A stretch of DNA of 64,000 bases from Rhizomicrobium palustre (GTDB taxonomy: Bacteria > Pseudomonadota > Alphaproteobacteria > Micropepsales > Micropepsaceae): contig NZ_JAASRM010000001.1 in assembly GCF_011761565.1 (NCBI RefSeq), positions 3,658,139 through 3,722,138 on the forward strand, read 5' to 3'. The notes under the pieces were generated by a model. That model was not told the origin of the DNA. It did no database searches and saw nothing but the letters and a program-made list of their open reading frames with translations. A program made the translations under genes and the position numbers. Of the stretch, positions 1 through 64,000 are shown piece after piece. The stretch's first letter is position 1, and every line of letters starts with the position of its first letter.

Positions 1-191
1 ACCCGGAAAACTGGCCGATGCTGCGCGAGGCCTTGAAGGCCATGGGCCGTGCCGATCTGATCGGCCCTGGCAAGCGTCATCTCGTGCCCGTCTGGCAACC
101 CGCTGGGACTGGTCGCGGCGGCGAGGGCGCGCGTGCGGGGCGCAAACACGCCCCGCAGGGCCGTAAATTCGTGACCAAGGGGCTGAGCTAG
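1..191 (+). CDS. YgiQ-like radical SAM protein, C-terminal fragment
   Basis: Only the last 62 codons are inside the window, read in the frame that ends at the TAG of 189-191. The stretch beginning PENWPMLREALKAMGRADLI, followed by GPGKRHLVP, matches the conserved tail of the YgiQ/UPF0313 family of B12-independent radical SAM proteins, whose function is unsettled. The rest of the tail is a basic, Gly/Arg/Lys-rich extension, as is common at the end of this family. The radical SAM core with its CxxxCxxC motif would lie to the left of the window, so it cannot be checked. The stop codon overlaps that of the convergent PepSY gene within a shared CTAG. Confidence 0.75.
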   Translation, partial: PENWPMLREALKAMGRADLIGPGKRHLVPVWQPAGTGRGGEGARAGRKHAPQGRKFVTKGLS

Positions 192-1597
192 CGCTTAACC
201 CCCATCACTATCGCCAGCGCCAGTAGCAGCCCATCCATCACCCAGGTCATGGGATCGGCGAAGCTGGCGCGCCACAGCGCGATATGGCCGAGTGCCAATG
301 CCGCCAACAGCAGTGCAGATGTGCGGCGCAAGATATTGGCGAGCGTTTCAGCTCTCCATAATGCGGATGACAGGCAGCTTGCGCCTGTGAGCGCGATCCA
401 CACTGGCAAAAGCGGCAGTGCAGCCAAGGACGCGAGGCCCGTTCCTGCGAAGGCCAGCGGCTGGCTCCAGACAAACCCCGTCCAGAAACGTTCGAAACGC
501 GGTGCTGGGCGGCCTTTATCTCGCTTACGCGCCAGCCAGATGGTGATACCGGTCGAGGTCAAGAAGGTCAGCAGCGCGCCCAGTACAACATAGGCGATCT
601 TGATCACACCGCCACCGAACCAGCCGAAGTGTAAAGGCCCCAGCGAAGCGATGATGGTCTTGCCGAGCGGCTCTTGGTTTCGCGGCTTCTGCAGCAGCTT
701 GCCATTTCCGTCGAAGAGATATTGTTTGCCGCGCGCCAGTGTGCCGGAACTTTTCATCTCCACCATTGCGCTTTGGCCTTGCGTGCCGGGCCGTATCAGC
801 ATCACGAAACGCACCGGCGCGGGCAGGGATTTCAGCATTCCTTCCAGATCGGGAAGTGGCGCAGGGCGCGCGTCCGCTTTCGGCAGCGGCGGGCGGATAA
901 GGGCGTTGGCTTTGCCAAGATCGCCTTTGAAAACAGCAAGTGCCAAAACCGCGAGGATCAGGGTGGAAAGCCCGAGCAAGGCGCCGGTTATTGAAACCGT
1001 CAGATGAAACGGCAGCGCCCAGACGCCGATGCGATTATGCAGATCAGCTTCCTGTAAGCGGCGCGCACCACCGAATCTCAGGTAAAACGCGTCCCGGAAA
1101 ATGCGTGGATGTGCGATCAAGCCGGAGAGCAAGAGCGAGAGCAAAGCAACGCCGGTTAGGCCCACCACGACCAAGCCGATAGTTTGGGGCAGATGCAGGC
1201 TGGTGTGCAGATGTACCAGAAACTCGCTGAACTCCGACTGCGCCTCGCCGGTGAACCGCCCCGTCGCATCGAAAAGAAAATCTTCTTCAGCGTGGGGCGA
1301 ATGTGCGTTTGTTTTGAGCCGCGGTTGATCTGGTTGCGGCGGAAAAATGACAATGCGATCCGGCGTGTTGCTGTGCGACAGCGTGTAATGCGCCGCTGCC
1401 GCAATAGCCTGAGGAGACGTTTCGGTCACCACGGGACCTTGCGGGGTTTCCCAGCGCTGCCATTCGTAGACCAGCACCGCCAGCGTGCCGGAGAAGCAGA
1501 CGAGATAAATCAATGCCGCAAAAGCGATGCCGAGTGAGGAATGCCCGGCCAGAACGGAACGTACCGTGCCAGCGGGAATTTTTGGCCAATTGCTCAT
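188..1597 (-). CDS. PepSY-associated transmembrane protein (PiuB-like)
   Basis: A 469-residue inner-membrane protein. A transmembrane segment lies near residues 18-40 after a short cytoplasmic start. It is followed by a periplasmic PepSY-like region, a middle helix pair around 140-160, a second soluble region, and several C-terminal helices. PepSY_TM proteins of this shape often sit next to TonB-dependent siderophore receptors, and some are proposed to reduce or process ferric siderophores in the periplasm. This one is the last gene of a leftward operon with a TonB-dependent receptor and a small membrane protein, and overlaps the preceding gene by 4 bases. The context supports a metal-uptake role; the substrate is not shown. 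Confidence 0.85.
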   Translation of the reverse strand: MSNWPKIPAGTVRSVLAGHSSLGIAFAALIYLVCFSGTLAVLVYEWQRWETPQGPVVTETSPQAIAAAAHYTLSHSNTPDRIVIFPPQPDQPRLKTNAHSPHAEEDFLFDATGRFTGEAQSEFSEFLVHLHTSLHLPQTIGLVVVGLTGVALLSLLLSGLIAHPRIFRDAFYLRFGGARRLQEADLHNRIGVWALPFHLTVSITGALLGLSTLILAVLALAVFKGDLGKANALIRPPLPKADARPAPLPDLEGMLKSLPAPVRFVMLIRPGTQGQSAMVEMKSSGTLARGKQYLFDGNGKLLQKPRNQEPLGKTIIASLGPLHFGWFGGGVIKIAYVVLGALLTFLTSTGITIWLARKRDKGRPAPRFERFWTGFVWSQPLAFAGTGLASLAALPLLPVWIALTGASCLSSALWRAETLANILRRTSALLLAALALGHIALWRASFADPMTWVMDGLLLALAIVMGVKR

Positions 1598-2151
1598 GCC
1601 AAACCTTTCAACGCGGCGGCAGCAAAGCTCACGATTGTCAGCCCCGAGAGCACCAGTGCAGCGCGGCCAATGCGGTCATCTGCCAAAGTCCAGGCCATGC
1701 ACGCCGCCCAGATCAGCGGTACCAGGAGCCCGCCAAGTACCAGCGCGGTGACTTTTTCACCCGGCATCCAAACGGCAAAGGCGATACCAGCGCCGATGGC
1801 GGCGATGCCGCCTAAGGGGCCTGCGAGTATCCCGCGCACCCAGCCGCGCCAAACTTTGGATCTGCGTTCGGAGGGCTCCGGTGGTGCGTTGCCATTTTTG
1901 CGCAAGGTTGCGGTGCGGCGTTCATGGCCTGTTGCCACCAAGGCCAAGAAGGCAAGGCTCATCACGCTTGCGGCGATAAAAGGACCGCGGCCGCTGCCAA
2001 AACTCCATATAGAGAAGCCGACAGCGGCCACGATCACCCCCCAGCCGGCCAGCACGCGCCAGCGTGCCGCGCCATTCCAAGCACTCTTCAGGAAAAGCCC
2101 TGCGGATACACCGAAGGCGGCGAGAATGATGCAGGCTGCGCTCTGGTTCAC
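1594..2151 (-). CDS. small multi-helix membrane protein of the TonB receptor operon
   Basis: A 185-residue protein with about six hydrophobic segments in two blocks. Between them is a charged linker around residues 78-100 (GHERRTATLRKNGN, then PPEPSERRSKVW). The start is GTG, overlapping the receptor stop as GTGA, and its own stop overlaps the PepSY gene start, so the three genes are translationally coupled. The two blocks resemble, by pattern only, the short DUF3325 and DUF3649 membrane proteins often found between a TonB receptor and a PepSY protein; here they may be fused in one chain. No catalytic motif is visible. Role inferred from context: an accessory in outer-membrane metal-chelate uptake. 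Confidence 0.75.
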   Translation of the reverse strand: MNQSAACIILAAFGVSAGLFLKSAWNGAARWRVLAGWGVIVAAVGFSIWSFGSGRGPFIAASVMSLAFLALVATGHERRTATLRKNGNAPPEPSERRSKVWRGWVRGILAGPLGGIAAIGAGIAFAVWMPGEKVTALVLGGLLVPLIWAACMAWTLADDRIGRAALVLSGLTIVSFAAAALKGLA

Positions 2152-4448
2152 AGATGGAACTCCAGCCCGCCGCCGATCACGCGCGGATCGCCCAAAATGG
2201 CGACATTCTGCGCCTTATAGCGATAGACCATGTACTGCATGTCGGCGATGTTGTTGGCGTAGAGATAAACCGACCACTGATCGAAGGCGTAGCTGAGTTT
2301 GCCGTTCACCAGTGTGCGTCCGCCAAGGAGATAGTCTCTCTGATCGGCGCCGTTGGCCGAGAACACCCGACCGCGATAGCTGGCATTGAGATTCAGCGCG
2401 AAGCCATCGAGGAAGCGATAGTTGAAGCCCGCCGCCAAGGTCCAGTTCGGCGCGCTCGCAAAATGCGTTCCGGCAAGCGTAGTCGTCGCCGTGCCGGTAT
2501 TGACGGTGAAATCGTCGAAGCGGTTCTGGCTGTATCCGGCCGAGCCGTACCAATCGAAATCATCCGTGAGGTGATGATTGAGCTCGAACTCAACCCCATA
2601 CATATGCGACTTGCCGGCGTTCTCGGTCTGATAATCATAGGTGTTGAGGCCGAGCCGCACGACGACCTGTTGCTTGCTCCAATCGACATAATAGGCATTG
2701 GCATTGGCCGTCAGCGTGCCATCCAGCCAGGCGGATCGCAGCGAAAGTTCGTAATTCCAGGTATATTCGGGATCATAGGGCACGATGGTGGAGCGAGCGA
2801 CATTGACCTGCGCGCCGCCGGAGCGATAGCCGCGCTGTACCACAAAGCTGGTGTCGAAATTCTCGTCCCAGCGATAGGTGAGGCCGAGCTTGGGCAGGAA
2901 GGCGCCAAAGCTTTCGCTGCGCGCGGGCGCCGATGATCCCGCCGAGGCGACGATCTGCGAGACGACGTAATTCAGTCCCGTGAAGGCAGGCGCGTAAGCC
3001 CCATAGGCATTTGGGGTGGGATAGGTGCCTGCAAAACTCGCCGTCTGTGCCGAGATAAGGTTGTTTTCCTCGTAATCGTAACGAAAGCCCGCCAGCAATG
3101 TCAGATCAGGCGTGATCGAATATCGGCCATCGGCAAACACCGCATAGGTGCGGGTCTTCTGGGGCGCGTCGGAAGTATAGGACACCGGGATGACAGGCAG
3201 GGCGGTAGTGTAAAGGTTGGCGGCAGTGGTTGCGGTCGCACCATCCAGGCCGAAATTGCTGACGAGGAGGCCGCGCAGCGTTGCCGTCGGCGTCACCACA
3301 TTGGTCACGCTGGCCGATTTGTTGCCGTTGTTGCGGTCGAAATAGAAGAGGCCGAACAGGCCTTTCAGCCGGTCCCCCTCATATTGCAAACGCAGCTCTT
3401 CGGAGAAGGTCTGAACATCGCGCCACAAGGTGCCGTAGGCTTGCGTAACTGCCGAATAATCGGTGTCGTATTGCGAGGTGTCGCGGACCCGGCTCAAGGC
3501 GGTGATGGAGCTGATATTCCACGCGGGCGCGATGGCATAGCTGGCTTTGAGGCTCGCCATATCCATCTTGGTATCGGCCTTGTTGGGTGAATCCGAAAAA
3601 TCCAAACGGTTGTGATAGAAATCCGGCACGGCGGTCGAGATGTACATGAAGACGTAGCCGGATTTGCGGGTGTTATGGGTGTAGTTGGCATCCACCTCCA
3701 GGCCCGGCAGCGCTTTGGGCGTCCATTTCAGCTTGCCGCGATAGTTCAGGGTGTAGCGCGGATCGGCATTGGTCTTGTGCGTCGGATTATAGATGAAGCC
3801 ATCCGAATAGCTGTCATCCACCGCGACGCGAAAAGCGAGTTCATCCTCCACGATCGGTCCGCCCGCGGCCATAGAGAATTGGCGGCCGCCGTTATCATTG
3901 AATTGGGAACGCGCCTTCGCATCCCACTGCATGGTCGGCTCCTGGGTGCGCACGATGATGGCGCCCGCTAAGGAGTTTCGTCCTTGTACGGTCGATTGCG
4001 GGCCGCGCAGGATTTCGACCTGCGAGACATCCCACATGTCGCGCGGACCGCCGAACACCGCCACGTCGGGCACCGCCACGTCATCGACATAGATGGTGGC
4101 AAGCCCGCCTTCACCGCCGCCGGAGACGCCGCGATTGGAGATGCCGCGAATGGAGAAGCCCATGCCGCCATAGACATCGCTGACATTGGCGGTTCGGGTG
4201 ATGACATCGAAGAGGTCGGTAATGCCTTCCTGGTCGATCTTCTTGGCCGTGGTGACCGCCACGCTGGACACGGTGTCTTGCAGGGAGCGGCTGACCTTTT
4301 CGCCGGTCACTACCACCGTCTCATAGCCTGCATCGCCCTCTGTGAAGCTCGTCTCGGCGTAGGAGGGGCTGTTAATGACCGCCAACAAGGCGAGGGAGCT
4401 GACACCAGAAAAAAGCCAGTGGCGGCCAGCGGAGGCAGAAAAACGCAT
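2148..4448 (-). CDS. TonB-dependent outer-membrane receptor
   Basis: A 766-residue precursor with a signal peptide of about 31 residues, a TonB-box-like stretch (YETVVVTGEKV), a plug domain and a 22-strand-type barrel. The plug carries the usual VEILRGPQST and GRNSLAGAI signatures. The start is ATG at 4448, preceded by GGAAGGGG; a TTG five codons upstream lies inside that ribosome binding site and is rejected. The chain ends GGGLEFHL, a slight departure from the usual terminal aromatic residue. It heads an operon with a small membrane protein and a PepSY protein, which points to siderophore or metal-chelate import energised by TonB-ExbBD. The substrate cannot be named from the sequence, and a carbohydrate ligand remains possible given the LamG protein encoded upstream. 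Confidence 0.92.
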   Translation of the reverse strand: MRFSASAGRHWLFSGVSSLALLAVINSPSYAETSFTEGDAGYETVVVTGEKVSRSLQDTVSSVAVTTAKKIDQEGITDLFDVITRTANVSDVYGGMGFSIRGISNRGVSGGGEGGLATIYVDDVAVPDVAVFGGPRDMWDVSQVEILRGPQSTVQGRNSLAGAIIVRTQEPTMQWDAKARSQFNDNGGRQFSMAAGGPIVEDELAFRVAVDDSYSDGFIYNPTHKTNADPRYTLNYRGKLKWTPKALPGLEVDANYTHNTRKSGYVFMYISTAVPDFYHNRLDFSDSPNKADTKMDMASLKASYAIAPAWNISSITALSRVRDTSQYDTDYSAVTQAYGTLWRDVQTFSEELRLQYEGDRLKGLFGLFYFDRNNGNKSASVTNVVTPTATLRGLLVSNFGLDGATATTAANLYTTALPVIPVSYTSDAPQKTRTYAVFADGRYSITPDLTLLAGFRYDYEENNLISAQTASFAGTYPTPNAYGAYAPAFTGLNYVVSQIVASAGSSAPARSESFGAFLPKLGLTYRWDENFDTSFVVQRGYRSGGAQVNVARSTIVPYDPEYTWNYELSLRSAWLDGTLTANANAYYVDWSKQQVVVRLGLNTYDYQTENAGKSHMYGVEFELNHHLTDDFDWYGSAGYSQNRFDDFTVNTGTATTTLAGTHFASAPNWTLAAGFNYRFLDGFALNLNASYRGRVFSANGADQRDYLLGGRTLVNGKLSYAFDQWSVYLYANNIADMQYMVYRYKAQNVAILGDPRVIGGGLEFHL

Positions 4449-4616
4449 AGGAACCCCTTCCAAAGACGATGGTTACATCGCCTAAAGGAAGTTCCATATG
4501 CGAGTCAATCGCAGTTGCAAGATCGCGCGCTTAGATCGGGTGAGGCAAAATCCCGCAATAGCTGTGATTGCGATTGACGCGCAAATGCACCTAAGCATGA
4601 AAATTACGCTGGGTAA

Positions 4617-4650
4617 GAAAAAAAGGCGGCGAGCCTTGCAGCGCGCCGCC
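4617..4650 (-). terminator. Rho-independent terminator of the LamG/toroid gene
   Basis: On the minus strand a GGCGGC stem, a loop and a CGCCGCC arm are followed directly by a run of eight T (4617-4624). It sits 22 bases past the stop of the large secreted protein and separates it from the TonB receptor gene, so the two are probably not one transcript. Confidence 0.75.
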
Positions 4651-4672
4651 CATTCACGAGGTTATGCTGCCA

Positions 4673-7600
4673 CTACTTCAGCACGACCTCATTGTTCATC
4701 TGGGTGATCTCTTTGAACGGCGCCACAATGCGCAGCTTCGCGCCGGTGGTCTTGAAGCCGGCCGGAAGTGCTAGAGTGACGGTTGCGGTGTGGGGCTTCA
4801 GATCCTTCGGCGCGGCAATCGCGGGTGTCGGAGCTTCGGCCACGACCTTGCCCTTGGCATCGACGAGTTCGAGTTTGGCCGCGCCCGCATCCTGCGCGCC
4901 AAGGCTATGGACCGTGACTTTCAGCGCGGTACCGTTGATCACCACATCATCCTCGCCAATGCCGAGATCGGCCCGGGTGACCGGATCGCTGCCCGAAGGT
5001 GTCTTCAGCGTGAACTCATAGACCGTAGTCTTGCCCGGTGCGAATTCGACCTCGGTGGAGGCCGATTTTTCGAAGGCAATCTCTTTGCTTTTGGTATTGG
5101 CGCCGAGATTGTCCAGCGCATCGCCCAGGCCGGATTTCACCGTCCAAATGCCGCTTTCGACATTCCAGCCGGTCATCTTCGCTTTGATCGGCTTGCTGTC
5201 GGTGTTGAAGGCAATAACCTTGAAATGCTTGCGGTCGGCATTCGGCACCAGCAGCGCGACTTTCACCGCGTCATCCTTGCCGGGGAAAGCCCAGGTGACC
5301 GTCGCGCCGGGATACATGTTGCCGCGCACCAGCTGAACGCCGCCCATGCGCGAGCGCTGCAGATACATGGAGTCGATCTCCACGCGATCCGTCCACCAAT
5401 GGCCTTCGGTGCGCGAATACATGGTCTCGGCCTGACGGCGTAGTTCTTCCGTATAAAGATCGTCGAGGAACTTTTTGTTGCCGGTCATTTCCCAGGCGAC
5501 ATAGCGTTCCAGCGCGCCGCCCGAGCCTTTTTCCGCCCGCCGCACCGCCGCGCCGCCCCATTCCTTCTGCTTGCCGAGGACGTTGACGAGATCCTCGTTG
5601 AGATTGGTGATCGGCTTGATGTTATCGGCTTCGGCCACCACGCGGGCGCCGCCCACGCTGACCGAATCCACCTTATTGGCCTGGTCGACAGAGGCCAGGA
5701 TCGGCATCAGATATTTGTCGTCGCCGGTCCAGCGCCAGGCCGCCCAGAAGATCTGCATCGGGGCCTGGCCCGCGGGGAGCTTGCCCTTGGTGGCTTCAGT
5801 GCGCCAGTTGATCTCATCCGGGAACCACCAGATGCCTTTGTCGTCCTTTTTGCCATGGGCGAGGATGCCATCGGCAAGGCCGATTACGGTTTTGCGCGCG
5901 GTCGGATCGGCGTTGAAATCGCCCATCAAGACGCCCGGATGCATGATCACATAGGAATAGTATTTGCCCCATTCCCACGGGCCTTCGCGGAAGCTGTCGC
6001 TGCCCGAATACCAGTTGGTATTGAAGTGGAGATGGCCCGCGGAGTTGGTCGAGATGATGCGTTCATAAGCGGCGACCGTGGTCATCAGCCGCTCGACGGC
6101 TTTGGGATCGCCGAAGTTCAGATACATCGACTCCGAATTGACGTTGATGCCTTCCTCGTAGACATGCAGCTCGTCTGACATGATGGTCGAGAGCCCGTTG
6201 GTGATCATGCCGTTCTTGTAGACCGCATCGTTCAGCCGCTTCAGCGACAGCTTGATTTTATCGCTGTCGATCCCGAGCAGCGCCGCGCCCGGCCATTGGC
6301 CGAGGAGGTCGGAGTCATCCGAAATGCCGCCGCCGAAATCGCCATAATCGGATTGGCGGTTGTCGATCCACCAATTGATGAAATGGCGCAGGCCCTTCAT
6401 GTCCTCAAGCTGCAGGAAGGCCCAGCTCGGCACGCCTTTGGGAGGCTTGGGCGCGTTGAATTCTGAGGCCGGGCCCTGATTGCCATAGGTGATGTCGGCC
6501 CAATATTCGCGCCCGATCTTGTTATCGGGATCGACACGCAGAAGGTCCGTAGCATCGGCCACCACGCGCTCATAGAGTTTCTCGCGCTTGGACGCGGTGT
6601 GTTCTTCGACGAGATAGCCCCAATTGTCTTTGAGCTGATCGAGCCGGTCGGCGATGTGTTCTTTCAAGGCTTCCTTGCGGTCCTTGAAGACGAGCTTGAT
6701 CTTGGCGCCATTCAGTTGGTTCGCATCGAAATCAGAACCAGAACCCGCGACAGTCAAATACAGGCTCTTGTTCGGCAGGATGCGGTCGCGCAGGTCCAGC
6801 CACACTGTGCGCGCTTCGCCCGGCTTCACGGCGACGGTGATGTCGAACATGTTGCGCATCGGCCAGATCGGGTCTTTGACCTGAATGTTGAGCGGGAAGA
6901 GCCCATTCATGGTGGGCTTTACCTTCAGCGCCGGGATGGTGATGGCGATGCCATCGAGCCCGTCATGCATATTCTCCCAGCCATAACCCCAGGAGCGGTA
7001 AAGCTGCTGCGCGGCGGGAGCGGCACCGTATTCATACGGGATCAGCACATGAATGAGCGGCAGTTTCACGCCGCTTTCCACGACACGGGTTCGCGTTTGG
7101 GCGGCATCAGGCACGGCCACGACGGTAGTTTGCGCATCGGGCGTATAGCGGCCTTTGATGAAGTCGTTCAGATCATCAAGATCGGGGGAATCCGGCGCCG
7201 CATTGGCGCGGATGGTGTAGGTCTGGGTGAGGGTGCCTTTAGGAACGCTGCCAGCCTGAATGTTATAGGCCGCGATTTCCTGGATCGGGGTTTCCTGCGC
7301 GATGTTGTTGAAGCTGAGCACACCGCCTTTGCGTTCCTGATCAAAGGTCCAATAGCTGCGTTCCTGATCTTTCGCACGGGTGGCGATTTCGACCGGCTTC
7401 TCGCCGGGCTTGGCCGCATAGGTGAGATTGCCATAAGCGGCGCCTTGCAGCTCGATATGGTTCCACGGCTCGTTCGGCAAAGTGAGGGTCAGCGTCTTGC
7501 CGCCTTCGACATAGACGTTCCAATCGGGAAGCTGGAAATAGTCGTTGCGGCCGGGCAGGCGCGAGCGGTTATAGACGCCGGGCCATGTAGTTTCGGCAAT

Positions 7601-8539
7601 GCCGTCCGTCGCCTTGTACATCCATTCCTTGATGTCCTTGGCGTCGGTGAATTCGACTTTACGGATCGCGGTGACGGGGGCGGTGAGGGCAACCGGGGCG
7701 TCGCCCGCGCGGTTCCAGCCATAGCGCCAGAACCATTCGGCTTGTGTCACCGGATTGGAAAGGTCGCCCGCCGGGAAGGCGGCCACTTGCGGCACATCCC
7801 CTTTGGCGAGGGTGGCAATCTCGGCATCGCTGACTGCATGATCATAGATGCGCAACTCGTCGTAATCGCTGCCGCGCATGAAGTTGTAACGGCTTTGCAC
7901 CTGATGCGGAGAGACGGCGCGCGCCGCCATGCCGAACTGATCGAGGCCGCTATCGAGTACAGCGGCTTCTTTCTTCTCGGCGACGAGCTTGCCATTCACA
8001 TAAAGCTTCACGCCCGAGGTCTCGTCCCAGGAGAACGCGATATGGTTCCAGACATTCGGCGCAGGCAGCTCATCCAGTTTGAAGGAGACACGCACGCGGG
8101 CGAGGTTGTTGTCGGTAACGAAGGCATCGTAGCCATGGCCGTTATAATCGATGCGCAGGAACGCCATGTCCCAGCTCGAGTGATCGGCAAACCCGGTGCG
8201 GAAGAGTACAAAGGGCGCGCGGCCGAGCGGGGTGCGGGCGCGCCAGAAAAAGCTCACCGTACCGCGCTGCGCGAAGATGTTACCCGGCGCTTTCCAGGCC
8301 ACCACATTCTCGTCATCGGTGGCGAGGGCGCTGCCCATGCGGCCGTCATTCACGATCTTAAACTTATCCGAGAAGTTCGGCACCGCTTCGCCACGGGCGA
8401 AATCCGCGGTCAGGCTTTTGTCGGCCGACATATAGAAGAGCAGCCCCGGCGCCGGCCCGGCAGGCTCCTTGGCATAAGAAATGACACCGGTGGCCAAAAG
8501 CAGGCTGGCGGAGAAGCGGGCGAGCGTCGTGGTCTTCAT
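4673..8539 (-). CDS. large secreted LamG-like / alpha-alpha-toroid-like protein, putative carbohydrate-active
   Basis: 1288 residues, with ATG at 8539 behind a GAGGAA site and a signal peptide ending near residue 24 (LLLATGVISYAKE). Longer frames upstream have no such signal. Order seen: a LamG/concanavalin-like beta-sandwich at about 25-250 (WNHIAFSWDE, GVKLYVNGKLVAEK, DYDELRIYDHAVSDAEI); a second beta-rich region to about 430; an Ig-like stretch; a helix-rich region of about 400 residues with repeated W/G/D motifs (FINWWIDNRQSDYGDFGGG, EEGINVNSESMYLNFGDP, YAWEMTGNKKF-like) resembling the alpha/alpha toroids of polysaccharide lyases and glycosidases; and C-terminal beta domains, the last CARDB-like. 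Likely periplasmic or extracellular glycan binding and cleavage. I cannot assign a CAZy family or name the catalytic residues. It has its own terminator. Confidence 0.7.
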   Translation of the reverse strand: MKTTTLARFSASLLLATGVISYAKEPAGPAPGLLFYMSADKSLTADFARGEAVPNFSDKFKIVNDGRMGSALATDDENVVAWKAPGNIFAQRGTVSFFWRARTPLGRAPFVLFRTGFADHSSWDMAFLRIDYNGHGYDAFVTDNNLARVRVSFKLDELPAPNVWNHIAFSWDETSGVKLYVNGKLVAEKKEAAVLDSGLDQFGMAARAVSPHQVQSRYNFMRGSDYDELRIYDHAVSDAEIATLAKGDVPQVAAFPAGDLSNPVTQAEWFWRYGWNRAGDAPVALTAPVTAIRKVEFTDAKDIKEWMYKATDGIAETTWPGVYNRSRLPGRNDYFQLPDWNVYVEGGKTLTLTLPNEPWNHIELQGAAYGNLTYAAKPGEKPVEIATRAKDQERSYWTFDQERKGGVLSFNNIAQETPIQEIAAYNIQAGSVPKGTLTQTYTIRANAAPDSPDLDDLNDFIKGRYTPDAQTTVVAVPDAAQTRTRVVESGVKLPLIHVLIPYEYGAAPAAQQLYRSWGYGWENMHDGLDGIAITIPALKVKPTMNGLFPLNIQVKDPIWPMRNMFDITVAVKPGEARTVWLDLRDRILPNKSLYLTVAGSGSDFDANQLNGAKIKLVFKDRKEALKEHIADRLDQLKDNWGYLVEEHTASKREKLYERVVADATDLLRVDPDNKIGREYWADITYGNQGPASEFNAPKPPKGVPSWAFLQLEDMKGLRHFINWWIDNRQSDYGDFGGGISDDSDLLGQWPGAALLGIDSDKIKLSLKRLNDAVYKNGMITNGLSTIMSDELHVYEEGINVNSESMYLNFGDPKAVERLMTTVAAYERIISTNSAGHLHFNTNWYSGSDSFREGPWEWGKYYSYVIMHPGVLMGDFNADPTARKTVIGLADGILAHGKKDDKGIWWFPDEINWRTEATKGKLPAGQAPMQIFWAAWRWTGDDKYLMPILASVDQANKVDSVSVGGARVVAEADNIKPITNLNEDLVNVLGKQKEWGGAAVRRAEKGSGGALERYVAWEMTGNKKFLDDLYTEELRRQAETMYSRTEGHWWTDRVEIDSMYLQRSRMGGVQLVRGNMYPGATVTWAFPGKDDAVKVALLVPNADRKHFKVIAFNTDSKPIKAKMTGWNVESGIWTVKSGLGDALDNLGANTKSKEIAFEKSASTEVEFAPGKTTVYEFTLKTPSGSDPVTRADLGIGEDDVVINGTALKVTVHSLGAQDAGAAKLELVDAKGKVVAEAPTPAIAAPKDLKPHTATVTLALPAGFKTTGAKLRIVAPFKEITQMNNEVVLK

Positions 8540-8754
8540 GGTCGGCGTTCCTCGATTTTGGCCTTTGGCTGAGGTGATACCCTGAAATGGGTTGCCGAAG
8601 GCTTTTGGCCGGGCGCTCGAGAGTCGCCCGTTCATTTGCCGGAACGCTAAGCCAGCCTCGCGCGGAAGCAAAGAGCCTCTTTCTGCGGCATCCACTGCAT
8701 TGACCAGATTTCATCTACGCGCAAAGCGGGTGGCACAATCTGCTAACGCTACCA
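8540..8754. other. intergenic region, 215 bases
   Basis: It lies between two leftward genes. It contains the GAGGAA ribosome binding site of the LamG protein gene and presumably its promoter. I see no RNA gene, repeat or terminator with a clear T-run. Confidence 0.5.
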
Positions 8755-10062
8755 TCACGCTAAGCGCCGGGCGCGCAACTCCGTGATCCGACGCCCGGAC
8801 ATGGCGGTGACCTCGAAATGCCAGCCGTCGCTGTCAAAGGCGCTGCCGGTTTCGGGGATCTGTCCAAGCTGAGCGAGCGCGAAGCCTGCAATGGTGTGAT
8901 AACCACCTTCCTCGGGGTGCAGGCCGAGTTTCTCGAAGGCATCCGAGGCGATGGTCATGCCGTCGAATACCAGCGTGCCATCTTCGGCTTGCGAAATCTC
9001 CGGCTTGGCATCGCCGAGTTCAGGCATGTCACCCGCGATCGCTTCCAATAGATCGGTCTGGGTCACGATGCCTGCAAGGGTGCCGTATTCATCCACAATC
9101 ATCACCAGGCGAATGGGCTGCTGGCGGAAACGCTGCAAAAGATCGAAGACGGGCAGGGCTTCATGTACCACCAGAGGCTCGCTCAGCACCGCCATGGGAT
9201 CGAGCTTCTTGCCGTCCAGAAGCTGGTTGAGCAGGTCCTTCTTCAAAACCATACCTAATGGTTCATCAATGGTGCCGCGCCCGACCAGCAGCTGCTCATG
9301 ACGGCTAGTTCGGATGGTGTGCAGCTGCGCCTCGGGGCTGTCATCGAGATCTAGCCAATCTATATCCACGCGCGGGGTCATGATGTCGGAGGCGCGGCGC
9401 TGGCCGATATTCAGGGCACGGACGACCACATCGCGCTGGGTATCTTCCAGAATATCCGCGGCATGGCTAGCGCGCACCAGAAGCTTCAATTCCTCGGCGG
9501 AATGGGCCGCGCCTTCGCCTTCACCCGCATGCAAGCCGACGCTTTTCAGCACCAGATTGCCGAGGCCGTTGAGCCCCATGATCGCCGGGCGCAAAATGAA
9601 GAGAAACAGGCTTAGCGGTCGCACGATGGCCAGCGCCGTGCGCTCGCTTTTCTGCAAGGCCAGGCTCTTAGGCGCGAGCTCTCCGAACACGATATGCAGC
9701 GCGGTGATCAAAATGAACGCGATCACGATGGCGACGGAATGCTCGCCTGCCTTGGCGATATCCGAGGGCAAAAAATCGAACATCGGATCGATCAGATGCG
9801 CCAGTGCGGGCTCGCCGATCCAGCCCAAGGCCAATGACGAAATTGTGATCCCAAGCTGGGTGGCGGCGAGGTTGGCGTCGAGATGGGTGACGGCTTTTTG
9901 CAGCGTGCCCGCGCCGGTGCGGCGCTGGGAGACAAGCTCGGCCACACGGCTGCGGCGCACGGCGACCAAGGAGAACTCAGCGGCAACAAAAAAGCCATTT
10001 GCCGCCACCAATAGAAAAACCGCCCCAATCCCGATCAAATCCCAAAAAAGCGCATCACTCAA
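8755..10062 (-). CDS. CNNM/CorC-type (hemolysin family) membrane protein with CBS domains
   Basis: 435 residues. The N-terminal DUF21/CNNM domain (about 1-190) has four hydrophobic segments and the family motif ANGFFVAAEFSLVAVRRSR. A CBS pair follows at about 205-325, including DIMTPRVDIDWL, FDLLQRFRQQPIRLVMIVDE and YGTLAGIVTQTDLLEAI. A CorC_HlyC transporter-associated domain lies at about 345-430. CNNM/CorC proteins are linked to Mg2+ (or Co2+) export and resistance; 'hemolysin' is a historical label. The start is TTG at 10062, since no in-frame ATG precedes the conserved N-terminal helix; a GGGA lies about 12 bases upstream. The gene stands alone. Confidence 0.88.
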   Translation of the reverse strand: MSDALFWDLIGIGAVFLLVAANGFFVAAEFSLVAVRRSRVAELVSQRRTGAGTLQKAVTHLDANLAATQLGITISSLALGWIGEPALAHLIDPMFDFLPSDIAKAGEHSVAIVIAFILITALHIVFGELAPKSLALQKSERTALAIVRPLSLFLFILRPAIMGLNGLGNLVLKSVGLHAGEGEGAAHSAEELKLLVRASHAADILEDTQRDVVVRALNIGQRRASDIMTPRVDIDWLDLDDSPEAQLHTIRTSRHEQLLVGRGTIDEPLGMVLKKDLLNQLLDGKKLDPMAVLSEPLVVHEALPVFDLLQRFRQQPIRLVMIVDEYGTLAGIVTQTDLLEAIAGDMPELGDAKPEISQAEDGTLVFDGMTIASDAFEKLGLHPEEGGYHTIAGFALAQLGQIPETGSAFDSDGWHFEVTAMSGRRITELRARRLA

Positions 10063-10237
10063 AGTGCTGTTCCCATCCCGCGCAAGCGGGCCTCTTCACG
10101 TTCCGGCACCATCATAGCGGTAATTCCGGCTTATGTGAGGGTATCCCTGCTCACATCAGCGGCAGGACACGTGTGGCGATGTGTTTTTTCCGCGCGTCTT
10201 CGCGCAAGCTCGGCGTCTTCGTATTGAGGGGACGCAA

Positions 10238-10897
10238 ATGCTTAAGAGCCTTCAGGCAGCCTTTGCCCTGTTAACGCTTCTCGCGATGCCCATCGCGGCG
10301 CAGGCCCAGGCCACCTCGCGCCAATGTTCCGGCCAAGCGGGTGAGGTTCCGGGGCCAGCCTGTCTTGTGACGCGCACGGAGATTGGAACGCTGCCGCAAG
10401 GACCGCTCTATTGGGGAATCTATAGTTTTGCGGATGTCGCCACAGCGGAGCGCGCCAAGCCTTTGCGCGGTACGGTCACGGAAGCGTTCGGCAAGGTTTG
10501 GCTGTTCACGCTGGGACCGAAAACGGACTCGGTTGGGGAAGGGCAGCATCTTGCCGATATCGGACCGATTCCGCTTGCGGAGGCGCAAGGCAGCTTCAGC
10601 GCGGAATATCTGAAATCAACCTTCACGCCTGGCATGACGGCGCCAGTGCATGTGCATTCCGGGCCAGAGGCGTTCTATGCCATCAGCGGCGCGAGCTGCC
10701 TGGAAATGCCCGATGGCGCGCAGGTCGCGCGTGGCGCGGGCCATTCCCTAATGGTGCGCCAAGGCCCGCCCATGCTGCTGATGGCGATCGGCAAGGAGAC
10801 ACGGCAGGGCTTCGCGCTGATCCTGCATAACGCAACGCATCCGCCCACGACGCTTACCACAGCCTGGACACCAAAAGGGCTGTGCCCGAAGGAGTGA
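10238..10897 (+). CDS. secreted cupin-domain protein
   Basis: 219 residues, starting at ATG 10238 behind GAGGGGA, with a signal peptide (MLKSLQAAFALLTLLAMPIA, then AQAQA). A single cupin fold is suggested by PGMTAPVHVHSGPEAFYAIS, with two His and one Glu in the HxH-x-E arrangement used for metal binding, and by the later GHSLMVRQGPPM. Periplasmic cupins of this size have no common function. It is a single gene between a divergent CorC-like gene and the OLD nuclease, and its base composition is like that of the host. Confidence 0.75.
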   Translation: MLKSLQAAFALLTLLAMPIAAQAQATSRQCSGQAGEVPGPACLVTRTEIGTLPQGPLYWGIYSFADVATAERAKPLRGTVTEAFGKVWLFTLGPKTDSVGEGQHLADIGPIPLAEAQGSFSAEYLKSTFTPGMTAPVHVHSGPEAFYAISGASCLEMPDGAQVARGAGHSLMVRQGPPMLLMAIGKETRQGFALILHNATHPPTTLTTAWTPKGLCPKE

Positions 10898-11058
10898 GGG
10901 ATATTGAGACGCAGAGATTTGCCCAGGCGGTGGCTCATTTCGCTATCCAGATGCCGACGGGAATAGGTCTCCCCAAATGTCTATGCCTGCACAGCCGGTA
11001 GACGAAAGCCGTCAAAGGAGCGTAAAATAGTAGCTGAATGATCATTGGCGGGGGGATC
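10898..11058. other. left flank of the OLD-nuclease insert
   Basis: 161 bases in which composition shifts from GC-rich to AT-richer. It holds the leader of the OLD gene (GGCGGGGGGATC before ATG 11059). I see no integrase, tRNA end or clear attachment repeat. Confidence 0.45.
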
Positions 11059-13026
11059 ATGATTGTCCAAGAAATAGGCGTCAGAAACTATCGTTCACTA
11101 AAAGATGAAAAGATTAGCTGCGATACACTCACAGCTTTGGTTGGCCCAAATGGCGCTGGAAAGTCATGTTTTATTCGTGCGCTAGATCTATTTTATTCGC
11201 CCTCTCCAAATCTAAGTAGAGATGATTTCTATAATCACGATATCAGTAGCGATATCGAAATTGCGATCACATTTACCGCCTTAACAGAGAGAGAAAACTC
11301 GCGATTTTCTTCTCGTGTGCAGAATGGAATTCTTCCCGTTGTAAGAGTGCTGTCGCTAACTTCGAGAAATACCGGCAGATACTATGGCTTCGTTCGGCAG
11401 TTTCCCGGATTTGCGGGCCTTCGCGCATTGTCAGGGCGCGAACAGATTAACTTTTATCGGGAGTTCAGAAAGTCCGATGAATGGAAAGATGTCTTGCCTG
11501 TGGCGACATCTGGTGCTGCGGTCGCGGAGGCTCTAGATCAGTGGGAATTTGAGCATCAAGGATTTCTGGAAGTTGGTCGGGATGATGGGCAATTCATTGG
11601 ATTCGAGAATGTAGCGAGGGGATACCTAAGCGACGCTACTAAGTTTATATTCATCCCAGCCATTCGCGATGCCGCTGACGACGTCCGGGAAGGAAAGGCA
11701 TCGCCAATCACGCAGCTAATGGACTTAGTTGTCAGATCGACCTTGGCGACCAATGAAGAGATCGCGACTCTTAAGGCTGAGACCCAAAAGAAGTACGTTG
11801 AGCTTACTAATCCAGGTAATCTTCCAGCACTTGGTTTGCTCGCGGAAAACCTCTCTGGCACGCTCCATCAGTATTACGAAGAGACTGACGTAAAACTTCG
11901 ATGGCTTCCCCCTGATGAGTTCTCTTTACCGCTGCCAAAAGCTGACGTACGCCTATTTGAAGATAATCTAGACATACCTGTTTCAAAAGTGGGACATGGT
12001 CTGCAGAGAGCATTCATTCTGTCACTGCTGCAGCATTTGGCAATCGCTCGGGCTCCTGTGGCAGCAACAGAAACGAATGCGGAAACAGTATCAGAAGTTG
12101 GCCCAACTGAAGGGGAGCTCAATCTGATTTTCGGAATTGAGGAACCCGAGATATATCAACACCCAAATCGTCAGCGGCACTTTGCCAAAGTTTTGCTGGA
12201 GTTGACAAAAAACGCCATCCCTGGAGTGGCTGCGAGAACTCAAATTATTTACGCCACTCACTCACCGTTGATGGTTGGAATTGACCGATTTGATAACATA
12301 CGGCGCATCACACGGATCCAGGCAGAAGCGGAAATGCCAAAGGTGAGTCGAGCTGCACAAACCACTTGGGACGAAGTGGCAGAAATTGTGTGGATCGCTA
12401 ATGGAGAGCCATTACCCAAGTACACTGGAGCGACAATTCGTCCCCGTGTAGTCTCACTTATGACGCCTTGGATGAATGAAGGTTTCTTCGCTGACGCCAC
12501 AGTTCTTGTTGAAGGAGAAGATGATAGAGCCGCGCTTTTGGGAGCGGCACTGGCTATCGGAATAGATCTTGAAAGCCGCGGCTACGCTGTAATTCCATGT
12601 AACGGAAAGACCAATTTGGACAGATGCAAAACTATTTTTGAAAAACTTGGAATACCAACATTTATTCTCTGGGATAGCGATTTCCATTTGTTAGGTAAGG
12701 ACAAAGCTGACGCGGAAAATGCGATCAAGCAAAACCGCACCCTTTTACGTTTAGTAGGTCATCAAGAGGAAGACTGGCCGTCGATAATTGAAAATAGGTT
12801 TGCTTGTTTCAAAGATTGTCTCGAGGTTACCCTTAGAAATGAGATTGGGGCAGAAGTTTTTGACGCTTTATTGGCGGATGTTCAGACTCGATATGCGATA
12901 AGTAAACGAAAATACGCTCTTAAAAACCCGCTTGTTATTTCGGAAGTCCTCAAGTCGGCTGCCTCAGATGCCTGCACATCCAAAACTTTAAATGATATTG
13001 TCAACGCAATAGTACAGCTAAAATAG
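11059..13026 (+). CDS. OLD-family ATPase with C-terminal TOPRIM nuclease domain
   Basis: 655 residues from ATG 11059, which has GGGGGGA just upstream; an ATG 21 bases earlier overlaps that site. The N-terminal ABC/SMC-like ATPase has Walker A GPNGAGKS, a signature-like SKVGHGLQRAF, Walker B LIFGIEEPEIYQHP and the switch motif YATHSP. The C-terminal TOPRIM domain has TVLVEGEDDRAAL and a downstream WDSD acidic pair. This is the layout of OLD (overcoming lysogenization defect) nucleases and of GajA. No UvrD-like helicase (GajB), reverse transcriptase or methylase is next to it, so it reads as a solitary class 1-type OLD protein. The codons are much more A/T-rich than in both neighbours, a sign of horizontal acquisition. 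Anti-phage or anti-plasmid activity is inference from the family. Confidence 0.88.
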   Translation: MIVQEIGVRNYRSLKDEKISCDTLTALVGPNGAGKSCFIRALDLFYSPSPNLSRDDFYNHDISSDIEIAITFTALTERENSRFSSRVQNGILPVVRVLSLTSRNTGRYYGFVRQFPGFAGLRALSGREQINFYREFRKSDEWKDVLPVATSGAAVAEALDQWEFEHQGFLEVGRDDGQFIGFENVARGYLSDATKFIFIPAIRDAADDVREGKASPITQLMDLVVRSTLATNEEIATLKAETQKKYVELTNPGNLPALGLLAENLSGTLHQYYEETDVKLRWLPPDEFSLPLPKADVRLFEDNLDIPVSKVGHGLQRAFILSLLQHLAIARAPVAATETNAETVSEVGPTEGELNLIFGIEEPEIYQHPNRQRHFAKVLLELTKNAIPGVAARTQIIYATHSPLMVGIDRFDNIRRITRIQAEAEMPKVSRAAQTTWDEVAEIVWIANGEPLPKYTGATIRPRVVSLMTPWMNEGFFADATVLVEGEDDRAALLGAALAIGIDLESRGYAVIPCNGKTNLDRCKTIFEKLGIPTFILWDSDFHLLGKDKADAENAIKQNRTLLRLVGHQEEDWPSIIENRFACFKDCLEVTLRNEIGAEVFDALLADVQTRYAISKRKYALKNPLVISEVLKSAASDACTSKTLNDIVNAIVQLK

Positions 13027-13383
13027 CTTTAGCTGACTAGACGTATGAGCTTGAGCAACGCTGGTCCTTTCTCGTTGCTATTGGGCTACTGGCTAATTTC
13101 GGGGTAATGGACTGAAGCGTGGCTGATGCACGGGCCACATGGTGTAGTTCAAGGGAGCTATGCCCCCTCCAAAAACACTTCCTCCTACATTTATGTCGCG
13201 AACCGGACTCGGCGCCCGGCTTCCCCTTGGGCGAGCGACCTGGGGCCTAACCGGCCACGAACCCCGCCAATCTCCTCCCCAACTCCTTGTAGAATCAGTC
13301 AGATAACCGGACATTAAGCGGCTGGACGCCATGCTGGCAGGATTGTAAGGATGGTTCGTCCTTTCTCCCCCATAGGAGCACGC
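13027..13383. other. 357-base intergenic region right of the OLD gene
   Basis: The composition returns to GC-rich after about 13090. No start-to-stop gene with a ribosome binding site is seen on either strand until the AGGAG of the ClpP-like gene. The minus strand stays open through 13093 as an extension of a ClpP-antisense frame. I compared the GC-rich middle (13185-13280) with tmRNA, SRP RNA and RNase P hallmarks and recognised none. Confidence 0.5.
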
Positions 13384-13983
13384 ATGTTTCGCCTCGATGA
13401 AGAAGACGACGAGAAGACCAAGGTGGAGCCCAAAGAGGCCGATCCTGTGCCGGTGCAAAAGGCGCTGTTCAAATCGCGCACCGTTCTCATCTTCGGCGAA
13501 GTCGACATGAAGATGGCCGAGCGGGTTTCGGCCCAGCTTCTGGCGCTCGCCTCCGAGAACAAGGACGACATCAAGGTCGTGATCAACTCGCCGGGCGGCC
13601 ATGTCGAAGCCGGCGACACCATGCACGACATGCTGCGCTATATCGGCCCCCGCGTGAAGGTGATCGGCACCGGCTGGGTGGCCTCCGCGGGCGCGCATAT
13701 CTTCCTCGGCGCCCATAAGGATAGCCGCTTCTGCCTGCCCAATACCCGCTTCCTGCTGCACCAGCCGCTCGGCGGCGTGCGCGGCCAGGCCACGGATATC
13801 GAGATCGAGGCCGAAGAGATCATCAAGATGCGCGAACGCCTCAACCGCATCATCGCGCGCGAGACGGGTCAGCCCCTGGAGCGCATCCTGGCCGATACCG
13901 AGCGCAATTTCTGGATGGGCGCGCAAGCGGCTGTCGAATACGGCCTGGTGACCAAGGTCATCACCAACGCCTCGGAACTTTAA
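13384..13983 (+). CDS. ClpP-like serine protease subunit with Asn at the catalytic Asp position
   Basis: 199 residues from ATG 13384, behind AGGAG; a longer frame from 13351 lacks a site. The ClpP fold is clear: VVINSPGGHVEAGDTMHDML, VASAGAHIFLGAHK, RFCLPNTRFLLHQPLGG, QATDIEIEAEEI and AAVEYGLVTKVI. Ser101 and His126 align with Ser97 and His122 of E. coli ClpP. The third triad residue (Asp171) aligns with Asn175 in DTERNFWMGA. The N-terminus is unusually acidic and lysine-rich (LDEEDDEKTKVEPKEAD), unlike a normal ClpP propeptide. It is probably a secondary ClpP paralogue, possibly forming mixed rings. A GH13 gene starts one base after its stop. Confidence 0.88.
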   Translation: MFRLDEEDDEKTKVEPKEADPVPVQKALFKSRTVLIFGEVDMKMAERVSAQLLALASENKDDIKVVINSPGGHVEAGDTMHDMLRYIGPRVKVIGTGWVASAGAHIFLGAHKDSRFCLPNTRFLLHQPLGGVRGQATDIEIEAEEIIKMRERLNRIIARETGQPLERILADTERNFWMGAQAAVEYGLVTKVITNASEL

Positions 13984-13984
13984 G

Positions 13985-15598
13985 GTGGAAGGGCCTGATG
14001 GAACGGCGCCCTGGTGGAAAGGGGCTGTCGTCTATCAGGTCTATATCCGCAGCTTTTTTGACGGCAATGGCGACGGGCAGGGCGATTTCGCCGGGCTCGC
14101 CGCCAAGCTGGACTACATCAAAGCGCTGGGCGTGGACGCGATCTGGCTGTCGCCGATCCATCCTTCGCCCAATCGCGATTGGGGCTATGACGTTTCCGAT
14201 TACGAGGACGTCCACCCCGATTACGGCAGCCTCGCCGATTTCGACCATCTCCTGAAAGAAGCCCATGCCCGCGGGCTGAAAGTGGTGCTGGACGAGGTCC
14301 TCTGCCACAGCTCCGACGAGCATCCCTGGTTCAAGGATTCGATGTTCCGGGGCGAGAAATCCGACTGGTATGTCTGGGCTGATCCGGCGCTGGATGGCAC
14401 AGCGCCCAATAACTGGCTTTCGGTGTTTGGCGGCCCGGCCTGGTCCTATCAGCCTGCGCGGCGCCAGCATTATCACCACAAATTCCTCCGACAGCAGCCC
14501 AAGCTGAACTGGCAAAACCCAGCCATGCGCGAAGCCGGGCTGAAGGTGATCGATTTCTGGCTGAAGCGCGGCGTGGATGGCTATCGCCTCGATGTTGCCA
14601 ATGGCTTTCTGCATGACCCGGCCCTGACGCCCAACCCCGCCGTGCCGCTGGATAAGCGCAGCGACGTCCATTGGGCCGATGCCGATAACCAGCAGGAGCA
14701 TCTTTTCGACTGCAACCTGCCGGAAAATGTCGGCGTGCTGGAACAAATCCGCCACCGGGTGGAAGCTTATGGCGGGCGGTTCGTATTCGGGGAATTCTCC
14801 GAAGGCTACGAGCGCGCCGGGGCCTATGCCGCGCCTGACGAGGGGCTGCATGGCGGCTACACCTTCTACATGCTGCGCCAGAAAGAGCTTTCGCCCGCTT
14901 TCGTCACCGGCAATTACGCCCTGCTGGAAGGACATCCTCGCCATTGGCCGGTGGTGGCGTTTTCGAACCACGACGTCACTCGTACCGCTAGCCGCTTTGG
15001 TGCGCCGCCCGAGGGCGATCACGAGCTTGCCAAGCTGCTTCTGGCGCTGCTGTTCTCGCTGAAAGGTACGGTCTGCCTCTATCAGGGCGAGGAGCTGGGG
15101 CTGACGGAAGTCGATCTCCGCCGCGATCAGATGCGCGATCCGGTCGGCGATCTCTATTTCCCGGTCTTCAAGGGCCGCGATGGCTGCCGCACCCCGATGC
15201 CTTGGGATGCTGATGCGGCGAATTTCGGTTTTTCGACCGGCACACCTTGGCTGCCGCTGGGGCCAGCCCATCGCGGGCTTTCGGTCTCCGAGCAGGAAAA
15301 GGACGAGGGCTCGGCGCTGATGTTTGCCCGCCGCTTCCTGGCCTTCCGCAAAAACCATGCGGCGCTGATCCGGGGCGAGATGGAGTTTCTGTCCGTGACC
15401 GGTTCCGTGCTGGCCTTCACCCGCAAGCTGGCGGGCGAGACGGTGCTGTGCGTCTTCAACCTCGGCCGGGAAGATTCGGTGTTTGATCTGGCCGGTTTTA
15501 ATGGCGCAGCGGCTTTGGATATCGCCTGCGGTGCGGCGCAGGCGAAAGACGGCGCTCTCCGCTTGGCACCCTTAAGTGCTTGGTTCGGCATTCTCTGA
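13985..15598 (+). CDS. GH13 alpha-glucosidase-like enzyme
   Basis: 537 residues, starting with GTG at 13985, only one base past the ClpP-like stop. The (beta/alpha)8 barrel motifs of glycoside hydrolase family 13 are in order: AIWLSPIHPSPNRDWGYDVS, VVLDEVLCHSS, GVDGYRLDVANGF (nucleophile Asp), RFVFGEFSEG (acid/base Glu) and VVAFSNHDVTR (transition-state Asp). A short C-terminal beta domain follows. The pattern is that of intracellular alpha-glucosidases of the GH13_23/GH13_17 kind that act on small alpha-glucosides; there is no signal peptide. Exact specificity cannot be read. Its 3' end overlaps the convergent NifU-like gene by 27 bases. Confidence 0.9.
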   Translation: MEGPDGTAPWWKGAVVYQVYIRSFFDGNGDGQGDFAGLAAKLDYIKALGVDAIWLSPIHPSPNRDWGYDVSDYEDVHPDYGSLADFDHLLKEAHARGLKVVLDEVLCHSSDEHPWFKDSMFRGEKSDWYVWADPALDGTAPNNWLSVFGGPAWSYQPARRQHYHHKFLRQQPKLNWQNPAMREAGLKVIDFWLKRGVDGYRLDVANGFLHDPALTPNPAVPLDKRSDVHWADADNQQEHLFDCNLPENVGVLEQIRHRVEAYGGRFVFGEFSEGYERAGAYAAPDEGLHGGYTFYMLRQKELSPAFVTGNYALLEGHPRHWPVVAFSNHDVTRTASRFGAPPEGDHELAKLLLALLFSLKGTVCLYQGEELGLTEVDLRRDQMRDPVGDLYFPVFKGRDGCRTPMPWDADAANFGFSTGTPWLPLGPAHRGLSVSEQEKDEGSALMFARRFLAFRKNHAALIRGEMEFLSVTGSVLAFTRKLAGETVLCVFNLGREDSVFDLAGFNGAAALDIACGAAQAKDGALRLAPLSAWFGIL

Positions 15599-16015
15599 CA
15601 CTGGCTCTGAAACTGCCGTCAGCGCGGCTTCGATCGGCAAAAGCACGCAGCGGTGCCGCGCGGGGTGGCGAGCGACATCGGCCAGCACCGCGAAAGGCGC
15701 GAAATCGCCTTCGGGCGCGGCGCCGCCCTCCAGCATGATTTCGATGGCATCCTTCAAGGCGGCGAGGTCGGCGATGCCATGACCGGGCAGGGCCTTGGCC
15801 AGGATGGAAGCCGCAGCCTGGGTGAGGACGCAGGCCTTGGTGTCATGCGCCACCGCGGTGACGGCGTGGTCCGCCAATGAGAGGTCGATGGTGGTGCGGT
15901 CGCCGCAGATCGGGTTCTTGGCGGTGTGACTGCAGCTTGGATGCGGCAGCCGCCCTGCCGTGCTGATGTCAGCCGCGTGGCGCAAGACGGCGGTCGAGTA
16001 GGGCAAGTCACTCAT
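15572..16015 (-). CDS. NifU/IscU-like iron-sulfur scaffold protein
   Basis: 147 residues from ATG 16015. The three scaffold cysteines are in family context: HTAKNPICGDR, DTKACVLTQAAASIL and RHRCVLLPIEAAL. This matches the NifU N-terminal/IscU/SufU fold that builds and hands on [2Fe-2S] clusters. The usual Asp beside the first Cys is present (CGD). It overlaps the MobA-like gene (ATGAGTGA), forming one leftward operon with that gene and a two-component system. The grouping with MocA/MobA, XdhC and CoxG-type genes suggests a link to molybdenum hydroxylases, which also need [2Fe-2S] clusters; that is inference. Confidence 0.82.
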   Translation of the reverse strand: MSDLPYSTAVLRHAADISTAGRLPHPSCSHTAKNPICGDRTTIDLSLADHAVTAVAHDTKACVLTQAAASILAKALPGHGIADLAALKDAIEIMLEGGAAPEGDFAPFAVLADVARHPARHRCVLLPIEAALTAVSEPVSENAEPST

Positions 16016-16592
16016 AGCGATGAAGGTCATCCGGGGTGTCGATGTCGATGTGGACTGCCGGGTCACCGACTTCAAGGGTATAGACCCAATCTTGATGGGC
16101 GGTGATCAGCGCCTTGGCGCCACGGTCGCCGCTGAGGGCCAGAAGCTCCGGGAAGAACTGCCGCCCCCAAAGGACGGGATTTCCTTGCCGTCCCTGGCTC
16201 AAGGGAACCCCGATCGCACGCGAAGAAGTCGGTGAAAACATCTCGATGAGCTGATCGATGATTTCGGCGGACACCAAAGGCATGTCGCCGAGCAAGATCA
16301 GGGCGCCCGCGCAATCGGGCGGAACACTCTTAAGGCCTTGGATGAGAGAACTGCTCAAACCTGTTGAAAAGTCGATGTTATCCACAAGTTCAACTTTTGT
16401 ATCCGCTAGCACGGCTTTGACAGCGTGAGACTCGGCCCCCGTGACGACCACGACCGTGCCCGCAGTGCTCGCTTGGGCGCTCTCTACCACATGCCGGATC
16501 AAGGGTTTGCCCCGGAACTCTTGAAGCAGTTTGTTGGCGCCAAAACGGCGCGAAAGCCCGGCGGCCAAGACGATGGCAGCGATTTTGGGCAT
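16008..16592 (-). CDS. MobA/MocA-like nucleotidyltransferase
   Basis: 194 residues from ATG 16592. The N-terminal nucleotide-binding signature is IVLAAGLSRRFGANKLLQEF. GALILLGDMPLVS is the metal-binding GDMP motif, and GNPVLWGRQFFPELLALSGD, followed by GAKAL, is the MocA/MobA substrate loop. Members transfer CMP or GMP to the molybdopterin cofactor; the long LSRRFGxNKLL motif fits the cytidylyltransferase (MocA) side better. The start overlaps the stop of the histidine kinase (TGATG), and its end overlaps the NifU-like gene. XdhC, which collects the MCD cofactor made by MocA-type enzymes, is encoded 3 kb away. Confidence 0.83.
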   Translation of the reverse strand: MPKIAAIVLAAGLSRRFGANKLLQEFRGKPLIRHVVESAQASTAGTVVVVTGAESHAVKAVLADTKVELVDNIDFSTGLSSSLIQGLKSVPPDCAGALILLGDMPLVSAEIIDQLIEMFSPTSSRAIGVPLSQGRQGNPVLWGRQFFPELLALSGDRGAKALITAHQDWVYTLEVGDPAVHIDIDTPDDLHRYE

Positions 16593-17950
16593 CAGCGGGC
16601 CTCGCGGCTTAGGCGCTGACCAGTCGGCGTTTGCTGGCGCGGCAAGATCAGGCGGGCGCGCAAGCCACCGCCAGGACGATCCTCGAGCGCCACGCGTCCG
16701 CCATGGCCCTCGGCGATGGCTTTCACCAGAGTCAGGCCAAGCCCGGTGCCGCCGGTCTCTCCATTGCGAGACGTCTCCAGCCGAACGAAAGGTTCGAACA
16801 CCCGCTGGCGGTCCGCCGCCGCGATGCCCGGCCCGCGATCCTCGACCCAAACCTCGTACACGCCGCCACCCTCCTTCAGGGATATCTCGGCGCTCTTGCC
16901 ATAAGCGAGGGCGTTTTCCACGAGGTTGCGAACCGCCCGGCGGATCTCATTGGCGCGGCAGAACAGTGGCGCCTGGGTCTCGCTTTCGAAGGCGACTGGC
17001 GCGCCAAGGTCATCGAGATCGGCACAGATGCTTTCCACCAAGGCGGCGAGATCGATCTGGCGGCGCACTTCTCCGCCTGTGCCTTTGGCAGCCGACAAGA
17101 CCGCTTCGGTGAGGTCCTGCAACTCGTCCAGATTATGCAGCAGCCGGTCGCGCAGCTCGGGGTCCTCGACAAATTCGAGGTTGATGCGCATCGCCGTCAG
17201 CGGGGTGCGCAGATCGTGGCCGACCGCCGAAAGCAGGTGGCGCTGGCTTGCCAAGGTGCGGGTCACTTGCCCGGCCATGGCGTTGAAGGCTTCCGCCGCG
17301 CGGCGCACATCATCCGGCCCCACCTCGGGCACATGCGGCGGCGGATCGCCCTTGGCGACACTCGCAGCGGCCTGGGCAAGTTTGGACAAAGGCCGTGCCA
17401 CTTTCCGGGCGAGGTAAATGCCGGCCACCGAGGCCATCAGGGTCGACAAAATCCCCGCGATGAACATTTCAGAGGGCCAGGTCGGCCCCTCGGGCCGCAC
17501 ATAGGTGGCAATCAGCTCCGTACCGCGCACGACGGGCAAGGTCATTTCCACGGCTGGCATGGCCGGGGTTGTGTCTGCCTTGTATTGGAGAAGGTGAACC
17601 TCCACCGGCTGGCGGGCGGCTTTTTCGGGTAACGCCGCGCGCAGCCTTTCGGCGAGCTTGGCTTCTGCCTCTGACATCGGCCTTGGCACATGTTTGCCGA
17701 TGTGAAGGCGGTAGTGCCAGTAGCGGCTTTCGAGCGCCTGGGCCGCGGCGACGCGCGCCTTAGGCTGAATAGTCGCCATCAGCGCGGCCAAGGAGGTGGC
17801 GCGATCCACCATGCGGTCGGTCACCTGGGCTTCGTTTTGACGCTCGCGCCCCAGCTCGAACCACAGCGCCACGGCGGCATTGGAGAGCACGATCGCCATT
17901 GTCGTGACCACGATCAACTGTACGCCCAGGGTGCGCGGCCACAGTTTCAT
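16592..17950 (-). CDS. sensor histidine kinase
   Basis: 452 residues. TM1 lies at about 9-31, followed by a periplasmic sensor of about 130 residues, TM2 near 162-182, and a HAMP domain containing ARKVARPLSKLAQAA. The phospho-acceptor site is SAVGHDLRTPLTAM. The ATPase domain has N box NLVENALAYG, G1 DRGPGI, F box FEPFVRLE and G2 GGTGLGLTLV. It is the middle gene of a leftward operon: response regulator, kinase (4-base gap), MobA-like, NifU-like. The sensor domain resembles no ligand-binding fold I know. The stimulus is unknown. Confidence 0.93.
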   Translation of the reverse strand: MKLWPRTLGVQLIVVTTMAIVLSNAAVALWFELGRERQNEAQVTDRMVDRATSLAALMATIQPKARVAAAQALESRYWHYRLHIGKHVPRPMSEAEAKLAERLRAALPEKAARQPVEVHLLQYKADTTPAMPAVEMTLPVVRGTELIATYVRPEGPTWPSEMFIAGILSTLMASVAGIYLARKVARPLSKLAQAAASVAKGDPPPHVPEVGPDDVRRAAEAFNAMAGQVTRTLASQRHLLSAVGHDLRTPLTAMRINLEFVEDPELRDRLLHNLDELQDLTEAVLSAAKGTGGEVRRQIDLAALVESICADLDDLGAPVAFESETQAPLFCRANEIRRAVRNLVENALAYGKSAEISLKEGGGVYEVWVEDRGPGIAAADRQRVFEPFVRLETSRNGETGGTGLGLTLVKAIAEGHGGRVALEDRPGGGLRARLILPRQQTPTGQRLSREAR

Positions 17951-17954
17951 GGCG

Positions 17955-18701
17955 CTATTCCGTGACCGGATCGACAGCGAAAATGTAGCCCCCGCCCCAG
18001 ACTGTTTTGATGTAGCGCGGATTCTTCGGATCGGGTTCCAGCTTTTTGCGCAAGCGGCTGACGTGATTGTCTATCGAGCGATCGAAAAGATCGGCGTCGC
18101 GCCCCTTGGTGAGATCCAGCAATTGATTGCGCGAGAGCGCGATTTTCGGCCGTTCGATCAGGACCGTCAGAAGCCTGAACTCTCCGCTCGATAAGGGATG
18201 CGCCACGCCTTCCTGGTCGATGAGCTCGCGCTGGCCGGTATCCAAGGTCCAATCGCCAAAGGTGACTTTGGCCGCGCTGGGCGGCTTTTGGCGCGGCGGC
18301 AGAGCCTGGGTCCGGCGCAGTACGGCCCCAATGCGGGCGATCAGCTCACGCGGTGAAAAGGGTTTGGGGATGTAATCGTCCGCGCCCATTTCCAGGCCGA
18401 TGATGCGGTCCACCTCTTCGCCGCGGGCGGTGAGAAGGATGACGGGGGTCTGTGAGGTTTCGCGAATGAAGCGGCAGAGGCTCAAGCCATCCTCGCCCGG
18501 CATCATGATGTCGAGCACGACGAGATCGATCCCCGCTGATTTCAGCACTTTACGCGCCGCTGCAGCATCGGGGGCGGTAGTGGAACGATAGCCATTTTCG
18601 CGCAAATAGCGGGCGAGCGGCTCGCGGATATCGCGCGCATCCTCCACCACCAGGATATGCGGTTTTGAATCGTCCCGGGTCATGACGGGCAAGTCTAGCA
18701 T
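17955..18701 (-). CDS. OmpR/PhoB-family response regulator
   Basis: 248 residues. The receiver domain (about 15-130) has acidic pocket residues VVEDARD, phospho-acceptor Asp in LVVLDIMMPGEDGLSL, Thr in LLTARG and Lys in IPKPFSP. The winged-helix output domain (about 150-245) carries SIDNHVSRLRKKLEPDPKNP and YIKTVWGGGYIF. The start could be ATG 18701 or ATG 18683 (second Met, before TRDDSKPHILVVED); neither has a strong ribosome binding site. It is first in an operon with its cognate kinase and divergent from the EF-hand protein gene, which it might regulate (inference from position only). Confidence 0.93.
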   Translation of the reverse strand: MLDLPVMTRDDSKPHILVVEDARDIREPLARYLRENGYRSTTAPDAAAARKVLKSAGIDLVVLDIMMPGEDGLSLCRFIRETSQTPVILLTARGEEVDRIIGLEMGADDYIPKPFSPRELIARIGAVLRRTQALPPRQKPPSAAKVTFGDWTLDTGQRELIDQEGVAHPLSSGEFRLLTVLIERPKIALSRNQLLDLTKGRDADLFDRSIDNHVSRLRKKLEPDPKNPRYIKTVWGGGYIFAVDPVTE

Positions 18702-18864
18702 GTCCCACTGTCGTCTGGGCGAAAACTACTCGCAATTGTAGCAATGTGTCGAAGTTTGTCGGCCAATAACTACCAGTGTGAATTGCGAAGATTGTTTTTT
18801 GTTCTGGGAAAGTTCTGCGACCACCTATGCGGGAATATGAAGCGGCAAAACCATGGGGGTAGGC

Positions 18865-19674
18865 ATGACTTCGAAGCGACTGGTGCTTTCTATCGTGTTC
18901 GGCGCGGGACTCGCCGTTTCCGCCTCGGCGCAACCATCTGGGAATGCGCAAAATGATGGTCCGATGCAGGGTCTGGAACGGTCGAGTGAGCGCGGCGCGG
19001 AACGGATGCTGCGCAACTTCGACACCAACAAGGATGGGCGCGTCACGCGCGCCGAGATGAACAATATTCTTGGGGCGCGTTTCGCGGCGGCGACACGGCA
19101 TCAAGCAGGAATGAGCATCGAGCAATATATCGCCGCGCGTGCCGCCGAATTTCGGCCCGCCAATGAAGCGATGTTTCATCGCCTGGATTGGAATGGCGAT
19201 GGCAAGCTGACTCTCGCTGAATATGTGGCGCCTCAGCATATCCGTTTTGTCGAACTCGACCGCAACGGCCAGGGCTATGTCTTTTGCGGGGTTTCCGATG
19301 GCGGCGGGCGCAGCGGGCGGGCAGGGCTTGCCGGTTTCTGCCGGGAAAATGATCTTGATATGGATGGCAAGGTCACGCGTGGCGAACTTGATACTGCCAT
19401 CGCCAAGCGCTTTGCGGCGGGTGCCGGAAAAGGCCAGACGATGGTTCTGACGCAGTTCGTTGCCTCGGAAGAGCAGCGCTATCTGCCCGTCAATGTGCGT
19501 GGCTTCCGCCGCCTGGATCAGGATGGCGATGGGCTTCTGTCCATCCACGAATATGCCGGATCGGAAATCGCGCAATTCGCCAAGCTGGACAAGAACGGCA
19601 ACGGCATTCTGGAGCCGAACGAGCTTCATCCGAGGCAAATGCGGATGGCGCAAAACGGGCTGCGAAACTACTGA
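18865..19674 (+). CDS. secreted EF-hand calcium-binding protein
   Basis: 269 residues from ATG 18865, behind a GGGGG tract; an ATG four codons earlier is less likely. A signal peptide (LVLSIVFGAGLAVSASAQ) is followed by EF-hand loops: DTNKDGRVTRAE, DWNGDGKLTLAE, a degenerate DRNGQGYVFCG, DLDMDGKVTRGE, DQDGDGLLSIHE and DKNGNGILEPNE. Five loops keep the Asp/Glu ligands; the third lacks the terminal Glu. Probably a periplasmic Ca2+ buffer or sensor. It is divergent from the two-component operon and convergent with xdhC, six bases apart. Confidence 0.9.
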   Translation: MTSKRLVLSIVFGAGLAVSASAQPSGNAQNDGPMQGLERSSERGAERMLRNFDTNKDGRVTRAEMNNILGARFAAATRHQAGMSIEQYIAARAAEFRPANEAMFHRLDWNGDGKLTLAEYVAPQHIRFVELDRNGQGYVFCGVSDGGGRSGRAGLAGFCRENDLDMDGKVTRGELDTAIAKRFAAGAGKGQTMVLTQFVASEEQRYLPVNVRGFRRLDQDGDGLLSIHEYAGSEIAQFAKLDKNGNGILEPNELHPRQMRMAQNGLRNY

Positions 19675-19680
19675 AGCCGG

Positions 19681-20664
19681 TCAGGCTTGGCGCAAGGTCT
19701 TGACGATCTCGGCGAGAATGGACACAGCGATTTCTGCTGGGCTTCTTGATCCAATCGAGAGGCCCACAGGGCCGTGAATGCGGTCGATTTCCGCCTGACT
19801 GAAGCCTTCCGCGGTCAAGCGCTGGCGCCGCGCGGCTTGGGTTTTCTGCGAGCCTAGCGCGCCGATGTAAAAGGCATTGGACCGAAGCGCCGCGATCAGG
19901 GCGGGATCATCGATCTTGGGATCATGTGCCAGCACGACCACCGCGCTGTGACGCTGCAATGGGGAATGGGAAAATACGGCGTCAGCGTAATCTGTGTAGA
20001 GCGCTACACCGGGAAAGCGCTCGGCGGTAACGAAGGCTGGGCGCGGATCGAGCACGCGAACGCAAAAGCCCATCATCTCCGCCATTTTGGCGAGCGCCTG
20101 GGCGATATGAACCGCCCCAACTACGACAAGGTCGACGCGCGGATTGAACACCGCGAAGAAACATCGCCTTCCATCGACCTCTGCCACTTGGCTGAGATTG
20201 GATCGCGCCGCGATTAACGCCGCTCCGGCGAGCGGTGAGACGTCGGTGTAGGGATCGATCAGCTGTGTCTTGCCGCTTTCGAGATCGACCACACGCACCA
20301 ACGGCTCGGAGGCGGCGCGCGCGGCATTCAAGGTTTTAATATCAGCGGGATGATCGAGGCGTTCCACCAGAATGGAAATGCGCCCGCCGCAGGTAAGGCC
20401 GACTGACCAGGCCGTGCCGTCATCAACGCCAAATTCGAGGCTGCGCAATTTGCCGTCGGCGATAACGGCGAGACCGGTTTCGATGACCGCGCCTTCCACA
20501 CATCCGTTGGAAACCGAGCCTGCGAAAGCGCCATCATCGCGAATGGCGAGCATGCTGCCGGTTTGACGCGGCGCCGATCCCCAGGTCGACAACACGCTTG
20601 CCAGCGCCACGCCATGGCCTTGCGCAAGCCAAGCCTCGGCTGCTTGTAACGCATCGTCTTGCAT
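19681..20664 (-). CDS. XdhC-family molybdenum cofactor insertion protein
   Basis: 327 residues from ATG 20664 behind GGAGGACGAG. The N-terminal XdhC domain has WGSAPRQTGSMLAI, SNGCVEGAVIE and GLTCGGRISILVE, with the Cys residues conserved in the family. The C-terminal Rossmann domain has VVVGAVHIAQAL, VLAHDPKIDDPAL and YIGALGSQKTQAAR, and ends with GLSIGSRSPAEIAVSILAEI. XdhC proteins bind the Mo cofactor and deliver it, after sulfuration, to xanthine-dehydrogenase or CO-dehydrogenase-type enzymes. The coxG-like gene lies upstream in the same direction (48-base gap). No large Mo-hydroxylase subunit is in the window, so its client enzyme is elsewhere. Confidence 0.92.
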   Translation of the reverse strand: MQDDALQAAEAWLAQGHGVALASVLSTWGSAPRQTGSMLAIRDDGAFAGSVSNGCVEGAVIETGLAVIADGKLRSLEFGVDDGTAWSVGLTCGGRISILVERLDHPADIKTLNAARAASEPLVRVVDLESGKTQLIDPYTDVSPLAGAALIAARSNLSQVAEVDGRRCFFAVFNPRVDLVVVGAVHIAQALAKMAEMMGFCVRVLDPRPAFVTAERFPGVALYTDYADAVFSHSPLQRHSAVVVLAHDPKIDDPALIAALRSNAFYIGALGSQKTQAARRQRLTAEGFSQAEIDRIHGPVGLSIGSRSPAEIAVSILAEIVKTLRQA

Positions 20665-20712
20665 CTCGTCCTCCCGCGACGTCACTCTGCATCGGGCAAG
20701 TGCGCGCTGGGT

Positions 20713-21372
20713 TCAAGACGCTTTTTTGTGATGACGAAAGAGAAGCACCGCGCCCGCTGCGATCACTGCGCCAGCCGCGGCCCCGGCATAGGCCCACACC
20801 TTGCTATGCGCGCCTTTGTGAGGGGGCAGAGCAGGGATATCTTCCGTTGTTTCAGGTCCGCAAGGTGCAATCACGGCGGTGCCGTTCTGCGTCTCAGCTT
20901 TAGCCTCAATCTCAGGCTCATCTTCCGGCAAGGCGTCGCGGAAGCGTTCGAAAAACGCATCCATGGCGGGTTTCGCCGCGCGGTCCACCCAACTCCCCGA
21001 GAACAAGGCGAGTTTGCCGCCGAGCACGGCTTTGCAATGATAAGAAAGAACTGAACCGCCATTGGCGTCGTTGAGAGATATTGCAGCACTGGCGGTTGCT
21101 GTTCCGATAGGGCTGGTTGCTATCGCTTCCAAGGACCAACTCCGCGGGATTTCCGCGTCAGGAGGATCAATATCCGTCAGGGTAATTGCGATGGCGAGCG
21201 AGGTCTTCACCGGTCCGGCCTTGATCCTGGCCCTGGCGGAAAACTGACTGGGGCCGGTCTGGACGAAGTCTTCGCATCCGGGAATGCAGCGCGTTAAAAC
21301 TTCTGCGTTCGTCAGGCCACGCCAAACGGCCCGTCGGCTTCGAGGAATTTCTGTTTTTCCAAGAACTTGCAC
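20713..21372 (-). CDS. CoxG-like (SRPBCC) protein
   Basis: 219 residues, start GTG 21372. The first 145 residues form a START/SRPBCC domain typical of carbon-monoxide dehydrogenase subunit G: VWRGLTNAEVLTRCIPGCED, ARIKAGPVKTSLAI, and a GKLALFSGSWVDRAAK-type helix. An acidic linker follows, then one C-terminal transmembrane helix (VWAYAGAAAGAVIAAGAVLL) and a basic end, which would anchor it to the inner membrane. CoxG recruits Mo-hydroxylases to the membrane in CO oxidisers. Pairing with XdhC supports a Mo-enzyme role. No CO-dehydrogenase genes are present here, so the name should not be read as CO metabolism. Confidence 0.85.
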   Translation of the reverse strand: MQVLGKTEIPRSRRAVWRGLTNAEVLTRCIPGCEDFVQTGPSQFSARARIKAGPVKTSLAIAITLTDIDPPDAEIPRSWSLEAIATSPIGTATASAAISLNDANGGSVLSYHCKAVLGGKLALFSGSWVDRAAKPAMDAFFERFRDALPEDEPEIEAKAETQNGTAVIAPCGPETTEDIPALPPHKGAHSKVWAYAGAAAGAVIAAGAVLLFRHHKKAS

Positions 21373-21509
21373 GGATTGCCCTCGTTTACAGATACAACTT
21401 GCGGTTCAATCTCAGATTGTAAAATCGTGATAGTTATGCGACAGATCGGCTTCACTCCCCTGAGGAGTAATGTTAACCTTCTTTCACCCACACGAGTACG
21501 GGGACGGGG

Positions 21510-22043
21510 ATGGAAACAACAGTGATGGCTTCTCCTATGAGTGAAGCTGCGCAAGAGATCGTAGGTCAGATTAAATGGTTCGATCTCGCAAAAGGATACG
21601 GCTTCATCAAGCCGGTGAGTGGTGCCCAGGGAGATATTCTCCTGCATCAAACGTGCGTGCGGCAGTCCGGGTTCAAAGCTGCCTATGAAGGTGCAAAAGT
21701 TGTCTGCGAAGCGGTGCAGGGCCCCAAAGGGTTGCAAGCGCGCCGTCTGATCTCGCTCGACAACTCGACTGCGGAGGTAACCGAGCTGACGCCACCGCGT
21801 GGGGCGCGTTATACGGCTGAGCCGCGCGGTCCTGCCTTTGACGCCACGGTGAAATGGTTCAATCGCGGCAAGGGCTATGGTTTTGTTTCGCGAGGCCCCG
21901 ACACCCCGGATATCTTCGTCCATATGGAAACCCTGCGCCGGAGCGGCATTCGTGAGCTCAGGCAGGGCCAGCGCGTGCGGGTACGTGCCGGAGATGGCCC
22001 CAAAGGGGAATTGGCAGCGGAAATTACAATCCTAGACTCCTGA
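21510..22043 (+). CDS. double cold-shock domain protein
   Basis: 177 residues with two cold-shock domains, at about 17-82 and 108-176. The first has QIKWFDLAKGYGFIKP and DILLHQTCV; the second has TVKWFNRGKGYGFVSRG and DIFVHMETL. These are the RNP1 and RNP2 single-stranded nucleic-acid binding motifs. Tandem-CSD proteins of about 180 residues are common in alphaproteobacteria, where they act as RNA chaperones. The start is ATG 21510 after a GGGGACGGGG tract. The leader upstream (21373-21509) is AT-richer than its surroundings and may carry regulation, but I see no defined hairpin. Confidence 0.93.
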   Translation: METTVMASPMSEAAQEIVGQIKWFDLAKGYGFIKPVSGAQGDILLHQTCVRQSGFKAAYEGAKVVCEAVQGPKGLQARRLISLDNSTAEVTELTPPRGARYTAEPRGPAFDATVKWFNRGKGYGFVSRGPDTPDIFVHMETLRRSGIRELRQGQRVRVRAGDGPKGELAAEITILDS

Positions 22044-22096
22044 ATCGCTCCAATTTGGCGTATGTGGCCCTTCGGTGATCGTCGAAGGTGATTTTC

Positions 22097-22567
22097 ATGC
22101 GTCGGTATATCTTGGCCGCCTTGCTTCTGCTGTGCGGCTGCTCACAAGGCGCGGGCGGCACCCCGCAGACTGGGCTTCCGCGCGACCATATCGTGGTGGA
22201 TGGCAGGAATGGCCCCGCCGCCTTCGATGTGCAGATGGCGACAACCAATGATACCCGCGCCAAAGGGTTGATGTTTGTGACCGCGCTCGGCAAGCACGAG
22301 GGCATGCTGTTCGATTACGGCAAGGAGCAGCCAGTCGCGTTCTGGATGAAGAACACGGTCATCTCGCTCGATATGATCTTCATTAAGGCCGATGGCACGA
22401 TTTCGACCATCGCCGAGAACGCCATTCCCTATTCCGAGGCGCCGGTTCCCTCCAGCGAACCCGTGCGCGCGGTGCTGGAAATCCCAGGTGGCGAGGCCAG
22501 AGCGCAAGGGATTGAGGCGGGGGGGAAGGTCCACGCAAAGATTTTCGGGAATGCCCCAAGTCCTTGA
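22097..22567 (+). CDS. DUF192 lipoprotein
   Basis: 156 residues from ATG 22097, with GAAGGTG seven bases upstream; the in-frame GTG at 22088 is part of that site. The signal sequence RYILAALLLLCGC has a lipobox-like LCGC, so the protein is probably lipidated. DUF192 motifs are present: VQMATTNDTRAKGLMFV, GMLFDYGKEQPVAFWMKNT, ISLDMIFIKADGTI and VLEIPGGEA. The family function is unknown. It lies just upstream of tRNA-Pro. Confidence 0.87.
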   Translation: MRRYILAALLLLCGCSQGAGGTPQTGLPRDHIVVDGRNGPAAFDVQMATTNDTRAKGLMFVTALGKHEGMLFDYGKEQPVAFWMKNTVISLDMIFIKADGTISTIAENAIPYSEAPVPSSEPVRAVLEIPGGEARAQGIEAGGKVHAKIFGNAPSP

Positions 22568-22620
22568 GCGGTAAGGGTTGCGCGGCCTGGGCAGTTTCGT
22601 GTACGGCGGTGTAGCCAAGA

Positions 22621-22697
22621 CGGGGCGTAGCGCAGTCTGGTAGCGCATCTGCTTTGGGAGCAGAGGGTCGCGTGTTCGAATCACGCCGCCCCGACCA
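22621..22697 (+). tRNA. tRNA-Pro (UGG)
   Basis: The cloverleaf is complete: acceptor CGGGGCG pairs with CGCCCCG, the anticodon loop CTTTGGGAG gives TGG, the T loop is GTTCGAATC, and CCA is encoded. Confidence 0.96.
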
Positions 22698-22813
22698 AGC
22701 ACAGCTTTAGTGAGCTGACGCTTGGCAAGTCGGGTTGTCCTCGCCAGTATCGGGTCTCAGACTCGATCTGAGGGCCACCCGGTTAGGCTTTTGACGGTCA
22801 TGAGGAGGATCAC

Positions 22814-23119
22814 TTGCGCGCGCGCATCTATCAGCCGACCAGGAATGCCATGCAGTCGGGCAAGGCCCGCACCCGGGCTTGGGTGCTGGAATACGAACCT
22901 GCGAGCCCGCGCCAGGCAGATCCTCTGATGGGCTGGACGGGGTCGTCCGATATGCTGAGCCAGGTTCAGCTCGAATTCGTCAGCAAGGAAGAAGCGATCT
23001 CCTATGCCGAGAAGAACGGCATTGATTTCGATCTCTTCGAGCCCCACAAGCCGACGCCCAAGCCCAGAGCCTATGCGGATAATTTCCGCTATGACAGAAA
23101 GGTTCCCTGGTCGCACTAA
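22814..23119 (+). CDS. NDUFS4-like complex I accessory protein (ETC_C1_NDUFA4 family)
   Basis: 101 residues. The start is TTG at 22814 behind a strong GAGGAGGATCAC. The sequence has the family pattern: an N-terminal ARIYQPTRNAMQSGKARTR, then WVLEYEP, GWTGSSDMLSQVQLEF, EEAISYAEKNGIDFDL and PKPRAYADNFRYDRKVPWSH. This is the alphaproteobacterial homologue of the mitochondrial complex I subunit NDUFS4, a peripheral subunit of NADH:ubiquinone oxidoreductase. It lies between two tRNA genes, away from the nuo operon, as is usual. Confidence 0.93.
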   Translation: MRARIYQPTRNAMQSGKARTRAWVLEYEPASPRQADPLMGWTGSSDMLSQVQLEFVSKEEAISYAEKNGIDFDLFEPHKPTPKPRAYADNFRYDRKVPWSH

Positions 23120-23135
23120 GCCGACCGGCACCACT

Positions 23136-23212
23136 GGCCCCGTAGCTCAACTGGATAGAGCAGCTGCCTTCTAAGCCGCAGGTTGCGTGTTCGAGTCACG
23201 CCGGGGTCACCA
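23136..23212 (+). tRNA. tRNA-Arg (UCU)
   Basis: Acceptor GGCCCCG pairs with CGGGGTC, the anticodon loop CTTCTAA gives TCT, the T loop is GTTCGAGTC, and CCA is encoded. The 3' end is 114 bases before the aldonolactone-oxidase-like gene. Confidence 0.96.
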
Positions 23213-23325
23213 CTGCGCCATCGCGCCGAAACTGAATTTGTCGAGTGGGGGCAGACATTTTGCCGCCCGTTGACCTTGGCGCGAGAGGCGGTAAAAGCCG
23301 CGCCCGAATACATTGCAGACAGGTC

Positions 23326-24630
23326 ATGAAAATCGTCGCCGGCAAATGGTCGAACTGGTCTGGCAATGTGCGCTTCAAACCGCGCGGCATCGCCGAACCC
23401 AAGGATGAGGTCGATCTCGCCATTGCCGTGCGCAAGAGCGAAGGCCATGTGCGCTTTCCCGGCACCGGCCATTCCTTCTCGCCGCTGAATCAAACTGATG
23501 GCACGCTGATCGATCTTTCCGCCTTTGTGGGGCTGAAGGGTTTCGATCCCGAGCGTGAAGTTGCTTCCATTGCCGCCGCCACCCCGCTTTGGGGCCTTGG
23601 CTCTCTGCTGCATCCCTTGGGATATGCGCTCAAGAATATGCCCGACATCGACCGCCAGACTCTCGGCGGGGCGGTGGCCACGGGCACGCATGGCAGCGGT
23701 CTGACGCTGGGCAATTTCTCCGCCGAGGTCGCGAGCTTTCGCCTGCTGCTCACGACTGGTGAGGTGATTCATTGCTCGCCGGAAGAAAACCCGGAGATTT
23801 ATGCCGCCGGGCGGTTGTCGCTCGGCCTGTTCGGGGTGATGACCGAAATCGATATGAAGGTGCGGCCGATCTATAAGCTGCAGCGCAAATATTTCGTACA
23901 TCCCACCGAAGAACTGTTCCGTCAGCTTGATGGGCTGGTGGAGGCGAACCGTAATTTCTCCTTCTTCCTGTTTCCCCATGCCGATGGTGTGGTGTGCCGT
24001 TCGCTCAATGAAACCGAATGCCATGCTCCGACACGCCACAGCGCAAATACCTTGATGGCGCGTGGCGAGCGGCGGCGGATCGATGAATATGTCTTCGCCG
24101 GGATTTCCGAGGCGATGCGCTATGTGCCGGGCTTGATGAAGCCTGCGCATAAATTCTTCGCCGCCTTTATGGGCAAGCGCCAGAAAGTGCGCTGGAGTCA
24201 TGAGGTTTATCCCACCGCGCGCACGGTGCGCTACAAGGCGATGGAATATGCCGTGCCGTATGAAAAAGGCGGCGAGGTGATGCAGGAACTCGCCGAAGCC
24301 ATCCGCAAATCGAAAATTCCAACCGCCTTTCCGCTGACCTTTCGCACGGTGGCGGCAGACGATGTTTGGCTCAGCCCCGCCTATCAGCAGGATATCGCCA
24401 GTATTACGGTGCACCAGCATGCGGATATGGATGAAACGCAGCTTTTTGCGCTCTGCGAGGCCATTTTCCGCAACCACAATGCCCGCCCGCATTGGGGCAA
24501 GATTCACAATGCGACGCGCGAAGATCTGGCGCGGCTCTATCCCAAATTCGAGGATTTCTGCGCCTTGCGGCGCAAGCTCGATCCCCAGGACAAATTCCTC
24601 AACGAGCATCTCGCCAAGCTGTTCGCGTAA
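23326..24630 (+). CDS. D-arabinono-1,4-lactone oxidase-like FAD enzyme
   Basis: 434 residues from ATG 23326. The FAD-binding PCMH domain includes RFPGTGHSFSPLNQTDGTL, where the His of GHS is the usual covalent flavin site, and QTLGGAVATGTHGSG. The C-terminal domain of aldonolactone oxidases (ALO/VAO family) shows SEYP-like WSHEVYPTARTVRYKAMEYA and the closing RPHWGKIH motif. These enzymes oxidise sugar-1,4-lactones or alditols with O2 or another acceptor. The substrate cannot be fixed from sequence. Single gene, no signal peptide, so cytoplasmic or membrane-associated. Confidence 0.9.
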   Translation: MKIVAGKWSNWSGNVRFKPRGIAEPKDEVDLAIAVRKSEGHVRFPGTGHSFSPLNQTDGTLIDLSAFVGLKGFDPEREVASIAAATPLWGLGSLLHPLGYALKNMPDIDRQTLGGAVATGTHGSGLTLGNFSAEVASFRLLLTTGEVIHCSPEENPEIYAAGRLSLGLFGVMTEIDMKVRPIYKLQRKYFVHPTEELFRQLDGLVEANRNFSFFLFPHADGVVCRSLNETECHAPTRHSANTLMARGERRRIDEYVFAGISEAMRYVPGLMKPAHKFFAAFMGKRQKVRWSHEVYPTARTVRYKAMEYAVPYEKGGEVMQELAEAIRKSKIPTAFPLTFRTVAADDVWLSPAYQQDIASITVHQHADMDETQLFALCEAIFRNHNARPHWGKIHNATREDLARLYPKFEDFCALRRKLDPQDKFLNEHLAKLFA

Positions 24631-24662
24631 AGCGGCCGGACATTCCAATGGAACCACATTTA

Positions 24663-24864
24663 ACCCTCCCTTTGAGGGAGGGTCGAAAAACGCGTTGGCG
24701 TTTTTCGGGGAGGGGTATGTCGCGGCCAATTCGGCGTTTGGGCGTGTGAAAAAGGATCAGGTGTCACCGCTTCTGCTCTTTTTGAGCACCACGACAGACC
24801 CCTCCCCGAAATTTCCGCTCGCTAAAGCTCGCGATAAATTTCGACCCTTCCTCAAGGGGAGGGT
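24663..24864. repeat. paired REP-like palindromic elements in inverted orientation
   Basis: The left element (24663-24716) holds the palindrome ACCCTCCC...GGGAGGGT followed by a CGAAAAACGC...GCGTTTTTCG hairpin and GGGGAGGGGT. The right element (24798-24864) is its imperfect reverse complement: ACCCCTCCCCGAAATTT, an internal GCTCGCTAAAGCTCGC, then TTTCGACCCTTCC and GGGGAGGGT. The 80 bases between them are unrelated. This is the architecture of a bacterial REP/BIME. It sits between the convergent lactone oxidase and hisI genes. Confidence 0.75.
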
Positions 24865-24932
24865 GATCTTGTTTGATTGTCCAACGCTCTAACTCGTCTG
24901 CGCCGGCGCAATTTCAGGGATGTATCGGATGT

Positions 24933-24967
24933 GGGAATTAGGGGCGCAGGGTTCAAGGGCTAATTCG
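24933..24967. repeat. 35-base hairpin repeat, copy A
   Basis: GGGAATTAG, nine variable bases, then GTTCAAGGGCTAATTCG. GAATTAG and CTAATTC form a 7-bp stem. A second copy with the same spacing lies at 59221-59255. Both lie between the 3' ends of convergent genes. Confidence 0.7.
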
Positions 24968-24995
24968 AAATAAATTGCCTGAGCCCTGCCGCGCC

Positions 24996-25349
24996 TTATT
25001 CGCCCGGTTCGCTGAGTTTGCGGAAGAAGCAGTTCGGCGCGCCGGTGTGGCAGGCGGGTCCGATCTGGTCGACCTTCAAGAGCAGGGTATCGCCGTCGCA
25101 ATCGACATAAGCTTCCACCAGCCGCTGGAGGTGGCCGGAGGTCTCGCCCTTGCGCCACAGGCTCTGGCGGGAGCGCGACCAATAGGTGACATGGCCGGTC
25201 GCAAAGGTTTCTTCCAGCGATTGCCGGTTCATCCAGGCCATCATCAGGACTTCGCCGGTACGGTGGCTTTGTGCGATGACGGGCACCAGCCCGTCGGCAT
25301 TAAATTTCACCGCGTCGATGAAGGCTTGGCGGTCGATCGTGTCGGTCAT
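24996..25349 (-). CDS. hisI: phosphoribosyl-AMP cyclohydrolase
   Basis: 117 residues, the usual size for a stand-alone HisI. It hydrolyses phosphoribosyl-AMP to ProFAR, the third step of histidine synthesis. Conserved motifs seen: [52 protein letters not shown] and [12 protein letters not shown]. The Asp/Cys residues in CDCD-type DCDGD and the later two Cys bind Mg2+ and Zn2+. The start ATG overlaps the metC-like stop (ATGA). It is separated from other his genes, which are not in the window. Confidence 0.96.
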
Positions 25350-26506
25350 GCGGCCTCCATGGCAGCGAATCCGGCTTCGAGATCGGCGATGAGATCAGCG
25401 GGGTCTTCCAGGCCTGCATGCAGGCGGATCAATGGTCCAGTCGCATCAAACTTCGTCGCGGTGCGCACGTAATGGGCCGGGATCATGAGGCTTTCATAAC
25501 CGCCCCAGGAATAGCCAAGGCCGAAAAATTCCAGCGCGTCCATGAAGGCGGCGAGCTTGGCTTCCGGGATCGGCTTCAGCACCACGCCGAAAAGCCCGCT
25601 GGCGCCTGTGAAATCGCGCTTCCACAAGGCATGGCCTGGATCGCTTTCCAGCGCGGGATGCAGCACGCGGGCGACTTCCGGGCGACCTTCCAGCCAACGG
25701 GCCAGGGTGAGGCCATTCCCCCAATGGCGGGCGAGGCGCACGGGCAGGGTGCGAAGGCCGCGCAAAGCGAGGTAGCAATCATCCGGGCCCGCGAAAAGGC
25801 CGAGGTCGCGGGCATAGCCCGTTACCTGCTTTGCGAGATCCGGTCCAACGCTGATCGTGCCCATCATCACGTCGGAATGGCCGCCGATATATTTGGTGGC
25901 CGCCTGGATCGAAAGATCGACGCCGCGCTTCAGCGCCGGGAAATAAACCGGGGTCGCCCAGGTGTTGTCCATCGCGACGAGGGCGCCGTGCTTGTGCGCG
26001 ACCTCGGCCATGGCAGGAATATCGCAGACCTCGAAGGTCAGCGAGCCGGGGCTTTCGGTGAAGACGAGCTTGGTGTTAGGCTTGAAGAGTTCTTCGATGC
26101 CTGCGCCGATGGTGGGATCGAAATAGGTGGTCTCGACGCCGAGGCGCTTCAGGGCGCCATGACAGAAGCGCCGCGTCGGGCCGTAGACATTGTCGGTGAC
26201 GAGAATGTGATCGCCCGTAGACACTACCGCGAGGATCGCAGTGGTGATGGCATTGAGACCGGAGGGCACGCTGACGGTGCGCGCGGCGCCTTCAAGCTCA
26301 GCCACGGCGCGTTCAAAGCTTTCCGTGGAAGGGGTCCCGCAGCGGCCATAAGAATAGCGCGCCTCGTTCTCCGCCTTCAGCGAAGCGTAGCTTTCATGCA
26401 GGATGGTGGAGGTGCGGTAGACCGGGGTGTTGACGGTGCCGAAATGCTCGGCGCTCATGCGCCCAGCCGCTACGGCAATTGTCTCTGGCTTAGATTTATG
26501 GCTCAC
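25346..26506 (-). CDS. metC: cystathionine beta-lyase-like PLP enzyme
   Basis: 386 residues of the Cys/Met-metabolism PLP family: [73 protein letters not shown] and the PLP lysine in [16 protein letters not shown]. The Tyr/Trp pattern and the short C-terminus fit cystathionine beta-lyase, which cleaves cystathionine to homocysteine, pyruvate and ammonia; a gamma-synthase is less likely. The start is GTG 26506, needed to keep the conserved [10 protein letters not shown] 12-bp hairpin covers this start. It is coupled to hisI and lies 62 bases downstream of the POT transporter. Confidence 0.9.
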
Positions 26507-26541
26507 GGCTGCCGCTCACAAAAACTGCAAGCGGCAGCCGT
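26505..26541 (-). promoter_or_regulatory. 12-bp hairpin overlapping the metC-like start codon
   Basis: ACGGCTGCCGCT and AGCGGCAGCCGT are a perfect 12-bp inverted repeat with a 13-base loop. One arm includes the first two bases of the GTG start at 26506 and all of its upstream leader. It could hide the translation start, or be a terminator for the POT gene, but there is no T-run after the stem. Confidence 0.55.
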
Positions 26542-26568
26542 AACCCTGATTAGGCGGTTAGGCAAGCA

Positions 26569-28404
26569 TCAGCGGATGCCATGCATGCCCTTCTTGAGGA
26601 TCGGCCACAGCACCACGGCGATGCCACCGCAGATGATGCCCGCAATGCCGATGGTTTGGAACACGCTGAGATAGGTCTCCAGGCTGACCTGCGGGTTCAG
26701 CGCCTTGCCGCCCACCGTCTCGGTGGAGGCGAGCTGGGCCACGATACCGCCGACATACTGCGCCATCGCCGAAGCCATCAGCCAGACGCCGAACATCATG
26801 CCGACCAGTTTGGGGATCGACAGTTTAGAGACCGCCGACAGGCCGACCGGCGACAGGCAGAGCTCGCCCATGGAATGCAGCCAATAGGCCAGCACCAGCC
26901 AGATCAGCGGCACGCGGTAATCGGCGCCATGGAAGCGCGCGCCATAGATCAGGGCCAGGAAGCCCAATCCGACCAGCGCCAAGCCAAACGCGAACTTCAG
27001 CGGCGCGGTAGGCTCGATGCCGAGCTTGGCAAGCTTGTTCCACATCAGAGTGAACAGAGGCGCAAAGCCCACGATGAAGAGCGGGTTGAAAATCTGAACC
27101 TGGCCCGCAGGCATGGTGTAGCTCCATACCGCCGGGATGGTCATCCCAAAGAAATGAAGGTCCTGCGCCAGCACCTGATGCGGCGCCAGAATGACGAGAT
27201 CGGTGTTGCGATCCGCGAACAGAGTCAGCGAGGAGCCGGCCTGTTCGAAGAGGGTGAAGAAGACCACCGAGTAGGTAGTCAGCACGCAAGCCACGATCAT
27301 GCGGTCGCGCTCTTCCGGCTTGAGGGTGAAGAAGCCCCAGAGCGGAATGCCGATGATGGCGGCAAAGAAGACGAAGAACATCACCTGGCCGAGGACGGGC
27401 AGGGTGAGAAGGAAGCCAATGACACCCGTCGCAGCGACTTTGTGGGCGATGGAGGCCGTCAGCATGGTGTTGTTGAGCAGGAACCACACCACTGGGATCG
27501 CCAGCAGCGTGCCGCCATAGAACCAAAGATTGATGTTTCGGGCATTCGCGGGAGGATTGCCATAAGCGGCAAGACGGTCACCGGCAAACTGGAAGCGTGC
27601 CCAGGCTAGGATCATGCCGAAACCGGCAAAAGCGAAGCCCCATTTATACCCCCAGGCGATAGCGATCAGCGGCACGAGGCCTTGCGAAATGATCGAGCCG
27701 AGGTTGATGCCCATATAGAAGATCGAATAGGCGGAATCGCGGCGGCGGTCGTTGCGGTCGTAAAGCTGGCCGAGGATCGAGGTGATATTCGGCTTGAAAT
27801 AGCCGTTGCCGACAATCACGAGGCCGAGCGAAAGGAAGAGCAGAACCACGTTGAGGGAATTGCGTTCGCCATCGAATTTGTAATGGCCGTTTTCGACCTT
27901 GGCCGGAATGTCGCCCGTGGCGCCTTCGATGCTGATCGATTTATCTTCGTTGCCGGTGATCTTGTAGCGCTGGCCGTTCGCAACCAGATACTGCGTATTG
28001 CCGTCGCCAGATTTTGCGGTGGCAACCTCATAACGATGGCTGTCGATAGTGACGAAGGGCTTGGCCGCATCGCCGCCGGTGAAAGCGAGCAGCATGTAGC
28101 CGATCGACATCAGGACTGCGCCGGTTTTCACAGCGCGTTTGGGGCCGATAAATTGGTCGGCGACAAAGCCGCCGATCAGCGGGGTCAGGTACACAAGCGA
28201 GGCGAAGGCGCCATAAAGTCCGTTGGCGACATTATCCGAGAAGACGAAGTGCTCGACCAGATAGAGCACCAGCACCGCGCGCATGCCGTAATAGCCGAAC
28301 CGCTCCCACATCTCGGTGGTAAACAGCAAAGAGAGCAGGCGCGGGTGGCCGAACCAGAGCTTTTGGCCCGCTCCGGCTTGGTTAACTGCATTCGTATCGG
28401 TCAT
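26569..28404 (-). CDS. POT/PTR2-family peptide transporter
   Basis: 611 residues, 12-14 transmembrane segments. The proton-coupled oligopeptide transporter signature is intact: EMWERFGYYGMRAVLVLYLV (ExxERFxYYG) and FSIFYMGINLGS-like AYSIFYMGINLGSII. Di- and tripeptide uptake with protons is the family function. A soluble insertion of about 70 residues follows TM3-4 (after LLAFTGGDAAKPF, through KITGNEDKSISIEGATGD to ENGHYKF); it is rich in beta-type sequence and absent from short bacterial members. It is flanked by sulfur amino-acid genes, so peptide-derived amino acids may feed that pathway. Confidence 0.92.
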   Translation of the reverse strand: MTDTNAVNQAGAGQKLWFGHPRLLSLLFTTEMWERFGYYGMRAVLVLYLVEHFVFSDNVANGLYGAFASLVYLTPLIGGFVADQFIGPKRAVKTGAVLMSIGYMLLAFTGGDAAKPFVTIDSHRYEVATAKSGDGNTQYLVANGQRYKITGNEDKSISIEGATGDIPAKVENGHYKFDGERNSLNVVLLFLSLGLVIVGNGYFKPNITSILGQLYDRNDRRRDSAYSIFYMGINLGSIISQGLVPLIAIAWGYKWGFAFAGFGMILAWARFQFAGDRLAAYGNPPANARNINLWFYGGTLLAIPVVWFLLNNTMLTASIAHKVAATGVIGFLLTLPVLGQVMFFVFFAAIIGIPLWGFFTLKPEERDRMIVACVLTTYSVVFFTLFEQAGSSLTLFADRNTDLVILAPHQVLAQDLHFFGMTIPAVWSYTMPAGQVQIFNPLFIVGFAPLFTLMWNKLAKLGIEPTAPLKFAFGLALVGLGFLALIYGARFHGADYRVPLIWLVLAYWLHSMGELCLSPVGLSAVSKLSIPKLVGMMFGVWLMASAMAQYVGGIVAQLASTETVGGKALNPQVSLETYLSVFQTIGIAGIICGGIAVVLWPILKKGMHGIR

Positions 28405-28496
28405 TGGTACCCCTTGAAGCCGAAGCGCCTACGCCACCCCAATACGGGCGGGCGCCGTGATCCTTTTGGGGCGGGAGTGTTGCGGCAAAACCGGAA

Positions 28497-29027
28497 TCAA
28501 AGCAACTCGATGCGACGGTCTTCGCGGGAATAGGGCACGAAGCCCATGCGCTGGTAGAGCGGCAAGGCGCGCGGATGATCCAGGGTACAGGTATTTACCA
28601 GGAGCTTGGTAATCGGACGTGTCCAGGCATTTTGCACGGTCTGATAGAGGAAGTAGGCACCGAGCCCACGCCCGATAAATTCCGGCAGAAGCCCGAAATA
28701 GGCTAGCAAGCCCGTGGGGCAGTCCTTGTAATCGAGCTCCGCCATGCCGGCCGGGCAACCGTCCACATAGAGCACGTAGAGATCGAGCGTGGGCGCCTCC
28801 AGCATCTCTTTCAAGGAAATATCGTCCATCCGGCGCCGGTCGACCCAGTAATAGGGCTCTCCCACGGTGTCATAGAGATAGCGGTAGAAATGCACGGGCG
28901 GTTTCTCGGCGCGCAGGATGGCGAGCTTTCCGGGCGGCAAGGGCGGGGGCGGAGCCGCGGGCCGCGCCTTCATGTCGAGGAAGGTCACCGTCATCGGCAT
29001 GTATCGCTTCGCGCGCGAGCCCGTCAT
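28497..29027 (-). CDS. GNAT-family N-acetyltransferase
   Basis: 176 residues. The acetyl-CoA binding segment is in LPEFIGRGLGAYFLYQTV (R-x-x-G-x-G/A), followed by LLVNTCTLDHPRALPLYQRM and GFVPYSRE, the usual last strand and helix of the GNAT fold. The N-terminal 40 residues are proline-rich and not part of the fold. The substrate is unknown. The start lies three bases after the sseA stop, so it is co-translated in the cysK-sseA-GNAT operon. Confidence 0.87.
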   Translation of the reverse strand: MTGSRAKRYMPMTVTFLDMKARPAAPPPPLPPGKLAILRAEKPPVHFYRYLYDTVGEPYYWVDRRRMDDISLKEMLEAPTLDLYVLYVDGCPAGMAELDYKDCPTGLLAYFGLLPEFIGRGLGAYFLYQTVQNAWTRPITKLLVNTCTLDHPRALPLYQRMGFVPYSREDRRIELL

Positions 29028-29030
29028 GGC

Positions 29031-29870
29031 CTACTCCGTTGCAACCGGCGCTTCGGGGCGGGCGCCCCACTCAGCCCAGGAACCATCATAGAGAGAGACA
29101 TTGTGAGCCCCTGCGACGTTCAGCGCCAGCATGGCGATGGCCGCCGTGACGCCAGAACCGCAACTCGTGACGATGGGCCGCGCCAGATCGATTCCCTTTG
29201 ATTCGAAGAGGGTGTTGAGCGCCTCCACCGGCTTCAGCTTGCCCTCTGGCGTGAGAAGCTCGGCATAATGGACGTTGACTGCCCCCGGCATATGGCCGCC
29301 GCGAACACCGGGCCTCGGCTCCGGCTCGCGGGCGAAGAAGCGGGGGGCGCCACGGGCATCGATAATCTGGGCCGAACCCGTGCGGACGATATCGAGCATG
29401 GCTTCAAAGCTGGTGACGAGTTCCGGGACGGGGCGAGCGGTGAAGCGGGCGGGGATGACGTCTGTGGGCCTATCCACGATCGGATAATCCACGCGCTTCC
29501 AGGCAGAGAGGCCACCATCAAGGATGCGCACCTTGTTATGGCCCATGGCTCGAAACATCCACCACAGCCGTGGCGCGGAGAACAGCCACGCCGTGTCGTA
29601 GACCAGCACCGTCGTTTCGTTATCGATACCAAAGGCGCCTATCACCGCTTCGAATTTTGAAGGCGGCGGCAGCATATGCGGCCAAGGGCTGGTCTCGTCA
29701 GAGGTAGCATCGAGATCGAAGAATTGCGCACCGGGAATATGGGCTGCGGCGAACTCGGCTTTAGGATCGCGGGCCGCTTGGGGCAGATACCAGGAGGCGT
29801 CGAGCACCTTCACTTTGGGATCGGCGCGTCTCTCAGCGAGCCAAATGGGATCGACCAGCGGGTTCATCAT
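29031..29870 (-). CDS. sseA: 3-mercaptopyruvate sulfurtransferase
   Basis: 279 residues with two rhodanese domains (about 8-125 and 155-275). The active-site loop CGSGVTA is the 3-mercaptopyruvate type, as opposed to CRKGVTA of thiosulfate sulfurtransferases. Other motifs: AHIPGAQFFDLD, VLVYDTAWLFSAPRLWW, LDGGLSAWKR and VRGGHMPGAVNVHY. It moves sulfane sulfur from 3-mercaptopyruvate to acceptors. The start overlaps the cysK stop (ATGA), which fits a role in cysteine turnover. Confidence 0.94.
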   Translation of the reverse strand: MMNPLVDPIWLAERRADPKVKVLDASWYLPQAARDPKAEFAAAHIPGAQFFDLDATSDETSPWPHMLPPPSKFEAVIGAFGIDNETTVLVYDTAWLFSAPRLWWMFRAMGHNKVRILDGGLSAWKRVDYPIVDRPTDVIPARFTARPVPELVTSFEAMLDIVRTGSAQIIDARGAPRFFAREPEPRPGVRGGHMPGAVNVHYAELLTPEGKLKPVEALNTLFESKGIDLARPIVTSCGSGVTAAIAMLALNVAGAHNVSLYDGSWAEWGARPEAPVATE

Positions 29871-30901
29871 TGGAATGGCACCGTGATGGTGGAGGATTTA
29901 TTGCCGAGCCAGGGTGGAATGGGAAGATTTTTAGCGCGCAGGAACTCTGGATTGAAGAGCTTGCTTTGGTACCGCGTGCCGTAGTCGCAGAGGATGGTCA
30001 CGATGGTGTGACCTGGCCCCATTTCTTTGGCCATGCGGATCGCGCCCGCGACATTGATCCCGCTCGAGCCGCCCAGGCAGAGGCCTTCATGCTGCATCAG
30101 GTCGAAAACGATGGGCAGCATTTCTTCATCAGAAATCTCATAGGCATCGTCGATAGGTGCGCCCTCGAGATTAGCGGTGACGCGATTCTGCCCGATACCC
30201 TCGGTGATCGAGCCGCCATGGGCTTTGAGCTCGCCGGTCTTGATCCAGGAATAGACCGCAGCACCCAAGGGATCAGCAGCAGCGGTACGGATCGCCGAGT
30301 TTTTCTCTTTCAGCCCTATGGCGGTGCCAGCCAGTGTTCCGCCTGTGCCGACTGCGGCCACGAAACCGTCCACGCGGCCTTCGGTCTGTGCCCAGATCTC
30401 CTGGCTTGTGGTTTCGATATGGGCCTGACGGTTGGCGGTGTTGTCGAACTGGTTCGCCCAGATCGCGCCGTTGGGATCGCTTTTGGCGAGCTCTTCGGCA
30501 AGGCGGCCGGAAATCTTCACGTAGTTGTTCGGATCGCGATAAGGCACCGCAGGGACTTCAATCAGCTCAGCACTCAAGAGGCGCAGCGCGTCCTTCTTTT
30601 CCACCGACTGAGTCTCGGGGATCACGATCACGGTGCGAAAGCCAAGCGCATTGGCGACAACCGAAAGGCCGATACCGGTATTGCCTGCAGTACCTTCCAC
30701 GATCACGCCGCCGGGTTGCAGCTTTCCCTTGGCGATGGCGTCTTTCACGATGAAGAGCGCGGCCCGGTCCTTCACCGATTGGCCGGGATTCAAGAACTCA
30801 GCCTTGCCGAGAATGGTGCAGCCGGTTTCCTCGGAAGCGCGCTTCAAGCGGATCAGTGGCGTGTTGCCGATGGCGGCGAGGACGTTGGAATGGAAAGGCA
30901 T
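29867..30901 (-). CDS. cysK: cysteine synthase A-like O-acetylserine sulfhydrylase
   Basis: 344 residues from ATG 30901 behind GCGAGG; a longer frame to 31000 lacks a site. It is a fold-type II PLP enzyme: NVLAAIGNTPLIRL, the Schiff-base lysine in NPGQSVKDRAA, the phosphate-binding VGTGGTLAG and the substrate loop EGTAGNTGIGL (EPTSGNTG in enteric CysK). It makes cysteine from O-acetylserine and sulfide. About 30 extra C-terminal residues follow the core (LFNPEFLRAKNLPIPPWL), a feature of many alphaproteobacterial forms. First gene of the cysK-sseA-GNAT operon. Confidence 0.92.
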   Translation of the reverse strand: MPFHSNVLAAIGNTPLIRLKRASEETGCTILGKAEFLNPGQSVKDRAALFIVKDAIAKGKLQPGGVIVEGTAGNTGIGLSVVANALGFRTVIVIPETQSVEKKDALRLLSAELIEVPAVPYRDPNNYVKISGRLAEELAKSDPNGAIWANQFDNTANRQAHIETTSQEIWAQTEGRVDGFVAAVGTGGTLAGTAIGLKEKNSAIRTAAADPLGAAVYSWIKTGELKAHGGSITEGIGQNRVTANLEGAPIDDAYEISDEEMLPIVFDLMQHEGLCLGGSSGINVAGAIRMAKEMGPGHTIVTILCDYGTRYQSKLFNPEFLRAKNLPIPPWLGNKSSTITVPFQ

Positions 30902-31093
30902 GAAACCTCGCGAAATACAGACGCATAAAACCGTAAAGGCCTGCCGCCGGGGGAGCAAGGCAGGTGGGAAATTCCCATTTTTAAACTGCGGAATCCCCAC
31001 GATGATCTTACCGCGATTTCAGACGCCGGTCAGGGTGGTGCAAACTTCCTCCGCTAAACCTTGTAGCGCGCAATCAAGAAAGGGAGAGACCCG

Positions 31094-31687
31094 ATGAAAA
31101 CGCTCCTTTTGACGGGCTTGGCGGCTGCCGGTTTGACGGGCCTGGCGCTGGCAGCGGCCCCGGCCATCCACGAGTTAACGGTCGACGTACCGGGAGGCAT
31201 CGCCCACATCCGCTACTTTGGCGATAAGCCGCCCAAGGTTGAGGTGGTCAATATGACAGAGCAGGGCATTCCGGTGGGCTCATTTGTGCCGTCCCCTTTT
31301 GCCGAGATGGACCGGATTTCCGCGATAATGGATCGGCAAATGTCGCTCATGATGGCGCAAGCGGCGATGATGCAGCGTGAGGCCAATGCCATGAGCGCCG
31401 CGCCACTATATTCTGCGCAGTACCAAGCCATGGGGCAGGGATCGCCCTTCGCCTTCACGGCGATTGCACCTGGCGGCTCCTATTGCATGAAGTCTGTCCA
31501 GATCACCTCCAACGGGTCGGGTGCGCCAAAGGTCGTTTCTCAGACCAGTGGTAATTGCGCCGACACGTCACCGGTGAATAACGCTTCCGCGAACAAGGCG
31601 CATGCGGCGGCGCCGGCGGCGCAAGCCCCACTACAGACGATTTCCTACCACCCCTCAACGAACTCCCATCCCCGGTCCGGGATTTAG
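31094..31687 (+). CDS. secreted hypothetical protein
   Basis: 197 residues from ATG 31094 behind AAGGGAGAG. Signal peptide: MKTLLLTGLAAAGLTGLALA. The mature part begins with a short beta region (HELTVDVPGGIAHIRYFGD), followed by a Met/Ala-rich helix (ISAIMDRQMSLMMAQAAMM) and two Cys (SYCMKSVQI, SGNCADT) that may form a disulfide. The tail is low-complexity Ala/Pro/Ser. I do not recognise the family. A strong terminator follows directly. Confidence 0.75.
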   Translation: MKTLLLTGLAAAGLTGLALAAAPAIHELTVDVPGGIAHIRYFGDKPPKVEVVNMTEQGIPVGSFVPSPFAEMDRISAIMDRQMSLMMAQAAMMQREANAMSAAPLYSAQYQAMGQGSPFAFTAIAPGGSYCMKSVQITSNGSGAPKVVSQTSGNCADTSPVNNASANKAHAAAPAAQAPLQTISYHPSTNSHPRSGI

Positions 31688-31709
31688 CTCCGGCCAGTGC
31701 GAACTCTCA

Positions 31710-31742
31710 GGCCCGCCCGAAAAAGGCGGGCCTTTTTGTTTT
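31710..31742 (+). terminator. Rho-independent terminator
   Basis: GGCCCGCC, a seven-base loop, GGCGGGCC, then TTTTTGTTTT. It ends the secreted-protein transcript and insulates the following pyruvyl transferase gene. Confidence 0.9.
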
Positions 31743-31846
31743 CATTCCGCAGGCGTGTGGGATCGGGATTTTCCGTGCACCTGTATTTGCCGCTTACAAT
31801 CGCGCGAGAACTGCATTTTAGTGCATCGCATCGAAGGGTGCGGACG

Positions 31847-32737
31847 ATGAAGCTTTTTTATTGCGATGTTCCGTATGGGAATTTCGGCGATGACCTCAAC
31901 ATGTTCCTGTGGCCGAAGCTCTTACCGGGAGCCTTTGATGGAAGCGTAAGGTTTTGGCCGCAAGAGAAGAAGGTGGTTGACCGCGATGATCCTGCCGACA
32001 CGCTGTTTGTCGGCATTGGCACGCTTCTCATCGATAAGATGCCTGCAGGCGGACACAAGCTCGTCTTCGGCAGCGGCACCGGCAAAACCAATCATCCCGC
32101 CATAGATTCCCGCTGGGATATCCAGTGCGTGCGGGGACCGCTCACCGCCGAGGCACTGGGGCTCGATCCGGCGATGGCGATTGCTGATCCGGCCATTCTG
32201 GTGCGGCTATTGCCATCGCCTGCGCGGGAAAAAAGCTACCGTACCTCCTTCATGCCGCATTGGTGCCAAGCCCAATCGGGCGTGTGGCAGAAGATTTGCC
32301 GGATGACGAACATTCATTTCATCGATCCGCGCTGGCAGCCCGCCAAGGTGCTCGAAGATATCGCCGCGAGTGATTTCATGATCTCTGAGGCGCTGCATGG
32401 GGCAATTGTCGCCGATGCCCTGCGCGTGCCTTGGGTGGCGGTGTCCTCCAAACACCATATTCAGGATTTCAAATGGCGCGATTGGTGCCTATCGGTCGGG
32501 CTGGACTACGCTCCAAGGGCGATCCCCGCCATCTGGACGCCGCGCCCCGGCATCTCGGGCCAGATGATCACTGCCGCGAAAATGGCGCAGGGCGCGATGG
32601 CGCTTCTGCGGCTCCGCTCCTGCGCGCATCTCTCGAAGGAACGTATCATCGAAGATCTGACCCAGCGCCTGGTGGATAAGCTGGAGACGTTCAGTCGCCA
32701 AAGGCATCTCGCCCTGGAGCTGAACCCGCAATTCTAA
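31847..32737 (+). CDS. ExoV-like polysaccharide pyruvyl transferase, paralogue 1
   Basis: 296 residues from ATG 31847. The N-terminus MKLFYCDVPYGNFGDDLN followed by WLWP-like FLWPKLLPG is that of ExoV/CsaB-type ketal pyruvyl transferases, which add pyruvate to sugar residues of exopolysaccharides. Further motifs: FVGIGTLL, VFGSGTG, CVRGPLTAEALGL, AIADPAILV, FIDPRW and SEALHGAIVADALRVPWVAV. The last is the conserved His/Gly nucleotide-sugar family segment. It is a cytoplasmic enzyme. It faces a close paralogue tail to tail, the two stop codons overlapping by four bases. Confidence 0.9.
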   Translation: MKLFYCDVPYGNFGDDLNMFLWPKLLPGAFDGSVRFWPQEKKVVDRDDPADTLFVGIGTLLIDKMPAGGHKLVFGSGTGKTNHPAIDSRWDIQCVRGPLTAEALGLDPAMAIADPAILVRLLPSPAREKSYRTSFMPHWCQAQSGVWQKICRMTNIHFIDPRWQPAKVLEDIAASDFMISEALHGAIVADALRVPWVAVSSKHHIQDFKWRDWCLSVGLDYAPRAIPAIWTPRPGISGQMITAAKMAQGAMALLRLRSCAHLSKERIIEDLTQRLVDKLETFSRQRHLALELNPQF

Positions 32738-33627
32738 AGAGCGGGTTCAGGCACAAAGGCCAAGCCATTTTGGCGAGAGAACTGGGCGAGGGTGTCGAGG
32801 AGCCGCTCAGTGCGGTTTTCCAGAACGGCATCACGCGACATATGCGGATGGCCCGCGCGCATGAGATAGGCAAGCGTCGCGGCAGCCTGAAGCTGTTTGG
32901 CGCCATTGATCAGCTTGCCCGGAAGGCCAGGGCGCGGCTTCCAGAAGGTCGGCACGCTTGTCGGCGCATAGGTGAGGTCGACCGACTGGCACCAATCCTC
33001 CCATTTGAAATTGAGAATGGTGTGGTGAGACGAGACCGCCATCCAGGGCACGCGTAAGGCGTCGGCGACAATGGCCCCATGCAGCGCCTCGGTGATCAGG
33101 GTGCGGGTGGCGTGGATGTCGCCGATCACCCTGGCCGGGCGCCAGCGCGGATCGATGTAGTGGATGCCGAGAAGGCGGCAGACCTTCTCCCAATCGCCTG
33201 AGAGCGCCATCTCCCAATGGGGGATGAAGGAGACACGATGGAGCTTTTTCACTGGCGCGCGGTGGAGGAGGCGCGTGAGGATGGCGGGGTCGGCAATAGC
33301 CTTGTCGGCGGTAAGGCCCAGCGCCTTGGCGGTGAGCGGTCCGCGCACACAATGGTAGTGCCAGCTCCCGTCTTTGGCGGGCAGCTTGCCATAGCCATAG
33401 CCGCTGCCGAAGACATGCTTGGTGACCCCCGCGGGCAATTCACTGTGGATCAAGGTCCCAATCCCGACAAAGAGCGGGTCTGGGCCATCCAGGGCGATTT
33501 TGGGAGAAACCTTGGGCCGGTATTGCAGGGTCCCGGAGAACGCGCCTGGCAGCAGCTTCGGCCATAGATAGGTGTTAAGGTCGTCCCCGAAATTCCCCTC
33601 GGGAATGTGGCAGTAGAAAAGCTTCAT
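32734..33627 (-). CDS. ExoV-like polysaccharide pyruvyl transferase, paralogue 2
   Basis: 297 residues, start ATG 33627. It matches paralogue 1 from end to end: MKLFYCHIPEGNFGDDLN, TYLWPKLLPGAF, FVGIGTL, CVRGPLTAKALGL, AIADPAIL, FIPHW, YIDPRWRPA and EALHGAIVADALRVPWMAVS. By eye more than half the residues agree. The pair is therefore an inverted duplication, with divergence spread over the whole length. Each may pyruvylate a different sugar or repeat unit. No polymerase, Wzx or glycosyltransferase genes adjoin them. Confidence 0.9.
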   Translation of the reverse strand: MKLFYCHIPEGNFGDDLNTYLWPKLLPGAFSGTLQYRPKVSPKIALDGPDPLFVGIGTLIHSELPAGVTKHVFGSGYGYGKLPAKDGSWHYHCVRGPLTAKALGLTADKAIADPAILTRLLHRAPVKKLHRVSFIPHWEMALSGDWEKVCRLLGIHYIDPRWRPARVIGDIHATRTLITEALHGAIVADALRVPWMAVSSHHTILNFKWEDWCQSVDLTYAPTSVPTFWKPRPGLPGKLINGAKQLQAAATLAYLMRAGHPHMSRDAVLENRTERLLDTLAQFSRQNGLAFVPEPAL

Positions 33628-33734
33628 CGGCCCGCTCAGCTATAGGCCGATCGTATATAGGGCAAAGCTGTGCGGCTGAGGCGACGGGGTTGAAAGATTT
33701 ATGTCCCAACGGCGAGGGAGGGCCAATAACGAAA

Positions 33735-33755
33735 AACCCGCCACGAGGGCGGGTT
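33735..33755 (-). terminator. Rho-independent terminator of tRNA-Asn
   Basis: On the minus strand, AACCCGCC, a five-base loop, GGCGGGTT, then TTTTCGTT. It lies 40 bases past the 3' end of tRNA-Asn. Confidence 0.8.
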
Positions 33756-33795
33756 GTCCGATCTTCTTGTCCGTAAAGGACATTAGAAAAATAAG

Positions 33796-33870
33796 TGGCT
33801 CCCCGGGACGGATTCGAACCGCCGACCAACCGGTTAACAGCCGGTTGCTCTACCGCTGAGCTACCGGGGA
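33796..33870 (-). tRNA. tRNA-Asn (GUU)
   Basis: Acceptor TCCCCGG pairs with CCGGGGA, the anticodon loop CTGTTAA gives GTT, the T loop is GTTCGAATC, and CCA is encoded. Confidence 0.96.
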
Positions 33871-33953
33871 TCACCCTTTCGGGACGCGCGGTGTAGCGCG
33901 TCTCGAGGCGGGTGGCTATATCAAACTCGTATCCGCTTACCAAACGAAACTTG

Positions 33954-34268
33954 ATGCCTAACACCCGCGACAAACATTCTTTTTCGTCTGAAGGCCAAAA
34001 AAAGCCCCGGGCGACCATCAAACTGGGCAAATATACTGTCCCAATGCCAGGGACTCGTCGCCAGCGGGTGGTTTTGGGCTCCGGATTGGTGGTCGGAGGC
34101 TGCCTGGGCTTCCTACCGATTCTCGGCTTCTGGATGATTCCTCTCGGCCTGGTAGTACTCTCGGTTGATAGCCCGAAAGTCAGAAGGCTGCGCCGACGCT
34201 CGGAGATTCGCTACGGCAAATGGCGGAAGAATCGGAAGGCCAAATCCCAGCCCCACACCGAAAAGTGA
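33954..34268 (+). CDS. small membrane protein (PGPGW-like)
   Basis: 104 residues from ATG 33954; an in-frame GTG at 33912 is possible but has no better site. A basic N-terminus (ATIKLGKYTVPMPGTRRQRV) leads into two hydrophobic segments, VVLGSGLVVGGCLGFLPILG and FWMIPLGLVVLSVD. A strongly basic tail follows (VRRLRRRSEIRYGKWRKNRK). The turn GFWMIPLGL and the Ser-Val-Asp-x-P after it resemble the PGPGW family of short two-helix proteins of unknown function. It is divergent from tRNA-Asn. Confidence 0.65.
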   Translation: MPNTRDKHSFSSEGQKKPRATIKLGKYTVPMPGTRRQRVVLGSGLVVGGCLGFLPILGFWMIPLGLVVLSVDSPKVRRLRRRSEIRYGKWRKNRKAKSQPHTEK

Positions 34269-34294
34269 CCGGGCGAAACTATCACCCGGAAAAC

Positions 34295-34324
34295 AAGAAA
34301 AAAGGGCCGGGAAATTCCCGGCCC
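34295..34324 (-). terminator. Rho-independent terminator of tRNA-Cys
   Basis: GGGCCGGGAA/TTCCCGGCCC is a palindrome with, on the minus strand, a T-run (complement of the AAGAAAAAA at 34296-34303). It is 120 bases downstream of tRNA-Cys. On the plus strand there is no T-run, so it probably serves the minus strand. Confidence 0.65.
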
Positions 34325-34444
34325 CAAGGCGTTGGGTAATGGTGGGGTGTCTTCAAGGGAAGACAAGCGGGATAGTGCCGTCACAAGGTTAACAAACCCT
34401 TAACGGATTGATCCAATATCTATATTTCGGGATTTGAGAAAGAA

Positions 34445-34518
34445 AGTGGAGGCCACGTCCGGAATTGAACCGGAGTACACGGTTTTGCAGACCGTTGCGT
34501 AACCACTCCGCCACGTGG
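34445..34518 (-). tRNA. tRNA-Cys (GCA)
   Basis: Acceptor GGCCACG pairs with CGTGGCC, the anticodon loop CTGCAAA gives GCA, the discriminator base is U73 as required for Cys, and CCA is encoded. Confidence 0.96.
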
Positions 34519-34774
34519 CCTCACAGGGGCGCTGCCTATAACAGATGGTTGCGCGAAACGCTATGCCGTGATGCGGCTGACACATTGGCTCACCTGATTG
34601 CAGGCGCGATTTTCAGTACCTATATGCGGCGTGGGGTTAAGTTAAAGGCCCTTCGCGTTCATTTTCGCCCGCGAGGCGGACGATTTCTCTCTTATCACGC
34701 GAAGTTAGCCGCTTAACCCGCGGGAGGTACCCGGTAAAAGCCGGGCGTGATTCGAATCAGAAGGGGAATTGGTT

Positions 34775-36247
34775 ATGGCTTATGGGCGTGCTCTGACGGC
34801 TTTCGCCGCGGTGCTGATGATGACGGCTGCGCCGGGATGGGCGCAGAAGCCCGCGAAGGCCCGGCCACGGCTCGCCCAGGCGGCGCCGGTTGCCGAACCG
34901 GCCGTGCCACCAGCCGCCAAGCCCGAACCCGCCAAGGTGAGCCTGCCGCTGATCGATGCCTTAGGCGTGGCCTATGAGACCAATCCGCAGCTTGCGGCGG
35001 CGCGGGCGGGGCTGCGCGCGACGGATGAGAGCGTGGCTCAGGCCAATGCCCGATGGCGCCCTTACATCTCGGCGACGGGCACTTACGCCTATAATGAGAA
35101 CAAAATCAGCGGCGGCGGCGGCGTTGCCCCGCAAAGGGTCATCTCCCATCCCTTGCAGGCGCAGCTCGGTTTTTCCGAGAACATTTTCCGCGGTGGGCGC
35201 ACTTATGCGGAGATCGGGCAGGCCAAGGCGAATGTGCGGGCGGCCCGCGCCGAGCTGATGGCCATCGAGCAGACCGTGCTCCTCGCGGCCGCGACCGCTT
35301 ATATGGATACCGTCCGTGATACGGCGATCGTCGATCTTCGCCGTCATAATGTGGATGTGCTCCGCCGCCAGCGTGATGAGACGGCGCTGGAATTCAAAGC
35401 CGGATCCCTCACCCGCACCGATGTCGCCCAGGCAGAGGCCCGGCTCGCCGGAGCGCAGGCGGCGCTGACTGCAGCTGAAGGCCAGCTTGCAATTTCCCGG
35501 GCGGCTTTTTCGCGTGTGATTGGTCGTCCCGCCGAAACCTTGGAGGCCCAGCCCGCCACGCCGGCCGCGTTACCCTCTAGCCAAGAGGCAGCCGATCAAG
35601 CCGCGACGCGCGGAAACCCCGCTCTCGCACAGGCCCAGGAAAACGAGAAAGCAACGAGCTATGCGGTGGATGTCGCCATCGGCGCCATGCTGCCCGAAGT
35701 GACCATGCAGGGTGGCTATACCTATTCGCAGCAGTCTTATGCCTCGGTGCTGGGCGCCGGTAAGGTCACGCAAGGGCTTGGGGTTCAGGCTCAGGTGACG
35801 GTGCCGATCTATCAGGGTGGCGCGGAGCAGTCGGCCATCCGCCAAGCCAAACAGCTTCATGCCCAGGCCGAGCTGAATGTCAGTGTCACTGACCGCCAGG
35901 TTCGGGAGGCAGTGGCAACCACCTGGAACACCTATCAGGCGGCTTTGGCCAACATCACCTCTAATGAAGCAACAGCGCGCTCCAATGAGATCGCCTTTAC
36001 CGGTGTCAGCAAGGAACAGCGGGTAGGGGGACGCACGGTTTTGGATGTCTTGAACGCCCAGCAAGAACTTCTGAATGCGCAGGTCGCGGTCGTTACCTCG
36101 CGCCGGGACGCCACTGTTGCCGCGTATCAGGTGCTTGCCGCATCCGGACTTCTGACCGCTAAGGGCGTTGGGCTGAAGGTGACCCCGTATGATCCGCTGG
36201 CCAATTATGAAAGCAACGCGGCGCGCTGGATCGGCTTTGGTGACTAG
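34775..36247 (+). CDS. TolC-family outer-membrane channel protein
   Basis: 490 residues from ATG 34775; a TTG two codons earlier is rejected. After a signal peptide (LTAFAAVLMMTAAPGWA) and a Pro/Ala-rich linker, the two-repeat TolC fold is seen. Repeat 1 has ALGVAYETNPQLAAARAGLR and VAQANARWRPYISATGTY; repeat 2 begins near ATRGNPALAQAQENEKATSY. The family end GGRTVLDVLNAQQELLNAQV is present. TolC trimers are the exit duct for type I secretion and RND efflux. The following gene is PopZ, the same order as in Caulobacter. No membrane-fusion or RND partner is adjacent. Confidence 0.93.
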   Translation: MAYGRALTAFAAVLMMTAAPGWAQKPAKARPRLAQAAPVAEPAVPPAAKPEPAKVSLPLIDALGVAYETNPQLAAARAGLRATDESVAQANARWRPYISATGTYAYNENKISGGGGVAPQRVISHPLQAQLGFSENIFRGGRTYAEIGQAKANVRAARAELMAIEQTVLLAAATAYMDTVRDTAIVDLRRHNVDVLRRQRDETALEFKAGSLTRTDVAQAEARLAGAQAALTAAEGQLAISRAAFSRVIGRPAETLEAQPATPAALPSSQEAADQAATRGNPALAQAQENEKATSYAVDVAIGAMLPEVTMQGGYTYSQQSYASVLGAGKVTQGLGVQAQVTVPIYQGGAEQSAIRQAKQLHAQAELNVSVTDRQVREAVATTWNTYQAALANITSNEATARSNEIAFTGVSKEQRVGGRTVLDVLNAQQELLNAQVAVVTSRRDATVAAYQVLAASGLLTAKGVGLKVTPYDPLANYESNAARWIGFGD

Positions 36248-36344
36248 ATAATTCGAGTTTATCGCCTAGGCGTTAACTCGTTCTTTGCCTTCTATGGACG
36301 ATTGTCTTAGGGTCTAGGCGGAAGACTGGCGGCGGGAGTTGCAC

Positions 36345-36980
36345 ATGGTATCGAGCCCTCAACACGAACCGACGATGGAGGAAATCCTAGCCTCCATTCG
36401 CAAGATCATTTCTGAGGACTCCTCCGAGCCTCAAGCCGCGTCTGAGGCGGCCAAAGAGGCCGAGCCGGAATCCGACATCCTGGAGCTGACTCATGAAGTC
36501 CCACCCGAACCGGTGGTGGAGGCTGCTCCGGAGCCTGTCATGGAAGAACCCGTGCTGGAAACTCCCGCGATCCCCGAGCCGCAGCCGGAGAACGACGTCG
36601 TGTTCGAGCCGATCGACGAGCCCGAACCGGCGCCTGTTGCCGAAGCGTCTTCCGACATCTTCTCCTCCAAGACGCGTGAGCATCTGGAAAACGCCTTCGC
36701 CGCGCTCGATGAGCCAGAAGAAGAAGAATACGCCGCTCCGGCCTATGCGCCGTCGTCCTCCGCCTCCGGGCTTTCCGTGGAAGCGGTTTTCGAGCGTGCC
36801 GTGAATCAGGCCTTCGAACCGGTCGCCAAGCAGTGGCTGGGTGAGAATGCCCCGCAACTTATCGAGCGGATGAAGCCCCTGATCCGCGAGTGGATGGACG
36901 AGCACTTCCCGGCCCTTCTGGAAGGGGCAGTGCGCGATGAGGTTGCCCGCGTCGCCAAAGCGCGCGGAGCCAAGCGCTAA
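36345..36980 (+). CDS. popZ: PopZ-like polar organising protein (DUF2497)
   Basis: 211 residues from ATG 36345 behind GCGGGAG. Three parts match PopZ. The N-terminal helix EPTMEEILASIRKIISED is the client-binding segment of Caulobacter PopZ. A long acidic, proline-rich disordered middle follows (about 30-130, Glu/Pro/Ala). The C-terminal helices (VEAVFERAVNQAFEPVAKQW, then ERMKPLIREWMDEHFPALLE) drive oligomerisation. PopZ forms a condensate at the cell pole and anchors ParB and cell-cycle kinases. Placement just before valS is the Caulobacter order. A hairpin-terminator follows. Confidence 0.93.
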   Translation: MVSSPQHEPTMEEILASIRKIISEDSSEPQAASEAAKEAEPESDILELTHEVPPEPVVEAAPEPVMEEPVLETPAIPEPQPENDVVFEPIDEPEPAPVAEASSDIFSSKTREHLENAFAALDEPEEEEYAAPAYAPSSSASGLSVEAVFERAVNQAFEPVAKQWLGENAPQLIERMKPLIREWMDEHFPALLEGAVRDEVARVAKARGAKR

Positions 36981-37029
36981 ATCTAAAGGTTTCCGGGGGA
37001 TTTCCCCGATAACCCCTTGACGGATCGGT

Positions 37030-37068
37030 GTCCGGGCTGGTTTCACGCTGGCCCGGACTAGTCTTTTT
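37030..37068 (+). terminator. hairpin with T-run between popZ and valS
   Basis: GTCCGGGC and GCCCGGAC form a stem around a 13-base loop, followed four bases later by TTTTTT. It is 50 bases after popZ and 40 bases before the valS start, so it is either the popZ terminator or an attenuator in the valS leader. Confidence 0.65.
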
Positions 37069-37098
37069 TGGACGTTGCCGACCGGACGAGGGGAACCC

Positions 37099-39735
37099 AT
37101 GCTCGATAAGACCTTCAACCCGCAGGACGTCGAAGCCCGCATTTACAAAGCCTGGGTCGAAACCGGCGCCTTCCGGGGCGGCCACAAGCCCGGCGCGGAG
37201 CCATTCTGCATCGTCATCCCGCCACCCAACGTCACCGGGCGCCTTCATATCGGCCATGCCCTGAACAACACCCTTCAGGACAGCGTCACCCGCTTCCAGC
37301 GCATGCGGGGCAAGGACATGCTGTGGCAGCCAGGCATGGATCATGCCGGTATCGCCACCCAGCTCGTGGTCGAACGCCAGCTCGCTGAAAAGCAAGAGAG
37401 CCGTGTCGCCATGGGGCGCGAGAAATTCCTCGAAGCTGTTTGGAAGTGGAAAGACGAATCCGGTGGCGCCATTGGCGAGCAGCTGCGCCGCCTCGGTGCG
37501 TCCGCCGATTGGAGCCGCGAGCGCTTCACCATGGACGAGGGGCTTTCGCGCGCGGTGCTGAAAGTCTTCGTCACGCTCTATAACCAGGGCCTGATCTATA
37601 AGGATAAGCGCCTGGTCAATTGGGACCCGCGCCTGCAAACCGCCGTCTCCGATCTCGAAGTCGAAAACATCGAGATGAAGGGCAATCTCTGGTATCTGAA
37701 ATATCCGGTCGATGGCACGGACGAGTTCATCACCGTCGCCACCACGCGGCCTGAAACCATGCTGGGCGACACCGCGGTGGCGGTGCACCCCGAGAACGAA
37801 AAGTACAAGCACCTGATCGGCAAGAAAGTGAAGCTGCCGCTCAGTGGCCGCCTGATCCCAATCATCGCTGACGAATATGCCGATCCCGAAAAGGGCACGG
37901 GTGCGGTGAAGATCACCCCCGGCCATGACTTCAACGACTTTGAAGTCGGCAAGCGCCATGGGCTCGAGCTGATCAACATCCTGAACAAGGATGGCACGCT
38001 GAATGATGGCGTGCCGGAAAAGTATCGCGGTCTCGACCGTTTCGTGGCGCGGAAAGCAATCGTCACCGATTTCGAAGAGCTGGGCCTGCTCGACAAGATC
38101 GAGCCCATTACCCATGCCGTGCCGCATGACGAGAAGACCAAGACGGTCGTGCTCGAACCCTTCATGACCGAGCAGTGGTATCTCAATGTGAAGCCGCTGG
38201 CGGATCGCGCGCTGAAGGCGGTGGAAGACGGGCGCACTAAATTCGTGCCCGAGAATTGGACCAACGTCTATTACAACTGGCTGCGTAACATTCAGCCCTG
38301 GTGTGTTTCGCGCCAGCTCTGGTGGGGTCATCAGATCCCGGCCTGGTATGACGAAGACGGCAAGGTCTATGTCGCCGAGAGCGAGGAGGAAGCTGTCAAA
38401 CTCGCAGGCGGCAAGACGCTGACGCGCGATACCGACGTTCTCGACACCTGGTTCTCCTCGGCGCTGTGGCCGTTCTCGACCTTGGGCTGGCCGGATCAGA
38501 CGGTTGATCTGAAGCGCTTCTATCCTACCAGCGTGCTTATCACCGGCTTCGATATCATCTTCTTCTGGGTCGCCCGCATGATGATGATGGGCCTGCATTT
38601 CATGGACGAAGTGCCGTTCAAGACGGTCTACATCCATAACCGCGTCCTCGATGAAAAGGGCGTGAAGATGTCCAAGACCAAGGGCAATGTCGTTGACCCC
38701 TTGGAATTGATCGATCAGTTCGGTGCCGATGCGCTGCGCTTTACGCTCGCCTTGGCGGCGGGACAGTCGAAAGACATGCGTATCGGTCCGAGCCGTGTTG
38801 AGACCAACCGTAATTTCGCAACCAAGCTGTGGAACGCCGCGCGCTTCTGCGAGATGAATGGCTGCGATACCAATCCGCGCTTTGATCCCGCCAAAGTCAC
38901 GCACACGGTCAATCAGTGGATCGTGGCGGAAGCGGCCAAGACGGCGGCCGAAGTTACCGATGCCATGGAAGCCTATCGCTTCAACGATGCGGCAGGTGCG
39001 GTCTATCGCTTTATCTGGGACGTCTATTGCGATTGGTACCTTGAGTTCATCAAGCCGATGCTGAATGGCACGGACGAGGGCGCCAAGGCCGAAGCGCGCA
39101 TGACGGCGGCTTGGGTGCGCGATACCGTGCTGAAGCTCTTGCATCCCTTCATGCCCTACATCACCGAAGAGCTGTGGGCACGCACGGTCGAGCATCTTGC
39201 CCCGCGCGATAAGCTCCTTATTGAAACCGAGTGGCCGGATCTTTCGCTCTTGCCGGCGAATGATAAGGCGCTGGCGGAAATGCAATGGGTGATCCAGCTG
39301 GTGCAGGGCGTGCGCTCGGTGCGTTCTGAAATGAACGTGCCGCCCTCAGCGAAGATCGTCATGGTGCTGAAGGACGCCTCGCCCGAAACCAAAGAACGGC
39401 TGGATACCCATCACCACATCATTGCGACGCTCGCGCGTCTTTCCACCATCGCCACGGCGGATGCCTTGCCGCAAGGCTCGGCGCAGTTCGTGATCGGTGA
39501 GGCCGTGGCCGCATTGCCGCTCGGTGACGTGATCGATTTCGCCAAGGAACGGGCGCGTCTCGAGAAAGAGCTGAAAAAGGCTGAGGACGAAATATCCCGC
39601 TTTGAAGCCAAGCTTGGCAATGCGCAGTTCGTCAGCCGGGCACCGGAAGACGTGCTGCAAGAGCAGCGCGATAAGCTCGCCGAAGCGCAGGCTCTGGCGA
39701 GTCGTTTGAAAGAAGCTCTGACGCGCCTGGCCTAA
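37099..39735 (+). CDS. valS: valyl-tRNA synthetase
   Basis: 878 residues from ATG 37099 behind GAGGGGA. Class I synthetase signatures: NVTGRLHIGHALNNT (HIGH) and KMSKTKGNVVDPLE (KMSKS). The CP1 editing domain includes TTRPETMLGDTAVAVHP, and the catalytic insert DVLDTWFSSALWPFSTLGWP is typical of ValRS. The C-terminal anticodon-binding domain is followed by a Val-tRNA synthetase coiled-coil arm (FAKERARLEKELKKAEDEIS). Length is normal for bacteria. Confidence 0.98.
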   Translation: MLDKTFNPQDVEARIYKAWVETGAFRGGHKPGAEPFCIVIPPPNVTGRLHIGHALNNTLQDSVTRFQRMRGKDMLWQPGMDHAGIATQLVVERQLAEKQESRVAMGREKFLEAVWKWKDESGGAIGEQLRRLGASADWSRERFTMDEGLSRAVLKVFVTLYNQGLIYKDKRLVNWDPRLQTAVSDLEVENIEMKGNLWYLKYPVDGTDEFITVATTRPETMLGDTAVAVHPENEKYKHLIGKKVKLPLSGRLIPIIADEYADPEKGTGAVKITPGHDFNDFEVGKRHGLELINILNKDGTLNDGVPEKYRGLDRFVARKAIVTDFEELGLLDKIEPITHAVPHDEKTKTVVLEPFMTEQWYLNVKPLADRALKAVEDGRTKFVPENWTNVYYNWLRNIQPWCVSRQLWWGHQIPAWYDEDGKVYVAESEEEAVKLAGGKTLTRDTDVLDTWFSSALWPFSTLGWPDQTVDLKRFYPTSVLITGFDIIFFWVARMMMMGLHFMDEVPFKTVYIHNRVLDEKGVKMSKTKGNVVDPLELIDQFGADALRFTLALAAGQSKDMRIGPSRVETNRNFATKLWNAARFCEMNGCDTNPRFDPAKVTHTVNQWIVAEAAKTAAEVTDAMEAYRFNDAAGAVYRFIWDVYCDWYLEFIKPMLNGTDEGAKAEARMTAAWVRDTVLKLLHPFMPYITEELWARTVEHLAPRDKLLIETEWPDLSLLPANDKALAEMQWVIQLVQGVRSVRSEMNVPPSAKIVMVLKDASPETKERLDTHHHIIATLARLSTIATADALPQGSAQFVIGEAVAALPLGDVIDFAKERARLEKELKKAEDEISRFEAKLGNAQFVSRAPEDVLQEQRDKLAEAQALASRLKEALTRLA

Positions 39736-39938
39736 GACGGCGAAAGCATCCGTAGGGTTGCGCGGGGTCACAGGTGCCCCGCGTGGCCAACTTTTGTCAC
39801 GCGCTGGTAATCTATTGGTGCGCAAGGGCTTTTTCTTAGAGGGAATAGCCCGCCCCAACATCGCCGCTATTCCGTCTGGAACCTGCCTGCCGCCCTCGTC
39901 ATCGTAGCTGTACGAAATATGTGGACGAGGAGAGCAAA

Positions 39939-40310
39939 ATGCGCAGTTCGATGATCGTGGCGGCGCTCCTGCTTTTGGGGGCTTCGAGTTCGGCAGCTTA
40001 CGCGGATGCGTGCAGTGGTCGCCGGCACGACACGGGCACAATTCTAGGCGCGGTCGGCGGTGGCTTGATCGGTAATGCGATCACCGGTGGCGGTGCCGTT
40101 GGTATTGTTGGTGGCGCCGTTGCAGGCGGTCTAGCCGGTAATGCGATCGCGCGCGACATCGATTGTGATCGCGGCCGTCATTACGATCGCCGCAGCCGCA
40201 ACTATTACTACTACGACCGTCACCATCGCCGGATCTATGAAGAGCGCGTGGTGCGCTATGACCGCGACGGCCGCCGGTATTACGAGGAACATTACGTGCG
40301 TCGCGACTGA
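39939..40310 (+). CDS. glycine-zipper periplasmic protein with Tyr/Arg/His-rich tail
   Basis: 123 residues from ATG 39939 behind GAGGAGAGC. A signal peptide (IVAALLLLGASSSAAYA) is followed by Cys-20s DACSGRRHD. A glycine-zipper (2TM-like) block runs TILGAVGGGLIGNAITGGGA and VGIVGGAVAGGLAGNAIA. The last 45 residues are dominated by Arg, Tyr and Asp (NYYYYDRHHRRIYEERVVRY). Proteins of this shape are common, small and functionally unassigned. A terminator follows. Confidence 0.78.
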   Translation: MRSSMIVAALLLLGASSSAAYADACSGRRHDTGTILGAVGGGLIGNAITGGGAVGIVGGAVAGGLAGNAIARDIDCDRGRHYDRRSRNYYYYDRHHRRIYEERVVRYDRDGRRYYEEHYVRRD

Positions 40311-40341
40311 CGCCGGTTTTCCATCACCTGAAGTGTAAAAA

Positions 40342-40384
40342 TCGAGCGCTCCGCTGTTTTTTGGCGGGGCGCTTGTTGTTTTGA
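40342..40384 (+). terminator. Rho-independent terminator
   Basis: GAGCGCTCCGC and GCGGGGCGCTT pair (with one G-T) around a T-rich loop, followed by TGTTGTTTT. It ends the glycine-zipper gene. Confidence 0.75.
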
Positions 40385-40430
40385 GATTTAGGACTATGTG
40401 AGGGGTGAAAGCTTCTGACCCAGGGGTCTC

Positions 40431-41498
40431 ATGTCGTCCTTATTCGAACCGCTGAAAGCGGGCGCCTTTTCGTTTTCCAATCGAATCGTCATGGCGCCGT
40501 TGACGCGCTGCCGCGCGCATCCCGAGACGCGCGTTCCCGCGCCGCTTGCGATTGAATATTACCGCCAGCGCGCTTCGGCAGGTCTCATCCTGACTGAAGC
40601 CACTGCGGTGGATCCGATGGGCGTGGGCTATCCCGCGACACCGGGCATATGGAGCGACGAGCAGGTGGAAGGCTGGAAGCCTGTTACCGAAGCCGTGCAT
40701 AAGGCTGGTGGCAAGATCGCTTTGCAGCTTTGGCATGTGGGGCGTATTTCCGATCCCTTCTATCTGAACGGCGCCTTGCCGGTGGCCCCGAGCGCGATCA
40801 AGCCGGAAGGCCATGTCAGCCTGGTGCGCCCGATCAAGGATTTCGAAACGCCGCGGGCGCTCGAAACCGACGAGATTCCTGGCATTGTTGCCGCTTATAA
40901 GCGCGGTGCGGAGAACGCCAAGAAAGCGGGCTTTGATGGCGTCGAAGTGCATGGCGCCAATGGCTATCTGCTCGACCAGTTCCTGCAGGATTCGACTAAT
41001 AAACGCAGTGATAAATATGGCGGCTCGATCGAGAACCGCGCCCGTCTGATGCTGGAAGTGGTGGATGCCGCTGCTGAAGTATGGGGTGCGGATCGCGTCG
41101 GCCTGCATCTGGCGCCGCGCGCGGATTCTCACAGCATGGGCGACAGCAATCTTCTGGCGACCTTCTCTTACGTAGCTAAAGAGGCAGGCAAGCGTGGTCT
41201 TGCCTTCCTCTGCGCCCGCGAAGCCTGGAAGGAAGATTCCATCGGTCCCAAGCTGAAAGAAGCTTTCGGCGGCGTCTATATCGTCAATGAAGGCTTCACC
41301 AAGGAAACGGCAGAGAAGGCGCTCGCCGAAGGCATTGCGGATGCGGTTGCCTGGGGCAAACCCTTCATCGCCAATCCTGATCTGGTCGAACGTTTCCGCC
41401 ACAACGCACCGCTCAATGAATGGGACGCGTCCACCTTCTATGGCGGCACGGAAAAGGGCTACACGGATTATCCGGCGCTTTCGACGGCGCAGTCCTAA
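40431..41498 (+). CDS. Old Yellow Enzyme-type alkene reductase (NemA-like)
   Basis: 355 residues, ATG 40431 behind CAGGGG. FMN-binding TIM barrel of the OYE family: SNRIVMAPLTRCRA, IALQLWHVGRIS, the His/Asn substrate pair in VEVHGANGYLLDQFLQD, then STNKRSDKYGGSIENRARLM, and the phosphate site AVAWGKPFIANPDL. Enzymes of this class reduce electrophilic C=C bonds, nitro groups or nitrate esters with NAD(P)H. Single gene. Confidence 0.94.
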   Translation: MSSLFEPLKAGAFSFSNRIVMAPLTRCRAHPETRVPAPLAIEYYRQRASAGLILTEATAVDPMGVGYPATPGIWSDEQVEGWKPVTEAVHKAGGKIALQLWHVGRISDPFYLNGALPVAPSAIKPEGHVSLVRPIKDFETPRALETDEIPGIVAAYKRGAENAKKAGFDGVEVHGANGYLLDQFLQDSTNKRSDKYGGSIENRARLMLEVVDAAAEVWGADRVGLHLAPRADSHSMGDSNLLATFSYVAKEAGKRGLAFLCAREAWKEDSIGPKLKEAFGGVYIVNEGFTKETAEKALAEGIADAVAWGKPFIANPDLVERFRHNAPLNEWDASTFYGGTEKGYTDYPALSTAQS

Positions 41499-41539
41499 CG
41501 CGATCGATATCCCGCGGCGGCTAAGGCTGCCGCGGTATT

Positions 41540-42109
41540 CTATTGGATCGATATCGTCCTGAACGCGACCGGTTCGTCTTCCGCCTCAAGGCAGGTTTGA
41601 ATAAGCCCCGCCACGATGCCGACCACCGCGGCGTAATTCCACTGCCGGATCGCTTCGACCAAATCCGGCTCGGGCATAATCGCCATCATGCGGGCATAGT
41701 GTCCCGGCTTTCCGGGTATAGAGATATAGACCGGCTTATTGGCCGCGAGCAGCGACGACGCAAAGAGAATAAAGGGCCGCCAGAAAATCTTGTCGAGGCT
41801 GCCGAAGAAGTGGAATTTCCAAGCTTCCGTGATGCCTTTTTCGGGATCGGCTGGCTCTTGGGTCAGCATGATTTGGCAGCGATCCGGGCGCCACTCCTCT
41901 GGCAGAGGCAGCATCCGCCAGCCGCAATGAAAATCCCGGCAGGTCTTAGGCCTGGTATGATAGACGGCGCAGCCCGCCTCGCCACGGCAATTGGCGCAAA
42001 GCGTTCCGGCGAGCTTTTGCAGCTCCTGCTCGTCGATGATCAGAGCCCGGCAACAGGCGTGGCATTCACCGCACGCCTCATTGACCACAAATGTTTCTTT
42101 GTCCGGCAT
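41540..42109 (-). CDS. Cys-rich YkgJ-like putative metal-binding protein
   Basis: 189 residues if started at ATG 42109; a GTG at 42175 would add 22 residues, and neither has a clear ribosome binding site. The first third has eight cysteines in the pattern CGECHACC, CANCRGEAGC and TCRDFHCGW. This resembles the zinc/iron-chelating YkgJ (CxxCxxCC) family. The second half has no known motif (WKFHFFGSLDKIFWRPFILF, KPVYISIPGKPGHYARM). Function unknown. It is convergent with the alkene reductase gene, 41 bases apart. Confidence 0.7.
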   Translation of the reverse strand: MPDKETFVVNEACGECHACCRALIIDEQELQKLAGTLCANCRGEAGCAVYHTRPKTCRDFHCGWRMLPLPEEWRPDRCQIMLTQEPADPEKGITEAWKFHFFGSLDKIFWRPFILFASSLLAANKPVYISIPGKPGHYARMMAIMPEPDLVEAIRQWNYAAVVGIVAGLIQTCLEAEDEPVAFRTISIQ

Positions 42110-42249
42110 TTGACGGCGCAACTTCTTTGTGACCCGTGGGTTCTCCGCGAGGGCGGATTTTCCGCCAGCCTGCACCGTAACGAGTGAGGCTTAACAATTC
42201 TTCGGGCTGGGTGCGCGATCCGGAAAGCTGGTTTCCATTTGGTTATCAA

Positions 42250-42278
42250 GGCCTCTCACATTTTTGCTGTGAGAGGCC
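42250..42278. terminator. 11-bp perfect hairpin beyond the PEP-CTERM protease gene
   Basis: GGCCTCTCACA, a seven-base loop, TGTGAGAGGCC. It is 19 bases past the protease stop (minus strand). T-runs are weak on both sides, so termination is likely but not certain. Confidence 0.55.
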
Positions 42279-42296
42279 AAAACGCGTGTTTAAGGG

Positions 42297-43520
42297 TTAT
42301 TTCCGCTTGCGCCGGAAGGCGCCAAATCCGGCCAGGCCCGCGAGCACCAAGGCGATGGAGGCGGGTTCTGGAACGCGCTGGAAGGCAATTTTCCCGGCCA
42401 GCACGGAATCGAGATAGTCCGCATAATAGGAGATGTTGGTCACACCATTGATCTCGCCGAAGCTGGAATCGGTACAGCTTCCGCTATCGACATCGAAGGA
42501 GACGTCGATGTCTTTCGGTCCGCCGCAATAGATGTACTGACCATCGAAGCTCAGGATCGCGCCGGTCTGGCCCCAGGAGGTGATGCCCGCGATCTTGCCA
42601 TCGACAAATAGCGGACCACCGGAATCGCCTGGTGCAGTGCCCGCTTCATGCGCGATGCCAGTCTGCTTCACGCACAGGCTGGCAAGCGCCGGGTCTGGAA
42701 TGTCGCAAAGCAGGCCGAAGACATCGTTTTGGGCGAGGCCGCTGTCGAAATCGTAGAGCAACACGCCTTTGTCGGGCCCGCCGATGCGCAGATCGATGCC
42801 GTAATAGTTGAGGAAGGCATCGTAGAAGTCGCTGGCATATTCATCGAAGGTGTTTTCGCCAACGCGTTTGCGCAAATCCCAAATGCCACCCAAATAACCT
42901 GTCTCGCTATCGGCGCCGACAGCACCCCAGCCGCTTGTTCCGGTGCCGACTACGGAAAACTGCCGGCCCATAGGATCCCCACGGAAAAGATCGTAGGTCG
43001 GCACGCCTTTCATTGGCGCATCGAGTTTCACCACCGCGAGATCCTCGCCGAGAGTTTTGATGTCCCAGCCGGGCAGGGTCGTGATGGCGCCGCCGACGGC
43101 GATATCCAGGGGGCCGGGATTAGGCGCAGGGCTCACCCCATGAAGAATACGCCCGTTCGGCACCGCGAATTGAATCGACTTCAAGGTGCCGACTTCGGGA
43201 TTGGCCACGCAATGGGCGGCCGTTACGACAAGGGTGGGCGAGATCAGCGAGCCCGTGCAGTAGGTCGCATAACCCGGCTTCAAGGCATCGCCTTTGATCA
43301 TCAGCGTGCCGACGCCCTCATATCCGGGCGTGCCGCCGACACCGGCGAGATATGGGCTCGATAAATTCAGCCCACCGCCGGGTTTCAACATATCGGACTC
43401 TTTGGAGACCACCATGGTAGGGATCGGCTTCAACGCGCTCGTTGTTGCCGGAATAGCGCTGGCCCAGCTCGCCGAGCTCATGAGTACAGCCGCAAATAAA
43501 GGCAGATAAGGTTTCGTCAT
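42297..43520 (-). CDS. secreted trypsin-like serine protease with PEP-CTERM anchor
   Basis: 407 residues from ATG 43520 behind GGGGAATG. A signal peptide (YLPLFAAVLMSSASWASA) precedes an S1 domain with triad residues in VVTAAHC (His), DLAVVKLD (Asp) and APGDSGGPL (Ser). An insertion between Asp and Ser (about 230-310) is longer than in trypsin. The C-terminus VPEPASIALVLAGLAGFGAF followed by RRKRK is a textbook PEP-CTERM signal: a Pro-Glu-Pro motif, a helix and basic residues. PEP-CTERM proteins are processed by exosortase/EpsH and usually linked to exopolysaccharide export. No exosortase gene is in the window. Confidence 0.93.
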   Translation of the reverse strand: MTKPYLPLFAAVLMSSASWASAIPATTSALKPIPTMVVSKESDMLKPGGGLNLSSPYLAGVGGTPGYEGVGTLMIKGDALKPGYATYCTGSLISPTLVVTAAHCVANPEVGTLKSIQFAVPNGRILHGVSPAPNPGPLDIAVGGAITTLPGWDIKTLGEDLAVVKLDAPMKGVPTYDLFRGDPMGRQFSVVGTGTSGWGAVGADSETGYLGGIWDLRKRVGENTFDEYASDFYDAFLNYYGIDLRIGGPDKGVLLYDFDSGLAQNDVFGLLCDIPDPALASLCVKQTGIAHEAGTAPGDSGGPLFVDGKIAGITSWGQTGAILSFDGQYIYCGGPKDIDVSFDVDSGSCTDSSFGEINGVTNISYYADYLDSVLAGKIAFQRVPEPASIALVLAGLAGFGAFRRKRK

Positions 43521-43857
43521 TCTGACATTCCCCAGATCAGTCATGCGCCGCGCGGGCGCTATGCAGGGGGAATTGCAATCACCGGACCATTTCAAAAATG
43601 ACGGCACGCGTAAGGGGAGTTTTGCCAATCTGTCAGCATGACTTACAATTGTCTGCTCTTGTCATGGGCGAATGGTGTGGATGCAAAAAGAAGGGGCAGT
43701 TCGCCCCATGTCCGCACAAATAGGACAAATGTCCTTAAAACCCCTATAGCGCACCTGCGCCGCAAAGTTTCTTGCAAGGGGCGGATAGCAGCGGTACGGA
43801 AATATCATGAATCCACCGCCTGATGAGGCGGAATAACATTCTTGCGTGGATGCCCTG
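43521..43857. other. 337-base divergent intergenic region
   Basis: It holds the promoters of the leftward protease and of rightward ilvD. I see no tRNA, riboswitch, leader peptide rich in Val/Leu/Ile codons, or terminator. A T-box or leucine-type attenuator for ilvD was looked for and not found. Confidence 0.5.
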
Positions 43858-45573
43858 ATGCCCAGCTTCGACAAATCGAAACTCCCGTCCCGTCACGTCA
43901 CTGAAGGCCCGGAGCGCGCACCGCACCGCTCCTATTATTACGCCATGGGCCTGACGGAAGAAGAGATTCACCGCCCCTTCGTAGGCGTGGTGTCGGCTTG
44001 GAACGAGGCCGCGCCCTGCAATATCGCCCTGATGCGCCAGGCCCAGGCCGCCAAGAAGGGCGTGAAAGAGGCGGGCGGTACGCCGCGCGAGTTTTGTACC
44101 ATCACCGTCACCGACGGCATCGCCATGGGGCATGAGGGCATGCGCTCCTCGCTGGTCAGCCGCGAAGTGATCGCCGACAGTGTGGAACTGACCGTGCGCG
44201 GCCATTGCTATGACGCCGTGGTCGGCATCGCGGGCTGCGACAAATCCCTGCCGGGCATGATGATGAGCATGTTGCGCCTCAATGTTCCCAGCGTCTTCCT
44301 TTATGGCGGCACCATCATGCCGGGCCGTCACAAGGGCAAGGACGTCACGGTTGTGGACGTGTTCGAAGGCGTTGGCTCGCATTCCGCGGGCAAGATGGAT
44401 GTCTGCGAACTCTCCGAGCTTGAACGCCATGCCTGCCCGGGTGCGGGTGCGTGCGGCGGCCAGTTCACCGCCAACACCATGGCCTGCGTCTCCGAAGCCA
44501 TCGGTCTGGCGCTGCCGTACTCCGCTGGCCCGCCAGCCGAAATCTTGGCGCGTGACGACTATGCCGAGCTCTCGGGCAAGGCGGTGATGAACCTGATCGC
44601 CAAAAACATTCGTCCGCGCGATATCTGCACCCGCAAGGCCTTTGAGAATGCGGCGGCGCTGGTGGCGGCCACTGGCGGCTCGACCAATACCGCGCTGCAT
44701 CTGCCCGCCATGGCGAATGAATGCGGCATTGATTTCGATCTCTTCGATGTCGCCGAAATATTCAAGCGCACGCCCTATCTCGCTTCGATGAAGCCGGGCG
44801 GCAAATACGTCGCCAAGGATCTGTGGGAAGCGGGCGGCGTGCCGATGCTTTTGAAGGTGCTGCTCGACGGCGGCTACATCCATGGCGATTGCCTGACCGT
44901 GACCGGCAAAACCATTGCCGAAAACCTCACGGATGTCGTGTTCAATCCGAACCAGAAAGTCGTGGTGCAGGTGAAGGACGCGCTGGCCCCGACGGGTGGC
45001 GTGGTTGGCCTGCGCGGTAATCTGGCGCCGGAAGGGGCCATCGTGAAAATCGCGGGCCTCAAGCACATCAAGCACCGCGGCCCCGCGCGCGTGTTCGATG
45101 GCGAGGAAGCCGCCTTTGCCGCCGTGCAGGCGCGCGATTACAAGGAAGGCGATGTCATCGTCATCCGCAACGAAGGCCCCAAGGGCGGCCCCGGCATGCG
45201 CGAGATGCTTTCTACCACCGCGGCGCTGTACGGGCAGGGCGTTGAAAACATCGCCCTCATCACCGATGGCCGCTTCTCAGGCGGCACGCGTGGCCTCTGC
45301 GTCGGACATGTCGGTCCGGAAGCGGCTGATGGCGGCCCCATCGCGCTGCTCAAGGATGGCGACATGATCATCATCGATGCCGAGACCGGCGCGATCGAGG
45401 TGGAAGTCTCCGACGCGGAATTGTCCGAACGCAAAGCGCAATGGAAGCCGAAGAAGCCGCTTTACGCTTCGGGAGCGCTCTATCGCTATTCCAAGAATGT
45501 CGGCCCGGCCCGCTACGGCGCGGTGACGACCCAAGGCGCCAAGGACGAAGTGACCTGCTACGCTGATATCTAG
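43858..45573 (+). CDS. ilvD: dihydroxy-acid dehydratase
   Basis: 571 residues from ATG 43858 (a GTG four codons earlier is possible). It dehydrates dihydroxy-isovalerate and dihydroxy-methylvalerate in valine and isoleucine synthesis. Iron-sulfur ligands and signatures: GIAGCDKSLPGMMM, ERHACPGAGACGGQFTANT and ITDGRFSGGTRGLCVGH. PCNIALMRQAQAAKKGVKEA and GGSTNTALHLPAMANE also match. The length (about 570) and the Cys pattern fit the [2Fe-2S]-type, oxygen-tolerant IlvD/EDD subgroup, which also includes sugar-acid dehydratases; without ilv neighbours, a pentonate dehydratase is not excluded. Confidence 0.92.
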   Translation: MPSFDKSKLPSRHVTEGPERAPHRSYYYAMGLTEEEIHRPFVGVVSAWNEAAPCNIALMRQAQAAKKGVKEAGGTPREFCTITVTDGIAMGHEGMRSSLVSREVIADSVELTVRGHCYDAVVGIAGCDKSLPGMMMSMLRLNVPSVFLYGGTIMPGRHKGKDVTVVDVFEGVGSHSAGKMDVCELSELERHACPGAGACGGQFTANTMACVSEAIGLALPYSAGPPAEILARDDYAELSGKAVMNLIAKNIRPRDICTRKAFENAAALVAATGGSTNTALHLPAMANECGIDFDLFDVAEIFKRTPYLASMKPGGKYVAKDLWEAGGVPMLLKVLLDGGYIHGDCLTVTGKTIAENLTDVVFNPNQKVVVQVKDALAPTGGVVGLRGNLAPEGAIVKIAGLKHIKHRGPARVFDGEEAAFAAVQARDYKEGDVIVIRNEGPKGGPGMREMLSTTAALYGQGVENIALITDGRFSGGTRGLCVGHVGPEAADGGPIALLKDGDMIIIDAETGAIEVEVSDAELSERKAQWKPKKPLYASGALYRYSKNVGPARYGAVTTQGAKDEVTCYADI

Positions 45574-45597
45574 GCTCAGCTTCTCGAGAATGTGGAA

Positions 45598-45632
45598 ATG
45601 GCCGGTCATCGCACCGGCCATTTTCGTTACAT
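45598..45632. terminator. bidirectional hairpin terminator between ilvD and the OMP gene
   Basis: AATGGCCGGT, six bases, ACCGGCCATT, followed by TTCGTT on the plus strand. It overlaps the last codons region of the convergent outer-membrane protein gene and probably serves ilvD. Confidence 0.6.
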
Positions 45633-46193
45633 CGAGAGTTTCAGGCCCAGCATGAAATTGTGGGTCTTGTATTCAACCCGGCCGACACCGGCGAAGTCTG
45701 CGTTGTTGGCGGCGATGTAGCGGTATTCGCCGATCAGCGAGAGGCGCCCAGCTAAGGGATATTCCACACCGGCGAGCGCCTGCATACCGAAGCGGGTTTG
45801 CGTCTCGTGTGGTCCTCCCATGGCGCCGAAATTCACCGCCACGGCACCTGCGCCAACGCCGACATAAGGCTTCACCGGCAGATCCAGATCATCGAAATGG
45901 TAAATCAGGTTCGCCATGAAACTGGTGCCGCCAAGATGGGAGCTGCAACAGGCGTATTGATTTTGGGAGTGCACGATATCGCCGCGCAAATCCCATTCTG
46001 GGCCAAGTAGACCGGTGAGGCGAAGCCCGCCGGAAATGCCGATATTATAGCCGGTGTTGAGCTTATACCCGACACCACTGATATCGAGCCAGCTTCCCAG
46101 AGTGCCGCCTGCCGTGCCTTGGACATATCCCTGTGCCAGAGCCGGTGTCAGGCTGAGGAGGGCCGCCGCCGCTGCGTATGCCCAGGGTTTCAT
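45627..46193 (-). CDS. small outer-membrane beta-barrel protein
   Basis: 188 residues from ATG 46193. A signal peptide (WAYAAAAALLSLTPALAQ) is followed by an eight-strand OmpW/OmpA-like barrel pattern: alternating residues in YVQGTAGGTLGSWLD, GGLRLTGLLGPEWDLRGDIV and LIGEYRYIAANNADFAGVG, ending with YKTHNFMLGLKLSM. An unusual CCSSH lies in an outer loop. No function can be given beyond a porin-like or surface barrel. Confidence 0.82.
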   Translation of the reverse strand: MKPWAYAAAAALLSLTPALAQGYVQGTAGGTLGSWLDISGVGYKLNTGYNIGISGGLRLTGLLGPEWDLRGDIVHSQNQYACCSSHLGGTSFMANLIYHFDDLDLPVKPYVGVGAGAVAVNFGAMGGPHETQTRFGMQALAGVEYPLAGRLSLIGEYRYIAANNADFAGVGRVEYKTHNFMLGLKLSM

Positions 46194-46303
46194 CACATGC
46201 CCACCGCGATAAATACACGCAATTAACACCGCCGAGGCGTCGTAGTTCCCCTCGACTCCGCGCGCAGGCACCGTACACTTGAGCCGGACCGGGGGAGTTC
46301 GTG

Positions 46304-48130
46304 ATGCGTTTGAAATCAGTATTTCTAGGAATTGGTCTGGCCGCCATGATTGCCGGCGGTTATGCGGGCTACCGCACCATCTGGGGCACGCCTTTCAAGT
46401 TCGATCATCTGCTTTTACGCCAAGCCATCGAAATGGTGGCCGAGAGTCCGCAAGCCTTGACCAGCGCGGGCCTCATTGATGGGGCGTGGTACGACGTCAC
46501 TAGCGGCAAGCTGGATAAATATTCGTTGGCCCAGCGCGCGAAAAACTATGCCCGCATCGAGCGCTATAAAACCGAGCTTGCGGCCTGGGACCAGAGCGCG
46601 TTGACCAAGCAGCAGAAGCTTTCGGCCGCCATCCTCAATTGGAGTTACGATCGCGCCCTGGCGAATGAGAAATATCCTTGGCTTGGCGCCAATGGAAAGC
46701 CCTACCCGGTAGAGCAGGCGTTCGGCATCCAGAAGGAAGTGATCAATTTTCTGCTCACCACCCATCCCATCAAGAACGAGCGACTGGCGGAGCATTATGT
46801 CGATCGCGTCAAGCGTGTCGGGCCGCTGATCGACGCCGTGCGCGAGGATGTGGCACGGCAGGCCAAGCTGGGCGTTGTGCCGCCGGATTTTATCATCGAC
46901 CGCAGCGTCGCGCAGATGGAGGCGTTGATCGCGCCGCCAGCGAAAGACCATCCACTGGTGAAGAATTTCATCGCCAAATCCACCAAGCTCGGCTTGAAAG
47001 ATGAAACCCGCAAGCGGCTGATCGTCGAGATACAAACGGCGGTCGAGAGCGGCATCTATCCGGCCTATCGCCGCCTCATCACCGAGGAAAAAGAGCTGCG
47101 CAAACACGCCTCGCATGAGGCCGGTATTTGGCGACTGAAAGGCGGCAGCGCCTATTATGCCGATCAGCTCAAACAGCTCACCACCACCGATATGACGCCG
47201 GAGGAAATTCATGCCTATGGCCTCTCGGAAGTGGCGCGGATCACCGCGGAGGAAGACGCGATCCTAAAATCCGTTGGGCTGACGCAAGGCAGTGTCAGCG
47301 AGCGGATGAAGAAACTCGTCTCCGATCCGCGCTTTCTTTATCCCGATACGGATAAAGGGCGCGAAGCGCAGCTTGCCCGTTACCGTGAAATCCTCGCGCA
47401 GATGAAAGAAGAACTGCCGAAAGTCTTCGCGCATCAGCCCTCTATCCCGCTCGAGGTGGAGCGCGTGCCCGTGTTCTCCGAAAAAGGCGCGGCGGGCGCG
47501 TATTACCAGCGGCCATCTTTGGACGGCAAACGCCCTGGCACTTTCTTCGCGAATGAACGCAAGCCCAGCGCGGTGGCGATGTGGATGATGCCGACCTTGG
47601 CCTATCACGAAGGCATTCCCGGTCATCACATGCAGATCGCCACCCAGACCGAGATCAAAGAGCTTCCGTATCAGCGGCGCATGGGCGGCAATTCGGCCTT
47701 TAGCGAAGGCTGGGCGCTTTATGCCGAGCATCTCGCCAAAGACATGGGCGTCTATGATCACGATCCCTATGGCGATCTTGGCCGCCTGCAAGCGGAGATG
47801 TTCCGCGCCGTGCGTCTTGTGGTCGATACCGGCATGCATGCCAAGCACTGGTCGCGCGAACAGGCGATTTCCTACATGGTTGAACAAACCGCGATGGACG
47901 AGGGGGAAGTCACTGCCGAAATCGAACGCTATGTCGTGTGGCCGGGTCAGGCCTGCGCCTACAAGATCGGGATGAAGACGATTCTCGATGCACGGGAGAA
48001 GGCGAAGGCTGAGCTGGGCCCCAGATTCGATCTCAAGGGCTTTCATGCCGTGGTGCTCGATAATGGCGCCATGCCGCTTCTGCTGCTTCAAAAAAACGTC
48101 ACGGAATGGGTGGCGGAGAAGAAGCGCTGA
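46304..48130 (+). CDS. DUF885 family putative metallopeptidase-like lipoprotein or anchored protein
   Basis: 608 residues from ATG 46304. One N-terminal membrane anchor or signal (LKSVFLGIGLAAMIAGGYAG) precedes a helical body. The C-terminal half holds the DUF885 signature YHEGIPGHHMQIATQ (HExxPGHH, metallopeptidase-like), FSEGWALYAEHLAKDMGVY and VVDTGMHAKHWSREQAISYM. Family members are thought to be zinc-dependent peptidases related to M2/M32 folds, but substrates are unknown. It acts in the periplasm if the N-terminus is a signal. It is followed 104 bases later by a polysaccharide deacetylase. Confidence 0.88.
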   Translation: MRLKSVFLGIGLAAMIAGGYAGYRTIWGTPFKFDHLLLRQAIEMVAESPQALTSAGLIDGAWYDVTSGKLDKYSLAQRAKNYARIERYKTELAAWDQSALTKQQKLSAAILNWSYDRALANEKYPWLGANGKPYPVEQAFGIQKEVINFLLTTHPIKNERLAEHYVDRVKRVGPLIDAVREDVARQAKLGVVPPDFIIDRSVAQMEALIAPPAKDHPLVKNFIAKSTKLGLKDETRKRLIVEIQTAVESGIYPAYRRLITEEKELRKHASHEAGIWRLKGGSAYYADQLKQLTTTDMTPEEIHAYGLSEVARITAEEDAILKSVGLTQGSVSERMKKLVSDPRFLYPDTDKGREAQLARYREILAQMKEELPKVFAHQPSIPLEVERVPVFSEKGAAGAYYQRPSLDGKRPGTFFANERKPSAVAMWMMPTLAYHEGIPGHHMQIATQTEIKELPYQRRMGGNSAFSEGWALYAEHLAKDMGVYDHDPYGDLGRLQAEMFRAVRLVVDTGMHAKHWSREQAISYMVEQTAMDEGEVTAEIERYVVWPGQACAYKIGMKTILDAREKAKAELGPRFDLKGFHAVVLDNGAMPLLLLQKNVTEWVAEKKR

Positions 48131-48233
48131 GCAGTTAAGGATGTTTTGGGACGGTTCAGCGGGGCCCGTCCCTTGCCCCAATGTAGCCGCTGTCCTAAAC
48201 TGGCACGGGTTGCGAATGGGGACATGGGGCGCC

Positions 48234-49088
48234 ATGCGCTTTGGGGTAGGGCTTGGGGCGGCGTTAGCGCTCACGACCAGCGCGGCTTTGGCGGCGGGCA
48301 ATGATGTGGCCTGGTTTCAGGGCTCCACCATCTTTCATTCCGGTCTTCGTGAAGCACACACCATTGCACTCACTTTTGACGACGGTCCCAATGCTGCCAC
48401 GGGCGCGGTGCTGGATGTCTTGAAGGCACATAACGTCAAGGCGACGTTCTTTGTCGTGGGCGAGATGGCGAAACGGCACCGCGATGTCTTGGCCCGCATT
48501 TCGGCGGAAGGCAGCCTGATCGCCAACCACAGCGCCAGCCATCCCCAGCTCACCGGTTCCTATGACGCTGACCCGAACAAGCTGATCTATCAGATCAAGA
48601 TGGTGCATGAAGAGATCGCGCCCTTCATGAAGACGGGCGATAAATTTTATTTCCGCGCCCCCTTCGGCTATTGGCGCTCGGCGCATGCGCGCATTCTCAA
48701 TGCCGATCCCGAGCTGAAGAATTACGTCGGCCCGATCTATTGGGATATCGGCGGGCAGATCAGCATGCGCGACGGCTATATCATGAGCTCTGCAGACTGG
48801 GATTGCTGGCGCCATAAATGGACCGCCCAGACCTGCGCCAAAGGCTACTTACGCGAAATCCGGCGCTCGGATGGCGGTGTGGTGCTGATGCATTCGGTGG
48901 TGGCCAAATCCGCCGAGCTTGCCGAGGTGGTGATCGCGGCGGCGAAGGAAGAAGGCTATCGCTTCGTGCGCCTGGACGAGGTGCCGCAATATCGTCAGTA
49001 CGAGACTCCGCAACAAGCGCCCGCCATCGCCGCGCTGCCAATGCCCACGAAAGAATGGACACTGGTGCGCAACGAAGACGTCAAATAA
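48234..49088 (+). CDS. secreted polysaccharide deacetylase (NodB homology)
   Basis: 284 residues from ATG 48234 (an ATG six codons earlier is possible), with signal peptide FGVGLGAALALTTSAALA. NodB-fold motifs are in order: TFDDGPN (catalytic base and metal Asp), NHSASHP (His-x3-His metal ligands), RAPFGYW, WDIGG and VLMHSVV (catalytic His). It is a carbohydrate esterase family 4 protein that removes acetyl groups from chitin-like, peptidoglycan or exopolysaccharide amino sugars. The strand order and length are complete. The substrate is unknown. Confidence 0.92.
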   Translation: MRFGVGLGAALALTTSAALAAGNDVAWFQGSTIFHSGLREAHTIALTFDDGPNAATGAVLDVLKAHNVKATFFVVGEMAKRHRDVLARISAEGSLIANHSASHPQLTGSYDADPNKLIYQIKMVHEEIAPFMKTGDKFYFRAPFGYWRSAHARILNADPELKNYVGPIYWDIGGQISMRDGYIMSSADWDCWRHKWTAQTCAKGYLREIRRSDGGVVLMHSVVAKSAELAEVVIAAAKEEGYRFVRLDEVPQYRQYETPQQAPAIAALPMPTKEWTLVRNEDVK

Positions 49089-49094
49089 GCGCGA

Positions 49095-50630
49095 TCACGG
49101 AAAAATCTGATACATCCAGGTTTCGGTGAGCGGCTTGCCGTTCGCCTGGATAAGGCAGCGCAGATTCACCGGCTCCTTGCCTTCGAACACCGCGTCGAAA
49201 ATGGCGCGCCAGCGATTGGTCCCGACTACCTTGATCGAGTAGGCCGCCGCGATATGGCCGCGCGACAACGTGATGGTCGGCTTCAGATCATAGCGCGGCG
49301 GCATATCGCCAAGCGGACCACCTTCGAAATCAATCGCGAAGCGGCGGGCATTGGGCATGCCTTGCGTGCCTGGAGCGCCGCCGCGCCCGATACGGGTCGC
49401 CACCACATGCGCAACGGATTTCGGCAGGAAAGGCTCTGGGTCTTGCCAATAGAGCCGGTAGTCCAAAGACATTGATCCGCCCGCGGCGAGCTTTGTCTTG
49501 GGCGTCCAATAGACCACGATATTGTCGTGGATCTCGTCATTGGTGTTGATCTCGACGAGCTGCACGGCGCCTTCGCCCCATTGCCCCTTGGGTTCAACCC
49601 AAACGCTCGGGCGTTTGTTGTAGAAGGCGCCGTCATCCTCGTAATTGGCAAAATCGCGATCACGCTGGATGAGGCCGAATCCTTTTGGGTTCACATCCAT
49701 GTAGGAATTGGTTTGCACCCCAGGCGGATTGGCGAGCGGGCGGTAAATGCGCTCGCCGGAACCGGTCCACAGCGCGAGGCCATCGCTGTCGTGAATCTCC
49801 GGGCGCCAATCGGCCGCCTGCTGATGATTGGCCTCGCTATACCAGAACATCGAGGTGAGCGGCGCAATGCCGAGACGATCAATGTCGGCGCGCGCGAAAA
49901 GCTCGGCATGGATGTCCATCACCTGACCTTTGCCCTTGCGAGTCTCGATGCGATAGGCGCCCGCGAGGCTGGGACCTTCGAGCAGCGCATAGACGGTGAT
50001 GACTCCATCTGGCGTTTCCGAGAGCCAGAAATTGGTGAAGATCGGAAACTCCTCACGCGTCGCCGTCGCGGTGTTCACCGCTAGTCCGCGCGCGGATAAT
50101 CCGTACTGATCTTCGCTGCCCGAAGTGCGGAAATAGCTTGCGCCCTGAAACGCCATCCAATCGCGTTCGGTATCGCGCCCATTCATTACACGGAATCCAG
50201 AAAAACCCGCCGTCGGCGGCAAGCTTTTGTCGAGACCTGTTCCACCCCAGTCAAAATAGCGCGGATGATAGAGCACCGGGCGCGCGCTATCGCCATTAAT
50301 CAGACTAATGCGTACCGGCTCTTGCACGGTTTCCCGCAAGGAAAACATGCGCACCGGATAGGGAAGGCCGGCGAACAACGCGCAATCGGGGCGGAAGCGA
50401 ATCTTTTGCGCGACGTCGTAATTGATCCCGCGTACCACGTCAGGCGCGGGCCGCGTGACCGGTTTATAGGCAGCAGCGGCAATGCTTTTGGCGTGCTTTT
50501 TCAGGCGATCAAAGCTGAAAGGATGCGGTGGGCCTATAATAAGGCCATCTTTCACGCCTTTTGCGCCTGCTGCTTTTATGGTCAGCGCAAATGGCAACGC
50601 ACCCAGAAAATGTCTTCGTGAAAACGGCAA
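49095..50630 (-). CDS. periplasmic glucan biosynthesis protein OpgG/OpgD with Tat signal
   Basis: 511 residues, start TTG 50630 behind AAGGA; no in-frame ATG exists before residue 90. FSRRHFLGALPFALTIKAAG is a twin-arginine signal, which favours OpgD over OpgG. The MdoG family body has NYDVAQKIRFRPDCALF, PYPVRMFSLRE, GFSGFRVMNGRDTERDWMAF, GASYFRT, TSMFWYSEANHQQAADWRPE and HDSDGLALWTG. OpgG/OpgD shape osmoregulated periplasmic glucans (beta-1,2-glucanase and branching roles). It is divergent from opgH with a 259-base shared promoter region, which is unusual since opgGH is commonly one operon. Confidence 0.93.
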   Translation of the reverse strand: MPFSRRHFLGALPFALTIKAAGAKGVKDGLIIGPPHPFSFDRLKKHAKSIAAAAYKPVTRPAPDVVRGINYDVAQKIRFRPDCALFAGLPYPVRMFSLRETVQEPVRISLINGDSARPVLYHPRYFDWGGTGLDKSLPPTAGFSGFRVMNGRDTERDWMAFQGASYFRTSGSEDQYGLSARGLAVNTATATREEFPIFTNFWLSETPDGVITVYALLEGPSLAGAYRIETRKGKGQVMDIHAELFARADIDRLGIAPLTSMFWYSEANHQQAADWRPEIHDSDGLALWTGSGERIYRPLANPPGVQTNSYMDVNPKGFGLIQRDRDFANYEDDGAFYNKRPSVWVEPKGQWGEGAVQLVEINTNDEIHDNIVVYWTPKTKLAAGGSMSLDYRLYWQDPEPFLPKSVAHVVATRIGRGGAPGTQGMPNARRFAIDFEGGPLGDMPPRYDLKPTITLSRGHIAAAYSIKVVGTNRWRAIFDAVFEGKEPVNLRCLIQANGKPLTETWMYQIFP

Positions 50631-50889
50631 GCTTAAGTCCTTTCGCGAAGGCTGTGACGAATTTCGGTAGGCTAATGCGCAAACGCCGAAAAAGCCGCGA
50701 GGCTTTTTGTGGCCCCTCAGAGATTCCGCATTAAGGACGAAATGTCGCCATTTCTTACCTCTACATCCAAACTGTCACGTCGTAACTACAAAAGCTGCGG
50801 AGTGACAAATCTGGGGCATATTCGCCTTCTGCCTCTGACATGTGTTTATGTCTTACGACACCTGTCTGGAGCAAGATGAGGAGACCAAG
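50631..50889. other. divergent promoter region of the periplasmic glucan genes
   Basis: 259 bases, AT-richer than the neighbours, between the TTG start of the opgG/D gene and the TTG at 50890 with GAGGAGA. A tract with several dyads near 50690-50720 (CGCCGAAAAAGCC...GGCTTTTTG) may be a hairpin. It probably holds both promoters. Confidence 0.5.
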
Positions 50890-51084
50890 TTGAAACGCGC
50901 GCCAGATACACGCACGATCCAGAGACTGCCCACTGCGCTCACGGCTCCGCCGCCACGTCCGCGTGCAATGCCTAAAGCTGAAATCGTAATTTGGACACCT
51001 GCGCTAGCTTACAGCGCTGTAATGCGGTCCATCGCCGAACTGTTTGCTAAGCCCGTCCGCGGCGCCCTGCGTGAAGAAGCCTGA
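50890..51084 (+). CDS. reading frame for an OpgH-like N-terminus, out of frame with opgH
   Basis: 64 codons from TTG 50890, which has the best ribosome binding site in the area (GAGGAGA, five bases before). The product contains APPPRPRAMPKAEI, like the conserved (A)PLAMPxQxL segment near the N-terminus of OpgH glucosyltransferases, then a helix (YSAVMRSIAELFAKPVRGAL) and a TGA at 51082. OpgH proper continues in the +1 frame from about 51071. Either this is the true opgH start split by a frameshift (natural or sequencing), or it is a small coupled gene. The first reading gives an OpgH of about 660 residues, a normal length. Confidence 0.6.
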   Translation: MKRAPDTRTIQRLPTALTAPPPRPRAMPKAEIVIWTPALAYSAVMRSIAELFAKPVRGALREEA

Positions 51085-52864
51085 AGCTACGCTCTTAACA
51101 CTGCGCTGGCTCTTTCTGGGCCTTGTGCTTGCCACCACAGCGGCAGGCATGAGCCGCCTCTGGAATCTTTTGCGCATTGACGGGATGAGCCTGCTGGAAG
51201 GGCTTTATCTTGTTCTCGTCGCTATTCTCTTTACCTGGATCAGCGCTTCTTTTTGGCTGGCCGCGTTAGGCGCCTATGCGTCCTGGCGCGGCATTGCTGA
51301 TTCCACTTTGCGCTGGCCAGACCGCCGCAGCATGACCACGCCGCCGCGTGCCCGCACGGCGCTGCTATGTCCGGTGCGCAACGAGGAAACTCGCCGGATC
51401 GTCGCTGGAATTGAAACTATCGCTGCTTCTATTCGCGAGGCGGGCGAGGGCGACTACTTTGATTTTTTCATCCTCAGCGATTCCAACGATCCCGAGCGCA
51501 TTCTTGCCGAAACGATGAGCTGGCAGGACATGCAAGAGGGGGATGGCCCGCATATCTATTACCGCCACCGTGAAGACAACAGCGGCAAGAAAGCGGGGAA
51601 CATCGCAGAATTCTGCCGTAACTGGGGAGCCCATTATGACTATATGGTGGTGCTCGATGCCGACAGCCTGATGACCGGCGAGACCTTGGCCTCGCTGGTG
51701 GCGCTGATGGAAGAAAACCCGCGCGCCGCGCTGATCCAGGTGGCGCCGCAACTTGTCGGGCGGGATTCGCTTTTCGCCCGTATCCAGCAATTCTCCTCCT
51801 CCGTTTATGGCCCGCTTTACGCGACAGGACTTTCACTGCTGCAAGGACCGGGCGGAAATTACTGGGGCCATAATGCCATCATCCGTATCCAGCCTTTCAT
51901 GGAACATTGCGGCCTTCCTGAGTTAAAGGGCCGTGCGCCTTTGGGCGGCGAAATCCTCAGTCATGATTTTGTCGAGGCGGCGCTTTTGCGGCGTGCGGGC
52001 TGGCGCCTGCATCTCGTCACCGAACTCACCGGCAGCTATGAGGAACCGCCGCCCACACTGATCGATCATCTCATTCGCGACCGGCGCTGGTGTCAGGGAA
52101 ACCTGCAACACATGCAGTTGATTTTTGGCCAGGGCTTCACCACCGAAAGCCGCGGCCACTTCCTTAATGGGGTGATGAGTTATCTGTCGTCGCCGTTATG
52201 GTTCGCCATGCTGATCGTTTCGGTTTTTGTGATCGTGGATCAGCCAGACATCGCGCCCGTCACTTATGTCGGGCGATATCCTGTGCTGGCGCTCGGCACC
52301 TCGCATGTCTTCGATTTCGTCGCGCTGGTGGCGGCCATGGTGCTGCTTTTGTATGGGCCGAAGCTTTTCGCGCTGGCGCTGCTGCTCAAAGACCGTGAGG
52401 CGCGCAAAGCCCATGGCGGCGGCATCCGCGCTAGCCTCAGTGTTTTGCTGGAAGCGATTTTCTCGACCCTTTTGGCGCCGATTTCAATGCTTTCCCAAAG
52501 CGCTTTTGTGGTGCGCATTCTGATGGGTGAGACGCAAGGCTGGGGGGCGCAGTTTCGCGATGAGCGCCGGGTGCGCACTTTGACGATCGCGCGTGCCTTC
52601 TGGGTGCATACGCTGATTGGTCTTTGCGCTGGCGCGGCGATCTATGTCTTTCTACCCGGCACGATCTGGTGGTTCACGCCGCTTCTGGTGGGCCCCATCC
52701 TCTCCATTCCCCTGGTGCGGCTCACCTCCAGCGTCAATGCGGGGATCGCAGCGAGGCGCTTGGGGCTTTTCTTAAGCCCTTCGGAGACAGGACGTATCCC
52801 GATTGCAGAGGCCTTGCGGGCGCGGCTCGAAGCGCCAGCCGCGTTAGGCCAGCTTCAGAAGTGA
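51071..52864 (+). CDS. opgH: glucans biosynthesis glucosyltransferase OpgH (MdoH)
   Basis: 597 residues if started at GTG 51071; that codon has no ribosome binding site and overlaps the upstream frame. Two N-terminal helices (LLTLRWLFLGLVLATTAAG and GLYLVLVAILFTWISASFWL) flank the usual position. The GT2 domain has LCPVRNEETRRIVAGIE, FFILSDSNDPE, VVLDADSLMTGE (DxD), ILSHDFVEAALLRRAGW and the RRWCQGN processivity motif. Four or more C-terminal helices follow. OpgH polymerises the beta-1,2-glucan backbone from UDP-glucose across the inner membrane. It overlaps the convergent receiver-domain gene by 21 bases. The N-terminal region is probably encoded in the other frame. Confidence 0.9.
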   Translation: MKKPEATLLTLRWLFLGLVLATTAAGMSRLWNLLRIDGMSLLEGLYLVLVAILFTWISASFWLAALGAYASWRGIADSTLRWPDRRSMTTPPRARTALLCPVRNEETRRIVAGIETIAASIREAGEGDYFDFFILSDSNDPERILAETMSWQDMQEGDGPHIYYRHREDNSGKKAGNIAEFCRNWGAHYDYMVVLDADSLMTGETLASLVALMEENPRAALIQVAPQLVGRDSLFARIQQFSSSVYGPLYATGLSLLQGPGGNYWGHNAIIRIQPFMEHCGLPELKGRAPLGGEILSHDFVEAALLRRAGWRLHLVTELTGSYEEPPPTLIDHLIRDRRWCQGNLQHMQLIFGQGFTTESRGHFLNGVMSYLSSPLWFAMLIVSVFVIVDQPDIAPVTYVGRYPVLALGTSHVFDFVALVAAMVLLLYGPKLFALALLLKDREARKAHGGGIRASLSVLLEAIFSTLLAPISMLSQSAFVVRILMGETQGWGAQFRDERRVRTLTIARAFWVHTLIGLCAGAAIYVFLPGTIWWFTPLLVGPILSIPLVRLTSSVNAGIAARRLGLFLSPSETGRIPIAEALRARLEAPAALGQLQK

Positions 52865-53266
52865 AGCGAGGGTTCGAACCAGTTCGTCTGGTGCGGCGGG
52901 CTTTTGGACGAGCGGCAGATGCCGCCAGGGATCCAGCGCGCTATGGGTGGTCTTCACACTGTAAAACAGAAACGGGACGCGCCGCTGGGTGAGCAGCTCT
53001 GCCACGGGCGTGACCAGTTGCTTGCCGAGATTGAAGTCGAGCGTGGCGCCTGTGATGTCACCTTCCCGGGCGCGCTCCAAGGCCTCGGCTAAGGTGGCGC
53101 AGGGCCCAATCACCTCGGCGCCTTCTTCCTCGAAAACGGCCTGAAGCTGCATGCCGATGAGGAACTCGTCCTCCACCACGAGAATGCGCGCGCCGCTCAG
53201 CGCCCCGCCGGGGGTAACGGGGGGGCTGGCATTCTGCCCGTCAGATTGGACCGAATTGGTCTGCAC
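52844..53266 (-). CDS. single-domain response regulator
   Basis: 140 residues, start GTG 53266 behind GAGGGAGA. A receiver domain only: ILVVEDEFLIGMQLQAVFEE, phospho-acceptor Asp in GATLDFNLGKQL, and Lys in LVQKPAAPDEL. The conserved Thr/Ser position is SVKT. The first 25 residues are a disordered Ser/Asn/Pro tail. Stand-alone receivers of this kind in alphaproteobacteria act in phosphorelays or general stress signalling. Its partner kinase is not adjacent. Confidence 0.9.
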   Translation of the reverse strand: MQTNSVQSDGQNASPPVTPGGALSGARILVVEDEFLIGMQLQAVFEEEGAEVIGPCATLAEALERAREGDITGATLDFNLGKQLVTPVAELLTQRRVPFLFYSVKTTHSALDPWRHLPLVQKPAAPDELVRTLASLLKLA

Positions 53267-53422
53267 ACGCGCTCTCCCTCTGGAATCCGCTATTTAGGGT
53301 AAGCAATTCCTGGGGAGGCGGATCGTTCCCGACCTAAAGGAAATTACCCCGCTTTTGGGAGGCGATGCACAAAATTGCAACATCGGCGGGCGGGACAATG
53401 GCGGCTCTTGGGTGAAGGAAAC

Positions 53423-53512
53423 TGGCGGATGGGGAGGGATTCGAACCCCCGGACCCCGTGAAGGGCCGTCGGTTTTCAAGACCGATGCAATCGACCACTC
53501 TGCCACCCATCC
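53423..53512 (-). tRNA. tRNA-Ser (UGA)
   Basis: 90 bases with a long variable arm. Acceptor GGATGGG pairs with CCCATCC, the discriminator is G, CCA is encoded, and the anticodon loop CTTGAAA gives TGA. Confidence 0.95.
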
Positions 53513-53699
53513 GCGATGGCGGGATGACGTAAAGAACCGCGGCCCTCAGTGCAAGCCCGCCGGTTCGTGTTGTGGCGGGCAGGAGGTAAGGGGGGTAGCT
53601 GAAGTTTTGTTTACCCGGCGCCGGGACGGCCCTTCGGCCTTTTCCTTGTCATCTCCATCGTTTACGACTGGGGGTGACGATTGGGGCTGATTCCTCAAG

Positions 53700-54647
53700 A
53701 TGCGTGCCTTACCGGGAAAAGCCTGTGCCGGACTGATGCTCGCGGCCCTGGCAGCGGGCTGCGCTACAAGCGTGCCGGAAGATACCACCCCGCGCGTGAC
53801 CGTGCCGCCCAATACGGGCGTCTATCGGGTCGGCAACCCCTATCAAGTGGGCGGGATCTGGTATTACCCGCGCGAACAGCCCGATTATGACGAGACCGGC
53901 ATCGCCTCCTGGTATGGGCCGGGTTTCTACGGAAATCTTACCGCCGATGGCGAGATGTTCACCTCGCAAGACCTAACCGCCGCGCACAAGACCTTGCCGA
54001 TGCCGGTCAATGTGCGCGTGACCAATCTCGAAAACGGCCGTTCCCTGATTTTGCGGGTGAATGACCGCGGGCCCTTTGCGCAAGGCCGCGTGATCGACGT
54101 ATCGGAGCGGGCCGCCAAGCTGCTCGGATTTTTCGAGAAGGGCACCGCGCGGGTGCGCGTGCAATATATCGCCCGGGCCGATCTGCCGAACGGCAAGCCG
54201 CAACCCTTTGGCGCCGGAACGCCGGAATCGGTCCAGAACGAGCTGCCGGCCGCGCCAAACGGCGCAGTTGAGACCGGCACGCTTACCCCTGTGCCGGGCA
54301 TCAATGTCGCGCCGCCTAAACCGGTCAAGCCCGCCGTGCCGGTGCCACAGGAAACCACAATCGGCAGCGCCGATGCGGGCGCCTTGCCAAGCGGGCAAGT
54401 GACCAAAGTGCCGGTCCCCGCCGTGACCCATCTTTATGTCCAGCTCGGCGCCTTCTCGAACTACCAAAACGCGCTGCGGCTTGCGACCCGGTTGGGGGGC
54501 GATGTCAAGATTTCGACCATTCAACGGAACGGTCAAACCCTCTATAGAGTGCGCTCTGGACCGTTTGCGACGACCGATGACGCGGACCAGGCGCTCTCGT
54601 CGCTGCTGTCTCGTGGCGGCGCCGATGCCCATATCGTCGTCGAGTAA
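53700..54647 (+). CDS. rlpA: RlpA-like septal ring lytic transglycosylase / lipoprotein
   Basis: 315 residues. A lipoprotein signal ends in LAALAAGC. The double-psi beta-barrel has GIASWYGPGFYGNLTADGE, with the catalytic-type Asp and a His in AAHKTLPMPVNVRVTN, then LILRVNDRGPFAQGRVIDVS. A Pro-rich linker of about 90 residues leads to a C-terminal SPOR domain (LYVQLGAFSNYQNALRLATR, YRVRSGPF), which binds denuded septal glycan. RlpA removes or processes peptidoglycan lacking stem peptides at the division site. It is directly followed by dacA, the usual alphaproteobacterial order. Confidence 0.93.
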   Translation: MRALPGKACAGLMLAALAAGCATSVPEDTTPRVTVPPNTGVYRVGNPYQVGGIWYYPREQPDYDETGIASWYGPGFYGNLTADGEMFTSQDLTAAHKTLPMPVNVRVTNLENGRSLILRVNDRGPFAQGRVIDVSERAAKLLGFFEKGTARVRVQYIARADLPNGKPQPFGAGTPESVQNELPAAPNGAVETGTLTPVPGINVAPPKPVKPAVPVPQETTIGSADAGALPSGQVTKVPVPAVTHLYVQLGAFSNYQNALRLATRLGGDVKISTIQRNGQTLYRVRSGPFATTDDADQALSSLLSRGGADAHIVVE

Positions 54648-54678
54648 AATCACTGCTTAGCCTACCGGAGGCCATTCC

Positions 54679-55872
54679 ATGCCGCGCTTACGCGTTCTGT
54701 CTGCCGTTCTTCCCTTAGCCTTGCTCGCTGCTGTTCCCGCGAAGGCCGCGATGAACACGACGGCGGAGCACGCCGTCCTGATGGATGCGGAAACCGGGCA
54801 AGTGTTGTGGGCGAAAGACGGCTATGCCCAGATGGCGCCAGCCTCGATGTCCAAGCTGATGACCATCGAGCTTCTGTTCCAGCGCTTGAAGGACGGGCGC
54901 GTGAAGCTGACGGATACTTTCGCGGTCTCCGAACGCGCTTGGCGCACTGGCGGCTCCAAAGGCTTTGTGCGCGTCGGTGACCGGCTGACGGTGGAAGACC
55001 TCATCAACCGTATCATCGTGGTGTCGGGCAATGATGCCTGCGTGGTGGTGGCCGAAGCGCTCGGCGGCTCGCAGGAAGGCTTCGTCGATATGATGAACAA
55101 GCGCGCCAAGGAGATCGGTCTCACCGGCTCGCATTTCGTCAATCCGGATGGACTGCCGGAGCCGGCCGGTCAGCTCATGACCGCGTATGATCTGGCCAAG
55201 CTGGCGCGTCATCTCATCAAGGATTATCCGGCTTATTATCACTTCTTCAGCGTGCGCAGCTACACCACCTCCGATCAGGGCAAGTCGATCACCCAGCCCA
55301 ATCGCAATATGGTGCTGGATAAGTTCCCCGGCGCAGACGGGCTGAAAACCGGCCATACCGATCTTGCGGGCTACGGCGTGACCGCCTCGGCGGTGAAAGA
55401 CGGTCACCGCTTGATCCTGGTGCTCAACGGACTTCGTTATCCCGACCTCGACAAGGCGGGCCCGGCCAAAGCCGACTGGTTTGCTGAAATCCGCCGTGGC
55501 GAGGAAGCTGCGCGCGTGCTCGATATGGGCTTCCGTGAATTCCGCTCCTATCCGCTCTTCAAGGCAGGAGAGGTCGCGGGCACGGTGCCGGTGTTCGGCG
55601 GTGCGGCGCAAACCGTTCCGGTCACCGCCAAGGTGCCGGTCAATGTCACCATGCAGGTGGATTCCCGCCAAGCAATGAAGGTTGCCCTGAAATACAAAGG
55701 TCCCGTGGCTGCGCCGGTGAAAGCTGGCGATCAGGTTGGCACGCTGACCGTGACGGCGCCTGATTTTCCGGGCCTGACCGTACCGGTCTATGCGACGCAA
55801 GATGTCGGCCGTCAGAACATCTTCATCCGCATGTTCACCGGCATCAAAGCGCTTCTCGGGGGCAAGAAATAG
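54679..55872 (+). CDS. dacA: D-alanyl-D-alanine carboxypeptidase (PBP5/6-like)
   Basis: 397 residues with a signal peptide (VLPLALLAAVPAKA). Penicillin-binding motifs: SMSK (SxxK) in PASMSKLMTIE, SGND (SxN) and KTGHT (KTG). The C-terminal PBP5-type beta domain is present, then an amphipathic end (NIFIRMFTGIKALLGGKK) that would attach it to the inner membrane. It trims the terminal D-Ala of pentapeptides. A stop-to-start gap of three bases separates it from tmk. Confidence 0.95.
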   Translation: MPRLRVLSAVLPLALLAAVPAKAAMNTTAEHAVLMDAETGQVLWAKDGYAQMAPASMSKLMTIELLFQRLKDGRVKLTDTFAVSERAWRTGGSKGFVRVGDRLTVEDLINRIIVVSGNDACVVVAEALGGSQEGFVDMMNKRAKEIGLTGSHFVNPDGLPEPAGQLMTAYDLAKLARHLIKDYPAYYHFFSVRSYTTSDQGKSITQPNRNMVLDKFPGADGLKTGHTDLAGYGVTASAVKDGHRLILVLNGLRYPDLDKAGPAKADWFAEIRRGEEAARVLDMGFREFRSYPLFKAGEVAGTVPVFGGAAQTVPVTAKVPVNVTMQVDSRQAMKVALKYKGPVAAPVKAGDQVGTLTVTAPDFPGLTVPVYATQDVGRQNIFIRMFTGIKALLGGKK

Positions 55873-55875
55873 TTC

Positions 55876-56514
55876 ATGGCGAAACCGGGCCGTTTCATAA
55901 CCTTTGAAGGCGGCGAGGGGACGGGAAAATCCACGCAAGCCAAACGCCTGCAAGCGGCGCTGGCCGAGCGCAAGATTTCCGCCCTCGTCACGCGCGAGCC
56001 CGGCGGTTCGCCGGGCGCGGAGGAAATCCGCGCGCTGGTGTTGCGCGGCGAACCGGCAAGATGGAGTCCGCTGACCGAAGCGCTGTTGTTTTATGCGGCG
56101 CGCGCCGATCATACCGAACGCACCATCAAGCCCGCGCTGGCAGAAGGCAAATGGGTCATCTGTGATCGCTTTTCGGATTCGAGCTATGCCTATCAGGGCG
56201 GAGGCCGCGGGCTGGCGCGTGAAACCGTGCGCCGCATTGAGGCCATCGCGATCGACGACTTCAAACCGGATCTGACCTTGATCCTCGATCTGCCGGTCGA
56301 AATCGGCTTGAAGCGTTCGCTTGAGCGTCACGGCAATGTCGAAACCCGTTTCGAAGAAATGGATCTCGATGTGCATGCGCGGATGCGCAAAACCTATCTC
56401 GATATCGCCAAACGCAACCCTAGCCGCTGCGTGGTGATCGATGCCAATCAGGATATCGATGCCGTGGAAAAAGCGGTGTTCTCGGCAGTGAAAAAGCGTT
56501 ACCGGCTGAAGTGA
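55876..56514 (+). CDS. tmk: thymidylate kinase
   Basis: 212 residues. P-loop FEGGEGTGKSTQ, the DRX motif in VICDRFSDSSYAYQGGGRGL, and the LID region are all present. TREPGGSPGAEEIR is the usual dTMP-site loop. It phosphorylates dTMP to dTDP. In an operon with dacA upstream and holB downstream (ten-base gap). Confidence 0.97.
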   Translation: MAKPGRFITFEGGEGTGKSTQAKRLQAALAERKISALVTREPGGSPGAEEIRALVLRGEPARWSPLTEALLFYAARADHTERTIKPALAEGKWVICDRFSDSSYAYQGGGRGLARETVRRIEAIAIDDFKPDLTLILDLPVEIGLKRSLERHGNVETRFEEMDLDVHARMRKTYLDIAKRNPSRCVVIDANQDIDAVEKAVFSAVKKRYRLK

Positions 56515-56524
56515 TGGAATCCTG

Positions 56525-57583
56525 ATGGCCCCGCGCAAACCCAAAGTCCAAGAGAGTGCCGAGCTCGATCGGGTGGAAGGGGCGCCGCATCCGCGCGAAA
56601 CCATGCGGCTTGTCGGGCAAGACGCGGCGCTCTCTATCGTGTCGCGTGCTTTGCGCGGGCGCCGTCCGCCGCAAGCCTGGCTGATGTGCGGCCCGCCCGG
56701 CGTCGGCAAGGCCACCATGGCCTATCGCATCGCACGCTATCTTTTGGCTTACGGCGCCAGCGATCAAGGCCCGGAAGATCTTTCGGTGGCGCCGAACGAT
56801 CCGGCCGCACTGCAAGTGCTTGCGGGCGCGCATCCTGGCCTGCTTGTCTTGAAGCGCGGCTATAACGACCAGGGCAAGCTGATGACCGTCCTGGGCGTCG
56901 ACGAAATGAGCCGCCTGAATTCCTTTTTCGGCATGACCTCGGGCGCGGGCGGCTGGCGCGTGGTGATCATCGATACCGCCGATGATATGAACGACAACGC
57001 CGCCAACGCACTGTTGAAATTGCTCGAAGAGCCGCCGTCGCGGGCGATGCTGCTGCTCCTCACCAATACGCCGGGCCGTTTGCTGCCGACCATCCGTTCG
57101 CGCTGCCAGCGCTTGATGCTGAAGCCGCTCAGCGAAACGGATATGCAAAGCGAGCTCGCGAAACTTCTGCCGGATATGGCGGGCGAAGAACGCAAGAGCC
57201 TGGCGGCACTTTCCGGCGGATCGCTCGGCGCGGCGCTGAGATTGGCGCAAGGCGAGGGGCTTGCTCTCGCAGAACAGGCCACAGCCTTGATCGATCGTGC
57301 TGGCAATCCGGACATGTTGGCGCTCTATTCGCTCTCCGATAAACTGTCGCGCATCACCGATGGGCTCGACCTGCTCGGCGATTTTCTGGCGCAGAACCTG
57401 ACCGAACGCATTCGCGCCCGCGCCATGCAGGGCCAGACGGGCTTGCACAAATGGGTGGACGCGCTGGAACGGCTGCGCCGTCACTTTGCCCGTAGCGATG
57501 CGTTGCATCTGGACCCGCGCCAGAGCTTGATCGGTGCCGCGCGCGAATTGTCGGCCACCACGCGCCGTGCCGGGCCTGTTTGA
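56525..57583 (+). CDS. holB: DNA polymerase III delta-prime subunit
   Basis: 352 residues. The AAA+ clamp-loader subunit has a modified P-loop, GPPGVGKATMAYRIA (Lys-Ala-Thr as in alphaproteobacterial HolB), Walker B-like VVIIDTADDMNDNAANALLK, EEPPSRAMLLLLTN and the SRC motif SRCQRLMLKPL. It sits between tmk and tatD. In many relatives metG lies between holB and tatD; it is not here. Confidence 0.94.
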   Translation: MAPRKPKVQESAELDRVEGAPHPRETMRLVGQDAALSIVSRALRGRRPPQAWLMCGPPGVGKATMAYRIARYLLAYGASDQGPEDLSVAPNDPAALQVLAGAHPGLLVLKRGYNDQGKLMTVLGVDEMSRLNSFFGMTSGAGGWRVVIIDTADDMNDNAANALLKLLEEPPSRAMLLLLTNTPGRLLPTIRSRCQRLMLKPLSETDMQSELAKLLPDMAGEERKSLAALSGGSLGAALRLAQGEGLALAEQATALIDRAGNPDMLALYSLSDKLSRITDGLDLLGDFLAQNLTERIRARAMQGQTGLHKWVDALERLRRHFARSDALHLDPRQSLIGAARELSATTRRAGPV

Positions 57584-57591
57584 GGAAAGAA

Positions 57592-58377
57592 ATGTTCGTC
57601 GATAGCCACTGCCATCTGGAATATGACAGCTTCGCCGAGGAAGGCTCGGCGGTGATCGAGCGCGCACAGGCGGTTGGCGTGAACACTTGCGTCACCATTG
57701 GCACCAAGCTTTCCACTTTTCCGAAAACGCTGGCGGTGGCGGAGCGCTATGACAATGTGTGGTGCACGGTTGGTGTGCATCCGCATGATGCCGCGACCGA
57801 GCCGCTGACCGATCCGGCTGCGCTTCTCGACGCCGCCAAACATCCAAAAGTGATCGGCATCGGCGAGACCGGGCTTGATTACTATTACGATCATTCGCCG
57901 CGCGCCGAACAGGCCACCAATTTCCTGGTCCATATCGATGCAGCCACGCAAACCGGCCTGCCGCTGATCATCCATACCCGCGATGCCGAAGACGACACCA
58001 TCGCCATGCTTGAAGAGAAAATGAAACGCGCGCCCTTTAAGGCGGTGCTGCATTGTTTCTCGGGCACGGCCAAGCTCGCCGAAGCCGGGCTGAAAATGGG
58101 CTTCTATCTTTCGGCCTCGGGCGTGATCACGTTCAAGAATGCCGAACCCTTACGCGAGGTGTTCCGCAGTGTGCCGATGGACCGGCTGCTGGTGGAAACG
58201 GATTCGCCCTATCTGGCGCCGATCCCGCATCGTGGTAAGCGTAACGAACCATCTTTCGTGGTGCACACCGCCAAGGTCCTCGCCGAGCTCAAAGGCATCA
58301 GCCTGGAAGAGCTGGGGCAGGTGACTACCGACAACTTCTTCCGCCTCTTCGATAAGGCCTCGCGCCCACATGTCTGA
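57592..58377 (+). CDS. tatD: TatD-family metal-dependent hydrolase (DNase)
   Basis: 261 residues from ATG 57592 behind GAGGAAA; a TTG at 57580 would be inside holB. TatD motifs: FVDSHCHLEYD (HxH), VGVHPHDA, IGETGLDYYYD, IIHTRDAEDDT, LHCFSGT and VETDSPYLAP, the metal ligands of a TIM-barrel 3'-5' exonuclease. It overlaps the MBL-fold gene by eight bases. Confidence 0.95.
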   Translation: MFVDSHCHLEYDSFAEEGSAVIERAQAVGVNTCVTIGTKLSTFPKTLAVAERYDNVWCTVGVHPHDAATEPLTDPAALLDAAKHPKVIGIGETGLDYYYDHSPRAEQATNFLVHIDAATQTGLPLIIHTRDAEDDTIAMLEEKMKRAPFKAVLHCFSGTAKLAEAGLKMGFYLSASGVITFKNAEPLREVFRSVPMDRLLVETDSPYLAPIPHRGKRNEPSFVVHTAKVLAELKGISLEELGQVTTDNFFRLFDKASRPHV

Positions 58378-59194
58378 CCGTCTCGTCCTCACCATTCTTG
58401 GCAGCGGCTGCTCCTCGGGTGTGCCGCGGCTGGGCGGTGCGGATGGCGCGGGCGATTGGGGTGCCTGCGATCCCACTAACCCTAAGAACCGGCGCCTTCG
58501 CTGTTCGGTGCTGGTGGAGCGCCATGGTCCCAGAGGCATCACGCGGGTGCTGGTGGATACATCGCCCGATCTTCGTGAGCAGCTTCTGGCGGCGAAGGTT
58601 GCCACGCTGGACGCTGTGCTGCTGACCCATGATCATGCCGATCAGCTTCATGGCCTGGATGATCTGCGCCAAGTCTCGCATGTCATAGAGCGCCGCGTGC
58701 CAGTTTTTGCTGATCCTCATTGCGCCCATACGGTGCTGGAGCGCTTCGGCTATTGCTTCCAATCTCCGCAAGGCAGCCCCTATCCGCCGATCGCGGAACT
58801 CAATGTCTGGCCGCCGTCGCTGCCGGCATTTGAAATTCATGGGGCAGGGGGCCCTCTTCCGGTTCAGCCTTTCTGGCAGGAACACGGCCGAATCCGCTCG
58901 CTCGGATTCCGCTTTGGCGATTTGGCCTATTCGCCCGATGTGAGCGCGCTGCCGGAAGACGCCTTCAAGGTGCTCAGCGGTGTCGATACCTGGATCGTGG
59001 ACGCGCTCCGCCACAAGCCGCACCCGACCCATGCCCATGTCGCGCTGGCGCTGGAATGGATCGCGCGGGTTCAGCCGCGCCACGCGGTTCTGACCAATCT
59101 GCATCAGGATTTGGATTACGAGGTGCTGAAAGCCAACCTGCCAGACGGCATCGAGCCTGCCTTTGACGGCATGCGGCTGTCGCTGCCGCTGTGA
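58370..59194 (+). CDS. MBL-fold hydrolase (PhnP-like)
   Basis: 274 residues. Metallo-beta-lactamase fold: LGSGCSSGVPRLG, RCSVLVER, LVDTSPDLREQLL, the metal site LLTHDHADQLHGLDDLR and, later, LAYSPDVSAL. The C-terminal HPTHAHVALALEWI and LTNLHQDLDY complete the ligands. The family includes phosphodiesterase PhnP and LipB-linked proteins; in the tatD context the substrate is probably a cyclic phosphate or nucleotide, not shown here. The hydrophobic start begins MSDRLVLTILG. Confidence 0.93.
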   Translation: MSDRLVLTILGSGCSSGVPRLGGADGAGDWGACDPTNPKNRRLRCSVLVERHGPRGITRVLVDTSPDLREQLLAAKVATLDAVLLTHDHADQLHGLDDLRQVSHVIERRVPVFADPHCAHTVLERFGYCFQSPQGSPYPPIAELNVWPPSLPAFEIHGAGGPLPVQPFWQEHGRIRSLGFRFGDLAYSPDVSALPEDAFKVLSGVDTWIVDALRHKPHPTHAHVALALEWIARVQPRHAVLTNLHQDLDYEVLKANLPDGIEPAFDGMRLSLPL

Positions 59195-59220
59195 TGCTTT
59201 TTTCGGGATTTACGGGAGAT

Positions 59221-59255
59221 GGGAATTAGACCCTGCGAGTTCAAGGGCTAATTCG
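59221..59255. repeat. 35-base hairpin repeat, copy B
   Basis: GGGAATTAG, nine variable bases, GTTCAAGGGCTAATTCG, the same layout as 24933-24967. In this copy the variable middle contains ACCCTGCG, the reverse complement of CGCAGGGT in copy A. It is between convergent genes, ending one base before the stop of the small membrane protein gene. Confidence 0.7.
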
Positions 59256-59558
59256 TCATTTTTGGGCTTCGCAGGCTTTTTCGAGCTCGGCGGCGGTCTG
59301 GCGCCAGGCTTTCTCGCCCTTGGCTTCCATCTCATAGAGGATCAGTGAGCGCGGCGTGGCCTGGCCGTGTTTGGCGCGGCAAGCGGAAATCCGCTCGACG
59401 GCATGATCGCGGTCGCGTTGATTGCGGATGAAGGCGATGGTCGGCAGGCCTTCCATGGCGACCACACCGATCAGGACCACGGCCACCACCAGCCATTCCC
59501 AGCGAAACCGCTTTTTTTGGGCGGGAGCGGTGACAGAAGGCTGGGTGTCGACGGACAT
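59256..59558 (-). CDS. small single-pass membrane protein
   Basis: 100 residues from ATG 59558 behind GGGGAA; an ATG at 59585 would add nine residues. The cytoplasmic start (MSVDTQPSVTAPAQKKRF) is followed by one transmembrane helix (WLVVAVVLIGVVAMEGLPTI), then a charged periplasmic part with two Cys (ISACRAKHG and LEKACEAQK) that could form a disulfide. Family unknown. A GGGCAGGGTG inverted repeat lies just upstream. Confidence 0.6.
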   Translation of the reverse strand: MSVDTQPSVTAPAQKKRFRWEWLVVAVVLIGVVAMEGLPTIAFIRNQRDRDHAVERISACRAKHGQATPRSLILYEMEAKGEKAWRQTAAELEKACEAQK

Positions 59559-59600
59559 CGGCGCGATTTCCCCAAAATTTCCCATGAAAATGAGAAGCGC

Positions 59601-59633
59601 GGGCAGGGTGATCCCTTATAGCGCACCCTGCCC
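59601..59633 (-). promoter_or_regulatory. inverted repeat around a TATAAGG box
   Basis: GGGCAGGGTG and CACCCTGCCC are perfect 10-base arms around 13 bases. On the minus strand the centre reads TATAAGG, like a -10 element, about 43 bases before ATG 59558. This would be a natural operator-over-promoter layout; the binding protein is unknown. Confidence 0.5.
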
Positions 59634-59689
59634 GGTATGGGAAGCCAGAAAATCCACTAAGTCACTGAAAATACGCGAAAAATACGCGC

Positions 59690-59896
59690 TCAGCGGCCCT
59701 GATGGCGGAAATTGCGCTGGCCGCCCTTGAGCTGGCCGAAATTACGGGCGCCCTTGTTCGGAAAGGCGTTGGCGATGTTCTCGGGGACGCCGCCGATCTT
59801 AGCTTTGAGCGGACGCTTGGTATCGTCGTGCAGATGTTCAGCGACAGGACCGTCTGCGGGTGCAGTGACAGGTTCGTCGGTCTTCTTGTTGGGCAT
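59690..59896 (-). CDS. small basic protein of unknown function
   Basis: 68 residues, ATG 59896 with CAGGAG seven bases upstream, a good site. The N-terminal third is acidic and Pro-rich (KKTDEPVTAPADGPVAEHLH), and the C-terminal end is basic and Gln/Asn/Gly-rich (NFGQLKGGQRNFRHQGR). No helix, signal or known motif. The ribosome binding site and the repeat-rich leader support a real gene; the sequence itself is too short to judge. Confidence 0.55.
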   Translation of the reverse strand: MPNKKTDEPVTAPADGPVAEHLHDDTKRPLKAKIGGVPENIANAFPNKGARNFGQLKGGQRNFRHQGR

Positions 59897-60174
59897 TGTG
59901 TTACTCCTGCCTTGATGAGGCTGTGCCAGTATACAACGCTTTGCGGCGTATGTGGGTTTGAGGATTTGAAAAGGCAGATACCCAAGATGGTTCTGGCTGA
60001 AATGGGGCCGCTAGGACGAAATCCCACCTAGCCCAGGATTCCACCATCCAATATTTCCCATAATATATCTTATACGAAAAACCTTAGTGCATATATCTTA
60101 TACGAAAAACCTTAGTGCCGGCGGGCTGGGGGCTGGAGCGGCGCGCTAAGCCGCCGCAGAGACCCCGCCCCCAG
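59897..60174. other. 278-base intergenic region with tandem repeat and large hairpin
   Basis: It contains the upstream region of the 68-residue gene, a GC-normal stretch, the AT-rich 28-base tandem repeat (60063-60118) and a GC-rich hairpin next to the MFS stop. No further gene is seen. Confidence 0.55.
60063..60118. repeat. perfect tandem duplication, 2 x 28 bases
   Basis: ATATATCTTATACGAAAAAC followed by CTTAGTGC occurs twice without a mismatch (60063-60090, 60091-60118). It is AT-rich in a GC-rich setting and lies between the MFS gene end and the upstream region of the 68-residue gene. Confidence 0.85.
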
Positions 60175-60177
60175 CTA
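60127..60177. terminator. GC-rich hairpin at the end of the MFS gene
   Basis: GCTGGGGGC and GCCCCCAGC arms enclose a smaller GCGGC/GCCGC stem. It overlaps the MFS stop region. There is no T-run, so it may be a factor-dependent terminator or an mRNA-stabilising structure. Confidence 0.45.
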
Positions 60178-61428
60178 CTCAGTCCGCCGTGAAAAATAGC
60201 GTGTCACGAAAACCGCGCCGGTAAGCTGCAGCCCGGCACAGAAGTAAAACGGCAGGCCCATGCGCCAATCGCCTTTGGGCAGATGCGCCACGATGCCGAG
60301 CAAGCTGGCGCTGATGACCGGCGCCAGCACTGCCATCAGGCTGTTTACGGCGGCGACGGACCCCATGGTCTGGCCTTGGCTGCGCGCGTCGGCGGCGTTG
60401 GAAACCAGGCTTTGGATCACGGCCATGGCGCCGCCACCTAAGAACGTCCCCACGATGATGACCACGAACATCATCCAGCCCTCGGTGATTGCGCCGAAAG
60501 CGAGCTGAGTCAGCGTCGAAGCCAGCAAGCCGCCTACAGCCAGAATCCGGGCCGACAAATGCCGCAGCGCGTATTTGAGCAGAAAGCCCTGCACCACCAC
60601 CGAGGCCAGACCAGCGGTGAAAAGCGCCAGGCCATTGTCCCGCGGTCCCCAGCCGAATTTGAAGGTGGTATAGAGCACAAAGCTGTTCTGCACCGTGTAT
60701 TGCGCTAAGGCGGCGAGAGCGATGACGACGACCAGCGACCCTACCCCGCGCAATTGGCTGAGGCCCGTCAGTGCCACAAACGGATTGGCGCGGCGCCATT
60801 CAAAGGGTCTGCGCCGCTCCGGCGGCAAGGATTCCGGCAGTACGAAATAGCCGTAGATCCAGTTCAGGATGGCCATTCCGCCAGCCGCATAAAACGGCAA
60901 GTGCAGATCAATACTGCCGAGATAGCCCCCCATGACTGGCCCCAAGGTGAAGCCCAGCCCGAACATCGCCCCCATTAAGCCGAAGCGCCTAGCCCTGTCC
61001 TCTGGCGCTGTAATGTCGGCCACATAGGCGTTGGCCACCGCCGCGTTGGAGACCATAGCTCCGCTAAAGAGCCGGACCACAATTAGCATCCAAAGCGCGG
61101 TGGCGAGTCCCGTACAGATGAAGCTGATGGCCAGGCCCGAAAAGCCCAAAAGCATCAAAGGGCGGCGGCCGAAGCGGTCCGATAAGCCGCCCAGGATTGG
61201 TGAAGCGAAAAAATTGGCGACGCCAAAGGTCAAGGCGATGGCCCCGAACCAGAAGGTCTGCTCGTTGGCCGATTTGGTGAATGTTCCCACCAGCAGCGGC
61301 AGCACAGGCACAATTAGGCCGATGGCGATAATATCGATCAGTACCGCCAGCATGATAAAAACCATGGCGGGCGCGCGCGGCGAATCCTTGGGGCCGGAAT
61401 TGCCTAGAGGCGGAGCGGGGGCGTTCAC
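60175..61428 (-). CDS. MFS drug:H+ antiporter (TetA-like)
   Basis: 417 residues, 12 transmembrane helices. The start GTG 61428 overlaps the DUF2239 stop (GTGA). The motif A loop between TM2 and TM3 is LGGLSDRFGRRPLMLLG, and motif C-like FGLGFTLGPVMGGYLGSI is in TM5, both typical of the DHA1/TetA group that exports tetracyclines and other drugs. The N-terminal 20 residues are Pro-rich and cytoplasmic. Coupled to a DUF2239 gene and divergent from a MerR-type regulator with a TipAS-like end, it may be an inducible exporter; the substrate is unknown. Confidence 0.92.
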   Translation of the reverse strand: MNAPAPPLGNSGPKDSPRAPAMVFIMLAVLIDIIAIGLIVPVLPLLVGTFTKSANEQTFWFGAIALTFGVANFFASPILGGLSDRFGRRPLMLLGFSGLAISFICTGLATALWMLIVVRLFSGAMVSNAAVANAYVADITAPEDRARRFGLMGAMFGLGFTLGPVMGGYLGSIDLHLPFYAAGGMAILNWIYGYFVLPESLPPERRRPFEWRRANPFVALTGLSQLRGVGSLVVVIALAALAQYTVQNSFVLYTTFKFGWGPRDNGLALFTAGLASVVVQGFLLKYALRHLSARILAVGGLLASTLTQLAFGAITEGWMMFVVIIVGTFLGGGAMAVIQSLVSNAADARSQGQTMGSVAAVNSLMAVLAPVISASLLGIVAHLPKGDWRMGLPFYFCAGLQLTGAVFVTRYFSRRTE

Positions 61429-62072
61429 GGGGTCTGCATTTCCATGGTGGATGAGGACGTTTCAGAAGAGGCAGGCACCGCGCGGCGGGCCAGTTCCCAT
61501 AGATGCGACCGCAGATCGGGCGGCCAGCTCGCGATGAGGTCTCCAAGCTTTTTGAGGTCCCCCCGGAAGAGCGCGCGCGAGGCTTCCTCGAAACCAGCCG
61601 CGTCACCCGCCACGGCATGCATGAAGCGGTAGGCCGAGTCCCTCGCCTCGCGTTGGCTGTCGACGTCCCGATTAGCCCGCTGCGCCGCCTCGACGAGTTT
61701 GCGCAAAGCCACAGAGGCCCCGCCGGGCTGGCGCCCCAGCCACTCCCAATGGCGCGGCAGCAAGGTCACTTCCCGCGCCACCACACCAAGCTTGGGTCTT
61801 CCTGGCGCGCGGTGCGTGGATTCGGCTGGGTGCTCAGATGGCAGGGAATCGTCCGGCAGACGCTCCAGGATCGCAGCAAGGGAGCCGCGCAGATCGATCT
61901 CCACCGGCTGGCTGGTATGGGCATCCAAAAGGATGATGGGCGTATCGAGGTGATCTTCCGAGAATGCTTTCAACTGCGCGGCCACCTTTTCGGGGGCGCC
62001 AACCGCTATGCGGACATCCTTGGCAAAGGCGATCCAAGTAGTTTTGGGCCATATGGAATTGGGCATAGCCAT
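61425..62072 (-). CDS. DUF2239 family protein
   Basis: 215 residues from ATG 62072 (or 62066). The core is IILLDAHTSQPVEIDLRGS, then RPKLGVVAREVTLLPRHWEW and LGRQPGGASVALRKLVEAA, the hallmark of DUF2239, followed by SAYRFMHAVAGDAAGFEEAS. The family is soluble, of unknown function, and may bind DNA or RNA through the basic middle. It is transcribed from a promoter with two ACCCGGGT operators and coupled to a TetA-like exporter. Confidence 0.85.
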   Translation of the reverse strand: MAMPNSIWPKTTWIAFAKDVRIAVGAPEKVAAQLKAFSEDHLDTPIILLDAHTSQPVEIDLRGSLAAILERLPDDSLPSEHPAESTHRAPGRPKLGVVAREVTLLPRHWEWLGRQPGGASVALRKLVEAAQRANRDVDSQREARDSAYRFMHAVAGDAAGFEEASRALFRGDLKKLGDLIASWPPDLRSHLWELARRAVPASSETSSSTMEMQTP

Positions 62073-62095
62073 TCGGGGGCTCAGAAGACGGCGGG

Positions 62096-62143
62096 AATAT
62101 ACCCGGGTAAAATTAGAAATCAATAACACCCGGGTAAAATTGT
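62096..62143 (-). promoter_or_regulatory. promoter with two ACCCGGGT operators for the DUF2239-MFS operon
   Basis: Two copies of ACCCGGGTAAAATT (62101-62114 and 62128-62141) lie 27 bases apart in the same direction. Read on the minus strand, TTGATT (62118-62123) and TATATT (62096-62101), 16 bases apart, form a -35/-10 pair whose spacer is covered by the proximal copy. The core TACCCGGGTA of that copy is a 10-base palindrome. This fits repression by a dimer bound at both sites. Confidence 0.75.
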
Positions 62144-62279
62144 GCGTGCTGGTCCCTACCCTGGATTTGCGGCTGTGACGGCGCCAATCGCGCGCCCTCG
62201 CCCAAATCCCGCCAAAACCCGCTTGACCCGTCCCCAAGGTCCGCCTTCAGAGGTGTTGCGGTCGATTGAGACCTGACCG

Positions 62280-63077
62280 ATGAACAAGCTGATGACCACG
62301 CCGTCCGATATCCATCTTAGCCCAGCCGAAGCCGCGCGGAAGCTCGGCGTCAGCGCCAAGGCGCTCCGTCTTTATGAGCGCCACGGGCTGGTGAAGCCGA
62401 TCCGGGCCGAAAATGGCTGGCGGGCTTACGGGCCAGCTGAGATGGCGCGGCTGCATCAAGTGCTGGCGCTTAAAGGACTTGGCCTACCGCTCGCCCGGAT
62501 CGGGACCCTGCTCCAAGGCCAATTCGCCTCGTTGGACGCTATTCTGGAACTCCAGGAAAGCGTACTGGCGCGCGATGTCGGCCGGCTCGGTCATGCGCTG
62601 GAGCTGGTGCGGGCCGCGCGCGCCAAGCTTGCCACCGGTCAGGACCTCTCTGTCGACGATCTATCCAACCTGACGACGGAGACCACCATGACCGCAAAAC
62701 CCACCGCCGAAGAGCTGAACGCGCTGTTCGACCCGATTTCGGCCAAGCATTTCAGCCCCGAGGAACTCGCCGAGATCAAGCAGCGCAAATTCGATCAGAA
62801 CGCCGCAACCCAGCGCTGGGACGCTTTAATTGCCGAGGCCAAGGCCTTGATGAAGATCGGTGATCCCGCCTCGCCCGCGGCCCTCGATCTGGCCCGGCGC
62901 TGGCGCGCGCTGGTGCTGGAGTTCACCGGCGGCGACAGCGCCGTGCAAGGCAAGCTTACCAGCGTCTGGAAGGAGGCTTTCGCAACCCCCGATGTCGCGC
63001 CGAAGCTGCCTTTCGGGCCGGAGCTGATGGGCTTTGTCATGCAGGCCCAGGCCAAGCTGAAAGAACTGGAAGCCTAA
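62280..63077 (+). CDS. MerR-family regulator with TipAS-like C-terminus
   Basis: 265 residues from ATG 62280. The MerR winged HTH has LSPAEAARKLGVSAKALRLY, ERHGLVKPIRAENGWRAYGP and MARLHQVLALKGLGLPLARI. A coiled coil follows, then a C-terminal helical domain resembling TipAS antibiotic-binding domains: TAEELNALFDPISAKHFSPE, WDALIAEAKALMKIGDPASP and ARRWRALVLEFTGGD. Such proteins activate export genes on binding a drug. It is divergent from the DUF2239-MFS operon with 207 bases between, so that operon is its likely target, although the ACCCGGGT boxes are not typical MerR sites. Confidence 0.9.
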   Translation: MNKLMTTPSDIHLSPAEAARKLGVSAKALRLYERHGLVKPIRAENGWRAYGPAEMARLHQVLALKGLGLPLARIGTLLQGQFASLDAILELQESVLARDVGRLGHALELVRAARAKLATGQDLSVDDLSNLTTETTMTAKPTAEELNALFDPISAKHFSPEELAEIKQRKFDQNAATQRWDALIAEAKALMKIGDPASPAALDLARRWRALVLEFTGGDSAVQGKLTSVWKEAFATPDVAPKLPFGPELMGFVMQAQAKLKELEA

Positions 63078-63084
63078 ATTAATG

Positions 63085-63118
63085 CGGCGGAGCCTTGCCG
63101 GTTGCGGGCTCCGCCGCT
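63085..63118 (+). terminator. 11-bp hairpin after the MerR gene
   Basis: GCGGCGGAGCC, 12 bases, GGCTCCGCCGC: a perfect stem eight bases past the merR stop. Only TCTTA follows, so termination is probable but weakly supported. Confidence 0.55.
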
Positions 63119-63131
63119 CTTATCATGGACC

Positions 63132-63932
63132 ATGAGTCTGCCCAGCAAAGACCTCCCCGGCCTCCTCGCTTTAATGGCTAAGCTGCGTTCGCCGGAGGGT
63201 GGCTGCCCCTGGGATCGCGAGCAGAGTTTCGCGACCATCGCGCCTTACACCATCGAGGAAGCCTATGAGGTCGCCTCGGCCATTGAGGAAAAGGACTGGC
63301 CGCATCTGAAAGAGGAGCTGGGCGATCTGCTGTTTCAGGTCGTGTTCCATTCCCAGATGGCGGCTGAGCAAGGCCTGTTCCGGTTCGAGGATGTGGTCGC
63401 GGCCATTGTCGAGAAGATGATCGTCCGCCACCCCCATGTTTTCAGCGATGCTGACACCCCGAAAGATGCCGTCGCCCAGACCGCGGCTTGGGAAGATTTG
63501 AAGCGCAAGGAACGCGCCGCCAAGCATACCAGCCTGCTCGCCGATGTTCCGAAAGCCCTGCCCGCGCTGACCCGCGCCGAGAAGCTTCAAAAACGTGCCG
63601 GAAGCGTCGGCTTCGATTGGGATAATGCCCGCAAGGTCCTCGACAAGATCGCCGAGGAGGCGGCCGAGGTTGTGGATAGTGTGGATAACGGTAGCGACCC
63701 CGCTCATGTCGAAGAAGAGATGGGAGATCTGCTGTTTGTCATGGCAAACCTCGCACGGCACTTGAAGATCGACCCGGAAGAGGCTCTACGCAAAGCGAAT
63801 CATAAGTTCGTCACCCGCTTCAGGCACATCGAAACGAGCCTTGAAGCCCAGGGCCGCAGCCCGGCCGAAGCGAGCCTCGGGGAGATGGAAGCGCTCTGGG
63901 TGGAGGCCAAAGGGCTGCCGAAGAAATCCTAA
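63132..63932 (+). CDS. mazG: nucleoside triphosphate pyrophosphohydrolase MazG
   Basis: 266 residues from ATG 63132. Two MazG domains: the first has GGCPWDREQSFATIAPYTIE, EEAYEV and EELGDLLFQVVFHSQMA; the second has KIAEEAAEVVDSVDNG and EEEMGDLLFVMANLARHL. EExxE/ExxD Mg2+ ligands are intact in both. It hydrolyses NTPs and dNTPs to monophosphates (house-cleaning and (p)ppGpp control). There is no mazEF toxin pair beside it. Length is normal for the enteric-type two-domain form. Confidence 0.96.
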   Translation: MSLPSKDLPGLLALMAKLRSPEGGCPWDREQSFATIAPYTIEEAYEVASAIEEKDWPHLKEELGDLLFQVVFHSQMAAEQGLFRFEDVVAAIVEKMIVRHPHVFSDADTPKDAVAQTAAWEDLKRKERAAKHTSLLADVPKALPALTRAEKLQKRAGSVGFDWDNARKVLDKIAEEAAEVVDSVDNGSDPAHVEEEMGDLLFVMANLARHLKIDPEEALRKANHKFVTRFRHIETSLEAQGRSPAEASLGEMEALWVEAKGLPKKS

Positions 63933-63978
63933 GCCGTCATGGCCACCCTTGAGGCCGCCGTCCACGCTTAAACCGGGA

Positions 63979-64000
63979 TGGCCGGGTCTAGGCCCGGCCA
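63979..64000. terminator. palindromic hairpin at the window end
   Basis: TGGCCGGG and CCCGGCCA with a six-base loop, 46 bases past the mazG stop and cut by the window end. A T-run, if any, would lie outside. Confidence 0.4.

Follow-up and report, generated by a model that had tools for sequence, protein, structure and literature searches.

A conserved small gene overlapping opgH in Rhizomicrobium palustre probably encodes a separate N-terminal module of OpgH

The opgG-opgH interval and its two overlapping frames

The window that we analysed, a stretch of 64,000 nucleotides from Rhizomicrobium palustre, carries a small gene flanked by opgG on the reverse strand and opgH on the forward strand (Table 1). 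The product of the small gene includes ...APPPRPRAMPKAEIVIWTP..., and its stop codon lies within the beginning of opgH, which is read in the next frame (+1) relative to the small gene; in the tally of frames for the genus given below, the window is scored as +2. The original prediction had located the start, ribosome-binding site and stop of the small frame and the frame of opgH correctly. It was also right in seeing no ribosome-binding site at the opgH start, as a simple scan found no Shine-Dalgarno match for that GTG. An in-frame TTG at 51044 offers a second possible start for opgH, and GTG 51071 is the start kept in G409 and G426, which are the nearest relatives and whose OpgH proteins are 75% identical to that of the window.

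Table 1. Features at the small gene and its neighbours, in positions of the window
Feature	Position	Strand	Description
Small gene	50890..51084	+	TTG start, 64 codons plus TGA (51082-51084); present in 29/29 readable opgH-bearing genomes of the genus; coding selection at the family level; motif match
Shine-Dalgarno site GAGGAGA	50878..50884	+	5 nt ahead of the TTG of the small gene
Motif stretch TAPPPRPRAMPKAEIVIW	50941..50994	+	Corresponds to PPEAPLAMPxQxL, with alanine in place of the usual Q
Overlap of small gene end and opgH start, 14 nt (GTGAAGAAGCCTGA)	51071..51084	+	Likely stop/start coupling site
opgH (mdoH)	51071..52864	+	597 codons, GTG start; NCBIfam NF003958 match
opgG	49095..50630	-	Divergent; Pfam MdoG PF04349, E 9.9e-179

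The downstream gene clearly encodes OpgH/MdoH: its product matches NF003958 with an E value of 1.5e-220 and 734 bits against a cut-off of 419, over profile positions 18-603 of 704. The host genome is a single contig of 4.26 Mb in which the locus is unique, and opgH is the only match at E 1e-60. Simple scans of 50600-51120 found no sigma-70-like promoter and one terminator-like site, the latter at chance level. Since opgG is divergent, the small gene and opgH form a separate unit in which the small gene comes first.

Several neighbouring features were recorded as well. opgG starts with TTG, and the N-terminus of its product, MPFSRRHFLGALPF, resembles a twin-arginine signal, a trait of OpgD rather than OpgG. 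A polysaccharide deacetylase-like frame (PF01522; 47988-49088, forward strand) ends 6 nt from the convergent end of opgG. On the reverse strand, a small response-regulator-like frame (52844-53266; PF00072 below cut-off) shares about 20 nt with the 3' end of opgH, and a tRNA-Ser with a TGA anticodon lies at 53423-53512, downstream of the opgH region.

Conservation and coding selection in the genus

The original prediction had read the two frames as an opgH split by a single-base slip, whether through a sequencing error, decay of the gene or a programmed frameshift, with a real small coupled protein as one further option. We searched 69 genomes of the genus and found opgH at E 1e-60 in 30 of them. 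One (G415, locus L064) runs off the end of its contig and was therefore not counted, leaving 29 readable genomes, the window included. In all 29, a separate open frame with the same motif lies upstream of opgH. The two-frame pattern is thus more than chance. The pathway itself appears patchy within the genus, as 39 of the 69 genomes (27 of the 48 more complete ones) gave no match at E 1e-60.

The junction of the two genes was compared by a fixed rule, with the starts of both genes in the relatives chosen by the analyst. The two genes overlap at this junction in 24 of the 29 members; in the other five, the small gene stops 8-18 nt before the opgH start. Most overlaps measure 8 nt (17 members, reading GTGCCTGA, ATGCCTGA or GTGTCTGA); five measure 4 nt (GTGA or ATGA) and two, one of them the window, 14 nt. 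The window shares with G409 and G426 the TTG start, an AGGAG or GGAG site and the GTG start of opgH. A TAG within the opgH match of G409 (L050) is the natural stop after residue 585, which the match had overrun.

The frame of the small gene relative to opgH is +2 in 19 members, +1 in nine and 0 in one, and the window (+2) is unlike its two nearest relatives (both +1). A programmed ribosomal frameshift would fuse both frames into a single OpgH of about 660 residues; the frames do overlap, and the order in the joined product, motif followed by synthase, matches that of fused OpgH proteins. However, such a shift is hard to reconcile with a frame relation that varies so closely to the window, with an opgH-frame start codon that overlaps the stop or follows it by no more than 18 nt in 29/29 members, or with the sequence at 51022-51090, in which the patterns tried revealed no XXXYYYZ heptamer, run of four or +1-type slip site. 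We regard a frameshift that sets OpgH levels as highly improbable.

A sequencing error or a decayed opgH is scarcely credible. Although a one-base change would join the frames, the genome is a single contig, the arrangement is the same in all 29 readable members of the genus, OpgH scores far above the family cut-off, and the small gene is under coding selection, as described below. Because the frame relation is variable, even against the two nearest relatives, a shared programmed slip, an error and decay are in effect ruled out. The relatives show no single split chain: the two frames overlap there too, the small product is conserved in its own right, and in both G409 and G426 OpgH starts at the counterpart of 51071. 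Thus, opgH is neither defective nor recoded, and what precedes it is a conserved small overlapping gene.

Selection on the small gene was assessed in eight pairs of genus members that have no sequence in common, the window lying outside these pairs. The pN/pS ratio was 0.40 in the frame of the small gene, compared with 1.20 and 1.65 in the shifted frames, and mismatches were distributed over the codon positions as 111/80/188 (chi-square P 2e-11). The shifted frames contain stops. Of 17 chosen pairs, 16 allowed dS to be computed, and their pairwise dN/dS values lay between 0.06 and 0.47. For the window itself, dN/dS was 0.14 against G426, with dS near saturation, and dS against G409 was not computable. 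At the family level, the small gene is therefore a real protein-coding gene under purifying selection in its own frame. Of the options originally offered, the small coupled protein is thus the one that conservation in the genus, coding selection and the overlap all favour, the coupling being the part that we infer.

In the window, opgH is most likely translated by restart, because its start lies inside the 3' end of the small gene and no ribosome-binding site is seen there. Ribosomes would finish the small gene and restart at the overlapping GTG, and such translational coupling would yield matched amounts of the small protein and OpgH. At the chosen start of the small gene, a Shine-Dalgarno match of at least 4 bases is present in 12 of 28 genus copies and absent from 16; at the opgH start, no match occurs in 18 of 28 copies and a weak one of 4-5 nt in ten. 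Coupling is less clear in some members, in which the Shine-Dalgarno match of the small gene is missing or a weak one for opgH is present.

A motif found in fused and separate proteins

The N-termini of fused OpgH proteins carry a motif, P...MPxQ-x-[LIF], that precedes the synthase's first membrane helix; small proteins of the genus have it as well, the window's copy in a form without the Q. To model the motif, we collected OpgH N-termini from outside the genus in which a P...M-x-x-Q pattern lies in frame, 51 in all, and used 49; L140 and L143, which were later found to lie beside separate genes of Verrucomicrobiota, had been removed before training. Upstream of opgH, every forward frame as well as the reverse strand was scanned. 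In 30/30 loci (the 29 genomes and one named record), the model ranked the small gene top, its score exceeding the best of the other forward frames and of the reverse strand at the same locus. The claim that the small frame encodes a segment resembling those near the N-terminus of OpgH was thus borne out by a model built outside the genus.

The window's own score was low (-1.8), yet it was the best upstream of opgH at its locus. The low score arises because this copy reads MPKAEI, compared with MPIQEI in G409 and MPTQEI in G426; the prolines and the M are kept, and A stands in place of Q. With motif positions located either from the model or from the pattern, the M is present in 29/29 genus copies and the Q in 24/29, the window being among the five copies that lack it. 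In the fused clade of 54 rows, M occurs in 53 and Q in 52. Two alignments, of 33 fused and 11 separate proteins, had shown P, M and Q without variation, but we dropped this as evidence; it was partly built in, because the rows had been picked by patterns that demand M and Q.

These data bear on whether translation of the small frame, rather than its product, could be what matters, the frame serving purely as a coupling or attenuation device for opgH. The good ribosome site of the small gene in the window, the opgH start with none seen and the tight overlap would all suit a leader of this type, and the window copy without Q could be drifting that way. Selection at the amino-acid level nevertheless points to a working product, as does the occurrence of the motif in the N-termini of fused OpgH, and we consider a mere leader quite improbable.

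Outside the genus, the motif occurs either fused within OpgH or in a separate gene ahead of opgH. In Hyphomicrobiales, Acetobacter, Xanthomonas and others it forms part of the N-terminus of OpgH, whereas a separate, usually longer gene precedes opgH in Alpha- and Gammaproteobacteria, Verrucomicrobiota and Leptospira. The survey of the class left out three listed places (G177, G350 and G406). We fully read 24 separate open frames from outside the genus, 17 of which encode 130-200 residues from the first possible start. A typical protein of this kind consists of a helical domain, then the motif, then a basic tail. In Verrucomicrobiota and Leptospira the basic tail of the Proteobacteria is replaced by a hydrophobic stretch resembling a membrane helix (rows L127, L140, L143, L155, L163, L178 and L190).

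The separate proteins form a family. Twelve from Alphaproteobacteria matched six others (two Methylococcaceae, one Competibacteraceae, one Opitutus-like, one unclassified proteobacterium and one further member of the class) by hhalign at 96.6%, E 5.9e-10, over 120 columns. An HMM of these 18 proteins matched 52 of 358 forward upstream segments at E 1, the 18 training rows included, and none of 1,135 reverse-strand control segments. Among the members that it added are Inquilinus, Thiocystis, Thiocapsa, Akkermansiaceae and Opitutae. Among eight separate proteins found by the HMM, the M is present in all eight, and the position of Q is occupied by Q in two, R in five and S in one. The HMM reaches 17 of the 29 genus members, weakly (E 9e-5 to 0.6), and gave no match to the window copy at E 1.

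Five plasmid loci were opened. On a plasmid of Sulfitobacter faviae (Rhodobacterales), the order is opgG, a gene for a 56-residue hypothetical protein with PPAAPLAMPRQSL, mdoH (opgH) and opgC. In Qingshengfaniella, a frame with PDAPLAMPKQAL precedes mdoH and is missing from the incomplete gene table of PLSDB. The plasmid locus of Sphingomonas paeninsulae has the fused form, and in that of Azospirillum argentinense no motif was seen. In Leptospira biflexa, a 129-residue hypothetical protein with SMVPKDSEW is encoded between opgD and mdoH.

Searches of Pfam and NCBIfam with the window protein and eight longer separate proteins returned only noise below threshold, and two annotated plasmid copies had no match in Pfam. 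The small gene thus belongs to a family that is often fused into OpgH and has no model in the libraries searched. No paper describing the family came up in a search of an open-access library.

An AlphaFold model of a fused OpgH (Chelatococcus composti) shows pLDDT values of 87-90 at residues 21-50, which hold the motif, with a helix of only four residues, as would suit an extended stretch that packs against the rest of the protein. In the separate protein L165, modelled alone, the motif stretch has pLDDT values of 61-79 and the helical domain at least 88. The first Foldseek matches of the fused model were cellulose synthase and similar enzymes, and the model of the separate protein found nothing better than E 3. 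A sequence search of the PDB with OpgH returned nothing at 0.001.

Fusion history and the probable role of the small protein

The relation between fused and separate forms was followed on a FastTree phylogeny of 171 OpgH proteins, from which duplicate, cut and short rows had been left out; labels (fused, split or none) were assigned by the analyst's inspection of the motif. The 54 fused MPxQ rows form one group with a support of 90, while 11 rows with a fused domain fall in three places with separate-gene rows between them. No motif was recognised, either fused or upstream, for 46 of the 171 proteins. The fused/split label requires four changes on this tree. It requires five on an 87-row IQ-TREE phylogeny, where four are forced by well supported branches; this tree omits L015 and the 46 rows in which no motif was recognised, retains 12 of the 28 genus rows and 28 of the 54 fused rows, and has five named records added. 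Taking the best of 173 rootings for each model, a history by fusion only requires five events on the 87-row tree and one by splitting only nine, so the separate state is the more economical ancestor, the long branches of Leptospira and Sphingomonas being placed unsurely.

Recurrent fusion is a classic sign of two proteins working together, and the fusion of this segment to the synthase elsewhere suggests that the small protein and OpgH do so. We tentatively propose that OpgH may ancestrally have had two subunits, a small OpgI-type one of about 56 to about 200 residues docking via P...MPxQ and controlling the synthase. Single-chain OpgH would then have arisen by several (four or five) independent fusions, and the N-terminal domain of the Escherichia coli protein would be a derived, captured subunit. 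This history is possible, but we hold it with less than even confidence.

In Rhodobacter sphaeroides, opgI is part of an opgGIH(-opgC) operon, and in 2002 Cogez reportedly found it to be needed for backbone synthesis. Complementation of an E. coli opgH mutant has been obtained with the R. sphaeroides genes opgI and opgH in combination (PMC10514313). The resemblance to the window lies in a separate gene in the neighbourhood of opgG and opgH, the R. sphaeroides order being taken from the operon name alone. In the window, a separate small gene likewise stands immediately before opgH and beside opgG, although opgG is divergent here; the likeness is one of gene position. No R. sphaeroides record was present among the 80 named loci kept of 589 or among 60 plasmid records. 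On the Rhodobacterales plasmid with opgG, a small gene, opgH and opgC, the small gene has the same two neighbours, and its 56-residue protein has the motif. The fused OpgH proteins of Hyphomicrobiales, Acetobacter, Xanthomonas and others share the motif but are one chain, unlike the separate, overlapping gene of the window with its copy lacking Q.

The third system for comparison is the cytoplasmic N-terminal region of E. coli OpgH, of which residues 1-138, expressed alone, inhibit FtsZ assembly (PMC3723540). This region is much longer and fused, and its likeness to the separate proteins is of low confidence; a low-confidence alignment places its SMFPDPW opposite the M.PQ of these proteins. 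Comparisons of the separate family with longer fused N-termini were uneven: 83% (set B versus fused set C), 64% for all separate proteins against a beta/gamma fused set that includes E. coli and 56% against a small fused set, with weak values of 2.9% (set A versus C), 0.6% (set B versus beta/gamma set F) and 2.5% (all versus E. coli alone). We therefore do not carry the FtsZ function over to the small protein.

A functional small protein could still have a main partner other than OpgH, FtsZ and acyl carrier protein being candidates. The FtsZ activity of the isolated E. coli region and the 64% comparison with beta/gamma fused N-termini speak for such a partner. The 2.5% match to E. coli alone speaks against it, as do the window's minimal form, which comprises the motif and short flanks only, and the recurrent fusion to OpgH, which points at OpgH itself. 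In Caulobacter, moreover, the N-terminus of OpgH was found to have little or no conservation relative to the E. coli region, and CcOpgH is argued to be likely to lack the FtsZ role (PMC11389396). We judge a different main partner unlikely.

We consider it likely that 50890-51084 is the gene for a separately encoded, 64-residue N-terminal module of OpgH, probably the counterpart of OpgI, that is coupled to opgH, docks on OpgH and is needed for, or tunes, backbone synthesis. The product is probably cytoplasmic and probably a minimal form of OpgI. It would dock on OpgH through the extended P...MPxQ segment, as the same segment seemingly does in cis in fused OpgH, and once docked it would be required for, or would modulate, synthesis of the glucan backbone.

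An apparent gene defect thus turned out to be a member of a conserved small-protein family for which the nine members tried found no Pfam or NCBIfam model. Trimming or joining such overlaps in annotation would lose a subunit. The short conserved motif provides a mutable handle on how OpgH is controlled. Furthermore, the need for opgI in R. sphaeroides, as opposed to E. coli, which does without it, may be explained if E. coli carries the module inside OpgH.
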